Position numbers and translations under genes: made by a program. The notes under the pieces are model-generated. The model did not search any database. It was not told the origin of the DNA and worked only from the letters and a program-made list of their open reading frames with translations. DNA of 46,097 nucleotides from Pseudomonas avellanae BPIC 631 (GTDB taxonomy: Bacteria; Pseudomonadota; Gammaproteobacteria; Pseudomonadales; Pseudomonadaceae). Below, piece after piece: positions 1-46,097 of this stretch (positions are counted from its first letter, which is position 1; each line of letters starts with the position of its first letter). The stretch is taken from assembly GCF_000444135.1 (NCBI RefSeq), contig NZ_ATDK01000006.1, forward strand, positions 1 through 46,097, read 5' to 3'.

Positions 1-433
1 GGGCCAGCCACTCCCGGCTGGCGTCGAAAAAGGCCTGGCGCTCGCGCAGGTGGGGCTGGCAGCGCTGCCCGTCGCTGATCCATTCCACGCCTTCGGGGGA
101 CAGCAGCAGGTGCAGGTCGTAGGTTCTGCTCAGCAACTGCTGTTCGATCCACGCCGGGCAATCGCCGAACAGGGCGCAGCTCCAGAGCAGGTTGCTCAGC
201 AAGTGCGTATCAAGAATCAGCAAGCGGGGCAGCGCAGCACGTGCAGCGTCTTCCCAGGCCAGTTGACCCTCAGCAATGGCCGGAATATCACCGTAGGTCG
301 TATCGCGGCCTTGTTGATCGATGAAGTGACGCACGTACTCGCCGACCAGAACCCCGCCGAACCGACGCTGTATTTCGGCCGAGAGCCAGCTCTTGCCGCT
401 CGATTCAGGGCCGGTCAGCACCAGGACTTTCAT
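1..433 (-). CDS. NadR-like nicotinamide riboside kinase / AAA ATPase (3' end outside window)
   Basis: Partial: begins with ATG at 433 and runs off the left edge after about 144 codons. The N-terminus is a Walker A P-loop, GPESSGKSW at about residues 8-16, followed by a GEYVRHF segment and a LLILDTH strand, the layout of the kinase domain of NadR and related P-loop kinases. Such enzymes phosphorylate nicotinamide riboside to NMN in the cytoplasm. The start overlaps the stop of the adjacent pnuC in an ATGA, so the two were built to be co-translated: PnuC imports the riboside and this kinase traps it. Because pnuC is frameshifted upstream, translation of this gene may be lowered. The N-terminal repressor domain of enterobacterial NadR is absent; this is the kinase-only form. 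Substrate is inferred from the neighbour. Confidence 0.8.
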   Translation of the reverse strand, partial: MKVLVLTGPESSGKSWLSAEIQRRFGGVLVGEYVRHFIDQQGRDTTYGDIPAIAEGQLAWEDAARAALPRLLILDTHLLSNLLWSCALFGDCPAWIEQQLLSRTYDLHLLLSPEGVEWISDGQRCQPHLRERQAFFDASREWLA

Positions 434-973
434 CGCGGCAGCACCAGATCGTTGCGCCATTCGCGCCAGCCCTGTACGGCCAGCAGGGTGAACAGCGCAT
501 ACAATGCAGCGGTCAGGTACAGCTCTTTATAGACAAACAGACCGACAAAAATCACATCGAGCAGGATCCACAGCGGCCAGCACTGAACGCGCTTTTGCGC
601 CATCCACACCTGTCAGTGCCGCGTCCAGCCAGGGCTGTGCGGCGTCGGTGAAGTGCGCCATGCCTGCGCCCAACACGACACTGATGACCGCGCCGACCGC
701 CAGCCCGTTAACAACCGAACGGCCAGGCAGTACCGTGACCCTTTTGATCGGCAAGCCGTTGCCGTGGCGCGTCCATTGCAGCCAGCCATAGACCTGTAAA
801 CCGGCGTAAATGACCTGCAACAGCATGTCCGAATACAGTTTCACATCGAAAAAAATCCAGATGTAGATCACCACCATCACCAGCCCGATCGGCCAGCACC
901 AGGGATTCTGCTTCACTGTCAGCCAGACTGCGATAACGCCGATGGCGGCAGCGAAGAGTTCAAGCCCGGACAT
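430..973 (-). pseudogene. pnuC: pnuC, nicotinamide riboside transporter, frameshifted
   Basis: PnuC is an inner-membrane facilitator for nicotinamide riboside. ATG at 973 opens a typical PnuC N-terminus (MSGLELFAAAIG, then hydrophobic segments and a KQNPWCWPIG motif), about 120 codons. At about 608-612 the frame breaks. The remaining C-terminal part continues in another frame from about 610 to the stop at 430-432, reading VWMAQKRVQCWPLWILLDV and then further membrane segments ending in LVLPR. Codon starts before and after the break are out of register, so a non-multiple-of-three loss is certain. From memory of homologues, five or six residues are missing between LDAALT and VWMAQKR, which suggests a deletion near 17 bases. 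The stop overlaps the start of the kinase gene. Function is probably lost, unless this is an assembly error. Confidence 0.85.
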
Positions 974-1252
974 GGCGGCTCCTTGGTAAGAGGGATGAGG
1001 GTTGTGAGCGTCAGGGCGGCGATTGTATGCGCTTCTTCGCGCGGCGGGGAGCTTGAGTTGTGTCAGACGCAACGCCAGCAGGCGCGCTGCGTGCGGGTCT
1101 GCTAGCATTCCGCGCCTGGCACTCGCTCGACGCGCAGTTCCAGGCTCGCTGCAGGTTCAAGCTACGTTCAGGCGTGCGGCGGCATAGTGGCAACCATTTT
1201 TTACACAACAACATTAAACAGCGAGCCTGCGGCATCGCTTCATGGGGGAATG

Positions 1253-2083
1253 ATGGATCTTTGGACCGCTGCTCAGGCGTTGATATTGGGTATTGTGGAA
1301 GGGCTGACGGAGTTTTTGCCGATCTCCAGCACCGGGCATCAGATTATCGTCGCCGACCTGATCGATTTTGGCGGCGAGCGTGCCATGGCCTTCAATATCA
1401 TCATCCAGCTGGGTGCGATTCTGGCCGTGGTCTGGGAGTTTCGGCGCAAGATTCTCGACGTTGTCGTGGGCCTGCCCAAGCAGCAAGAGGCGCAGCGTTT
1501 CACCCTCAACCTGCTGATCGCGTTCATGCCTGCTGTCGTATTGGGGGTGATCTTCGCCGACACGATTCACCACTACCTGTTCAACGCCATCACTGTGGCG
1601 ACTGCGCTGGTGGTTGGAGGTGTGATCATGCTCTGGGCCGAGCGTCGGGTGCACACGGTGCGCACCGAGACCGTCGATGACATGACGTGGAGCGACGCGC
1701 TGAAAATCGGTCTGGTGCAGTGTCTGGCGATGATCCCCGGAACATCGCGTTCAGGCTCGACCATCATTGGCGGCCTGCTGTTCGGTCTGTCACGCAAGGC
1801 GGCGACCGAATTCTCGTTCTTCCTGGCCATGCCGACCATGGTTGGTGCGGCGGTGTATTCGGGCTACAAGTACCGTGACATGTTTCGCCCGGACGACTTC
1901 GCGGTCTTCGCCATCGGCTTCATCACCTCGTTCGTCTTCGCGATGATCGCTGTTCGCGCGTTGCTCAAGTTCATTGCCACCCACAGCTACGCGGTGTTTG
2001 CCTGGTATCGCATTGCCTTCGGCCTGCTGATTCTGGCGACCTGGCAGTTTGGCTGGATCGACTGGGCGTCGGCCAAGGAATGA
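1253..2083 (+). CDS. uppP: Undecaprenyl-diphosphatase UppP (BacA)
   Basis: Integral membrane enzyme that dephosphorylates undecaprenyl diphosphate to recycle the lipid carrier for peptidoglycan and other surface glycans; overproduction gives bacitracin resistance. The 276-residue product shows the two family signatures: [14 protein letters not shown] near residue 17 (catalytic glutamates and serine region) and PGTSRSGST near residue 165, with about seven hydrophobic segments. Two ATG codons lie in tandem at 1250 and 1253. A GGGGG tract at 1244-1248 is better spaced for 1253, and that start (MDLWTA) matches homologues. The following gene overlaps its stop in ATGA. No other cell-wall gene is adjacent. 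Confidence 0.95.
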
Positions 2084-2550
2084 CGACCACACGCCGCACT
2101 GGCGCGCCTGCCAGCCGGGGCAGGGCGCCCGTTCAGCAACTGCGCCTCAAGCGGGTGGTGTTTGCGCTGTTGTGCGCGCTGCCTGTCTACGGTTCGGCGT
2201 TGCTGTGGATCAGGCAGGGCATGATGATCCCGGCCATTGCCTTGACGGTCATGAGCCTGTTTGCATTTGTGCTGTATCGCCACGACAAGCGCCAGGCCGG
2301 AAACGGCGGCCAGCGCACGCCGGAAAATGTGCTGCACACAGTCGAGTTGCTGGGCGGCTGGCCGGGCGCATTGCTGGCGCAACAGGCGTTTCGCCACAAG
2401 ACCCGCAAGGTGTCTTTTCAGGTCGTGTTCTGGCTGATCGTGCTAGTGCATCAGGCGCTGTGGATCGACTGGCTGTTTCTGGGCAAGCGGCTGTTGCAGG
2501 CGTTACCCTTTTTGCAAACAGTGCCTTTTTTGCAGGCAGCGCCTCTATAA
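2080..2550 (+). CDS. DUF1294 family membrane protein
   Basis: A 156-residue protein whose ATG at 2080 overlaps the uppP stop (ATGA), so it is translationally coupled to it. After a basic N-terminal stretch rich in Arg and Gln come hydrophobic segments at about 26-44, 50-66 and 115-135. The middle holds the DUF1294 signature: [21 protein letters not shown] followed by [24 protein letters not shown]1294 proteins are small inner-membrane proteins of unknown function, sometimes fused to cold-shock domains; no such domain is present here. The C-terminus carries a short repeat, [15 protein letters not shown]. Its end overlaps the converging MmcQ gene by six bases. Family assignment is firm; role is unknown. 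Confidence 0.85.
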
Positions 2551-2907
2551 CTTCAGGCCGATCTGCTTCACTTTCGACAGCTTGCCCACCACCAGTTGGT
2601 GCGAGCGCGTCAGCAGGTCGCGGACTTCTTCGTCGCTCAGCGTGTGCAAGTCTGCCACGCTGACCCAGTGTGCCCGCGCCAGATACGGCGCAGGACGTAT
2701 GCCGGGCCGATCGACATAGCCCAGAAACAATTCCGGGTGGACCTTGAACGAGAGGTCCTGACCGGTCAGGTCCATGAGCGCGAACATCTTCTTTTCGACG
2801 ATGGAAAACACCCGCACGCCGCCCCATTTGTAGTCCTCGCGCGCGCCGGGCAGGCTCAGGCAGAATCTGGCGATGTCTTCTTTGTGCCGGGTGTTTTCTT
2901 TGTACAT
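2545..2907 (-). CDS. MmcQ/YjbR family protein
   Basis: A 120-residue protein of the MmcQ/YjbR family, which adopts a CyaY-like fold and is annotated as DNA-binding on structural grounds; its cellular job is not established. Visible family features are RFCLSLPGARED near the N-terminus, a YKWGGVRVFSI strand, LSFKVHPE, and the C-terminal W-x-S-x-D-L-H-T-L-S helix. ATG at 2907 was chosen because the family begins close to this point. The longer open frame to 3207 would overlap the pcaD gene start and has no homologous content. It converges on the DUF1294 gene with a six-base overlap and is divergent from pcaD. Confidence 0.85.
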   Translation of the reverse strand: MYKENTRHKEDIARFCLSLPGAREDYKWGGVRVFSIVEKKMFALMDLTGQDLSFKVHPELFLGYVDRPGIRPAPYLARAHWVSVADLHTLSDEEVRDLLTRSHQLVVGKLSKVKQIGLKL

Positions 2908-2983
2908 GCAGTGCCTCCTGGATCTGGCGTCGAACGCCAAGCTGTTCGATAGCCGCACGGATATTCGATCAGCGGATTGTATG

Positions 2984-3008
2984 CTGCCGCCACACTGATT
3001 AGTGTGCG
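2984..3008. promoter_or_regulatory. Inverted repeat between mmcQ-like gene and pcaD
   Basis: CACACT at 2991-2996 and AGTGTG at 3001-3006 form a perfect six-base inverted repeat around GATT, flanked by further partly pairing bases (CCGC and GCGG). It sits 28 bases upstream of the pcaD start, between divergent genes, where an operator would be placed. It could also be a weak hairpin in the pcaD leader. No T-tract follows, so it is not a terminator. Confidence 0.35.
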
Positions 3009-3033
3009 GGTTTGCCTTTCTCTGGAGCCTCGT

Positions 3034-3825
3034 ATGCCTGCTGTGCAACTCGCCGATGGTGAACTCAATTACCTGCTCGAAGGCCCGGCCGGTAAGCCGG
3101 TACTGGTGTTGTCCAATTCGCTGGGCACTGATCTGCACATGTGGGACAACCAGATTGCGGCGTTTACCGGTCATTTTCAGGTGTTGCGCTACGACACGCG
3201 CGGGCACGGCAAATCAGTGGTCAGCGAGGGCACTTACAGCATTGAGCAGAACGGTCGCGATGTTCTGGCGCTGCTGGATGCACTGGGCATGGGCAAGGCG
3301 TTTTTTTGCGGCCTGTCCATGGGCGGTCTGATCGGTCAGTGGCTGGCGATCAATGCAAGCGAGCGCTTGCAGCGGGTCGTGCTGTGCAACACGGCGGCAA
3401 AGATCGGCAACCCTGATATCTGGAACCCTCGTATCGACACCGTGCTGCGTGACGGGCAGGCGGCGATGGTTGCGTTGCGTGATGCCTCGATCGCGCGCTG
3501 GTTTACGCCTGCGTTCGCACTCGCCGAGCCGGATCGGGTCGACACGGTTGTCGGCATGCTGGCTCGCACCTCGCCGCAAGGTTACGCCGCCAATTGTGCA
3601 GCGGTGCGCGACGCCGATTTCCGTGAGCAGATTGCTTCGATCACGCTGCCGGTGCTGGTGGTCTGCGGCACAGAGGATGCTGTCACAACGCCTGCCGACG
3701 GCCGCTTCATGGTCGAGCGCATTCAGGGCGCGCAGATGATCGAGCTTTACGCCGCGCACCTGTCCAGCGTCGAGGCCGGGGAAGCGTTTTCGGCGGCGGT
3801 GCTGGCGTTTTTGACTGCTGAGTAA
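3034..3825 (+). CDS. pcaD: 3-oxoadipate enol-lactonase (alpha/beta hydrolase)
   Basis: Hydrolyses 3-oxoadipate enol-lactone to 3-oxoadipate in the beta-ketoadipate pathway of aromatic degradation, in the cytoplasm. The 263-residue product has the family length and opening (MPAVQLADGELNYLLEG). It has the oxyanion strand LVLSNSLGTDLHMWD, the nucleophile elbow GLSMGG with Ser95, an acid in CGTEDAVT, and a late His in LYAAHLSSVEAG. ATG at 3034 has a GGAG at 3023-3026. No other pca gene is near, so it is either a solitary copy or a relative with another lactone substrate. A LysR gene follows after about 80 bases but fits azoR at least as well. The fold is certain; the exact substrate is likely. 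Confidence 0.85.
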   Translation: MPAVQLADGELNYLLEGPAGKPVLVLSNSLGTDLHMWDNQIAAFTGHFQVLRYDTRGHGKSVVSEGTYSIEQNGRDVLALLDALGMGKAFFCGLSMGGLIGQWLAINASERLQRVVLCNTAAKIGNPDIWNPRIDTVLRDGQAAMVALRDASIARWFTPAFALAEPDRVDTVVGMLARTSPQGYAANCAAVRDADFREQIASITLPVLVVCGTEDAVTTPADGRFMVERIQGAQMIELYAAHLSSVEAGEAFSAAVLAFLTAE

Positions 3826-3904
3826 CCTGCAAACCCCGTAAACCCGGTCTTGAGGCGCTTGCCATGGCGCTGCATACTCGCGGCTCTGAAAGCGAGGTGG
3901 CCGG

Positions 3905-4864
3905 GTGTTTGATCTCAACGATCTGTTTTATTTCGTCCAGGTGGTCGAATGCCGAGGCTTTGCGCCTGCCAGCCGCAAGCTCGGGATCCCCAAGTCCAAG
4001 CTCAGTCGGCGCATTGCCGGGCTGGAAGAGCGCCTGGGCGTTAGCCTGATTCACCGTTCGACCCGCAAGTTTGCCGTGACTGAAAGCGGTCGCGATTATT
4101 ACGGCCATTGCGTGGCGATGCTGGTGGAGGCCGACGCGGCCGAAGAAGCCATTCAGCGTTCCAAATCCGAACCCCAGGGCAAGGTGGTCATCAGTTGCCC
4201 GCCAGCGATGGCGGCCATGGGCATCAATGAGGCCATTGCCGGTTTCATGGCGGCGCACCCCAAAGTGCAGGTGCACATCGAAAGCACCAACCGGCGTGTC
4301 GATCCGCTGAGCGAGAACATCGACATCGCGTTGCGGGTACGTTTTCCGCCGCTGGAAGACGACGGTCTGGTGGTCAAAACGCTGGGCCACAGCGCGCAAC
4401 GGCTGGTTGCACACCCTGACCTGGCTGCGCTGCTCCCGGCTGACGCATCATTTGAAGCGTTGGCCGGGCTGCCGAGCCTTGATGTGCCGTCCTCCACGCC
4501 GGAACACCGCTGGCTGCTGGAAAACGGGCCGGGCCATTACGTCGAAGTGCGCCACGTGCCGCGGCTGGTCAGTTCGGATCTGGATGGCATATTGCAAGCT
4601 GTTCTGCAGGGGGTAGGTGTGGCGCAACTGCCGGAAATTCTGGTCAGGGAAGCCTTGCAGCAGGGCCGTATGGTGGAACTGTTCGATGCGCATCGCCCCA
4701 AGTGCGGCATTCTGCACGCCGTGTTCGTCTCACGCAGGGGGCTGCTGCCCGCCGTCAGAGGCTTGCTGGATGCCTTTGAGAGCTCGTTCACGGAACTGAC
4801 GCACAACCCAGAGTCGCTTTATTGTTCCTTACATAGAACGAACAGTCGCATTCAGGGCGACTAA
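3905..4864 (+). CDS. LysR family transcriptional regulator
   Basis: A 319-residue LysR-type regulator. The N-terminal winged helix-turn-helix is visible (FDLNDLFYFVQVVECRGFAP, then SKLSRRIAGLEERLGVSLIHRSTR), followed by a long co-inducer domain. The GTG at 3905 is taken as the start because GAGGTGG at 3894-3900 is a well-placed ribosome site and the HTH begins immediately after. The gene is co-directional with azoR 74 bases downstream. Azoreductase and quinone reductase genes are commonly controlled by an adjacent LysR protein, so azoR is the likeliest target, responding to a quinone or electrophile. That is inference from position. Confidence 0.9.
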   Translation: MFDLNDLFYFVQVVECRGFAPASRKLGIPKSKLSRRIAGLEERLGVSLIHRSTRKFAVTESGRDYYGHCVAMLVEADAAEEAIQRSKSEPQGKVVISCPPAMAAMGINEAIAGFMAAHPKVQVHIESTNRRVDPLSENIDIALRVRFPPLEDDGLVVKTLGHSAQRLVAHPDLAALLPADASFEALAGLPSLDVPSSTPEHRWLLENGPGHYVEVRHVPRLVSSDLDGILQAVLQGVGVAQLPEILVREALQQGRMVELFDAHRPKCGILHAVFVSRRGLLPAVRGLLDAFESSFTELTHNPESLYCSLHRTNSRIQGD

Positions 4865-4938
4865 TCAAGTATTACGATCACAGATAGGATGCTCCTCACT
4901 TGGTCGTCCACCGGCGATACTCACTTGGGAAGCCCGCT

Positions 4939-5547
4939 ATGAACATTCTGCACCTTGATTCCAGCATCCTCGGCGATCATTCCGCTTCGCGCCAGTTGAC
5001 CCATGATGCCGTTGAGGCGTACAAAAGCGCCCACGCCGATAGCCACGTAACGTACCGCGATCTGGCCAGCGAAGCTCTGGGGCATTTCTCTGCGGCCAGC
5101 CTTGCAGCCGCGGGCACTCCGGTAGAAGCACGTGATGCCGCTCAGCAGCAGGAAGTCGACAATAACGAAGCCACGTTGCAGCAGTTTCTCGACGCCGACG
5201 TGCTGGTGATCGGTGCGCCGATGTACAACTTCAGCATTCCGTCGCAGTTGAAAGCGTGGATTGATCGCATTGCGGTTGCCGGTCGCACTTTCCGTTATTC
5301 CGAAGCCGGGCCTGAAGGCCTGTGCGGCGGCAAGAAAGTCATTATCGTTTCCACTTCCGGTGGCCTGCACCAAGGTCTGCCAACCGGCGCTGGCCACGAA
5401 GAGTTGCTCAAGGCACTGTTTGCCTTCATCGGTATCACCGACCTGCAGTTCGTTCGCGCACACGGCCTGGCGTACGGCGAAGAGCCTCGCGCCAACGCCA
5501 TGGCCGCCGCGAAGCAGCAGATCGAGAGCGAACTGTTGGCCGCCTGA
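4939..5547 (+). CDS. azoR: FMN-dependent NADH-azoreductase
   Basis: Cytoplasmic flavodoxin-like enzyme that reduces azo dyes and, more relevantly, quinones by two-electron transfer from NADH. The 202-residue product starts [20 protein letters not shown], the FMN phosphate-binding loop. It contains the flavin-site segments [17 protein letters not shown] and STSGGLHQG, then KALFAFIGI in the C-terminal part. Length and sequence match AzoR throughout. ATG at 4939 follows TTGGGAAG. The upstream LysR gene is the probable regulator, and a GU-containing hairpin with a T-run ends the transcript about 20 bases after the stop. Confidence 0.95.
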
Positions 5548-5563
5548 TCGGTAGTTGCTTGAA

Positions 5564-5616
5564 TAAAACTCCACACTCCGCGCACGGTTTTGCGTCGGGT
5601 TGTGGGGTTTTTTGTT
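5564..5616 (+). terminator. Rho-independent terminator of azoR
   Basis: AAAACTCCACA at about 5565-5575 pairs with TGTGGGGTTTT at about 5601-5611 (one G-T pair) around a G+C-rich loop, running into TTTTTTG. It lies directly after the azoR stop. Confidence 0.65.
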
Positions 5617-5883
5617 TATGGCGCAAAGCTTGACAGCTTCCTTACAGGTCAACGGGCGACGACGGTACTAAACTAACGGCATTGCAGAGCGTTTTTTCTG
5701 CGTTTGCAAGACGGTTCAACACTGCGAAAAACAGCAGGGTGATTGTGGCCCGGCTTGTGCACTAATTCTGTTTTCAACACTCTCATCTGGGTGAGAACGG
5801 CGCGCTGGAGCAAGATGCTCGACACAAGCGCTTAATGGACTGTCCGGACCAGGTTTCCGGAATTGCAAAGGTTGGGCCTTGCC
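5617..5883. other. Intergenic region, promoter for exported hydrolase
   Basis: Together with the terminator this makes 336 bases between azoR and the next gene. I see no RNA gene or convincing small ORF. It presumably carries the promoter of the hydrolase gene; no clear sigma-70 boxes were identified. Confidence 0.3.
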
Positions 5884-6924
5884 ATGGTACGTCTTTGTGC
5901 AGTGATGCTGGTTTGCCTGCTCGATAGCCTGATTTCGGTGCACGCTCAGGCGGATGAAACCTGGAGCGCGGGCTACCGCGCGCTGAGTTTCCCCGACCCG
6001 CTGGATTCACAGCCCGTGCAGGCCATTGCGTTCTACCCCTCAACCGGTAGCGAACACCTGAGCACCATTCACGGCTACCGCGTTGAAGCCAGTGAAGATG
6101 CGCCGATTGCGATGGGCCGCTTCCCGCTGTTGCTGCTGTCCCACGGCAACACCGGCACGCCGCTGGCGCTGCACGACCTGGCAACGTCGCTCGCCCGTCA
6201 GGGCTTTGTGGTGGTTGCGGTGGTGCACCCCGGCGACAACGACCGTGATCACAGTCGTCTGGGCAGTTTGAGCAATTTGTATGGCCGCCCATTGCAGATT
6301 TCCGAAGCCATCAGCACCGCCTTGCTCGACCCCGTACTCGCGCCTTATCTCAACGCCCGTCAGGTGGGTGTGATCGGCTATTCGGCAGGCGGTGAGACCG
6401 CGTTGATACTCGCTGGCGCGCAACCTGACCTGCAGCGCCTGCGCCAATACTGCCTGGAACGCCCGACAGACCGTGACGCCTGCAAGACCCAGGGCGAGCT
6501 GGTTGCCGACCGGGATGACTTGCACGCCCAGGCTGACCCGAGGGTCGGTGCGTTGATGTTGATGGCGCCGTTGAGCCTGATGTTTGGCCGTCACACACTG
6601 GGTGATGTCCATGTGCCGGTGCTGATGTATGCCGGCGATGACGATCAACTGCTTGCGCTCGACAGAAACGCCGAAGCGCTGGCGCGCAAGCTGCCACAGG
6701 CACCGGATTACAAGCTGCTGGCGGGGGCAGGGCACTTTGTCTTCATGGCCCCGTGCAGTGACGAGCAACGCGCGACCGCACCGTTATTGTGCAACGACCC
6801 GGACGGTGTTGACCGTGAAGACATTCACCGCAACCTGAGTGCCGAAGCTGTGCGGTTTTTCAGTACTGCGCTCAACTCTGCCGACCCTGATCATTCAGGC
6901 ATGCAAACCGCGCATCATCAATGA
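5884..6924 (+). CDS. Exported alpha/beta hydrolase, dienelactone-hydrolase-like
   Basis: A 346-residue secreted alpha/beta hydrolase. The ATG at 5884 opens a Sec signal peptide (VRLCAVMLVCLLDSLISVHA) with likely cleavage after Ala21, placing the enzyme in the periplasm or outside. A strand-turn LLLLSHGNTG gives the oxyanion hole. GYSAGG holds the nucleophile Ser167, an acid lies in YAGDDDQLL and the His in GAGHFVF. An insertion between the nucleophile and the acid, about residues 180-215, has two cysteines (YCLERPTDRDACK) that could pair. The enzymes in this group are annotated as predicted dienelactone hydrolases or platelet-activating-factor acetylhydrolase-like; the substrate is unknown. 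An in-frame TTG at 5863 is a less likely start. It converges with the glycosyltransferase gene 35 bases away. Confidence 0.8.
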   Translation: MVRLCAVMLVCLLDSLISVHAQADETWSAGYRALSFPDPLDSQPVQAIAFYPSTGSEHLSTIHGYRVEASEDAPIAMGRFPLLLLSHGNTGTPLALHDLATSLARQGFVVVAVVHPGDNDRDHSRLGSLSNLYGRPLQISEAISTALLDPVLAPYLNARQVGVIGYSAGGETALILAGAQPDLQRLRQYCLERPTDRDACKTQGELVADRDDLHAQADPRVGALMLMAPLSLMFGRHTLGDVHVPVLMYAGDDDQLLALDRNAEALARKLPQAPDYKLLAGAGHFVFMAPCSDEQRATAPLLCNDPDGVDREDIHRNLSAEAVRFFSTALNSADPDHSGMQTAHHQ

Positions 6925-6959
6925 CGTGCAGTCAGTAGTGAGCAGTCAGTGACAGCCGC

Positions 6960-7613
6960 TCAGGCGTTCAGCGAACTCAGGTAGTCGCCAAAACCGCCTC
7001 TGGCCTTGGAGTCGAGGCGCGTGCTGGTGGTCACTCTGGGGCGACAGCTCCAGGCGATTCGCGCGCCGATCAGCTCCAGTTGGCGCACCAGATGAACATC
7101 TTCGTGGCAGGTCAGTGATGGAAACCCGCCCGCGCTGATGTAGGCAATCGAACTCACGCCCAGATTGGCCCCGTGAATGTGTCGATGACCATCACGTTGC
7201 TGGTAATGCTGGAGATAAGCCGCCTGGGCGGCGGCCGAGATGTCCTTGTTCCAGTCTCCGGGTGTGACGGTTCCGCATACCGCATCGGCATCCAGCGCCA
7301 ATTGCTCGGCCAGCCAGTCACTGGCCACGCTGCTGTCGCCATCGGTGCATGCCAGCCAGCGTGCGCCTCTGTCGAGCAGGAACGCAGCACCTTCAGCGCG
7401 TGCCTGTCCGACATTGCGTGCCGCCACTTCGAGAATCATCACGCCGTGCGCACGTGCGATGTCAGCCGAGCGATCGGTGCAACTGTCGAGAACCACCAGC
7501 ACCTCCACCCGCTCGCCCTTGAGGGCCGGGTGCGCGGCAGCGTGTTTTATCGTTTCGAGACACAAATCGAGTAGCTGCTCTTCATTGTGCACCGGGATCA
7601 ATATGCCGATCAT
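6960..7613 (-). CDS. Family 2 glycosyltransferase
   Basis: A 217-residue GT-A fold glycosyltransferase. It opens IGILIPVHNEEQLLDLCLE, the GT2 nucleotide-sugar strand. It continues with VLVVLDSCTDRSADIA and has a D-G-D at residues 91-93 (CTDGDSSV) in place of the metal-binding DxD. There is no membrane segment, so it is a cytoplasmic enzyme acting on a soluble or membrane-presented acceptor. It is the last gene of the long run that starts at glgA, and its first 32 bases lie within the methyltransferase gene. GT2 enzymes move sugars onto lipids, glycans or small molecules; the acceptor here is unknown. Partnership with the deacetylase, methyltransferase and dehydrogenase-like genes suggests a decorated sugar conjugate (inference). 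Confidence 0.85.
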   Translation of the reverse strand: MIGILIPVHNEEQLLDLCLETIKHAAAHPALKGERVEVLVVLDSCTDRSADIARAHGVMILEVAARNVGQARAEGAAFLLDRGARWLACTDGDSSVASDWLAEQLALDADAVCGTVTPGDWNKDISAAAQAAYLQHYQQRDGHRHIHGANLGVSSIAYISAGGFPSLTCHEDVHLVRQLELIGARIAWSCRPRVTTSTRLDSKARGGFGDYLSSLNA

Positions 7614-8208
7614 CGGAGAATTCCTGTTCTGCCACGGAGGTTCCATCACGACTCCACAGGTCCAGCAGAAAATCCTGTTCGTGATGACTGAAAAGTCGGT
7701 GCATGGATAACCGTTCGGCCAGGATCGCATGGACCGCCTGCGCGTTCAGCGGGCAGCCCTCGATGTCCGGGCGCCAGTGACAGGCGAGCAGTTGGCCATC
7801 CGGCGACAGCGCCGCCAATGCGCAGTCGATCAGGCGATGCAGGTCAGCGGCGTCCAGGTAATAACCCAGTTCACTGAAGACGATCAGATCAAACTGCCCC
7901 GCCGGCCATTGTTGCGGCAAGCGCGCTTGCACAACCCTGGCATGGGGCACATCTGCCAGACGCTGGCGCGCCAGTTCGACTGCCTGGGTCGATGTGTCAC
8001 AACACATCAGCGTGTCGCAGCGTTCGGCAAGGTCGGCACTGAGTTCACCATTGGCGCAACCGGGCTCGAATATCGCGCTGTAGCGCTCGCGGGGCAGGGC
8101 GGCGAGCGTCAGGGCGCGCTTGCGTCGCTCGTACCAGCGCTGTTTGAACGCCCACGGGTCGTCGTTGTTGCGGAATAACTCATCGAAATAGCTGTCGGCG
8201 ACGCTCAT
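7582..8208 (-). CDS. Class I SAM-dependent methyltransferase (NodS-like)
   Basis: A 208-residue Rossmann methyltransferase. Motif I is FEPGCANGELSADLA at about residues 47-61, followed by an acidic strand end (LMCCDTSTQAVELARQRL) and FDLIVFSELGYYLD as the motif IV region. The N-terminal YFDELFRNNDDPWAFKQRWYERRKR resembles the NodS-type start; NodS N-methylates a deacetylated chitooligosaccharide. Its ATG overlaps the PIG-L deacetylase stop (ATGA). In other bacteria PIG-L deacetylase and class I methyltransferase domains occur fused in one protein, which supports consecutive action: N-deacetylation, then N-methylation of the exposed amine. This order is inference by analogy with NodB/NodS. Confidence 0.85.
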   Translation of the reverse strand: MSVADSYFDELFRNNDDPWAFKQRWYERRKRALTLAALPRERYSAIFEPGCANGELSADLAERCDTLMCCDTSTQAVELARQRLADVPHARVVQARLPQQWPAGQFDLIVFSELGYYLDAADLHRLIDCALAALSPDGQLLACHWRPDIEGCPLNAQAVHAILAERLSMHRLFSHHEQDFLLDLWSRDGTSVAEQEFSDDRHIDPGAQ

Positions 8209-8978
8209 GTGAACACCACCTCAAAGGGTTGCAGCAGGCGCTCCAGAACAGCCTCGGGCAGTACCGGCGACAGACCGATGGCCGGGTCGCCCTGCAACTG
8301 ACTGGTAAAAGCCCGGGCCGCACTGCGTTTGTGCGCGAGGGTCATGGGGTCCAGCAACAGTTTGCGGGCGCGATCCCATGGCAGGCGTTCGTCCTCGGGG
8401 TCGGCCCAGTGCCAGGCCCAGATCGGTACTTCGTGAAGCTGAGCGCCTGTTTTGGCGCAGGCTCTGGCACTGGCGCGGCCGACGGCTTCATGATCGGGGT
8501 GGCCGTCGCCTGCCCAAGTGGCAAACACCACATCGGTAGGCCCCAACTGCTGGGCAAGAAACTCCACCAGCCGGTCTTCATGTTCGCCAAGCGTGCCATC
8601 TGCAAAGCCGCCTCTTGTCCAGGCGAGCTGTTCAAAGGGGATTTCGAGAAGGTTCAGGGCTTGCGCGCTTTCCTGAGGGCGGTTTTCGGCCAGTCGCTCG
8701 ACAGGCCAGAGCGCTGAGCCCGGATGGCTGGCGGTGCCGTCGGTCACCGAAATCAGCAGCAGGTTGCGTTGCAGTTGCGCCAATTGGCTCATCAGGCCGC
8801 CGCAGCCGAGTATTTCATCATCCGGGTGCGGTGCGATGATCACCGCCCGGCAGTTGGGCGGCACCAGCAGGTCGGCAGTGATCGCCGGCAATGCGCGCAG
8901 TCTGGCCGAGGCATTCCAGGCGGCCAGCGGTGTGCCTTGGTCCGATGCGTTGTCGCTCACCACAAAGGCTTCACTCAT
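8205..8978 (-). CDS. PIG-L family zinc deacetylase
   Basis: A 257-residue LmbE/PIG-L deacetylase. The zinc and catalytic motifs are intact: APHPDDE at residues 49-55 and GHPDHEA at 159-165. Family members remove an N-acetyl group from a GlcNAc-containing substrate, as in mycothiol, bacillithiol, GPI and some antibiotic pathways. Here the substrate is unknown, and no inositol or malate glycosyltransferase of the thiol pathways is present. It starts 26 bases after the dehydrogenase-like gene and its stop overlaps the methyltransferase start. A Trp-rich stretch, WAWHWADPEDERLPW, is at about 187-201. Family is certain. Confidence 0.92.
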   Translation of the reverse strand: MSEAFVVSDNASDQGTPLAAWNASARLRALPAITADLLVPPNCRAVIIAPHPDDEILGCGGLMSQLAQLQRNLLLISVTDGTASHPGSALWPVERLAENRPQESAQALNLLEIPFEQLAWTRGGFADGTLGEHEDRLVEFLAQQLGPTDVVFATWAGDGHPDHEAVGRASARACAKTGAQLHEVPIWAWHWADPEDERLPWDRARKLLLDPMTLAHKRSAARAFTSQLQGDPAIGLSPVLPEAVLERLLQPFEVVFT

Positions 8979-9004
8979 GACCGTACACTTTCATACATGC
9001 TGTC

Positions 9005-10014
9005 TCATAATGACCAGGGCCGGACAGCCTGCGACTGCTTGCCAGCCAACTGGCCCAGCGCCGCCAGGTCCTGCTCGGCGTGGCTCTGCCGTAAAAAGAC
9101 CGGCAGGTCGGCAATCAATCGGGCGAAATGCGGGTCCTTGCAGTAGGGGCCTGCGCCCACTGCGCGACCTACATGTTGAATGACCAGCTCTGCGGATTGC
9201 TCGACATAGGCGCGGCAGCGCCGGGCCAGAATTTCGGCGGGTTCCGTCGGCGCCTGATCCAGGTGCACGGCAGCGGCACGCAGGACGTCAATTGCAGCGT
9301 GCAACGCCACGTCTACCGCGCCCAGATGGGCGAGGGCGTGCGGCTCTTCACGTTTGCCGATGTGCGCAAGCAGGCGCTGCGCAATGGAGCGGGACGCGCC
9401 ATACCAGCAGGCTGCGATGCCGATGCCGCCGTGCCAGAAACCGGGTCTTTGCAGGTAGCCGCCGGGTGCGCCGACAAGCTGCCCGTCGGCATTCTCGAAC
9501 ATCACCTCGACGCTGCCCGTCGCGCCCATACCCACTGCACGCCAGCCATCGTTGGTGATGTGCACACCGGGTTGATCGAGGCGCACCGCAACCAGTTGCT
9601 GGCGATGCGCCTCGTCCCACACGGTGATCAATGCGTGGCTCAGGGCATTGGCGCCTGAGCACCAGGCCTTGCGGCCGTTCAGGCGAAGCGAATCGCCCTT
9701 GCCGCTTAACGTCACCCGTGCCTGCGGCGGCTCTGCCGCCCACATGCCCCAGGTGCTGAATTGTTCGGGGGGCGGGGCACCCAGCTCAGCCATGATCGCC
9801 AACGCATCTGTGTGCCCCTCGTACAATTTGCACAACCCCAGGTCGTGGCCTGCCACGCAGGCCAGCGCCTGCCAGCGCTCAAGAGTCTGACCGCGGGCAG
9901 GCAACGGGAGTTGATCCAGACCTTCATTGACCAGTGCCTGCAAGCACTCGCCCAGCGCATGCGTATCGGCATAGCCATGCTTGCGCCAGTCGAGAAACTC
10001 GCTCAAGGCATCAG

Positions 10015-10018
<4 letters not shown>
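9005..10018 (-). CDS. Acyl-CoA dehydrogenase-like flavoprotein, divergent
   Basis: A 337-residue protein with the overall plan of acyl-CoA dehydrogenases: a helical N-terminus, a middle beta domain and a helical C-terminus. The middle domain carries FSTWGMWAAEPPQARVTLSGKGDSLRLNGRKAWCSGAN, the FAD-contact strand, and GWRAVGMGATGSVEV, where the family has its GMRAT-like segment. It is some 40 residues shorter than typical family members, and I cannot place the usual catalytic glutamate, so the substrate may be neither a CoA ester nor a fatty chain. Its ATG overlaps the glgX stop (ATGA), which ties it directly to the glucan/trehalose operon. It could desaturate or oxidise an acyl-, amino- or sugar-linked substrate made by its three downstream neighbours. 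Fold likely; reaction unknown. Confidence 0.75.
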
Positions 10019-12198
<2,180 letters not shown>

Positions 12199-12293
12199 GG
12201 TGCCTTCCTGACGTCGAATGATTTTCTGAGCGGCCAAGACCGCTATCGAAGCCGCAGGGGCTCCAACATTGAAGATAAAGTGTGGGGTTGCAG

Positions 12294-12325
12294 CAGGTCC
12301 CGTCTCTGGATCAGAGCGGGACCTG
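12294..12325. promoter_or_regulatory. Strong intergenic hairpin upstream of glgX
   Basis: CAGGTCCCG then CTCTG at 12294-12308 pairs with CAGAG then GGGACCTG at 12312-12325, a near-perfect stem of about 13 pairs with one bulge and a tiny loop. It sits in the 159-base gap between the DUF2934 gene and glgX in the middle of the operon. No T-tract follows on either strand, so simple termination is unlikely. A processing or stability element that sets GlgX output relative to TreY is plausible. Confidence 0.5.
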
Positions 12326-12357
12326 TAACAATGGACTGGCACCGGGCCAGAAGAGTT

Positions 12358-12771
12358 TCAAGAATTTGACGGCTTGCGCGGCTTCTTCGCAACAGCAGGT
12401 TTGGCAGGTGCATCTTTTTTGGAAGGCGCATCGGACGCCGCCGCAGTTGCCGGTTTTGCAGCCGGCTTGGCCGCAGGCTTCGGCGCTGCTTTAGGCGCTG
12501 CCTTGGGTTTGCTGTCGGCCGCAGGCTTTGGCGCAGGAGCCGATTTGGCCACCGGCTTGGCCGCGCCTTTGGCAGGCGCCTTGGCGCTGTCTACCTCAGG
12601 CAGTTTCGGCTTGCTGGATTTGCGCACGGTGGACTTGTTGGGTGACAGTGCTTCGGCCTCTGCCAGCTTGCGCGCCATTTCCCAGTGACGCTCATCATGG
12701 CCGGAGGGTTTACCTTCCGATTCCCAGATCTGATAGGCAAAATCGCGAATTCTTTTTTCGTCTGCACTCAT
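12358..12771 (-). CDS. DUF2934 protein with Lys/Ala/Pro-rich tail
   Basis: A 137-residue protein. Residues about 5-40 form a DUF2934 domain (IRDFAYQIWESEGKPSGHDERHWEMARKL). The rest is a low-complexity basic tail, about 90 residues built from Ala, Lys and Pro, with KPAAKPAAKPA-type repeats like those of histone H1-like bacterial proteins. Such tails bind nucleic acid or polyanions non-specifically; the function of DUF2934 is unknown. The gene lies 17 bases downstream of treY in the same direction, with GGGAGT before its ATG. It follows that it is expressed with trehalose synthesis, perhaps in osmotic or desiccation stress (inference). Tail length is likely variable between strains because of the repeats. 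Confidence 0.85.
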   Translation of the reverse strand: MSADEKRIRDFAYQIWESEGKPSGHDERHWEMARKLAEAEALSPNKSTVRKSSKPKLPEVDSAKAPAKGAAKPVAKSAPAPKPAADSKPKAAPKAAPKPAAKPAAKPATAAASDAPSKKDAPAKPAVAKKPRKPSNS

Positions 12772-12788
12772 CTTGAGACTCCCAGCTA

Positions 12789-15572
12789 TTACGTAGTTTG
12801 AATAAGCAAATTGACGGAAAATCTTTCAAGCGCTGCACTGAGCGGTATTTCCCGATCAGTCATTACGACAACGTCAGAAAAGAGCCCCTTCCAGTCAGAA
12901 TCGGAATCGGCAAACGGCAGCATTATCCGCGTGTCGCCCCAATTGGCAGCATTAATCAATGGAGTTTGTGCGGTACCCAATAGTTCACTGCTTATGCGTG
13001 GGACTACGATGACAGCGCGCACTCCTTGCGTCTCCCGGGCAAAGGCCATCACCTGATCGGCGTGGCTGCCCTTTATCTCAAGGGGCTGGTAGCTCCCCTC
13101 GCTGAACAGCGCCGGGTACTGGGCCCGCAGGTTCAGTACCTTCGAGATCAGCGCCTGTTTGATCCGGCCATCCTGCCAGTTGCTCAGCAGGTCGGCAGCG
13201 CTGGCGTCCTGCGCCAGCGCCTTCTGCCGGGCTGCATAGTCCACCGGCCGGCGGTTGTCCGGATCCACCAGGCTGAAATCCCAGAACTCGGTGCCCTGAT
13301 ACAAATCGGGCACGCCGGGCACGCTCAAGCGTAGCAAGGTTTGCGCCAGACTGTTGAGCGCACCAGCGGTGGCAATACGGTTGGCCGTTGCACTCAGGGA
13401 CTGACGCAGCGCAAGCGCTTCTGGCGCCAGCAGCAGGCGCTCCAGAAACTTGCGGCAGGCCGTTTCGTAAGGCTGGTTAGGCGCGCTCCAGCTACTTTGC
13501 AGCTTGGCTTCGCGCAGGGCTTTTTCCTGCCACTGGACCATACGCTTGGCGTAGTCCTGATGGGCTTGTTCGCCTTCCAGGCTGAGCGGCCAGCTGCCCA
13601 GCAGTGCCTGATATAGCATCAACTCGTCGCCCGCACTGATAGTGGGCTCGTCACCCTTCAGCGGCACGGCCAGCTGTCGCCAGCGCTCCACCTGTTCGGC
13701 GTACCACGGCGCGCATTCACTCAGTACCGCAAGGCGTGTACGGGTGTCTTCGCCGCGTTTATGGTCATGGGTGGCGGTGGTCAGCAAGTTGTCAGGAAAT
13801 TTTTCCAGACGCTCCAGGCAGACTGCGTGGAAGTCCTCCACCGGGGCACTGAAATGCTGCGGATGAAAGCCCACATCGTTGCGCGACAGCAGCACCGCAG
13901 AGCGGTAGAAAGATGTGTCCTCGACCGACTTGGCGGCGACAGGGGAGGTCAACTGCTGGAAACGCACGCAAGCATTCTTGTACAGCTTGCGCAGGTGCCC
14001 GCGCTGCAATTGTCGCCATGATTCGCCACCCAGCCAGCGTGCCAGGTAATCGAGCACCGGCCAATCGCCTTCGTTCAGCGTGGTACGAGCGCCTTCCATG
14101 GCCTGCTGGAAATAACGATCATCTTGCTCAGAGCGGCCGCACACCGAAATGTAAGTGCGGTAGATCGGGAAATTCACCACCAGCGCCAGCAAGGCCCGGC
14201 GAATCGCCCCCAGTGTCAGGTCGCGGCTCATCAGGTCGCTGCGTGCCACTTGCAGCAATGACTGCGCGACGTTCTCGAAATCGCCCGCCAGAGTGCCGTG
14301 CAGCACCAAGTCACGGGCCACCAGCACTTCCTGATCAAAGTCAGCGGTACGCTCTGACAGTCGGCTCCACAGCTCGCCCAGCGGCTCTTTGCCCTTGGGG
14401 TCGTGTTGCAGCAACGACACCTGGTTCATGAATTCGTAACCGGTCGTGCCGTCTACGCTCCAGTCCTCGCGCAGCGGCTCATCCGGGCCGAGGATTTTCT
14501 CGACGAAGATCGGCAAGTGTTCGATTTGCGCCTCGGCAGGGCGCTGCTTCAGCAGGCTTTTGACCCGGCGATGCAACTTGCGGCCATAGCCGCGCGGGTT
14601 GGCCAGACCGTCAATGTGATCGATACGCAGCCCGTCAACCAGGCCGTCCGCGATCAACTGAAAGATTTTGCCGTGAGTGGCCTCGAAGACCTGCGGCCGC
14701 TCGACGCGCAAGCCGCCCAGCTCGTTGATATCGAAGAAGCGCCGCCAGTTGATGTCATCACCGGCGGTGCGCCAGCTGGCCAGACGATAATGCTGACGCT
14801 CAAGCAACTGATGCAGACGCTGGAAACCCTCCGGTTTGCTGGAGTCGAAGTGCGCAAGAATCTGCTCGATAGCCTGCGAAACCTGCGCATCCTTGGCCAG
14901 TTCAGCCAATTCGGCCCTGGCCTGACGTGCGCGTTCATACGCTTGCGGGTATTGCGCCAGCGCCGTGAAGCGCTGCGCCATCTCCTTCAAGTGCGGCTGT
15001 TCCACTGCCTGCAATAACAAGTCATACGTCAGCGGGCAGATCGGGAAGTGATGCTGATAGTGCTCGATGTAAAACGCGCCGCGCTCGGCATCGAAGCGCA
15101 AGGGGATTTCTCCGGCCTGCAGCACGGTGCCGTAATCACTGCTCAGAAACGGCAGCAGCAATTGGCCTTCCAGCAGCGGGTCCGGGGAGTTCCACTGGAT
15201 GTCGAAGAAGTCTGCGTAAGGGCTGCGACGTCCCCATTCCAGTAGGTCCAGCCACCACGGGTTATCGGCGCCGCCGACGGCCATGTGGTTGGACACGATG
15301 TCGAGGATCAGGCCCATGCCGTGTTCGCGCAGGGTCGATACCAGGCGCAACAGGGCAGGTTCGCCGCCCAGCTCCGGGTTGATGACGGTCGGGTCGACCA
15401 CATCGTAGCCATGCATGGAGCCAGCGCGGGCCTTGAGCAACGGCGACGCGTAGATGTGACTGATGCCCAGACTAGCGAAGTAGGACACCAGTGGCACGGC
15501 GTCGTCAAGGGTGAAGTCTTTATGAAATTGCAGGCGCTGGGTGGCGCGCAACGGCTGTAATGGACGGTTCAT
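12789..15572 (-). CDS. treY: Maltooligosyl trehalose synthase TreY
   Basis: A 927-residue GH13 enzyme that rearranges the reducing-end alpha-1,4 bond of a maltooligosaccharide to alpha-1,1, giving a maltooligosyl trehalose for TreZ. Family signatures include the N-terminal VSYFASLGISHIYASPLLKA, GSMHGYDVVDPT, LILDIVSNHMAV, GLRIDHIDGL with the nucleophile Asp, and VPDLYQGTEFWDFSLVDPDNRRPVDY near the C-terminus. The length is at the upper end for the family, as in other pseudomonads. Its ATG at 15572 overlaps the malQ stop by four bases. Confidence 0.96.
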   Translation of the reverse strand: MNRPLQPLRATQRLQFHKDFTLDDAVPLVSYFASLGISHIYASPLLKARAGSMHGYDVVDPTVINPELGGEPALLRLVSTLREHGMGLILDIVSNHMAVGGADNPWWLDLLEWGRRSPYADFFDIQWNSPDPLLEGQLLLPFLSSDYGTVLQAGEIPLRFDAERGAFYIEHYQHHFPICPLTYDLLLQAVEQPHLKEMAQRFTALAQYPQAYERARQARAELAELAKDAQVSQAIEQILAHFDSSKPEGFQRLHQLLERQHYRLASWRTAGDDINWRRFFDINELGGLRVERPQVFEATHGKIFQLIADGLVDGLRIDHIDGLANPRGYGRKLHRRVKSLLKQRPAEAQIEHLPIFVEKILGPDEPLREDWSVDGTTGYEFMNQVSLLQHDPKGKEPLGELWSRLSERTADFDQEVLVARDLVLHGTLAGDFENVAQSLLQVARSDLMSRDLTLGAIRRALLALVVNFPIYRTYISVCGRSEQDDRYFQQAMEGARTTLNEGDWPVLDYLARWLGGESWRQLQRGHLRKLYKNACVRFQQLTSPVAAKSVEDTSFYRSAVLLSRNDVGFHPQHFSAPVEDFHAVCLERLEKFPDNLLTTATHDHKRGEDTRTRLAVLSECAPWYAEQVERWRQLAVPLKGDEPTISAGDELMLYQALLGSWPLSLEGEQAHQDYAKRMVQWQEKALREAKLQSSWSAPNQPYETACRKFLERLLLAPEALALRQSLSATANRIATAGALNSLAQTLLRLSVPGVPDLYQGTEFWDFSLVDPDNRRPVDYAARQKALAQDASAADLLSNWQDGRIKQALISKVLNLRAQYPALFSEGSYQPLEIKGSHADQVMAFARETQGVRAVIVVPRISSELLGTAQTPLINAANWGDTRIMLPFADSDSDWKGLFSDVVVMTDREIPLSAALERFSVNLLIQTT

Positions 15573-17647
15573 CGGTCACGCTCCGCAGCTTGCAGCCGGG
15601 ATTGGGACAGCAATTCCAGTCGTCGAGCAGCATGTGGATGATCAAGCAGGGAAGCAGCAGTGCCGGGCAGGCGCCTGCGCCAGTTCGGGTGGCTGTCGAT
15701 GGTGCCGGGCAGATTGGCCTGCTCCTCGACACCCAGTGCATCCTCCATTGGCAGCAGCACCAGCGGCGCACGCGTGTGGCCCAGGTAACGGACACTCGCG
15801 TCGATAATCTGCTCCGGGTCTTCGCTGTCGGCGGGCATCTCTTCGATGTTCTGGCTCAAGGCGCGACGCAGGCTGTGGTATTCACGTACACGTTCATCAC
15901 GCCATTGGGCTTCGTGCTGTTCATCGATGTGACCCAGGCGGGCGTTCCATTCGATGTCCAGCTCACTGAGCCAGCCCGCCAGCGTCGGCAGGTCATGCGT
16001 GCTCGTGGTGGCCAGGGCTTGATCGGACCAGTCGAGGATCGGTTTGAACTGGCCGTTGTTCTGTTCGAACAACAGTACGCGCATGCCCAGAATCGCTCGC
16101 GCGCTGAGTTTCTCGCTGAGCCCTTCAGGAACGGTGCCGAGATCTTCGCCCAGCACGATTGCCTTATGCCGCCAGGATTCAAGGCTCAGCAGGCGCAACA
16201 TGTCGTCGAGCGGGAAGTTGAGGTAGGCACCCTCGCTGGGCGGCGAACCCTGCGGGACAACCCACAAACGCTGCAGCCCCATGACGTGGTCGATGCGCAA
16301 CCCGCCTGCATGGGCGAAGTTGGCACGCAGCATCTCGATGAATGCCCGAAACCCGTTGCGCTTGAGGCCATCTGGTGAAAAAGCCGAGATGCCCCAGCTT
16401 TGTCCGGCGCGGTTGAGGATATCGGGCGGCGCGCCTACGGTCAGGGCCGAGAGCAACTCATCCTGACGGCTCCAGGCCTGGCTGCCGGCACCATCGGCAC
16501 CCACGGCCAGGTCGGCGATCAGGCCGATGCGCATGCCGCTGCTGCGCGCGGCAACCTGAGCACGCTCAAGGCCACGGGCAATCAGCCATTGGGCGAAGGC
16601 ATGGAAGCTGATCTGCTCGCCGTGTGTTTCGGCAAATTGCGCGACAGCCTGGCTGCGCGGGTCCTTGAACGTTTCCGGCCATTCGTGCCAGTTTTCGCTG
16701 ATACCCAGCGTGGCCGATTCGGCGCGCAGGGCTTCGAAGCGACAATGATTTTCCAGCGCTTCACCACCGCTGTGGCGGAAACTGTTGAAGTCTTCGTGCA
16801 GTGGATGCGCGCCGGTGCTGAACACGTCGTAAAGGGCGTGCAACGCTTTCCATTTTGCGTTGGCTGCGCTTGGCCAGTCGATCAAGGACAGTGTTTCCAG
16901 GCGCGCCATTTCTTCACCTACGCCTGCATCTTCGATTGCCTGGCGCCAGGCGCGCTCGCCGAGAATTGCACCCGGCGCGGCGTACAGGCTGTTAAGGAAC
17001 AGCCGGCTGGAAGGCGAGTACGGACTGTAACGGTGTGGATCGTTGGCGAACATGGCGTGAATAGGGCTGATGCCCAGCGCATCGGCTCCGCGCTCACCGG
17101 CCGAACGCACCAGCATTTCCAGTGCCTCGGTGTCGCCGAAGCCTCCATCACCGTCGCGGCGCAGGCTGTAAAGCTGCGCCGTCAGGCCCCAGCCGCGCGG
17201 CACTGGCGCATCGACAGCCATTGCCATGCTGAAGCAGGTTTTCGGTGCAACAGCGATGGTCAGATGCTGGTCGGCAATTTCCAGCTGTTGATAGCCGACG
17301 GGCGCAAGTGCCGGCAACTCGCCGCTTGCGGTCAGCGTGGCGTCGATCGACGAGCCGTCTTCAAGGTGCAGCGTGAACGGTGTTTGCGCCGAAAACCATT
17401 CCGACAGGTCCAGATTGCTGTCCTGATCGACCGTCAGCAATGGCGGGGCGCTTGCGCCATGACGGGCGAGCTGCAGCTTTTGCAGGCTGGCATCAATGGC
17501 CTCGCCGTTTTCGGCAGGATAGCCCAAGGCTTCCAGAACCTTGCGCAGCACATCAGGGCTGACGACCTGTGGCCTCGCGTTGGCATCGACCCAGTGCACC
17601 GACAGTCCTGCCTCGGTCGCAAGCCGCTCCAATTGCTCATTGTTCAT
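15569..17647 (-). CDS. malQ: 4-alpha-glucanotransferase (amylomaltase) MalQ
   Basis: A 692-residue GH77 disproportionating enzyme that transfers alpha-1,4-glucan segments between chains and so adjusts maltooligosaccharide length. Motifs seen are VGAPPDILNRAGQSWGISAFSPDGL, GGLRIDHVMGL (nucleophile Asp), VLGEDLGTVPE (acid/base Glu) and STHDLPTLAGW (third Asp). ATG at 17647 with TGGAGGAACAGG upstream is favoured over the open frame from 17668. The start lies inside the last codons of treZ (11-base overlap). Its place between treZ and treY suggests it recycles glucose and short dextrins left by trehalose release, which TreY cannot use. Confidence 0.95.
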   Translation of the reverse strand: MNNEQLERLATEAGLSVHWVDANARPQVVSPDVLRKVLEALGYPAENGEAIDASLQKLQLARHGASAPPLLTVDQDSNLDLSEWFSAQTPFTLHLEDGSSIDATLTASGELPALAPVGYQQLEIADQHLTIAVAPKTCFSMAMAVDAPVPRGWGLTAQLYSLRRDGDGGFGDTEALEMLVRSAGERGADALGISPIHAMFANDPHRYSPYSPSSRLFLNSLYAAPGAILGERAWRQAIEDAGVGEEMARLETLSLIDWPSAANAKWKALHALYDVFSTGAHPLHEDFNSFRHSGGEALENHCRFEALRAESATLGISENWHEWPETFKDPRSQAVAQFAETHGEQISFHAFAQWLIARGLERAQVAARSSGMRIGLIADLAVGADGAGSQAWSRQDELLSALTVGAPPDILNRAGQSWGISAFSPDGLKRNGFRAFIEMLRANFAHAGGLRIDHVMGLQRLWVVPQGSPPSEGAYLNFPLDDMLRLLSLESWRHKAIVLGEDLGTVPEGLSEKLSARAILGMRVLLFEQNNGQFKPILDWSDQALATTSTHDLPTLAGWLSELDIEWNARLGHIDEQHEAQWRDERVREYHSLRRALSQNIEEMPADSEDPEQIIDASVRYLGHTRAPLVLLPMEDALGVEEQANLPGTIDSHPNWRRRLPGTAASLLDHPHAARRLELLSQSRLQAAERDR

Positions 17648-19451
17648 CCTGTTCCTCCAGAACATCACTTGCTGTCAGGCTGACAATGGCCGTGTAAGGA
17701 TTGAGGATTGCGTCCCGGGAAAGTTCGGACGATTTCGCAGCGCTGGAGAAAATCTCCCGTGCACGTGGCGCAGGCGTGGTTGTAACGGCCTGCTCACTGA
17801 GGTTCAGGTCGATACGCAGCACACTGCCGTCGCCCAGCGTCCAGCGTGCACTGACCGCCTTGTCGCCAAGGATCTCGGTGTTGAGGAAGCGCGCACCCGG
17901 CAGGCGCGGGACGATTTCCTGATGACGCAAGGCCAGCAATTGTGCGTAGTAATCGACCCATTGACGGTGTTCCAGGCCTTTCTCGGTCTGCAGGTCGGTC
18001 GCCGAGAACGCCGGGCGGGAGGCCTCGAAGGTCTTGATGTCGTTGGGATCAGGAATGTGCTCGCGCTTTTCCGGGTCGGCAAACGCTGCGAAGTCGGCGA
18101 ACTCCTTGCGACGCCCTTCACGCACGGCGTCGGCCAGCTCGCCGTGGTGGCTGGTGAAAAACAGGAAAGGTTCGCTCGCGGCCCATTCATCGCCCATGAA
18201 CATCAGCGGAATCATCGGCGAGAGCAACAACAGCGCAGTCGCGGCCCTGAGCGCATCGGGGGAACAAAGTTGTGGCAGACGCTCGCCGAGCGCCCGGTTG
18301 CCGATCTGGTCGTGGTTCTGCAGGAACAGCACAAAGGCGGTCGGTGCAAGGTGGCCGCTGGGCTCGCCTCGGGTGTGCCCATGGCGCGTTTGTTCGCCCT
18401 GGTAGACAAAGCCTTCGCTGAGCAGGCGCGCAAGTTTGTGGGTCGGCTTTTTGGCGAAGTCCGAGTAATAGGCGTCCGTTTCGCCGGTCAACAGCACATG
18501 CAGCGTGTTGTGCCCGTCATCGTCCCATTGCGCGTCGAAACCCTTGTCCAGCAGGCTGGCCTGATTGAACTCATTTTCAAGGTTCAGCCACACATGCCTG
18601 GACGGTTCGATCCGCTCGCGCACGCGGGTGGCGAACTCGGGCAGGAAGGTCTCGTCGCGAATGGCGTGGACGGCGTCCATGCGCAGCCCGTCGATGCGGT
18701 ATTCGAGCAGCCACATAAGGGCGTTGTCGACGAAGAAATCCCGCACTTGCGGGCGCCTGAAATCGATCGCGTCGCCCCACGGTGTGTGCAGGTCGCTGCG
18801 GAAGAATTCCTTGGCGTAACTGCCCAGGTAATTGCCGTCCGGACCGAAGTGGTTGTACACCACGTCCAGAATCACCATCAGGCCAACGCCATGAGCGGTG
18901 TCGATCAAGTGTTTGAGCTGTTCGGGAGTGCCGTATGAAGACTGCGGGGCATAGTGCAGAACGCCGTCATAGCCCCAGTTGCGATCACCGGGGAACTGCG
19001 CCAGCGGCATCAGCTCAATGGCGGTGATGCCCAGCGCGGCGAGGCGCGCAAGATACTTCTCGACTGCTGCATAGCCACCCATCGCGCCGACGTGCAGCTC
19101 ATAGATAACAGCCTCATGCCACGGACGACCGTTCCATGCAGTGTTTCGCCACGAATAGGCCTGGGGGTCGACCACGATGCTTTGCGAATGAACGTCATCG
19201 AACTGCGCACGCGATGCCGGGTCTGGCACTTCGAGCGTATGGTCGACTTTGAAGCGGTATCGAGTACCCGCCTTGCAGCGGGCCTCAAGCACGAACCAGC
19301 CTTCTGGCTGGGGCAGCATGGCCAGAGACTGGCCATCCTGCAGTTCGACACTTACGTAGGAGGCATCCGGTGCCCAGAGGGCAAACCGGGTGTGTTCAGG
19401 GTCCAACAAAACGGCGCCGTGGCGCCAGTTATCGTCTGTACGCAGGGGCAT
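17637..19451 (-). CDS. treZ: Malto-oligosyltrehalose trehalohydrolase TreZ
   Basis: A 604-residue GH13 enzyme that cleaves the alpha-1,4 bond next to the trehalosyl end made by TreY and frees trehalose. An N-terminal CBM48-like domain (FALWAPDASYVSVELQDG) is followed by the barrel: ELHVGAMGGY, LDVVYNHFGPDGNYL, GLRMDAVHAI with nucleophile Asp259, LENEFN with acid Glu292, and LQNHDQIGNRALG with the third Asp. ATG at 19451 follows AAGGATTAG; the gene lies 19 bases after glgA and overlaps malQ. The reaction and pathway are certain from the motifs and neighbours. Confidence 0.96.
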   Translation of the reverse strand: MPLRTDDNWRHGAVLLDPEHTRFALWAPDASYVSVELQDGQSLAMLPQPEGWFVLEARCKAGTRYRFKVDHTLEVPDPASRAQFDDVHSQSIVVDPQAYSWRNTAWNGRPWHEAVIYELHVGAMGGYAAVEKYLARLAALGITAIELMPLAQFPGDRNWGYDGVLHYAPQSSYGTPEQLKHLIDTAHGVGLMVILDVVYNHFGPDGNYLGSYAKEFFRSDLHTPWGDAIDFRRPQVRDFFVDNALMWLLEYRIDGLRMDAVHAIRDETFLPEFATRVRERIEPSRHVWLNLENEFNQASLLDKGFDAQWDDDGHNTLHVLLTGETDAYYSDFAKKPTHKLARLLSEGFVYQGEQTRHGHTRGEPSGHLAPTAFVLFLQNHDQIGNRALGERLPQLCSPDALRAATALLLLSPMIPLMFMGDEWAASEPFLFFTSHHGELADAVREGRRKEFADFAAFADPEKREHIPDPNDIKTFEASRPAFSATDLQTEKGLEHRQWVDYYAQLLALRHQEIVPRLPGARFLNTEILGDKAVSARWTLGDGSVLRIDLNLSEQAVTTTPAPRAREIFSSAAKSSELSRDAILNPYTAIVSLTASDVLEEQDEQ

Positions 19452-19470
19452 CCACTAATCCTTAACCTGG

Positions 19471-21060
19471 TTAGTTGCTGGTCATGCTCACGTTTTTCTT
19501 CAACAGGTCGCGATAAAGCTCTGCGTAGGGCTCCACTGCCTGATGCCAGTTGAAGGGGGCAGCCATTGCGCGGCAGCGCATGGCATTGAGCAGTTCCGGG
19601 TGAGCGAAGACCTGAAACGTGCGGTTCAGGGCTTCGGTATAGCTTTCGACGGTTGATTCATTGAACAGAAAGCCGGTAACGCCATCCTCGATGGTGTCCG
19701 CCAGGCCGCCGGTGTTGCGGGCTACAGGCAGCGAGCCGAAACGCTGGGCGTACATCTGGCTCAAGCCGCAGGGTTCATAGCGCGACGGCATCAGCAGAAA
19801 ATCACTGCCGGCAAACATGCGTCGTGCATCGGTTTCGTTGAAGCCGATACGCACACCGATACGGCCGGGAAAGCGTGCCGCCAGTGCGCGCATGGCATCT
19901 TCTTCTTCTGGCTCACCGCGGCCGATGATTGCAATCTGCCCACCGTTGTTGACTATGTGCTCGGCCACGCCAATGGTCAGGTCCAGGCCTTTCTGATAAA
20001 CGAGGCGCGAAACCACCGCGTAAAGCGGCCCGCTGGAGGCGTCCAGCTCAAACAGCTCGCGGACGTAATCGGCGTTGATTTCCTTGCGCGTCCATTCATT
20101 GGGCGCGAAGTGACAGATCAGGTGTTCGTCAGTGGCGGCGTCCCAGCTTTCATCGATACCGTTGGGGATGCCGCTGAGCTGGCCTTTGTCGGCCTTGCTC
20201 TGCAAAAAGCCCTCAAGGCCGCAGCCGAATTCAGCTGTGGTGATTTCCCGGGCGTAGGTGGCGCTGACCGTGGTGATGTGGTTCGCGAACGCCATGCCGG
20301 CTTTGATGAACGACAGCTTGCCGTAAAATTCCATGCCTTCCGGGGTGATCGCCTCATCCGGGATGCCCAGTTCACGGCTCGACGCAGTGCTCACGGTGCC
20401 TTGATAGGCCAGGTTGTGAACTGTGAAAATACTCGGCGTGGACTGCCCGCGCCAGTGCATGTAAGCCGGCGCCAGCCCCGCAGGCCAGTCGTGGGCGTGA
20501 ACCAGTTCAGGGCACCACTGGCTTTTCACTTCGCCAGCAGCGAACTCGGCAGCGGCCAGGCCCAGACGCGCAAAACGGATGTGGTTATCGGACCAGTCGC
20601 GGCCATTAGTGTCAGCGTAAGGCGTGCCTTCGCGCTCGTACAATTCAGGGCAGATCAGCACGTAGATGACCAGGCCATCTTTCATGTCCATACGCCCGAC
20701 CTTGCAGGGCGGCAGTGCAGCATGCCCGCCCAGCTGGCTGATGATATGGATCGGGTTGCCGCTGTTTATCACTTGCGGATAACCAGGAATCAGAACGCGA
20801 ACGTCGTGCAGGTGGCGCATGGCGCGTGGCAGTGCGGCAGACACATCGCCCAGCCCGCCGGTTTTCACCAGATCGGCCAGTTCGGAGGTCACGAACAGCA
20901 CTTTGCGCCTGTTGACCTGAGACAGGGTCGGTTGAACGGTCGAGGTCGGCAATTGCAGCGAAGTAACGCTCTTGGCAGCAAAGATCGGCAGATGAGTCAG
21001 CTCGCCAACTGGCTGGTTAAAACTCTCTCCCTTCTGGGTTTTGACAGCAGCGCTAATCAT
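19471..21060 (-). CDS. glgA: Glycogen synthase GlgA
   Basis: A 529-residue GT5 glycosyltransferase that extends alpha-1,4-glucan from a nucleotide-glucose. The substrate-binding KTGGLGDV is at residues 66-73, later than in E. coli, because about 50 extra residues precede the conserved VLFVTSEL strand. Other motifs are PELVHAHDWPAGLAP, SRLVYQKGLDL and MPSRYEPCGLSQMYAQRFG. ATG at 21060 has AGGGGAAA upstream. It heads the minus-strand run, so its promoter in 21061-21300 probably drives much of the operon. No glgC lies in the window. In pseudomonads the glucan is thought to come largely from the GlgE route, which leaves open whether GlgA uses ADP-glucose. Confidence 0.95.
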   Translation of the reverse strand: MISAAVKTQKGESFNQPVGELTHLPIFAAKSVTSLQLPTSTVQPTLSQVNRRKVLFVTSELADLVKTGGLGDVSAALPRAMRHLHDVRVLIPGYPQVINSGNPIHIISQLGGHAALPPCKVGRMDMKDGLVIYVLICPELYEREGTPYADTNGRDWSDNHIRFARLGLAAAEFAAGEVKSQWCPELVHAHDWPAGLAPAYMHWRGQSTPSIFTVHNLAYQGTVSTASSRELGIPDEAITPEGMEFYGKLSFIKAGMAFANHITTVSATYAREITTAEFGCGLEGFLQSKADKGQLSGIPNGIDESWDAATDEHLICHFAPNEWTRKEINADYVRELFELDASSGPLYAVVSRLVYQKGLDLTIGVAEHIVNNGGQIAIIGRGEPEEEDAMRALAARFPGRIGVRIGFNETDARRMFAGSDFLLMPSRYEPCGLSQMYAQRFGSLPVARNTGGLADTIEDGVTGFLFNESTVESYTEALNRTFQVFAHPELLNAMRCRAMAAPFNWHQAVEPYAELYRDLLKKNVSMTSN

Positions 21061-21677
21061 CGATTTTTCCCCTTAAACAGTCTTGGTGCATCACTTTGAT
21101 TTTTATTGGCCATTTCCTATGGCCGGGTACACATACGTGCACTACGCAAGATCAATACCCGTTTCGATTATGCGTAGTGACAAAGCGGCGTGATGTCGCC
21201 ATAACCGGATGTCAGCCAATAGCATAGATGCTCTATTCACCTGACCCGGCGGTTTTTGAGAAGTTTCGACTTTTTTATTTACGAATGTCTGGCATGGGCT
21301 TCGACGCCGCAGCGTTGGGCATGCTGCAAGAGCCGGCACGGCAGTCGATACGTTTTTTTCGGGCTCAATTTCGAGGCTGCGCCGCACATGACCGGTCGTC
21401 GGATCGTTCGACAATACCTGCCAAGTGCTTCGTTTTTGTAACAGAAGGGTAGTAACGCGAGGGGGTGATGAGCCTCATCGGTGCAGCACGCCTTTTCCGG
21501 GTGCGCCTGATGTTCAATCTCCGGGCATGGGTAGAAATTTCCTACATTTGTGCTGGAACATTTTGGAGCGAGGCAGGATAGAATCGCACCAGCCGTCCCA
21601 GCCCTGGCGCTGGTCCCGATGAGCGACCCTTTGACTGATTTAACCGAATCACTCTGATTGAATTGACGAGGATGGAA
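21061..21677. other. 617-base divergent intergenic region, glgA promoter side
   Basis: No gene is supported here on either strand. Reading toward glgA, CTATGCT at 21227-21221 resembles a stationary-phase sigma-S -10 box (CTATACT). That would suit an osmotic/stationary trehalose operon, but no -35 support was found and the leader would be about 160 bases. The right part, next to the acetyltransferase gene, shows no clear promoter. The size of the gap is unusual for this compact window. Confidence 0.35.
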
Positions 21678-22169
21678 ATGGAAGCCCCCGAGGTACTGGT
21701 ACTGCAAGCGAGTTATACAAATCCTGTGCACGCTGACGCGATCGGATTTGTCTTGAACGAATATTCGATGGATGTCATGGGGTCGGGCAAGCCACTGTCC
21801 AGTGATACCCGGCAGCAACTGGCCATAGAGCTGGCCAAGCGTCCACATGCCTTCAGCGTGCTGGCCTTTATTTCCGGCGAGCCGGTCGGGCTGGTCAACT
21901 GCTTCGAAGGCTTTTCAACCTTTGCCTGTCGCCCTCTGGTCAACATTCATGACGTGGCGGTGGTCTCGCAATATCGCGGTCTGGGTATCAGCCACAAAAT
22001 GTTGCTCAAAGTAGAAGAAATTGCCCGTCAACGCGGTTGCTGCAAGCTGACCCTGGAAGTGCTCGAGGGCAACGACGTGGCGCAAGGCGCTTATAAAAAG
22101 CTAGGCTTCGATAATTATCAGCTGAACCCTGAAATGGGGCGTGCGATGTTCTGGCAAAAGTCGCTCTAG
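21678..22169 (+). CDS. GNAT family N-acetyltransferase
   Basis: A 163-residue GNAT protein. The acetyl-CoA loop follows the pattern Q/R-x-x-G-x-G/A in VSQYRGLGISHKML, preceded by the strand NIHDVAVV and followed by LTLEVLEGNDVAQGAYKKLGF, the usual motif B. The start at 21678 is preferred because GAGG at 21668-21671 is then six bases away; the ATG at 21672 abuts that sequence. The acceptor is unknown; by domain plan it may acetylate a small molecule or a protein amine. It is divergent from glgA and monocistronic, followed by about 140 bases without genes. Confidence 0.85.
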   Translation: MEAPEVLVLQASYTNPVHADAIGFVLNEYSMDVMGSGKPLSSDTRQQLAIELAKRPHAFSVLAFISGEPVGLVNCFEGFSTFACRPLVNIHDVAVVSQYRGLGISHKMLLKVEEIARQRGCCKLTLEVLEGNDVAQGAYKKLGFDNYQLNPEMGRAMFWQKSL

Positions 22170-22306
22170 CCAATGTGGCGGGCGCCTGCTGCAGGTCGGG
22201 CCGGGGGAGGGAGAAGCGGAGGCAGTGACGGAAAGCATCAGATCAAGCGGGCAAGCCAGCATATCGGGCTTGCCGCGGAGCGGTCTGAAGGGTGATGCAA
22301 CTGCGG

Positions 22307-22480
22307 TCAGGCTTGAAGCATCTTACCGGGTGCAGGCAGCTGGTTTTGCTGCAACATCATGCTCAAGTGAGCCACTTTGCGCTGCAACTGCTCGCGTTCT
22401 TCTTTCAACGCACGCAATTCGTCGCGACGGATCGTGACATAAAGGGTTTGTGGTGCAAGTGCTGGTAGTACAGTGCCCAT
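22307..22480 (-). CDS. Small conserved-looking protein, 57 residues
   Basis: A short ORF with a good ribosome site: GAGGTGAG precedes its ATG at 22480 at normal spacing. The product begins MGTVLPALAPQTLYVTIRRD and continues with a charged amphipathic helix (ELRALKEEREQLQRKVAHL), then MMLQQNQLPAPGKMLQA. The helix has heptad-like spacing of Leu, so a short coiled coil or a dimerisation element is likely. No function is recognised. It is divergent from gnd with about 313 bases between them. The Shine-Dalgarno sequence and the coherent helix argue that it is translated. Confidence 0.6.
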   Translation of the reverse strand: MGTVLPALAPQTLYVTIRRDELRALKEEREQLQRKVAHLSMMLQQNQLPAPGKMLQA

Positions 22481-22793
22481 TGCTCACCTCGCAAATGGCG
22501 GATTCAACCTCAGAAAGGTCCGTGGCAATGACTTTCAATCCATGAGCGCCGTTGCTTACCTCTCTATCGGCACCGATTTTGATTTCTTTTGCATGATTTT
22601 GGAACTTTTTTATTTTTAATTGTCGCGAATGTTTATTGATCGCGACAAAATGCACCATCGGAGGGCAATCCCGCCTTCACCTTCTTGCAAGGGAACCGAC
22701 GTTCTGCCTCGCTTGACTAAACAGCATGCTCGCAACCCGTCGATGCGCTGGACGGCAAGTGGGGCACCTTTTTACGATTTAAGGAGCACCTTC
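22481..22793. other. Divergent promoter region of gnd
   Basis: A 313-base gap between the 57-residue ORF and gnd. It includes an A+T-rich block (about 22595-22625, TTTTTTATTTTTAATTG), the best place for a promoter. No HexR-type palindrome was identified with confidence, and I see no RNA gene. Confidence 0.35.
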
Positions 22794-23747
22794 ATGCAAC
22801 TTGGGATTATTGGACTGGGCCGCATGGGCGGCAACATTGCACGGCGACTGATGCTGGATGGTCACACTACAGTGGTGTATGACCGCGATGAGGCATCACG
22901 CAGCGCCCTGGCCAATGAGGGCTCTACTGCCGTTGCTGATCTGGCGGAACTGGTGAGTGCGCTGGAAAAACCCCGTGCAGTCTGGGTCATGCTCCCGGCA
23001 GGCGCCCCGACCGAAGACACCATTCAGACCCTCAGTCAGTTGCTTGAAGCCGACGACGTGATCATCGATGGCGGTAACACCTTCTACAAGGACGACATTC
23101 GTCGCGCGCAGGAACTGAGCGAAAAAGGCCTGCATTATGGCGTCTGGGGCCTTGAGCGCGGCTACTGCATGATGATCGGTGGCGACGTGGCGGAGGTAGA
23201 GCGTCTTGACCCGCTGTTCGCATCCCTCGCACCCGGCCTTGGTTCGATCGAGCGCACCCGCGGTCGTACCTCGACCGACGACCGCGCCGAGCGTGGTTAC
23301 ATCCATTCCGGCCCTGCAGGTTCGGGTCATTTCGTGAAGATGATCCACAACGGTATCGAGTACGGAATGATGCAGGCCTTCGCCGAAGGCTTCGACTTGC
23401 TCAAGCAGAAAAACTCCGAGCACCTGCCAGCCGAGCAGCGTTTTGACCTGAACACTGCTGATATTGCCGAAGTCTGGCGTCGTGGCAGCGTGGTTTCATC
23501 GTGGCTGCTCGACCTGACCGCCGATGCCCTGGCGACTGACCCGCAACTGGATGCCTTTTCCGGTTCGGTTGCTGACAGTGGCGAAGGACGATGGACCATC
23601 GAGGCGGCGATCGAGCAGGCCGTACCGGTTCCGGTGCTGTCCAGCGCCTTGTTCGCGCGCTTCCGCTCCCGTCAGACAAGCTCATATGCAGACAAGATGC
23701 TGTCTGCCATGCGCTTTGGATTTGGTGGCCACAAGGAACCCAAGTAA
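22794..23747 (+). CDS. gnd: 6-phosphogluconate dehydrogenase, short form, with internal deletion
   Basis: Oxidatively decarboxylates 6-phosphogluconate to ribulose 5-phosphate. The 317-residue product is the short (NAD-preferring type) form: dinucleotide loop GLGRMGGN at residues 7-14, [11 protein letters not shown] at 91-101, and [12 protein letters not shown] with the catalytic Lys182. ATG at 22794 has AAGGAG upstream. The segment after EKGLHY (residue 115) runs directly into [15 protein letters not shown]. Homologues have about seven more residues there, of the form VDxGTSG, forming the substrate-contacting S-G-G loop. The loss is in frame (about 21 bases at 23138/23139), so the protein is complete but probably inactive. 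The stop overlaps the zwf start by one base. Confidence 0.9.
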
Positions 23748-25279
23748 TGGGGCTGTCGCGCGGCAGTGCCGAGCAAAAAGCCGAAGTTGCGCCCCCGACG
23801 ACCCTGTTTCTGTTCGGTGCGCACGGTGACCTGGTCAAGCGTCTGCTGATGCCGGCGCTTTACAACCTGTCGCGCGACGGTCTGGTGGACGAAGGGCTGC
23901 ACATCGTCGGCGTCGATCACAACGCGATCAGCGATGCAGACTTCGCCAAAAAACTCGAGAATTTCATCCGTGACGAAGCTGCCGGCAAAATTGCTGGCGG
24001 TGGCAAGGATCCTCTCGATCCCGCGCTGTGGAGCAAGCTTGCCGAGCGTATCAGCTATGTGCAGGGCGACTTTCTCGATGATTCGACCTATCAGGATATC
24101 GCCAGCAAGATCGAGAGCACCGGTGCGAAAAATGCAGTGTTCTACTTGGCTACCGCGCCACGGTTCTTTAGCGAGGTGGCCCAGCGCCTGGGGTCGTCCG
24201 GTTTGCTGCATGAAACCGATGACGGCTTCCGCCGGGTAATCATCGAAAAGCCGTTCGGCTCCGATCTGGCCAGTGCAGTAGAGCTCAATGGCTGCCTGCT
24301 CAAGGTCATGAGCGAAAAACAGATCTACCGAATCGACCATTACCTGGGCAAGGAGACGGTGCAGAACATTCTGGTCAGCCGTTTCTCCAATGGCCTTTTC
24401 GAGTCGTTCTGGAACAACCACTACATCGACCACGTGCAGATCACCGCTGCGGAAACCGTGGGTGTCGAGACCCGTGGCAGTTTTTACGAGCACACCGGTG
24501 CACTGCGCGACATGGTGCCCAATCACCTGTTCCAGTTGCTGGCGATGGTCGCGATGGAACCCCCGGCGGCATTCGGCGCCGACGCGGTCCGTGGCGAAAA
24601 AGCCAAGGTGGTGGGCGCGATCAGGCCGTGGAACAAAGAGGAAGCACTGGCCAATTCGGTACGCGGTCAGTATGCGCAGGGCACGATGGGCGACAAGGAG
24701 GTTGCCGGTTATCGCCAGGAAGATCGGGTCGAGCCTGACAGCACGACGGAAACCTATGTGGCGCTCAAGGTCATGGTCGACAACTGGCGCTGGGTGGGCG
24801 TGCCTTTTTATCTGCGCACCGGCAAGCGCATGAGTGCCCGCAGCACTGAAATTGCCATCTGTTTCAAACCTGCGCCCTATGCGCAATTTCGTGACACCGA
24901 AGTCGATCGTTTGAAGCCCAACTACCTGCGCATCCAGATTCAGCCTAACGAAGGCATGTGGTTCGACCTGTTCGCCAAACGGCCCGGCCCGACGCTGGAC
25001 ATGGAGGACATCGCGCTGGGGTTTGCCTATAAGGACTTCTTCGAGATGCAGCCTTCGACCGGCTACGAAACCCTGATTTACGACTGTCTGACAGGCGACC
25101 AGACGCTGTTCCAGCGTGCCGACAACATCGAAAACGGCTGGCGTGCGGTGCAGCCGTTTCTTGATGCCTGGGCCAGCCAGCCGGAAGTTCAGCTGTATGA
25201 GGCTGGCAAGAACGGACCTGATGCGGGTGACGAGTTGCTGAGTCGTGATGGTCGCGAGTGGAGAGATCTGAATGTCTGA
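23747..25279 (+). CDS. zwf: Glucose-6-phosphate 1-dehydrogenase (second, gnd-linked copy)
   Basis: Oxidises glucose 6-phosphate to 6-phosphogluconolactone with reduction of NAD(P). The 510-residue product has the nucleotide loop FGAHGDLVKRLL at 23-34 (His where many have Ser), the EKPFG motif at 167-171 and the active-site RIDHYLGKE at 195-203. Later segments HTGALRDMVPNHLFQLL and PFYLRTGKRM are typical. Pseudomonads usually carry one zwf with pgl-eda and a second beside gnd; this is the latter (zwfB-like). The start TAATG overlaps the gnd stop, and the HAD gene start lies inside its last codons, so the three are co-translated. Confidence 0.95.
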   Translation: MGLSRGSAEQKAEVAPPTTLFLFGAHGDLVKRLLMPALYNLSRDGLVDEGLHIVGVDHNAISDADFAKKLENFIRDEAAGKIAGGGKDPLDPALWSKLAERISYVQGDFLDDSTYQDIASKIESTGAKNAVFYLATAPRFFSEVAQRLGSSGLLHETDDGFRRVIIEKPFGSDLASAVELNGCLLKVMSEKQIYRIDHYLGKETVQNILVSRFSNGLFESFWNNHYIDHVQITAAETVGVETRGSFYEHTGALRDMVPNHLFQLLAMVAMEPPAAFGADAVRGEKAKVVGAIRPWNKEEALANSVRGQYAQGTMGDKEVAGYRQEDRVEPDSTTETYVALKVMVDNWRWVGVPFYLRTGKRMSARSTEIAICFKPAPYAQFRDTEVDRLKPNYLRIQIQPNEGMWFDLFAKRPGPTLDMEDIALGFAYKDFFEMQPSTGYETLIYDCLTGDQTLFQRADNIENGWRAVQPFLDAWASQPEVQLYEAGKNGPDAGDELLSRDGREWRDLNV

Positions 25280-26090
25280 GCCGTCTTCATCCTCTGTACA
25301 GTTTCTGTTGTCCGATATCGATGGCACGTTGTTGCGCCGCGATCACAGCCTGAGTCATGCCAACATCGAGGCGATCAGGCGCCTGCGTCAGGCAGGCATC
25401 CATTTCACCCTGGCCAGCAGCCGACCGCCAAGGGCCATGCGCCAGGTCATCGAAGCGTTGGGTGTCGATCTGCCAACGGTGGCCTTTAACGGCGGCACCA
25501 TTACTCATCCCGATGGCAGCCTGCTCGCGGCTCATCGTATTGATCCGGCGGCGGTCAGGACCTGCCTTGACCTGTTCGCAGGGCATAACGTCGGCATCTG
25601 GGTGTTCGCCGATGATCAGTGGCTGCTGCTCGACCCTGGCGCGGACTACGTCGATCATGAGCGCGACGCGCTGGGCTACGATTATGTTCAGGTCGAGAGT
25701 TTCGAGCCGTACCTTGATCGCGTCGACAAGATCGTCGCAGCCAGTGCCGATTTCGAGCTGCTGAAGACCCTCGAGTCACAGCTCAACCCGCAGATCGAAG
25801 GCCTGGCGCTGGCCGCCCGCTCGCAAAAATACTACCTGGACGTGACCGCGCTGGACGCCAGCAAGGGCTCGGCACTGGTCGCGCTGGCGAAATACCTGGG
25901 TGTCGAGTTGTCCCGTACCGCAGCCATCGGTGATGGCGGTAACGACGTGGCGATGTTTCACGTAGCCGGGTTGTCCATCGCGATGGGGCAGGGTGAGCAG
26001 ACAGTCAAGGGACAGGCTGACCATGTTACAGATAGCAATGAGCAGGACGGTGTTGCCAAAGCCATCGAGCGGTACATCCTGCCAGCCTGA
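25272..26090 (+). CDS. Cof-type HAD-IIB phosphatase
   Basis: A 272-residue haloacid-dehalogenase superfamily hydrolase of subfamily IIB. Motif I is LLSDIDGTLLRRDH with the nucleophile and acid at Asp15 and Asp17. Motif II is TLASSRPP, and motif IV is GDGGNDVAMF near residue 220. The cap between them is the Cof type. Such enzymes dephosphorylate sugar phosphates and related small molecules. The ATG overlaps the end of zwf by eight bases. With gnd, zwf and a glucan hydrolase as operon partners, a hexose or gluconate phosphate is a reasonable guess for the substrate. Confidence 0.9.
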   Translation: MSEPSSSSVQFLLSDIDGTLLRRDHSLSHANIEAIRRLRQAGIHFTLASSRPPRAMRQVIEALGVDLPTVAFNGGTITHPDGSLLAAHRIDPAAVRTCLDLFAGHNVGIWVFADDQWLLLDPGADYVDHERDALGYDYVQVESFEPYLDRVDKIVAASADFELLKTLESQLNPQIEGLALAARSQKYYLDVTALDASKGSALVALAKYLGVELSRTAAIGDGGNDVAMFHVAGLSIAMGQGEQTVKGQADHVTDSNEQDGVAKAIERYILPA

Positions 26091-26142
26091 ACCGGCCTGT
26101 GGTACGCGCTGACAAACCCTCTCTCAAGACGGGCATTTCTGA

Positions 26143-27951
26143 ATGGCTGCACTGATCGAAGACTACGCATTGCTGGGCAACTGTCAGACAGCTGCCCTGG
26201 TTGCCCGGGATGGCTCGCTGGACTGGTTGTGTTTCCCGCGCTTTGACTCGACGGCCTGTTTTGCGGCGTTGCTGGGCAGCGAAGAACACGGGCGCTGGAA
26301 GATCGCGCCACGCGCCGAGGTTATCGCGGTCGAGCGCCGTTATCGTGAAGGGACGCTGATTCTCGAGACCGTCTTCGAAACCCGTGACGGTCGCGCGATG
26401 TTGATCGATTTCATGCCCATGAACACCAGCGGCCATGTGGTGCGTATGGTGGTCGGGCTGAGCGGGCAAGTGGAGTTCGGCGTAGACCTTGCCATTCGCT
26501 TCGATTACGGCAGCAGCGTGCCGTGGGTCGAGCGCAAGGACGCGCATACGTTGACAGCGGTGGCCGGCCCCGAAATGCTGGTTTTGCACAGCCCGGTGGC
26601 CTTGCATCCGCAGGATCATCATACCGCCAGTCAATTTCAGGTCGGGGAGGGTGAGCGCAAGGTGTTCATTCTGGCGTACCAGCCTTCCTTCGAACCGTTG
26701 CGCGCACAGATCGATGCCGATCATGCGCTCGAGGCCACTGCAGCTTACTGGCGCGAGTTTTCTGATCGGTGCCCTGATGTCGGGCCGTGGACGGGTCAGG
26801 TGAAGCGCTCGCTGATCACCCTCAAAGCCATGACCTATGCGCCCACCGGCGGCATTGTTGCCGCCGTGACGACGTCGTTGCCCGAGCAACTGGGTGGCGA
26901 GCGTAACTGGGACTACCGCTATTGCTGGTTGCGCGACGCGACCATGACCCTGCTGGCTTTCATGAATCTGGGTTATTTCGAGGAAGCCACCGCCTGGCGC
27001 GACTGGCTATTGCGGTCGATTGCCGGCAACCCGGAACAGATACAGATCATGTACGGCGTGGGCGGTGAGCGGCGTCTGCAGGAATACGAGCTGCCGTGGT
27101 TGAGCGGCTACGAGCACTCGCTGCCGGTGCGGGTGGGTAATGGCGCGGCCAATCAGGTTCAGCTGGATGTCTACGGCGAAGTCGCAGATGCCATGATTCA
27201 GGCCCTTAAAGGCGGCATGCCGCAGCACCCGCGCAGCGTGGCGATTTCCAAGGTGGTGATGCCTTATCTGGCGAAGATATGGCACCTGCCAGACGCAGGA
27301 ATCTGGGAGATTCGCTCCGAGCCACGTCATTTCACCCATTCCAAGGTCATGGCCTGGGTGGCCTTCGACCGCAACGCTACGCAGATCGCTCAGGCTGCCG
27401 AAGGCGAAGAAGATCGTGCTCTGGCGGAACACTACCGGCGAGTGGCGGATGAAATCCATGCGGATGTCTGTCGCCATGGCTTTGATGCCGAACTGGGCAG
27501 TTTCGTACAGACCTACGGTTCGGCAGAGGTCGATGCCAGTCTGCTGCAGATTGTCCTGACCGGGTTCCTGCCACCCGAAGACCCTCGTGTCATCGGCACT
27601 GTCGCGCAGATCGAGCGCACGCTGATGCAGGATGGCCTGTTACTGCGTTACGACAATGAGCGCAGCGTCGATGGCGTAGCGGGGCGCGAAGGGACCTTTC
27701 TGGTCTGTTCGTTCTGGCTGGCCGATGCCTACGTGCTGCTGGGCCGGGCCGATGACGCCGCAGCGCTGTTCGAGCGGTTGTGCGGTCTGTGCAATGACGT
27801 CGGGCTGCTGGCGGAGCAATATGATCCGAAGGATGGCCGGATGCTGGGCAATTTCCCGCAGGCGTTCAGCCACATCGGCATTATCAGTACCGCGCTTAAC
27901 CTGCATCGAGCGGTCTGCCCTGCGTTGACACGGACTTCAGGGGCGCTTTAG
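26143..27951 (+). CDS. Glycoside hydrolase family 15 protein (glucoamylase/trehalase-like)
   Basis: A 602-residue GH15 protein. It begins with the prokaryotic N-terminal beta-sandwich domain (IEDYALLGNCQTAALVARDGSLDWLCFPRFDS). The (alpha/alpha)6 barrel starts near GGERNWDYRYCWLRDATMTL at about 248-267. The general acid is Glu389 in GIWEIR and the base is Glu558 in LAEQYDP. GH15 members release glucose from starch-like glucans or, in some bacteria, hydrolyse trehalose. No signal peptide is seen, so it acts inside the cell. It is the fourth gene of the gnd-zwf-HAD run, 52 bases after the HAD gene, so glucose released from glucan or trehalose could be routed to the pentose phosphate path once phosphorylated. 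Whether the substrate is trehalose is undetermined. Confidence 0.9.
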   Translation: MAALIEDYALLGNCQTAALVARDGSLDWLCFPRFDSTACFAALLGSEEHGRWKIAPRAEVIAVERRYREGTLILETVFETRDGRAMLIDFMPMNTSGHVVRMVVGLSGQVEFGVDLAIRFDYGSSVPWVERKDAHTLTAVAGPEMLVLHSPVALHPQDHHTASQFQVGEGERKVFILAYQPSFEPLRAQIDADHALEATAAYWREFSDRCPDVGPWTGQVKRSLITLKAMTYAPTGGIVAAVTTSLPEQLGGERNWDYRYCWLRDATMTLLAFMNLGYFEEATAWRDWLLRSIAGNPEQIQIMYGVGGERRLQEYELPWLSGYEHSLPVRVGNGAANQVQLDVYGEVADAMIQALKGGMPQHPRSVAISKVVMPYLAKIWHLPDAGIWEIRSEPRHFTHSKVMAWVAFDRNATQIAQAAEGEEDRALAEHYRRVADEIHADVCRHGFDAELGSFVQTYGSAEVDASLLQIVLTGFLPPEDPRVIGTVAQIERTLMQDGLLLRYDNERSVDGVAGREGTFLVCSFWLADAYVLLGRADDAAALFERLCGLCNDVGLLAEQYDPKDGRMLGNFPQAFSHIGIISTALNLHRAVCPALTRTSGAL

Positions 27952-27968
27952 GGGGCTTAGAAGGCCTG

Positions 27969-28655
27969 TCAGCTATCGTGACCGGCATTTCGGAACGTCA
28001 GGTTGATCCGTTGCTCGCCCAGCAATGGGTGGTCAGCCTGCTTTATCGGCAAGATGCCGTGGAAGCGCAGCCGGTCTTCGCCGCCCCAGACCACCACGTC
28101 ACCATGAAACAGTGAAATGCGCCGGGTCTTGTCGCTGCGTTGCATGCCACCGAACTGGAAGACGGCCGGGATACCCAATGACACCGACACCACGGGCCAG
28201 CGATGGTCGTACTCGTTCTTGTCCTGATGCAGCGACATCTTTGCGCCGGGTATATAGCGATTGATCAGGCAGGCGTCAGGCACAAAACCGCGATAGCCGG
28301 CGGCGAGTGCGGCGTCCTGCGCCAGCTGCATGAAAACGTCCGGCATCGCAGGCCAGGGTTGCCCGGTCTGCGGGTCCACGTTGCTGTAGCGATAGCCGTG
28401 ACGATCGGTGATCCAGCCCAGCGGCCCGCAACTGCTCAATGCAGCGGACATGCTCAGCCCGCCAGGTGTGAGCATGTGTCTGAACGGGGAGTGGCCCAGC
28501 GTCTGTTCAAGGGCAAGCAGCAGCGGCGGCATGGCAGGCAGCGCGAAACCGCTGAATAACCATGACCCCGGCCCGATCTGCTCGTCGAGTCGAGGCTGGG
28601 GTGTCTGGTCGGCAAACAGGTCCAGAGTGGCGGGAGTGTCACCTTTGCGTTGCAT
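27969..28655 (-). CDS. alkB: Alpha-ketoglutarate-dependent dioxygenase AlkB
   Basis: Repairs N1-methyladenine and N3-methylcytosine in DNA by oxidative demethylation using Fe(II) and 2-oxoglutarate. The 228-residue product has the iron ligands His143 and Asp145 (SLHQDKNE) and His199 (RLRFHGI), and the 2-oxoglutarate arginines Arg216 and Arg222 (RINLTFR). The nucleotide-recognition part GPLGWITDRHGYRYS is also present. ATG at 28655 was chosen; an in-frame GTG at 28670 is possible. It converges on the GH15 gene, 17 bases apart. No ada gene is near, so regulation is not evident. Confidence 0.95.
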   Translation of the reverse strand: MQRKGDTPATLDLFADQTPQPRLDEQIGPGSWLFSGFALPAMPPLLLALEQTLGHSPFRHMLTPGGLSMSAALSSCGPLGWITDRHGYRYSNVDPQTGQPWPAMPDVFMQLAQDAALAAGYRGFVPDACLINRYIPGAKMSLHQDKNEYDHRWPVVSVSLGIPAVFQFGGMQRSDKTRRISLFHGDVVVWGGEDRLRFHGILPIKQADHPLLGEQRINLTFRNAGHDS

Positions 28656-28712
28656 GATCGGGTCGAACACCTGGCAGTATCGTGTGCTTTGCTGAATCAG
28701 CGCTCCGTTTAA

Positions 28713-28895
28713 TCAGAGCGCCTTGCTGACCTTGACGTCGGTAATCTGATCGTCGCCCGGGCCATGCATTTTCTTCAGGGCTGCCTCGGCTTCTTCTACC
28801 GAAGCCGACTGCAACTGGGCGAACTCGAAGCGGCGTTCGCCGTTGAGTTTGTAGCTGACGGCGAATTTGGTGGTACGCGGTGCTGGATTGTTCAC
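28713..28895 (-). CDS. Small hypothetical protein, 60 residues
   Basis: GTG at 28895 is taken as the start because AAGGAG lies five bases upstream of it; in-frame ATGs at 28910 and 28913 sit before that ribosome site. The product (NNPAPRTTKFAVSYKLNGERRFEF, then an Ala/Glu-rich helix, then DDQITDVKVSKAL) looks like a small alpha/beta domain with a beta hairpin, a helix and a final strand. No family is recognised. It lies immediately downstream of the DUF1883 gene on the same strand. Confidence 0.65.
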   Translation of the reverse strand: MNNPAPRTTKFAVSYKLNGERRFEFAQLQSASVEEAEAALKKMHGPGDDQITDVKVSKAL

Positions 28896-28909
28896 GGTGA
28901 CTCCTTGCA

Positions 28910-29215
28910 TCATCCCAGGCGAGAGGTCGAGCGCCGGACGATTTTGATCTTGTGGGTAAAAGGCGGTTTGCGTCCGGCGTTGGTATCTACCTTGCGGCCT
29001 GCGGTGTCGATGGTGATGTTCCAGAAGCCAGTGCTGGGTGCAGCGATCTTGGCCGGGAAAGTGTCAAACGCACCGCCGTGATACGTGTGCCGACCACCGT
29101 TTTTGAAGCTGCGAAAATTCGCGTCGTTCATCAGGCGAATATTGCAGGTCTGGGAGCACTCGATAACGACCAGGTCGTCCTCGTTGAGATGCTCACGCTG
29201 GTGTACGAATTTCAT
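28910..29215 (-). CDS. DUF1883 family protein
   Basis: A 101-residue protein carrying the DUF1883 pattern almost end to end: MKFVHQREHLNEDDLVVIECSQ, then the Gly/His-rich NGGRHTYHGGAF and PSTGFWNITIDT. The fold is predicted to be mainly beta. Function is not established for the family. Its stop is 15 bases before the start of the 60-residue gene, so the two form a small operon, divergent from a lipoprotein gene. The C-terminus is basic (KIKIVRRSTSRLG). Confidence 0.8.
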   Translation of the reverse strand: MKFVHQREHLNEDDLVVIECSQTCNIRLMNDANFRSFKNGGRHTYHGGAFDTFPAKIAAPSTGFWNITIDTAGRKVDTNAGRKPPFTHKIKIVRRSTSRLG

Positions 29216-29382
29216 GACGGGCTCCGAAGCGAGGGTTTTTCTGAAAAATCAAAACGATAGCATGTGACGCTCGCAATTTGACGCTCATGGCAGCTAATTT
29301 GCTGTGTTTCTCGCAAAAAACACCCGTGTCGGGATTTAATTGCGCCCAGGCTTGTCGTAGGACTTTTATTCGGAGGCTTTGT

Positions 29383-29736
29383 ATGAAACTGGCTGCTGTA
29401 GTAGTCCTGGCTCTGGCGATGACTGGCTGTGCCACTGTGGATGACATCGAGCATACGCTCCCTACCATGAGCGTGATGTCGGGCAAGAAGCCTCAGGAAT
29501 ATGCGGACTGTTTCATTGGCAAGATCAGTAGCAGCCGCAAGCCCCCTTTGGTAGAGCCTCGTCATGACGGTTTGCGAGTCATCGTGGCGCAGAAGCTCAG
29601 CAAGTCGCCAGCGGCCGTCGTCGATATCGAGACCCGCTCGGGCGGCAGTACGATCAAGGTCCATGAGCGACTTTCCAATGTGCCTATCCGCTTCAGGGAC
29701 GTTCAGAACGCCGCCGACGCGTGTATTTCCGGCTGA
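29383..29736 (+). CDS. Small lipoprotein, unknown function
   Basis: A 117-residue predicted lipoprotein. The signal peptide KLAAVVVLALAMTGC ends in a lipobox with the acylated Cys16, followed by Ala, which predicts the outer membrane. CGGAGG at 29371-29376 is a strong ribosome site for ATG at 29383. The mature part has a Cys pair candidate (YADCFIG and ADACISG) and two beta-rich stretches (GLRVIVAQKL, VVDIETRSGGSTIKVHERL). No family is recognised. A similar lipoprotein converges on it, and the two may be related in role. Confidence 0.8.
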   Translation: MKLAAVVVLALAMTGCATVDDIEHTLPTMSVMSGKKPQEYADCFIGKISSSRKPPLVEPRHDGLRVIVAQKLSKSPAAVVDIETRSGGSTIKVHERLSNVPIRFRDVQNAADACISG

Positions 29737-29770
29737 TTGCACCCTGTTCGGATGCGCCCTTCTGGATCAC

Positions 29771-29799
29771 GCCGCCCGGTGGTGTTTACACGGGGCGGC
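29771..29799. terminator. Hairpin between two convergent lipoprotein genes
   Basis: GCCGCCC at 29771-29777 pairs with GGGCGGC at 29793-29799, a perfect seven-base stem between convergent stops. Neither side has a strong T-run, so it is a weak or factor-assisted bidirectional terminator at best. Confidence 0.45.
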
Positions 29800-29808
29800 A
29801 GGCCTGAC

Positions 29809-30090
29809 TTATTTACACACCACCAGCACGCTGCGGCTCTTGTAGTTACCGACGTCCACGCCCAGGGTCTTGTCGCTTTCCGCAGGCTGTGGCGTGCCGT
29901 CTGTACCGACGATTTCATAGCCTGTGCCTGCGCAGGACGCATCGGCCTTTTCATAGCAACTGGCCCATGACATGGCTTCGCCGGAGCAGTCGATGCTCAG
30001 CCCCTGTTTACCGTTTTTCAGGTAGGTGTTTGAGGCAGTCGCGCAGCCGGCAAGGCCCAGCACAGCAATAATGGACAGGAGTCTGATCAT
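29809..30090 (-). CDS. Small lipoprotein, cysteine-containing
   Basis: A 93-residue predicted lipoprotein: IRLLSIIAVLGLAGC is the signal peptide and lipobox (Cys16), followed by Ala, so outer-membrane sorting is likely. The mature domain has four more cysteines (IDCSG, ASCYEK, ASCAG and the C-terminal VVCK), enough for two disulfides. The length and pattern (YLKNGKQGLSIDCSGEAMSW) recall small YecR-type lipoproteins, but this is a weak resemblance. Its ribosome site is poor. Confidence 0.75.
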   Translation of the reverse strand: MIRLLSIIAVLGLAGCATASNTYLKNGKQGLSIDCSGEAMSWASCYEKADASCAGTGYEIVGTDGTPQPAESDKTLGVDVGNYKSRSVLVVCK

Positions 30091-30419
30091 GTTTTTCGCT
30101 TCGATATAAGTTCAGAGAAAAGGCAACAGCGAGCGTTGGACTTTAAGTGGGTGCCATCGTTCCGCCATGTTTTACGTTATTGCACCCCTATTGCATCGGC
30201 TGATACTGGCGTTATCTTCAGCCTGATTGTCAGTAGAGTGGGGCAGTTTTATGCCCAAGCGGCGCCATTCGATGCTCGCAATATACGAGATTGTGCGGAA
30301 CTATCTGGCTGTGGATTCCTCTATCATGGCATTGGACGGCCCGTGGCGGGTCATTGTAAGGTGGCCGCCGCCTGATTAGACTGGCTCGTTAACACCATCA
30401 GCCCTTACCAAGGACTTTT
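30091..30419. other. Intergenic region upstream of galU
   Basis: A 329-base gap between the divergent lipoprotein gene and galU. I see no supported gene or hairpin; it presumably holds both promoters. AAGGAC at 30410-30415 is the galU ribosome site. Confidence 0.3.
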
Positions 30420-31259
30420 ATGATCAAGAAATGCTTGTTCCCAGCAGCCGGTTACGGCACTCGCTTCCTTCCAGCGACCAAGGCCATGCCCAAGGAAATG
30501 CTGCCGGTGGTCAACAAGCCACTGATCCAGTACGGTGTTGAAGAAGCGCTCGCGGCAGGTCTGACCGAAATTTCCATCGTGACTGGCCGTGGCAAGCGCT
30601 CTCTTGAAGATCACTTTGACATCAGCTACGAGCTTGAGCATCAGATCAAAGGTACTGACAAAGAAAAGTACCTGGTCGGTATTCGCAAATTGATCGACGA
30701 GTGCAGCTTTTCCTACACGCGTCAGACCGAAATGAAGGGCTTGGGCCACGCTATCCTTAGTGGTCGTCCGCTGATCGGCAATGAAGCGTTTGCCGTAGTG
30801 CTGGCCGATGACTTGTGCGTCAACCTTGAAGGCGATGGCGTGCTGGCGCAGATGGTCAAGCTGCACAAGCACTATGGCTGCTCGATCATTGCCATTCAGG
30901 AAGTCGATCCGTCGGAAACCAACAAGTACGGCGTCATCGCTGGCGAAGAGATCAAACCAGGCTTGTTCCGCGTGACCGACATGGTCGAAAAGCCGAAGCC
31001 TGAAGATGCACCGTCCAACCTGGCGATCATCGGCCGTTACATCCTGACGCCGGACATCTTCGAAAAAATCGAACAGACCGAGCCAGGCAAGGGTGGCGAG
31101 ATCCAGATCACTGACGCCCTCATGAAGCAGGCAGCGGAAGGTAACGTGCTGGCCTACAAGTTCAAGGGCACGCGCTTTGACTGCGGCGGCGCTGAAGGCT
31201 ACATCGAAGCGACCAACTTCTGCTTCGAACATTTCTACAAAGCTGGCAAAGCGCATTGA
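30420..31259 (+). CDS. galU: UTP-glucose-1-phosphate uridylyltransferase GalU
   Basis: Makes UDP-glucose from UTP and glucose 1-phosphate for LPS core, exopolysaccharide and osmoregulated glucans. The 279-residue product has the nucleotidyltransferase signature FPAAGYGTRFLPATKAMPKEML near the start, the metal site VVLADDLC, MVEKP at about 194, and GGEIQITDALMKQA. The length equals that of pseudomonad GalU. ATG at 30420 follows AAGGAC. A hairpin follows the stop; gorA is transcribed onward in the same direction after about 100 bases. Confidence 0.97.
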   Translation: MIKKCLFPAAGYGTRFLPATKAMPKEMLPVVNKPLIQYGVEEALAAGLTEISIVTGRGKRSLEDHFDISYELEHQIKGTDKEKYLVGIRKLIDECSFSYTRQTEMKGLGHAILSGRPLIGNEAFAVVLADDLCVNLEGDGVLAQMVKLHKHYGCSIIAIQEVDPSETNKYGVIAGEEIKPGLFRVTDMVEKPKPEDAPSNLAIIGRYILTPDIFEKIEQTEPGKGGEIQITDALMKQAAEGNVLAYKFKGTRFDCGGAEGYIEATNFCFEHFYKAGKAH

Positions 31260-31282
31260 TTTTTGATTGATGACGTTTTTGC

Positions 31283-31308
31283 ACAAGGCCACCTTCGGGT
31301 GGCTTTGT
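31283..31308 (+). terminator. Terminator-like hairpin after galU
   Basis: ACAAGGCCACC and GGTGGCTTTGT pair (one G-T) around a TTCG tetraloop, 24 bases after the galU stop. The following T-run is short (CGTTTC), so termination may be partial. Confidence 0.7.
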
Positions 31309-31362
31309 CGTTTCTGCCAGACCGCCAAGCGGTTATGCTGTGCCCCTGCCTAGGAGATATCA

Positions 31363-32721
31363 ATGGCCTTTGATTTTGATCTGTTTGTAATTGGTGCCGG
31401 TTCGGGTGGCGTCAGGGCGGCGCGTTTTGCGGCCGGGTTCGGCGCGCGAGTGGCGGTGGCTGAAAGCCGTTATCTGGGTGGAACCTGCGTGAATGTGGGG
31501 TGTGTGCCCAAGAAATTGCTGGTGTATGGCGCGCATTTTTCCGAAGACTTCGATCACGCCAAGGGGTTCGGCTGGTCATTGGGGGAAGCCAGCTTTGACT
31601 GGTCCACGCTGATTGCCAACAAGGACCGCGAGATCAATCGCCTCAATGACATCTACCGCAAGTTACTGGTTGATAGCGGCGTCACTCTGCTGGAAGGTCA
31701 TGCGAAGATCGTCGGCCCGCAGCAGGTCGAGATTAACGGCCAGACCCACAGCGCCGATCGCATCCTGATTGCAACCGGCGGCTGGCCGCAGGTGCCTGAC
31801 GTGCCTGGGCGCGAGCATGCCATCACGTCCAATGAGGCCTTTTACCTCAAGGCCCTGCCAAAACGCGTGGTGGTGGTAGGTGGCGGGTATATCGCCGTGG
31901 AATTTGCGTCGATCTTCAATGGCCTGGGCGCCGACACCACGCTGGTCTACCGTGGCGAACTGTTCCTGCGCGGCTTTGACGGCAGCGTGCGTAGCCATCT
32001 TCATGAAGAGCTGCTCAAGCGCCACATGACGGTCCGCTTCAACAGTGATATCGAACGTATCGACAAGCAGTCTGATGGCAGTCTGCTATTGTCCATGAAG
32101 GGCGGTGGCACGCTGGAGACCGATTGCGTGTTCTATGCGACGGGTCGTCGGCCGATGCTGGATAACCTCGGCCTGGACAGTGTCGACGTCAAGCTCGACG
32201 AGCACGGCTACATCAAGGTCGACGAGCATTACCAGACCAGCGAGCCATCCATTCTCGCGCTCGGCGACGTCATAGGCGGTGTGCAGCTGACGCCGGTGGC
32301 GCTGGCTGAGGGTATGGCCGTGGCCCGTCGCCTGTTCAAGCCCGAGCAGTATCGTCCGGTAGACTACAATCACATTCCAACAGCGGTTTTCAGTCTGCCA
32401 AACATCGGCACTGTCGGTTTGACAGAAGAAGATGCGATCAAGGCGGGCCATGATGTGCAGGTCTTCGAGAGTCGGTTCAGGCCCATGAAGCTGACGCTGA
32501 CCGACGATCAGGAGCGCACCTTGATGAAGCTGGTGGTGGACGCGAAGACCGACCGGGTGCTGGGCTGCCACATGGTAGGGCCGGATGCTGGCGAAATAGT
32601 GCAGAGCCTGGCGATTGCCATCAAGGCGGGTGCAACCAAGCAGGTGTTCGACGATACCATCGGCGTGCACCCTACGGCTGCAGAAGAGTTCGTTACCATG
32701 CGCACGCCTGCCAAGCGTTAA
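31363..32721 (+). CDS. gorA: Glutathione-disulfide reductase GorA
   Basis: NADPH- and FAD-dependent cytoplasmic enzyme that keeps glutathione reduced. The 452-residue product has the FAD loop [10 protein letters not shown] at 11-20, the redox pair Cys42 and Cys47 in [13 protein letters not shown], the NADPH loop [11 protein letters not shown] near residue 170, and the second FAD motif [17 protein letters not shown]. The catalytic His436 is in VHPTAAEE. An AGGAGAT lies before ATG at 31363. Length matches the family. It is followed by a hairpin and a kinase gene, which may be read through. Confidence 0.97.
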
Positions 32722-32731
32722 ACCGCGCAGT

Positions 32732-32758
32732 ACCCGGAGTTCAGGACGGTCTCCGGGT
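32732..32758. terminator. Inverted repeat between gorA and the kinase gene
   Basis: ACCCGGAG at 32732-32739 and CTCCGGGT at 32751-32758 form a perfect eight-base stem with an 11-base loop, ten bases after the gorA stop. There is no T-tract, so it may only attenuate, or occlude, the downstream gene. Confidence 0.5.
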
Positions 32759-32784
32759 TAAAGCTTGAAAGGACGGATCCCTGA

Positions 32785-34068
32785 GTGAATAGAGAAAACC
32801 CCTCGGCCTGGATACCTCTGTATCCGACCAGGCAGGACTGTGAGGTCGCGCAGCCTGTCGATGTGCTGCGTGAGCGGACGCTGGCTGACAACATGAGTCA
32901 GCTGGCCTGGACTGCCAGCCCGCGTGGCCAGGTCCAGTGGTACAACGAGCGCTGGTACGCTTACACCGGCACTACGCTGGAGGCTATGGTGGCACTGGGC
33001 TGGCGCTCGGTCGTGCACCCCGAGCATCGCGAGCGGGTGATGGCGCGCTTGCAATACTGCTTTGCCACCGGCTCTGTCTGGGAGGACACCTTTGCCCTGC
33101 GCGGCAAGGACGGTGCCTTCAACTGGTTTCTGTCACGCGCACTGCCCATGCGCGATGCACAAGGGCACATCACCCACTGGCTGGGTACTCACACCGATAT
33201 CACCGCTCAGGTCAATGCCGAAGAAGCGTTGCGCGAACTCAACGAAAGTCTGGAGTTGCGCGTGGCTGATCGTACCCGCGAACTGGCAAAGGCCAATGAG
33301 TTGTTGCAGGTCGAAATCGCGGAGCGTGCTCAGGCTGAAGAGGTGTTGCGCCATGCGCAGAAAATGGACGCCATCGGTCAATTGACCGGCGGCATTGCCC
33401 ATGACTTCAACAACATGCTGTCCGGTGTGCTCGGCGCGCTGGAGATGATCAGGCTGCGCATGGGAGCGCAGCGCTTCGGTGAGGTGGATCGCTACGTGGA
33501 CGCTGCGGTCAGTTCAGCCAATCGTGCTGCTGCGCTGACCCAACGATTGCTTACCTTTGCCCGCCGTCAGTCGCTGAGTGTCGGTACGGTGGATATCAAT
33601 TGCATGGTGCGCTCGATGGAAGAGTTGCTGCGTGGCACGGTCGGCAATCATGCGCAATTGCACGTTGAGCTGGAGGAGGGGCTGAGCGCCATTCAGACTG
33701 ACGAACATCAGCTGGAAAACGCGCTATTGAATCTGGTGATCAACGCGCGTGATGCTGTTCCTGTCGCTGGCTTGATCAGGGTTCGCAGTCAGGCTTTGCG
33801 GCTTGTTGCGCAGGATGGTGCTTTGGCTGCAGGCGACTATGTGCGGCTCAGTGTCGAAGACAATGGCTGTGGAATTGCCCAGGATGTCATCGATCGAGTG
33901 TTTGACCCGTTTTTCACGACCAAGCCCGTTGGCCAGGGAACAGGCCTGGGCCTGTCGATGGTTTACGGTTTCATCAAGCAGACTGGCGGGCATGTGCAGA
34001 TAAAAAGCGAGCAGGGTCAAGGCACGCGGATTTGTCTGTACCTGCCGTGTGACGCAGCGACTGCCTGA
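32785..34068 (+). CDS. PAS-domain sensor histidine kinase, cytoplasmic, orphan
   Basis: A 427-residue kinase with no membrane segment. A PAS domain occupies about residues 33-143 ([21 protein letters not shown] to [10 protein letters not shown]). A charged coiled coil follows at 145-195, then the H-box [13 protein letters not shown] with phospho-acceptor His206, and the ATPase domain with N-box [10 protein letters not shown]1 VEDNGCGI and G2 [12 protein letters not shown]. There is no receiver domain and no response-regulator gene nearby, so its partner is elsewhere. The GTG start at 32785 follows AAGGA at 32769-32773 with a rather long spacer. A soluble PAS sensor beside gorA suggests redox or small-molecule sensing, but that is only an inference. 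Confidence 0.9.
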
Positions 34069-34078
34069 AATCTGTCCC

Positions 34079-35089
34079 TTACGCTTTGTGGAGTGGCTTC
34101 TTTTTGCCCGTCGCAGGTTTTTCAGGCGGGTTAGCCTGTAGTTGCAGGTTTTCCAGTGCGACTTCCTTTTTGATCAGCAGCAGTTCCAGCATCCGGTTTT
34201 GCTGTTGGGCATCGGTCATGCTCTGTTTGAGCGCCGCACTTTCTTCCTGCAGGCTGCGTAGCCTTTCTTCCAGCAATGCGCACTGTGTGTGGGTGCGTTG
34301 CTGGTGTTCAACTGACGCAGCGGCCTGGGCGGTGGCGCGGCTCAGCTGATCTTTTTGGTCGTGCACGACACGCAGAGTGCTGCGGTTTTCAGCCAGCAAC
34401 CGTTCGTTGTCGCGATTCAACTGCGTGATCTCTTCCTGGCGCATGGCGATGCCTTGCTGCGCCTGGCGCAATTCCATCTGCAATTGCTGAACCTGGCCTT
34501 CATGGCGCTGCTGCTCCTGCTCGCGCTGCTCCCTGATTGAGTTGCGGTAATGCTCCAGGGCTTCGCGGGCATGTTGGTGCTTTTCTTCAAGAGAGTGAAT
34601 CTGGCCCTCCTTGTCTTGCAGGCGAGATTCCAGATCAAGATTGGCCTGCAGCAGCCTGGCGTGTTCGGTCTGGGCGCTTTGCAGCGTTTGCCGGGTCTGG
34701 AGCAGGGCGGTGGCCTGATGTTCGACGGTCTCGTCGCGTTGCTGCAGGTGTTCCTGCAACTCACTGATCTGTCGCCGGGCTGTCGCCAGTTGTTGCAGCA
34801 GGTCATTGCAGCTGGCCTGGTACTTATCGTGCGCCTCATCTATGCGCTCTTGCGCCTGTTCGTTAAGGCGCTGGGCTAGGTGAGCCACCAGATCGCTCAA
34901 TTCTTCATTGATGTCCGGCGCTGGCGCGTGCGTGTCATCCAGCTCCTTGAGGTAGCGATGAATCGTGGTTTTCGAGCCGGTATTACCCATTTCGATGCGT
35001 ACCGCATCAATACTCGGGTTCTCGCCTCTGGCCAGCAGCGAAGCCCTTGCCTTGAGCACCAATGCCTTGTTTACGCCGCCCCGAGCCAT
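34079..35089 (-). CDS. KfrA-like DNA-binding coiled-coil protein
   Basis: A 336-residue protein with an N-terminal KfrA-type helix-turn-helix (VNKALVLKARASLLARGENPSIDAVRIEMGNTGSKTTIHRYLKEL, residues about 6-50). About 250 residues of near-continuous coiled coil follow, very rich in Gln, Glu, Leu and Arg, ending in a basic tail (PATGKKKPLHKA). Plasmid KfrA binds its own promoter and forms elongated structures that aid partition. Chromosomal relatives are widespread and less understood. It converges on the histidine kinase gene (ten-base gap) and is divergent from a tyrosine recombinase, with palindromes in the shared promoter region that are likely its operators. Confidence 0.85.
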   Translation of the reverse strand: MARGGVNKALVLKARASLLARGENPSIDAVRIEMGNTGSKTTIHRYLKELDDTHAPAPDINEELSDLVAHLAQRLNEQAQERIDEAHDKYQASCNDLLQQLATARRQISELQEHLQQRDETVEHQATALLQTRQTLQSAQTEHARLLQANLDLESRLQDKEGQIHSLEEKHQHAREALEHYRNSIREQREQEQQRHEGQVQQLQMELRQAQQGIAMRQEEITQLNRDNERLLAENRSTLRVVHDQKDQLSRATAQAAASVEHQQRTHTQCALLEERLRSLQEESAALKQSMTDAQQQNRMLELLLIKKEVALENLQLQANPPEKPATGKKKPLHKA

Positions 35090-35115
35090 GCTTTCTCCTA
35101 CGATTTCGTACTGTG

Positions 35116-35138
35116 GTATGTACCCTGTAATTACATAC
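35116..35138. promoter_or_regulatory. Palindromic operator, candidate KfrA-like site
   Basis: GTATGTA (35116-35122) and TACATAC (35132-35138) form an inverted repeat, and TGTAATTACA at 35126-35135 is a perfect ten-base palindrome within it. The block lies 27 bases upstream of the kfrA-like ATG in an A+T-rich promoter zone, the right place for autorepression. Confidence 0.55.
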
Positions 35139-35179
35139 TATATTATCTAAAATAAATCCGCATAATTTGAATTAATTAA

Positions 35180-35206
35180 CATGGGATATTGGCGTATTAT
35201 CCCGTG
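35180..35206. promoter_or_regulatory. Second inverted repeat in the recombinase promoter region
   Basis: CATGGGATATTGG and the complement of GTATTATCCCGTG match at 10 of 13 positions around a short centre. It sits about 70 bases upstream of the recombinase start. It could be an operator, or a recombinase binding site of core-site size. Confidence 0.45.
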
Positions 35207-35275
35207 TCAGGCGCTGTCAGCGGCCTTTTGAATGCCTTTTCCGGTACACCCGCAGGCTTTGAGCAATGAGCAGCC

Positions 35276-36235
35276 ATGAATGACGTCGATCGCTATATAG
35301 ACGCCGCGACCCGTGACAACACGCGCCGCAGCTACCGGGCGGCCATCGAACATTTCGAGGTGACGTGGGGCGGGTTTCTGCCGGCAACCAGCGAAAGCGT
35401 CGCGCGCTACCTGGCCTGCTATGCAGGAACGTTGTCGGTCAATACCTTGAAGCTGCGTCTGTCGGCGCTGGCCCAATGGCATGTCAGCCAGGGTTTTGTC
35501 GACCCCACCAAGGCGCCGATGGTGCGCAAGGTCATCAAGGGCATTCGTGCGCTGCACCCGGCACAGGAAAAACAGGCCGAGCCTTTGCAGTTGCAAGACC
35601 TCGAAAAGGTCATCGCCTGGCTGCAGCTCGAAATACAGGACGCGGCCGCGCAGCACGATCAACCGCGCCTGCTGCGCTGTCGTCGTGATTCGGCGCTGAT
35701 TCTGCTGGGTTTCTGGCGGGGTTTTCGCAGCGATGAGCTATGCCGTCTGCAAGTGCAGGACATCAAGGCCATCGCCCACTCGGGTATCACCCTGTATCTG
35801 CCGCGCAGCAAAGGGGATCGTGACAACCTGGGCAGGACTTATCAGACACCCGCCTTGCAGCGGTTGTGCCCGGTGCAGGCCTACATCGAGTGGGTCAACT
35901 GTGCGGCGCTGGTGCGCGGTCCGGTGTTTAGAGCCGTTGACCGGTGGGGCAATCTGCAGGAGGAGGGGCTGCATGCCAACAGCGTCATTCCGTTGCTGCG
36001 TCAGGCGTTCGAACGCGCAGGCATTGCAGCCGAGCATTACACCAGCCACTCGCTGCGTCGTGGCTTTGCCTGCTGGGCGCATGCCGCTGGCTGGGATCTC
36101 AAGTCGCTGATGGCTTATGTCGGCTGGAGGGACATCAAGTCGGCGATGCGTTACATTGACGCCGCGCCGTTTCCAGGCAACCCGGAGAGCGGAATCGGCC
36201 TGAAGGTTTCTTCTATTGATAAGCTGCCTTCATAG
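35276..36235 (+). CDS. Tyrosine recombinase / site-specific integrase
   Basis: A 319-residue integrase with a SAM-like N-terminal core-binding domain (about 1-95) and a catalytic domain with all expected residues. Arg151 is in FWRGFRSDELCRL, Lys179 in PRSKGDRDN, His258 and Arg261 in TSHSLRRGF, Trp284 in YVGWRDI (in the second-His position), and nucleophile Tyr293 in MRYIDA. It should therefore be active in DNA cleavage and joining. No phage, integron cassette, excisionase or att-like duplication was seen nearby, so it does not sit in an obvious mobile element. It is divergent from the KfrA-like gene and may be controlled by it. Downstream, ahpC follows after 110 bases. Confidence 0.92.
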   Translation: MNDVDRYIDAATRDNTRRSYRAAIEHFEVTWGGFLPATSESVARYLACYAGTLSVNTLKLRLSALAQWHVSQGFVDPTKAPMVRKVIKGIRALHPAQEKQAEPLQLQDLEKVIAWLQLEIQDAAAQHDQPRLLRCRRDSALILLGFWRGFRSDELCRLQVQDIKAIAHSGITLYLPRSKGDRDNLGRTYQTPALQRLCPVQAYIEWVNCAALVRGPVFRAVDRWGNLQEEGLHANSVIPLLRQAFERAGIAAEHYTSHSLRRGFACWAHAAGWDLKSLMAYVGWRDIKSAMRYIDAAPFPGNPESGIGLKVSSIDKLPS

Positions 36236-36345
36236 TGAAAAGCAATCAGTGACATCAGGTTTGCCAATGAGCGATTGTCACGGATGATGCGTAAGCTTCA
36301 CTCCATCGAATTCACAACCCATCCAAACCATCAGGAGATATACCG

Positions 36346-36909
36346 ATGCCTATCATCAACAGCCAGGTAAAACCGTTCAAGGCTACCGCTTTCAAGAACG
36401 GCTCTTTCGTTGACGTTTCGGACGCCGACTTCAAAGGCAAGTGGTCTGTCGTATTCTTCTACCCGGCCGACTTCACCTTCGTATGCCCGACCGAGCTGGA
36501 AGACTTGGCTGACAACTACGACACCTTCCAGAAGCTGGGCGTAGAAATCTACAGCGTCTCGACTGACACCCACTTCGCTCACGCTGCATGGCACAACACT
36601 TCGCCAGCAATCGGCAAGATCCAGTACACCATGATCGGTGACCCGACCCTGGCCATCTCGCGCAACTTCGACGTGTTGATCGAAGAAGCAGGCCTGGCGG
36701 ATCGCGGTACGTTCGTGATCAACCCTGAAGGTCAGATCAAAATCGTTGAACTGAACGACGGCGGCGTTGGCCGTGACGCTTCCGAGCTGCTGCGCAAGAT
36801 CAAGGCCGCTCAGTACGTTGCTGCTCACCCGGGCGAAGTCTGCCCTGCCAAGTGGAAAGAAGGCGAGGCCACTCTGGCTCCGTCTCTGGACCTGGTTGGC
36901 AAGATCTGA
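36346..36909 (+). CDS. ahpC: Alkyl hydroperoxide reductase subunit C (peroxiredoxin)
   Basis: Typical two-cysteine peroxiredoxin that reduces H2O2, organic peroxides and peroxynitrite in the cytoplasm. The 187-residue product has peroxidatic Cys47 in FTFVCPTE and resolving Cys166 in [10 protein letters not shown], and the bacterial AhpC C-terminus [20 protein letters not shown] precedes ATG at 36346. ahpF follows, separated by a terminator-like hairpin, so AhpC can be made in excess of AhpF as in other bacteria. A perfect six-base inverted repeat, GTGACA at 36249 and TGTCAC at 36276, lies upstream; I could not match it to an OxyR site. Confidence 0.98.
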
Positions 36910-36969
36910 TTCACATGAATCGGCTGGGGGCGTTGAGCTCTTGAGCAAGTAAACCGCATCGCCCCATAA

Positions 36970-37005
36970 AACGCCCGGGCGGTAATCGCCTGGGCGTTGT
37001 TATTT
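36970..37005 (+). terminator. Terminator/attenuator between ahpC and ahpF
   Basis: AACGCCCGGGCG (36970-36981) pairs with CGCCTGGGCGTT (36987-36998), one G-T pair, with a TAAT loop region and a following TGTTATTT. It probably reduces read-through into ahpF. Confidence 0.75.
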
Positions 37006-37034
37006 CTACCCTTTGTAAAACAGGAAGTCGCCAC

Positions 37035-38597
37035 ATGTTGGACGCCAATCTTAAAGCCCAGTTGAAATCCTACCTGGAGCGGGTCACTCGCCCCATCGAG
37101 ATCGTCGCGTCCCTTGATGACGGCGCGAAGTCTCAGGAAATGCTTGCACTGCTCAACGATGTGATCAGTGTTTCCAAAGACGTCACCCTGAATGACAGCG
37201 GCACCGACGTACGTACGCCGTCGTTCTCGCTGAACAGCCCTGGCCACGATATCAGCCTGCGTTTCGCCGGTATCCCCATGGGCCACGAATTCACCTCGCT
37301 GGTTTTGGCGTTGCTGCAAGTTGGCGACTACCCACCCAAGGTCAGTGCGGAAACCATCGAACAGGTTCGCGCTCTGCAAGGCGAGTTCCATTTCGAAACC
37401 TATTTCTCGCAGTCCTGCCAGAACTGCCCGGACGTCGTCCAGGCGTTGAACCTGATGGCAGTATTGAACCCTGGCATCAAGCACGTCGCCATCGACGGCG
37501 CGCTGTTCCAGGACGAAGTCACCGAACGCAAGATCATGTCGGTGCCGAGCATCTACCTGAACGGCGAGCTGTTCGGCCAGGGCCGTATGGGCCTGGAAGA
37601 AATTCTCGCCAAGATCGACACCGGTGCCGGTGCGCGTCAGGCCGAGAAGCTCAACGCCAAGCAGTCCTTTGATGTGCTGGTGGTGGGTGGCGGTCCTGCC
37701 GGTTCGGCGGCTGCGGTCTATGCCGCCCGCAAAGGCATCCGCACCGGTGTTGCAGCCGAGCGTTTCGGCGGTCAGGTGCTCGACACCATGGCCATCGAAA
37801 ACTTCATCTCGGTACAACACACCGAAGGGCCGAAGCTGGCTGTTGCGCTCGAAGAGCACGTCAAGCAGTACGAAGTCGACATCATGAACCTGCAACGCGC
37901 CGACAAGCTGATTCCGGGCGCAGCCGGTGAGTTGCACGAAGTGAAGTTCGCCAGCGGCGCGAGCCTCAAGGCCAAGACGGTCATCCTTGCTACTGGCGCG
38001 CGCTGGAGGGAGATGAACGTTCCCGGTGAGCAGCAATACCGCAACAAGGGTGTGGCTTATTGCCCGCACTGCGACGGTCCGCTGTTCAAAGGCAAGCGCG
38101 TTGCCGTTATTGGTGGCGGTAACTCGGGCGTCGAAGCGGCAATCGACCTGGCGGGTATCGTGTCTCACGTCACGCTGCTGGAATTCGACGTGCAACTGCG
38201 CGCCGATGCAGTGCTGCAACGCAAGCTGCACAGCCTGCCGAACGTCACCGTGCTTACCAGTGCGCAAACCACTGAAGTTACTGGCGACGAGCAGAAGGTC
38301 AATGGCCTGCGCTACAAGAACCGCACGACTGGCGAAGAAATCACCATTCCTCTGGAAGGCATTTTTGTGCAGATCGGCCTGCTGCCCAACAGCGAATGGC
38401 TCAAAGGCGCCCTTGAGTTGTCGCCGCGTGGCGAGATCGTGGTGGATGCGCGTGGTGAAACGTCAGTGCCGGGGATCTTCGCCGCCGGTGACGTGACCGT
38501 GACGCCGTACAAGCAGATCATCATCGCCCTGGGCGAGGGTGCCAAGGCCTCGCTGAGCGCTTTTGATCACCTGATCCGTACCTCCGCGCCAGCCTGA
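37035..38597 (+). CDS. ahpF: Alkyl hydroperoxide reductase subunit F
   Basis: FAD-dependent NADH disulfide reductase that recycles AhpC. The 520-residue product has the N-terminal double thioredoxin-like domain with Cys128 and Cys131 (SCQNCP), the FAD loop [12 protein letters not shown] at about 217-228, the second redox centre Cys343 and Cys346 (YCPHCDG), the NAD loop [11 protein letters not shown], and the C-terminal [14 protein letters not shown]. The length matches the family. CAGGAAG lies before ATG at 37035. A strong bidirectional terminator follows. Confidence 0.98.
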
Positions 38598-38612
38598 TGG
38601 CTTAGCGGTCAA

Positions 38613-38648
38613 TAAAAAACCCCGTGAGCAATCACGGGTTTTTTTTTC
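38613..38648. terminator. Bidirectional terminator, ahpF and gloA
   Basis: AAAACCCCGTGA and TCACGGGTTTT pair across GCAA, flanked by A-run and T-run on both sides, so it can end transcripts arriving from ahpF (plus) and from gloA (minus). Confidence 0.9.
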
Positions 38649-38685
38649 GCTTATCGTTCAGTATCAGAACGATTCACGCAGGGCC

Positions 38686-39207
38686 TCAGAGCGGTGTTGG
38701 CTGGATGATCTCTACCCAGTAGCCGTCCGGGTCCTTGATGAACGCCAGGCTGTTCATGCGGCCATCGGACAGGCGTTTCTGAAAGTCTACACCCAACGCT
38801 TCGAAGCGCTCGCAGGCGACCTTTACGTCGGGTACGGACACGCAGATGTGACCAAAGCCGCGCGGGTCGCTGTTGCCGTTGTGATACGAGGCTGTCGCAT
38901 CGCTTTCTGTCCCGTGGTTGTGGGTCAGCTCCAGAATGCCCGGGATCGATTTCATCCACTTGTTGCGTGCAGCGTCGTCGTCCGGGATGTGTGCCTTGTC
39001 CACCAGCGCAAGGAAGTACAGGCTGAACTCAGCTTCCGGGAAGTCACGTTTTTCAACCAGGCTGAAGCCCAGCACGCGGGTGTAGAAGTCCAGCGATTGG
39101 GTGATGTCCTTGACGCGCAGCATGGTGTGATTGAACACAAACTGCCGGGTAGCCGCTTCAGGGTTGGCTGTCACGCCCGGTAGTGTGTTGAGTTCGTGCA
39201 AGCTCAT
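38686..39207 (-). CDS. gloA: Lactoylglutathione lyase (glyoxalase I)
   Basis: Converts the hemithioacetal of methylglyoxal and glutathione to S-lactoylglutathione. The 173-residue product has FNHTMLRVKDITQSLDFYTRVLGF with the first metal His, ILELTHNHGTE with a metal Glu, GFGHICVSVPDV with the second His, and a C-terminal DPDGYWVEIIQP with the second Glu. The single-domain, longer form seen here is common in pseudomonads and is often of the zinc-dependent type. Together with gorA and ahp it makes this part of the chromosome rich in thiol and electrophile defence. Confidence 0.95.
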   Translation of the reverse strand: MSLHELNTLPGVTANPEAATRQFVFNHTMLRVKDITQSLDFYTRVLGFSLVEKRDFPEAEFSLYFLALVDKAHIPDDDAARNKWMKSIPGILELTHNHGTESDATASYHNGNSDPRGFGHICVSVPDVKVACERFEALGVDFQKRLSDGRMNSLAFIKDPDGYWVEIIQPTPL

Positions 39208-39360
39208 GAATATGTCTCCAACAGAATGTACAAATTAGTGCCAAATGATACGGGGCAGGGCGGTCAGTGCCAAACCCTGGCCCGGATAACATCGTTATGC
39301 CCTTGCTCGATGCCGGTAACAGGCTCAGAATTTCAGGTCCACCGTTCTGGCGACCTGACC

Positions 39361-39912
39361 ATGATTGCTTTGCAATACCGACGTTTCTTGCCAGGCCTGT
39401 GCCTGCTGCTGTGCGCTGCACATGCCCATGCCACCGATGCGATGATCATCTGGCCTGCGGGCTGGGAGGTCGAGTCGTTACCGACCGAGTCGGACACGCC
39501 CGTTCAACCCTCCGTGCAGGTCAGACAGCGCGCGGTTAAAAACGATCAAAGTGGAAACCCGCTGATGGTCATGGAATTGACCCAGACGCGCCTGAGCCCC
39601 GGTCATGAGGTCAATGTTCAGGGGGTGCTGCTGGAGATGCGCAAATCCGTGCAGGTCAATTTCGCCCGCAGCGGTCTGCAAAGTGTCTGCACGCATGTTC
39701 GTAAGAGCCAGCTGAGCGTCGTGCCGGCGCTGGAAACCACCTGCACCATCACTCAGAACGGTGTGCATGTGCTGACCCAGACGCTGGTGGCGGCTGCCAA
39801 TAAAGAGATGGCCTGGTCGCTGTCGTACGCAGGGTCGGCTGAAGGTTATGCAGCCAACAAGGACGAGGCGTTACGCATTCGCGAGAGTCTGCGTCTGGAT
39901 GCCGAGCAGTAA
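39361..39912 (+). CDS. Exported protein, DUF4946-like
   Basis: A 183-residue protein. The ATG at 39361 opens a signal peptide (IALQYRRFLPGLCLLLCAAHAHA) with likely cleavage before TDAMIIWPAGWEVESLP, so the mature protein is periplasmic. Two cysteines (VCTHVRK and ETTCTITQ) may form a disulfide. The WPAGWEVE opening and overall length resemble the DUF4946 group of pseudomonads, from memory and not verified. No ribosome site is strong, and an upstream in-frame start at 39196 would lose the signal peptide. Function is unknown; it is transcribed away from gloA. Confidence 0.75.
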   Translation: MIALQYRRFLPGLCLLLCAAHAHATDAMIIWPAGWEVESLPTESDTPVQPSVQVRQRAVKNDQSGNPLMVMELTQTRLSPGHEVNVQGVLLEMRKSVQVNFARSGLQSVCTHVRKSQLSVVPALETTCTITQNGVHVLTQTLVAAANKEMAWSLSYAGSAEGYAANKDEALRIRESLRLDAEQ

Positions 39913-40340
39913 GGCGGGGCTTTTCTGCAGGCAAAAAGAAGCCCGCCGAGGCGGGCATGGGGCGCTATTCCTTTAGCGGTCTTCATCATCCGAGATTCCA
40001 TGTGAAAAAAGTGTGAAGCTCTACCGCCTCGCTCACCCGGCGCCTCTCGACGCGTCCGGTTACAAAATCTGTTATATGTCATTACTGGAGATAAACTGAA
40101 TAATTACTCTACCCGGTTCAGGTATTGTTCAGTTTTGTAACTGTGCAGTGAATCGCATCAGCCGCACTTTATTGGCGTCATTATTCTCGCGGTATTAATA
40201 CCGCCTGCCACCGAAGTTTGATGTACCGGCCAGTTCACTTAATGATCTGTATGAATGTCAGATTGTGTCGAGGTGCTGCGCAGTTGTTACGCATGCTCAC
40301 GCGGCGGCAATGCGCTGACGATTGACGGGCGCGCAGGCCG
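39913..40340. other. Intergenic region with minus-strand hairpin; possible small RNA
   Basis: No protein gene is supported in this stretch. GCCCGC at 39941-39946 and GCGGGC at 39951-39956 form a stem which, read on the minus strand, is followed by TTCTTTTTG, a good terminator for a leftward transcript. Since the mvaT-like gene to the right has its own terminator, a separate short RNA from about 40010-40080 down to 39934 is possible. The stem could equally serve the plus-strand gene ending at 39912. Confidence 0.4.
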
Positions 40341-40342
40341 GT

Positions 40343-40370
40343 AAAAAAAAGCCCTGCAAGTGCAGGGCTT
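40343..40370 (-). terminator. Rho-independent terminator of the MvaT/MvaU gene
   Basis: On the minus strand AAGCCCTGCA and TGCAGGGCTT form a perfect stem (40349-40370) followed by a run of eight T, 18 bases after the stop codon. Confidence 0.9.
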
Positions 40371-40388
40371 CAAATGACGTAGTTGCAA

Positions 40389-40751
40389 TCAGGCACGAAG
40401 CCACGAATCAACAGTGTCCACACCGTACTGTTCTTTCCAGGCTTTGAGACCGCGGTGGTTGCCACCCTTGGTTTCAATCAGCTCGCCGGTGTGCGGGTTT
40501 TGATAAACCTTGACCACGCGTGCACGACGGCGCTTGGGCCCGGCGGGCGCAACCAGCGACGTAGAGCTTGAAGGGTCAAGGATAGCGATGATGTCACGCA
40601 GGCTTTTGCCGTAGGTGCCCATCAGGGTCTGGAGCTTTTGCTCGAATTCGATCTCCTTCTTCAATCCGGCGTCATTTTTCAAGGATTCCAGCTGTGCAAG
40701 CTGCTCTTGAAGGGCTTTCTCTGCTGCTCGAAACTCGGCAAGTCTGGACAA
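40389..40751 (-). CDS. MvaT/MvaU family H-NS-like nucleoid protein (TTG start)
   Basis: A 120-residue xenogeneic silencer. The N-terminal half is a coiled-coil oligomerisation region (SRLAEFRAAEKALQEQLAQLE to KEIEFEQKL). The C-terminal half is the DNA-binding domain with KRRRARVVKVYQNPHTGELIETKGGNH and LKAWKEQYG, the AT-pincer type of MvaT proteins. The start is TTG at 40751: GGAG lies eight bases upstream, and all family members begin at this residue; no ATG exists at the right place. The sequence after SLKNDAGLK is closer to MvaU than MvaT from memory, so I leave the symbol blank. It would coat A+T-rich foreign DNA such as the region at its left in minus-strand order (44.7-45.8 kb). Confidence 0.9.
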   Translation of the reverse strand: MSRLAEFRAAEKALQEQLAQLESLKNDAGLKKEIEFEQKLQTLMGTYGKSLRDIIAILDPSSSTSLVAPAGPKRRRARVVKVYQNPHTGELIETKGGNHRGLKAWKEQYGVDTVDSWLRA

Positions 40752-40914
40752 GTAATACACTCCAACAATGTAATGGCTGTTGTCAGCCCTATAAAGCGAT
40801 GAGACCAAACTATTTGGCCGATTCGCTCAATCAATTCTGCCCGCTACCTGCCGTTTCTATGGTGAAACTTGGCCTTTTCGGCTTGTCATTGCGCAGATAG
40901 AGGGTGTTTATAAC

Positions 40915-41085
40915 TCAGTAGCACGCAAATGATGCACCTTTTTTTTCAGTTAGAAAATAGTCTTCTTCAAATTCCTTAAATGAACCCGCTCGCCACGGTT
41001 GGATATAGGTGACGATTTCTGGGTACTCGGGCGCGGTGCGTTGTAAGTTATTTCCGATAATAGTCGCTGATGAGAAACGTGCCAT
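40915..41085 (-). CDS. Small hypothetical ORF, 56 residues
   Basis: The frame from ATG at 41085 reads MARFSSATIIGNNLQRTAPE and ends FEEDYFLTEKKGASFACY. It is acidic and aromatic-rich, with lower G+C than its surroundings. The ribosome site is weak, and a longer frame to 41127 is possible. No family is recognised; it may be a remnant of a larger acquired gene. Low confidence that it is expressed. Confidence 0.35.
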   Translation of the reverse strand: MARFSSATIIGNNLQRTAPEYPEIVTYIQPWRAGSFKEFEEDYFLTEKKGASFACY

Positions 41086-41237
41086 GTGAGAAGGGCTCGC
41101 ATAAAAAAAGAAACATCTGACAGGCATGAAGGCTGTCAGGTGTGGGAGAGGCAGGAATGTCCGTAGGCAGCGAGTTGAAAGGCCTGCAGCCGTGCCAAGG
41201 GATGGCCTTTGGCCTGCCTTTTTGTCGTTTTTTGACT

Positions 41238-42333
41238 CTACAACTCCTGTTGCAGCACCGGGTCGTCGGGATTCTGCTGCTCAAGCTCCGCCAACAATAT
41301 CTGGACATTCTGCAACTGACCGGTTTCTTTCCAGTACTGAATCAGCAGCACCCTGGCTTTGCGGTTGGCGGGTTGGTTTTGAACGATCTGCGTCAGCTGC
41401 TTTTGCGCCGCCTCAAGCTCGTTCAAGGAATGCAGTGCTACCGCCAGATCGTAGCGATAGTCGTTGTTGTCGGGTGCCAGCTCGGTGGCCTTGGCAAGGC
41501 TAAGCAATGCAAATTCGGCCTGCCCGTGGTTCAACAGCCACATACCCAGTGCGTGCTGGAGGATTGACGAGCCGGGGTTGCGCTCAAGCAGCCCGGCAAA
41601 CAGACTGCGCGCCTGTTCGGCCTGGCCTTTGCGGTCCAGCAGCTCGATGTGGGCGAGTGCCGCTTCAATATTGCCGGGGTCCAGCGATGTGGCCCGTTGC
41701 AACGCCGCAACCGCAGGTTCAAGGTCGCCGGTCTGCAGATACAGTCTGGCCAGTTGCAGCTGGTTCTGAGCATCCTGCGGCTGGCTTTTGAGCGACTCCT
41801 GAAACGCCTCGGCACTTTGTTGCAGGACGGCGAAGTACAGGGCCCAGCTCGTCGGGTGACAAGCCGAGCAGCGCACGGGTGGCGTGAAACCTGACCGATT
41901 GCTCGGGGTCGTCCAGCAGTGGGCCCAGTAACAGGCTGCGCTGGCTGTTGGAGACCAGCTTCACGCTGGCGTCGATGGCTGCCTTGCGCACCTGATCGGA
42001 AGCGTTGCCAAGGCCTGCGTCGAGCAGCTTGAGCGCTTGAGGGCTGGGATAATCGCTCAATTCGGCGAGCAGCGTGATGCGTTGCTCGTCAGACAAATCG
42101 GTGCGAGCCAGTTGCTGATACAGCACGCGCGCTGCGCCGGGCTTGCCGTCATGTGCCTGCTCCAGTGCCTGGGCGTAGGTATGGCTCAACTTGACTGGCG
42201 TTGTCTGTACTGGCATGCGCCACCACCAGAACGCCAGCGCAAGCGTCAGCAGCGCCGCGGCCGCTGCGCCTGTCTGCCAGCGACGTCGAGTAGTGGGTTG
42301 AGGCGATAACCCCTTGAAAGGCAGTCTGGGCAT
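41238..42333 (-). pseudogene. Membrane-anchored HEAT/TPR repeat protein, frameshifted
   Basis: The ATG at 42333 opens a basic stretch and one membrane anchor (TGAAAAALLTLALAFWWW). A region of HEAT-like repeats follows (LLAELSDYPSPQALKLLDAGLGN, VRKAAIDASVKLV, VRFHATRALLGLSPDELG). At about 41838-41844 the frame breaks. The coherent sequence resumes one frame over as YFAVLQQSAEAFQESLKSQPQ and continues with at least five TPR units to the stop at 41238. A single extra base in GGGCCCTGTAC would explain it. The joined protein would be about 363 residues, facing the periplasm. The HEAT-then-TPR order resembles the C-terminal half of some multihaem cytochrome/TPR proteins, but no haem motifs are present. 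The first ORF as it stands ends in unrelated sequence at 41719. Confidence 0.75.
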
Positions 42334-42425
42334 ATCGGTTTCCAATGCTTGACGGGTTGCAGCTTCGGGGAGTCGATGGCAGCTGTCAAACGGCAATCTT
42401 ACGGGCATTGAACGGCTGGCAGAAA

Positions 42426-42462
42426 AAAGCCCTGCGCCTTTGGGGGCGCGGGGCGTTTTACA
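42426..42462 (-). terminator. Terminator after the outer-membrane channel remnant
   Basis: On the minus strand GCCCCGCGCC and GGCGCAGGGC form a stem with a CCCAAA loop, followed by TTTTTTCT. It is the original terminator of the efflux gene whose 3' end survives at 42490. Confidence 0.85.
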
Positions 42463-42489
42463 CGGCGTTACATTTATTGGACTTGCGTA

Positions 42490-42665
42490 TCAGGCTTGCG
42501 GCTGCCAGCCACCGCCCAGCGCCTTGTAGATTGCCACGATGCCGCGATACAGCTCGATTTGTGCCTGGGCCTGAGAGTCCTCGGCCGTCAGACGCTCGCG
42601 CTCGGCATCCAGCAACACCAGAAAATCGGCGGTGCCTTCACGGTATTGCACCGAGGCGAGTCGGG
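42490..42665 (-). pseudogene. 3' remnant of an RND outer-membrane channel gene (OprM/NodT family)
   Basis: About 57 codons in one frame read RLASVQYREGTADFLVLLDA, then ERERLTAEDSQAQAQIELY and RGIVAIYKALGGGWQPQA, then a stop at 42490. This is the standard C-terminus of outer-membrane factors of tripartite efflux pumps, whose full length is near 470 residues. Everything upstream is missing: the sequence passes directly into the 3' end of a ligase gene in a different frame. The natural terminator of the gene is intact downstream. It is a relic of a deletion or rearrangement. Confidence 0.85.
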
Positions 42666-44083
42666 CGCTCGATGTCCGAAAAGCGTCGGGTTGACCAAGA
42701 AGCTAACTCGTCGCGGTCCGGCGCCGACTCGACACAGAGCAGCGCCACCAGGCCATGGGTTTCATCGAAGAACACGGCGGCATCGCGTACGCCGGGAAAC
42801 TCGCGGTATTCCAGTTCGACTTGCTCCGGGCTGACGTTGCGGCCATTGGGCAGGCAGATCACATTCTTCTTGCGGCCACGGACGTAGAGATAGCCGTCGG
42901 CATCCAGTTCGCCCAGGTCGCCGGTGTCCATCCAGCCGTCGTCGGACATCGAGCAGGCGCTCGGGTCCTTGCCGGAGTAACCGCTGAACAAGGAGCCGCT
43001 CTTGACCTCGATGGTCTGGTCGGCGCCGATGCGCACCTGCACATGCGGCAAGGGTTTGCCGACGCTGCCCAGCCGCTGGTGCTGAGCGGTATTCATGCTG
43101 ACCACCGAGGCGTTTTCGGACAGTCCATAACCCTGGAACACCGGGATGCCGTCCTCGGCGAGGGCGTTGAGGATGTCGATGCTGACCGCCGCGCCGCCGC
43201 AGGTGATATGCACGCCAGAATGCAGATATTGAGACAAGTGATCGCGTTGCGCACCGCCTTGGGCGAGTTGCTCGTAGAAGCGATTGATCATCACTGGCGG
43301 GACCGTTAGCGCCGTCGGTTCGACTCGCAGAATCCACGCGATCAAACGTTGCGGCGAAGTGCCCGGTTCGCCGAGCAATGGTTCGCCTTCTGGCAGGAAG
43401 TACACAGTGCCGCCGGCCAACAGCGGCAGATACGCGGCAGTGACTTGTTCAAGTAGCAGGCTCAACGGCACCAGCGACAGGTAACGGCGATGGGCGTCGA
43501 CCGGCATTCCTTGGCGGAGGGAGTTCAACACCGCGCCGACTGCCGCCGTGCCCAGGCGCACGCCCTTAGGACGGCTGGTCGTGCCCGAAGTGTGAATGAT
43601 TTTGCAGATCCAGTCGCTGACGCCTTCCGGCTCACGCAGCAATGGCTGCTCAAGGGCTGGTTCGCTGAGGCGCCTCAAGCGACTCTCGGGAAAATCCAAC
43701 ATCCAGCGTTCGGCCAGGATGCGTTCGCCGGCGGCATCCACCAGAAAACCGTCGCAACGCTCGGCCAAATGTTCGGCTTGGGCCTGGCTGAACGCCAGCG
43801 GCAAAGGCAGAGCGGTAATCCCGGCAAACAGGCACGCCAGATCGGCCACCAGCCAGTCGCTGCTGTTTCGCGTCGCAATGCCCAGCACGACGTGGTCGCC
43901 ATGGGCCGGGGTGTCAAAACGCCGTTGCAATTCAGCTGCGAGGTTCAACGTCCGAGATTCCAGTTCGCCGAAGGTCATGACCGTGGCGTTTTCCAGCCCG
44001 GACGCGGCGCTATCGACGACACAGACTTTCTCGCGATTGACCTGTAGCGCCTGACGCAGGTCTGCAATAAAGCGGTCACTCAT
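42638..44083 (-). CDS. AMP-dependent acyl ligase, truncated at the 3' end
   Basis: An adenylating enzyme of the acyl-CoA synthetase family: it activates a carboxylate with ATP. Visible core motifs are IIHTSGTTSRPKGV (A3, about 165-180), the GYGLSENASVVSMN segment (A5), MDTGDLGELDADGYLYVRGRKKNVI (A7/A8), and NGRNVSPEQVE. The 481-residue frame ends shortly after FSDIERP, and the last residues are read out of frame from the channel-gene remnant. The C-terminal subdomain with the A10 lysine is not present, so full activity is doubtful. Its ATG overlaps the upstream thermostable-hemolysin-family gene (ATGA), and the two are one operon. The gene order suggests lipid-type acyl activation for that partner. 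Confidence 0.8.
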   Translation of the reverse strand: MSDRFIADLRQALQVNREKVCVVDSAASGLENATVMTFGELESRTLNLAAELQRRFDTPAHGDHVVLGIATRNSSDWLVADLACLFAGITALPLPLAFSQAQAEHLAERCDGFLVDAAGERILAERWMLDFPESRLRRLSEPALEQPLLREPEGVSDWICKIIHTSGTTSRPKGVRLGTAAVGAVLNSLRQGMPVDAHRRYLSLVPLSLLLEQVTAAYLPLLAGGTVYFLPEGEPLLGEPGTSPQRLIAWILRVEPTALTVPPVMINRFYEQLAQGGAQRDHLSQYLHSGVHITCGGAAVSIDILNALAEDGIPVFQGYGLSENASVVSMNTAQHQRLGSVGKPLPHVQVRIGADQTIEVKSGSLFSGYSGKDPSACSMSDDGWMDTGDLGELDADGYLYVRGRKKNVICLPNGRNVSPEQVELEYREFPGVRDAAVFFDETHGLVALLCVESAPDRDELASWSTRRFSDIERPTRLGAIP

Positions 44084-44697
44084 GATTGCGCCCTCTCCGG
44101 CAGGTCCGTCGGCAATTGGGTAAACAATGTACCGAGGGTCATGGCGGCGAATCGCGAACGTTTCGGGTCCACCCGGATAAAACCGGTGACCGGCATTTTC
44201 GAGTAATAAGACCCCCAGTTCTTCCCGCCATCGTTGGCCAGGCGCTCTGGATCAGCTGTCAACAGCGGTTCGAAATCGATCTGGCAGCTTTCCATCATTT
44301 CCCGGACCCGGGGTGTGACGGTGCACAGTAGATAGTGACCACCCATGCACCAGGCCAACAATGGGATCATGTTGACCATGATCATTCCGGCCGTCAGGTG
44401 ATGGGAAATCAAACTACCGATTTCAACAATAGTTGACCGATCGATAGGTTTTTCAAAACGGTCGGAGAGTATCTTTTCTATCGGTTGCGACAGATATTGT
44501 TCAGAGAAGAGTGTGCGGTGATCTGCAAACGTTATACCGGCACAAGAGAGGATGCGACCCTCATTATCCAGAGTCATCGCAAAATACTGCGGGCTGGGCT
44601 CTACTGTTGCCTTATAAGAACTGCGAAATTTTTCCTTCACAATTTCAGTGGCTTGCACCCATAATGGTGTATGGCTTTCTGTGACACGTACTAACAC
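44080..44697 (-). CDS. Thermostable hemolysin family protein
   Basis: A 205-residue protein. The GTG at 44697 has AGGAGG five bases upstream, an excellent site, so it is used in preference to internal starts. The order of motifs matches the T_hemolysin family (PF12261) as I remember it: FRSSYKATVEPSPQYFAMTLDNEG, CAGITFADH, LFSEQYLSQPIEKIL, VEIGSLISHH, and GGKNWGSYYSKMPVTGFI. Despite the name, proteins of this family look like intracellular acyltransferases and are found with acyl ligases in biosynthetic clusters. No signal peptide is seen here. It heads an operon with the truncated ligase and is divergent from a LysR gene that probably controls it. Confidence 0.8.
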   Translation of the reverse strand: MLVRVTESHTPLWVQATEIVKEKFRSSYKATVEPSPQYFAMTLDNEGRILSCAGITFADHRTLFSEQYLSQPIEKILSDRFEKPIDRSTIVEIGSLISHHLTAGMIMVNMIPLLAWCMGGHYLLCTVTPRVREMMESCQIDFEPLLTADPERLANDGGKNWGSYYSKMPVTGFIRVDPKRSRFAAMTLGTLFTQLPTDLPERAQS

Positions 44698-44868
44698 TTT
44701 GACCTCCTAGTCCCTGTTCGCGACGCCTGTTAAAGTGAGCGATAATGTATTAAGGAAACCCCAGAAAGGCTATTTAAAAAATAAATTGCGTCTGTTATAT
44801 TGTAAATAATAAGTAATTTTTTTCAAAAAAAATAATGACTCACGTGGATTTTCACCGAGAAGAATTTT
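44698..44868. promoter_or_regulatory. A+T-rich divergent promoter region
   Basis: A 171-base region between the divergent LysR and hemolysin-family genes. The stretch 44770-44850 is markedly A+T-rich with long A and T runs, the type of sequence bound by MvaT/MvaU proteins. A LysR box (T-N11-A) is expected here, but I could not single one out. Confidence 0.5.
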
Positions 44869-45804
44869 ATGATTATTAGTAATTTGCTCAGAAAACTCGA
44901 TATGCAGGATCTGATGGTGTTCGTTGCCGTATACGAAAAAAGCAGCGTCACAGAGGTCTCTGAAGCCCTTTGCGTCAGCCAGTCCACCGTCAGTTACTGC
45001 TTGAAAAAGTTGCGTATGTGCTTCGACGACGAGCTGTTCATCAAAACCCGTAATCGCATGTGGCCGACTAAAAAGGCCGCCACCATGTATGGCCATATCC
45101 TGAAAATCCTGAAAAGCATAAACATATGCCATTCCGGCTTGCATGCATTCGACCCTACGCAAAAAGAGATTACTTTTAATGTCTGTGCACCAGAGTACTT
45201 TGAGCTTTTGATACTTCCAAGCTTGCTGAAGCGCTTTATTAGCAGTTGTTTTCCGGTCGTTGTGAACATCCAAAAGTTTCACAAAGATATTCCAGCCGAA
45301 GAGCTTATCGACGGTCGCTTTGATCTGGTTATTTGTTTCGGCCCCAACTTCCATAGCAGCTTCGAAAATTTGAAGTCACAAGTTCTGCTGGAAGATGATC
45401 TTGTCTGTGTCGTTGATAAAAATGCTGCCCCGCCGGAGGGTGAATTCAGCCTAGACAGCTTTGTTGCACGTCAGCACATCTTCCCCACCCCGTGGACTTC
45501 AGACACTAACATGGTGGATGGCTGGCTCAGCCAAAGGGCTTACAGCCGCAGGATAGCGGCTCGAGCCAATAGTTACGTTGCGGCACTGTATATGATTCCT
45601 GGAACCGATTTCGTGCTGACGTTGCCTCGGCGTGTCCAGATGCTGATCAGTAATGAAGACAAATTCGCACACTGCCAACCGCCCACCGGTTTACCCAGCT
45701 TTACGCTCGACATGTTGTGGAACGAAAAGTTGGGGCAGGACAGCGTGAGTCACTGGTTTCGCGAACAAATTGTCAGCGTCTGTGCACAAGATGGCCTGCT
45801 GTAA
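44869..45804 (+). CDS. LysR family transcriptional regulator
   Basis: A 311-residue LysR-type regulator: HTH in LMVFVAVYEKSSVTEVSEALCVSQSTVSYCLKKLRMCFDDELFIKTRNRMWPTKKA, then a co-inducer domain. The helix-turn-helix is of the NodD/LinR-like group (SQSTVSYCLKKLR, ELFIKT). ATG at 44869 follows GAGAAGAA. Codon use and base composition are more A+T-rich than in the housekeeping genes, suggesting horizontal acquisition with its divergent target. It probably activates the hemolysin-family/ligase operon in response to an unknown small molecule. Confidence 0.9.
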   Translation: MIISNLLRKLDMQDLMVFVAVYEKSSVTEVSEALCVSQSTVSYCLKKLRMCFDDELFIKTRNRMWPTKKAATMYGHILKILKSINICHSGLHAFDPTQKEITFNVCAPEYFELLILPSLLKRFISSCFPVVVNIQKFHKDIPAEELIDGRFDLVICFGPNFHSSFENLKSQVLLEDDLVCVVDKNAAPPEGEFSLDSFVARQHIFPTPWTSDTNMVDGWLSQRAYSRRIAARANSYVAALYMIPGTDFVLTLPRRVQMLISNEDKFAHCQPPTGLPSFTLDMLWNEKLGQDSVSHWFREQIVSVCAQDGLL

Positions 45805-46097
45805 TAAAGAACTATTAACACACCACTTCAGATTGAATGACCCACCGAAGCCAAATTCGGCGTATCACCTCAGCACATGGCAGGTGGGTCGTTATCGCGA
45901 CAGTCTGGCGCTGATCGCTTTCTGCCGGCAGGTAGCGTTACCTACACGATGTGTCCCAAATCTAACACTGAAGTCTCCTACAGGGCATTCTCCTGACACC
46001 ATCGTTCCGTAACGATAGTTCGCACACGCTCCAGTGCGCGGCAAAGTCGCTGCACCCACAAGCCCGCCCAGTCGCGCAATGGATAAGTGCCGCAGCC
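45805..46097. other. Right-edge region, possible minus-strand gene end
   Basis: No complete gene. One minus-strand frame open from the edge to a TAG at 45978-45980 reads as a plausible C-terminus (YPLRDWAGLWVQRLCRALER and onwards, 39 codons). It has no recognised family and could be chance. The rest, 45805-45977, shows nothing identifiable. Confidence 0.25.

What the first reader, a model, noticed from the sequence alone, without database searches (positions are those of the whole stretch)
6960..10018. Four-gene tail on the glycogen/trehalose operon: dehydrogenase-like, PIG-L deacetylase, methyltransferase, glycosyltransferase
Seen: four genes follow glgX on the same strand with ATGA overlaps (10015-10018, 8205-8208), a 26-base gap and a 32-base overlap. 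All catalytic motifs that can be checked in the PIG-L, methyltransferase and GT2 proteins are intact. Known: PIG-L enzymes N-deacetylate GlcNAc-type substrates, and PIG-L and class I methyltransferase domains occur fused in other bacteria. Inference: the genes form a pathway that transfers a sugar (GT2), deacetylates it (PIG-L), methylates the amine (as NodS does) and oxidises or desaturates a linked group. The result would be a modified sugar conjugate whose synthesis is tied to alpha-glucan/trehalose metabolism. I know of no named product.
Basis: partly seen in the sequence, partly recalled or inferred. Interest (0 to 1): 0.72.

Follow-up and report, generated by a model that had tools for sequence, protein, structure and literature searches.

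The report
Stress-linked amino-sugar modification cassette
Four adjacent genes in a Pseudomonas genome recur together in many unrelated bacteria, in part of them beside trehalose, DNA-repair or catalase genes, and are predicted to make an unidentified, chemically modified amino sugar that would help cells survive stress.

Summary
In detail: four same-strand genes follow glgX with the stated overlaps. They are not a Pseudomonas oddity. In 398 Pseudomonadota genomes drawn evenly, 29 besides the window's own carry the first gene's product; a NodS-like methyltransferase lies beside it in 29 of 29, PIG-L in 25, a GT2 in 23, against 1, 0 and 0 of 40 random windows. The set also occurs in Actinomycetota, Deinococcota and Cyanobacteriota, and the four proteins diverge in parallel (rho 0.84-0.92). 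Neighbours vary: glgX/treY, otsA/otsB, ligD/ku, catalase. So it is a portable cassette, often among stress genes, not a fixed part of alpha-glucan metabolism; outside the Pseudomonas family the trehalose link is not significant (4 of 23 against 1 of 30). The 'dehydrogenase' has the full fold, but 27 of 27 cassette members lack the catalytic glutamate, which argues against desaturation. Best reading: GT2 adds an N-acetyl sugar, PIG-L deacetylates, the NodS-like enzyme methylates the amine, the flavoprotein oxidises; all chemistry is inferred. Ten literature searches found no description of the set.

The parts
9005..10018 (-). ACAD-fold flavoprotein (337 aa; flavin binding inferred from the fold); catalytic Glu of true acyl-CoA dehydrogenases replaced, LRQ-S motif in its place
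   Evidence: PF02770 34.6 bits; AF2 pLDDT 91.4
8205..8978 (-). PIG-L family (LmbE-like) deacetylase (257 aa), zinc-site motifs present
   Evidence: (PF02585 84.1 bits)
7582..8208 (-). NodS-like class I SAM-dependent methyltransferase (208 aa); near-identical solved fragment 4isc
   Evidence: (PF05401 56 bits)
6960..7613 (-). GT2 glycosyltransferase (217 aa), DxD and ED motifs present
   Evidence: PF00535 50.4 bits; AF2 pLDDT 94.5
10015..12342 (-). glgX, glycogen debranching enzyme (context; start codon not settled, NCBIfam match begins at residue 77)
   Evidence: TIGR02100 1096.6 bits
12358..12771 (-). small DUF2934-like ORF (137 aa) between treY and glgX (context)
   Evidence: a relative in the same slot of L080 matches PF11154; the window ORF itself was not scanned
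12789..15572 (-). treY, malto-oligosyltrehalose synthase (context)
15569..17647 (-). malQ-like 4-alpha-glucanotransferase (context; below the curated cut-off)
17637..19451 (-). treZ, malto-oligosyltrehalose trehalohydrolase (context)
19471..21060 (-). glgA, glycogen synthase (context; first gene of the run)

Best explanation
The four genes are a conserved cassette, found on chromosomes and plasmids, that likely builds a stress-associated amino-sugar conjugate: the GT2 is predicted to attach an N-acetylated sugar to an unknown acceptor, PIG-L to remove the acetyl group, the NodS-like methyltransferase to methylate the freed amine, and the ACAD-fold flavoprotein would oxidise the product rather than desaturate an acyl-CoA. 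Shown here: gene order and conservation, parallel divergence, varied and often stress-type neighbours, zinc-site and GT motifs, and absence of the dehydrogenase glutamate. Inferred: substrates, the order of the steps, N- rather than O-methylation, oxygenation of the amino sugar as the flavoprotein's job, and a protective role. In the window the cassette forms the tail of the glgA-treZ-malQ-treY-glgX run, so it is probably transcribed with trehalose synthesis; elsewhere the same cassette sits behind otsA, glgA or ligD.
For: Co-occurrence: 29 unbiased loci (398 genomes drawn evenly from the phylum; 20 of 212 genera positive, own genus included): MT 29/29, PIG-L 25/29 (L163 at only 26 bits), GT2 23/29 (18 over 200 bits, five at 40-87); random windows 1/40 (26 bits), 0/40, 0/40. 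Order ACAD-PIGL-MT-GT2 in 14 of 29, GT2-ACAD-PIGL-MT in 6. Distance matrices of the four proteins agree in the 85 of 129 loci where all four score over 60 bits (Spearman 0.84-0.92; permuted maximum 0.33). Other phyla: Kitasatospora, Pseudonocardiales MAG L056, Deinococcus radiodurans (three of the four), Nostoc. Deacetylation then N-methylation: NodS is the top NCBIfam model for 4 of 4 MTs (65.8, 86.7, 57.8, 79.6 bits), and NodS acts after a deacetylase on amino sugars (recalled). Flavoprotein: the profile search ranks TdsC (7e-13), MsuC (4e-11) and DszC (6e-11) above proteins named dehydrogenases (5e-9 and weaker), with the nitrososynthases DnmZ, KijD3 (named) and 3mxl also found; Glu slot empty in 27/27. 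A review (PMC7347517, passages) reports a putative acyl-CoA dehydrogenase, AlnG, proposed to act in an N-hydroxylation. Stress setting: any listed neighbour 16/29 against 3/40, a list drawn up after neighbours had been seen.
Confidence: 0.42

Rival explanations
1. The cassette tailors a cell-surface polysaccharide or glycolipid (exopolysaccharide, LPS-type or membrane glycolipid) rather than making a free small molecule.
For: In alphaproteobacterial-type loci the core is joined by further glycosyltransferases: Novosphingobium L182 catalase-GT4-GT-GT-ACAD-PIGL-MT-GT, and GT4/GT2 families by Pfam. GT2 fold neighbours include surface-polymer enzymes such as TarS, TarP and RmlT.
Against: In gamma- and betaproteobacteria the set is mostly the four genes alone, and no polymerase or flippase is named in the feature tables; most other neighbours are unnamed and were not tested for such functions.
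Confidence: 0.27
2. The product is a modified trehalose or alpha-glucan oligosaccharide: the GT2 uses trehalose, maltose or a glucan end as acceptor.
For: glgX lies directly upstream in 47 of 129 loci and otsA in 4 (the 129 are not an even sample); the cassette sits between otsA and otsB in Comamonas and behind glgA in L166. Different trehalose or glucan genes (OtsAB, TreYZ/GlgX, GlgE) are joined, and the label needs at least 8 changes on the tree, although starred branches force only 1.
Against: 20 of 29 unbiased loci show no trehalose or alpha-glucan gene within 8 kb; 11 of 129 loci, most of them P. putida-type, sit behind ligD instead.
Confidence: 0.14
3. The flavoprotein is a true acyl-CoA or acyl-ACP dehydrogenase and the cassette makes an acylated, desaturated glycolipid, in the manner of Nod factor-type lipochitooligosaccharides.
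Against: Catalytic Glu absent in 27 of 27. Acyltransferase, ACP and ETF partners were not searched for.
Confidence: 0.09
4. The genes are merely co-regulated stress genes, not steps of one pathway.
For: The neighbours are mixed stress functions, and a core gene is missing in some loci.
Against: Tight order with overlapping start and stop codons in the window, parallel divergence, and conservation as a block while the surroundings change.
Confidence: 0.08

Closest known systems
Nod factor synthesis (NodC GT2, NodB deacetylase, NodS N-methyltransferase)
   Same: A GT2, an amino-sugar deacetylase and a NodS-related methyltransferase act in one pathway (roles of NodC, NodB and NodS recalled); NodS is the closest NCBIfam model for all four MTs tested.
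   Different: The deacetylase is PIG-L, not the NodB fold (recalled); the MT is far below the NodS cut-off (65.8 against 300 bits); an ACAD-fold flavoprotein is present. Relatives of NodA were not searched for.
Mycothiol and bacillithiol synthesis (GT plus PIG-L deacetylase MshB or BshB)
   Same: A glycosyltransferase followed by PIG-L deacetylation of a GlcNAc conjugate (recalled); BshB models match weakly.
   Different: GT2 instead of a GT4 enzyme (recalled); no cysteine ligase is named in the feature tables; a methyltransferase and a flavoprotein are added; BshB1 41.8 bits against a cut-off of 182.5.
Nitrososynthases (DnmZ, KijD3, 3mxl) and the DszC/TdsC/MsuC monooxygenases
   Same: ACAD fold; DszC-type proteins are the best-scoring solved structures by profile, and the nitrososynthases are found too.
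   Different: HTLHD motif absent, own signature [KR]-x-x-E-x-H and RQ; a shorter protein (337 aa against chains of 395-454 aa).
glgA-treZ-malQ-treY-glgX operon of Pseudomonas syringae DC3000 (PSPTO3125-3130)
   Same: The same run precedes the cassette in the window.
   Different: The published deletion ends at glgX (PMC8982409, passages); genes beyond it are not mentioned in the passages seen.

Membership tests
Acyl-CoA dehydrogenase | N-terminal helical, middle beta and C-terminal helical domains | tested here: met
Acyl-CoA dehydrogenase | Catalytic Glu in the YEG segment (or the helix-G alternative) | tested here: not met
   27 of 27 cassette members have S, P, A, H or Q there; of 7 dehydrogenase-type paralogues of the own genome 5 have E, one D, one A with the helix alternative (my reading of the alignment; roles recalled)
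Acyl-CoA dehydrogenase | Oxidation of acyl-CoA or acyl-ACP | not testable with these tools
   needs an enzyme assay
DszC/SfnB-type two-component flavin monooxygenase | C-terminal HTLHD-type motif | tested here: not met
   RQ-S/P/A/H/Q in its place in 27 of 27; the SfnB paralogue L235 of the own genome has HTLHD
DszC/SfnB-type two-component flavin monooxygenase | SfnB equivalog score | tested here: not met
   49.1 bits against a cut-off of 430.9, though it is the only NCBIfam model matched
DszC/SfnB-type two-component flavin monooxygenase | Flavin reductase partner | not tested
   no reductase search was made
PIG-L (LmbE-like) deacetylase | Pfam PF02585 above the gathering score and zinc-site motifs | tested here: met
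   84.1 bits against 28.2; H51, D53, D54, H160, D162, H163 invariant in the 6 rows
BshB bacillithiol deacetylase | Equivalog score | tested here: not met
   41.8 against 182.5 and 35.3 against 195.25 bits
NodS | Pfam NodS PF05401 | tested here: met
   56 bits against 24
NodS | NCBIfam NodS equivalog | tested here: not met
   65.8 against 300 bits; 57.8-86.7 in three relatives
NodS | N-methylation of a deacetylated chitooligosaccharide | not testable with these tools
   needs an enzyme assay
GT2 glycosyltransferase | PF00535 plus DxD and ED motifs | tested here: met
   50.4 bits against 23.3; D91, D93, E171, D172 invariant in 31 of 31
General-stress regulon of alphaproteobacteria (EcfG) | EcfG-type promoter GGAAC-N15..18-[CG]GTT upstream of the cassette | tested here: inconclusive
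   2 of 13 alphaproteobacterial-type loci (L170, L180) in the 500 bases examined per locus; control density 7 in 340,000 strand-bases of 10 random windows; motif taken from the sites printed in PMC6599016

The most novel reading that the evidence does not exclude
An undescribed, horizontally carried biosynthetic system spread over at least four phyla makes an N-methylated and N-oxygenated amino-sugar conjugate as a desiccation or oxidative-stress protectant, and its flavoprotein founds a new catalytic class within the acyl-CoA-dehydrogenase fold.
Probability: 0.22. Interest if true: 0.82.

Novelty: new variant of a known kind. Interest (0 to 1): 0.58.

Why it matters
If the reading holds, many soil, plant-associated and desiccation-tolerant bacteria share a stress metabolite that, as far as the searches here show, has not been described, and its gene set is small enough to express whole. 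It would also add an oxidative reaction to the acyl-CoA-dehydrogenase fold that current annotation hides under the name 'acyl-CoA dehydrogenase', and give a function to a block that recurs beside trehalose, end-joining and catalase genes.

Tried and rejected
Fusion evidence: open frames of 1067, 816 and 1057 aa around the flavoprotein in G542, G465 and G482 were checked for a GlgX-flavoprotein fusion; GlgX lies there in another frame, so they are open read-through, not fusions. The 779-aa D. radiodurans protein has an extra N-terminal 400 aa, which matches neither alphaproteobacterial-type neighbour tested, nor a Pfam family above its cut-off (best Glyco_hydro_53, E 0.012, 15.1 bits against 24), nor a solved structure (best E 0.8). 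Fold search to tell dehydrogenase from oxygenase: no discrimination. GT2 fold search for donor or acceptor: mixed surface-glycan enzymes, no conclusion. Viral contigs: none of 50 pattern matches encodes a relative. AlgU/RpoS motifs upstream of the window run: none found in 740 bases; the sigma-70 and terminator scan found no more than shuffles. The second PIG-L of the own genome (L002, 504 aa) lies on contig C229, where no match to the cassette flavoprotein was found; other partners were not searched for there. Literature: ten searches gave no paper on the set. Seen as passages only: PMC8982409, PMC6599016, PMC10651043, PMC7347517; PMC8084333 and PMC11046441 were searched for terms without a hit (of the latter only the first 300,000 characters are held); all other papers as listings.

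Errors of mine put right: alignment A1 lacks the window protein's first residue. The first active-site alignment used wrong open frames for several comparison proteins and was replaced, which used 14 of the 36 A6 rows, 13 further cassette rows and 11 paralogues of the own genome. The gene caller failed on low-GC loci (L037, L164) and missed the flavoprotein in L160 and L169, so the counts were made on six-frame open frames. The list 'any listed neighbour' was chosen after seeing neighbours, so its p-value is optimistic; its seeds come from loci outside the 29 counted. In the tree, 16 near-duplicate rows of 129 were dropped, and many long branches meet.
Full report
What is there. Four genes on the - strand follow glgX in the window: a 337-aa protein with the acyl-CoA-dehydrogenase (ACAD) middle domain (9005-10018), a PIG-L deacetylase (8205-8978), a NodS-like methyltransferase (7582-8208) and a GT2 glycosyltransferase (6960-7613). 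Upstream lie glgX, a DUF2934-like ORF, treY, a malQ-like gene, treZ and glgA. The genome belongs to the P. syringae group (best ACAD relative 98% identical, named from P. syringae pv. actinidiae), and a fragment of the methyltransferase has a near-identical solved structure (4isc).

Is it a unit? Yes. An even draw of 398 Pseudomonadota genomes gave 30 with the ACAD-like protein at E<=1e-30, in 20 of 212 genera, the window's own included. Stretches of up to 8 kb on each side of the other 29 were fetched. The methyltransferase is present in 29 of 29 (same strand in all), PIG-L in 25 of 29 (L163 at only 26 bits), GT2 in 23 of 29 (18 over 200 bits; five alphaproteobacterial-type loci at 40-87 bits, one of them on the other strand); in 40 random 17-kb windows of 20 of the same genomes the counts are 1 (26 bits), 0 and 0. 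The order ACAD-PIGL-MT-GT2 holds in 14 of 29 and GT2-ACAD-PIGL-MT in 6; the other 9 lack a member or have another order or strand. In 80 named loci found by ACAD patterns, at 60 bits or more the methyltransferase is present in 79, PIG-L in 65, GT2 in 68, and all four in 54. Pairwise distances of the four proteins agree across the 85 of 129 loci that hold all four (Spearman 0.84-0.92, permuted maximum 0.33). Parallel divergence is also expected of any vertically inherited neighbours, so it supports but does not prove one pathway. The distribution is patchy: 22 of 36 genomes of the own genus and 0 of 21 others of the order in a kin sample (strong matches), 33 of 148 in the family.

On plasmids, the ACAD-PIGL-MT block occurs in Pandoraea, Comamonas, Acinetobacter, Kitasatospora, Bradyrhizobium, Sulfitobacter, Komagataeibacter, Novosphingobium and Nostoc, in Deinococcus radiodurans with a helicase gene on the other strand between PIG-L and MT, and in Cupriavidus without PIG-L in the slot. 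The GT2 is on the other strand in Bradyrhizobium, Komagataeibacter and Nostoc, split over two frames in Pandoraea, and not found in the D. radiodurans locus. Methylobacterium L178 (plasmid) and Janthinobacterium L059 have the ACAD-like gene alone.

Where does it sit? The surroundings change while the block stays. Directly upstream on the same strand, among 129 loci: glgX 47, ligD 11, otsA 4, treY 2 (in truth glgX loci whose open frame reads through), catalase 1, glgA 1, none of the listed families 63. In Comamonas it lies between otsA and otsB; in Acinetobacter near otsBA and catalase; in Bradyrhizobium near DUF72, ATP-dependent ligase, Ku and LigD. Trehalose or alpha-glucan genes lie within 8 kb in 9 of 29 unbiased loci against 1 of 40 random windows (37 bits; p=0.001), but 5 of the 9 are in the window's own family; without it the figure is 4 of 23 against 1 of 30 (p=0.10). 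DUF421 is 4 of 29 against 0 of 40 (p=0.03); end-joining genes (2 of 29 against 0 of 40) and catalase (3 of 29 against 2 of 40) are not significant alone. On the ACAD tree the trehalose label needs at least 8 changes, though strongly supported branches force only 1. I read this as a portable cassette often placed among stress genes. In Sphingomonas melonis the treY/malQ/treZ/glgX cluster, Ku and glycosyltransferase genes depend on the stress sigma factor EcfG (PMC6599016, passages); whether those glycosyltransferases belong to this cassette was not tested. In Azotobacter vinelandii GlgX, MalQ and TreZ are reduced in an algU mutant (PMC10651043, passages); the cassette is not mentioned in the passages seen.

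The other three. PIG-L and GT2 carry their motifs; no BshB or glycosyltransferase equivalog model reaches its cut-off. NodS is the best NCBIfam model for the methyltransferases from the window, L170, L036 and D. radiodurans, always far below cut-off. A deacetylase followed by a NodS-like enzyme suggests N-methylation of the freed amine.

Exceptions. 15 of 80 named loci lack a cassette PIG-L: Paraburkholderia, Burkholderia, Achromobacter and Cupriavidus loci, and L059. Cupriavidus L034 has a distant PIG-L nearby (34.5 bits). In the five unbiased genomes concerned (four without a cassette PIG-L, and that of L163) a PIG-L exists elsewhere in each, in one at only 36 bits (base rate 7 of 14 control genomes). 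Alphaproteobacterial-type loci often use other glycosyltransferases.

Literature. Ten searches of the held library gave no description of the set; subscription journals are mostly missing there. The P. syringae DC3000 deletion of this operon covers PSPTO3125-3130 and ends at glgX (PMC8982409, passages).

Verdict. A real and widespread cassette without a description in the papers searched; the chemistry is a reasoned prediction.

Noticed in passing
L149:5083-5847 and second PIG-L genes in other P. fluorescens-group loci: A second PIG-L paralogue follows the cassette in many P. fluorescens-group loci; in L149 the zinc motif reads PHPGDE instead of PHPDDE, so that copy may be non-catalytic. Some such loci (for example L150) show no GT2.
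   Followed up: partly
L177:6786-9125: The D. radiodurans ACAD-like protein carries an extra N-terminal stretch of about 400 aa with no clear family, and a helicase gene on the other strand separates PIG-L from the methyltransferase.
   Followed up: partly
L033:9227-9950: The GT2 gene on the Pandoraea vervacti plasmid is split over two frames and is not in the record's gene table; the other three genes are annotated as whole.
   Followed up: no
L043: In Pseudomonas anatoliensis about 5.5 kb, with a gene of about 1190 aa, lies between the ACAD-like gene and the PIG-L gene.
   Followed up: no
L184: On an Acinetobacter soli plasmid typed as mobilizable the cassette and otsA lie near IS5/IS1182 and IS66 family elements.
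   Followed up: no
window 12358-12771: DUF2934-like ORF with an Ala/Lys/Pro-rich tail between treY and glgX; the same slot is kept in many Pseudomonas loci.
   Followed up: partly
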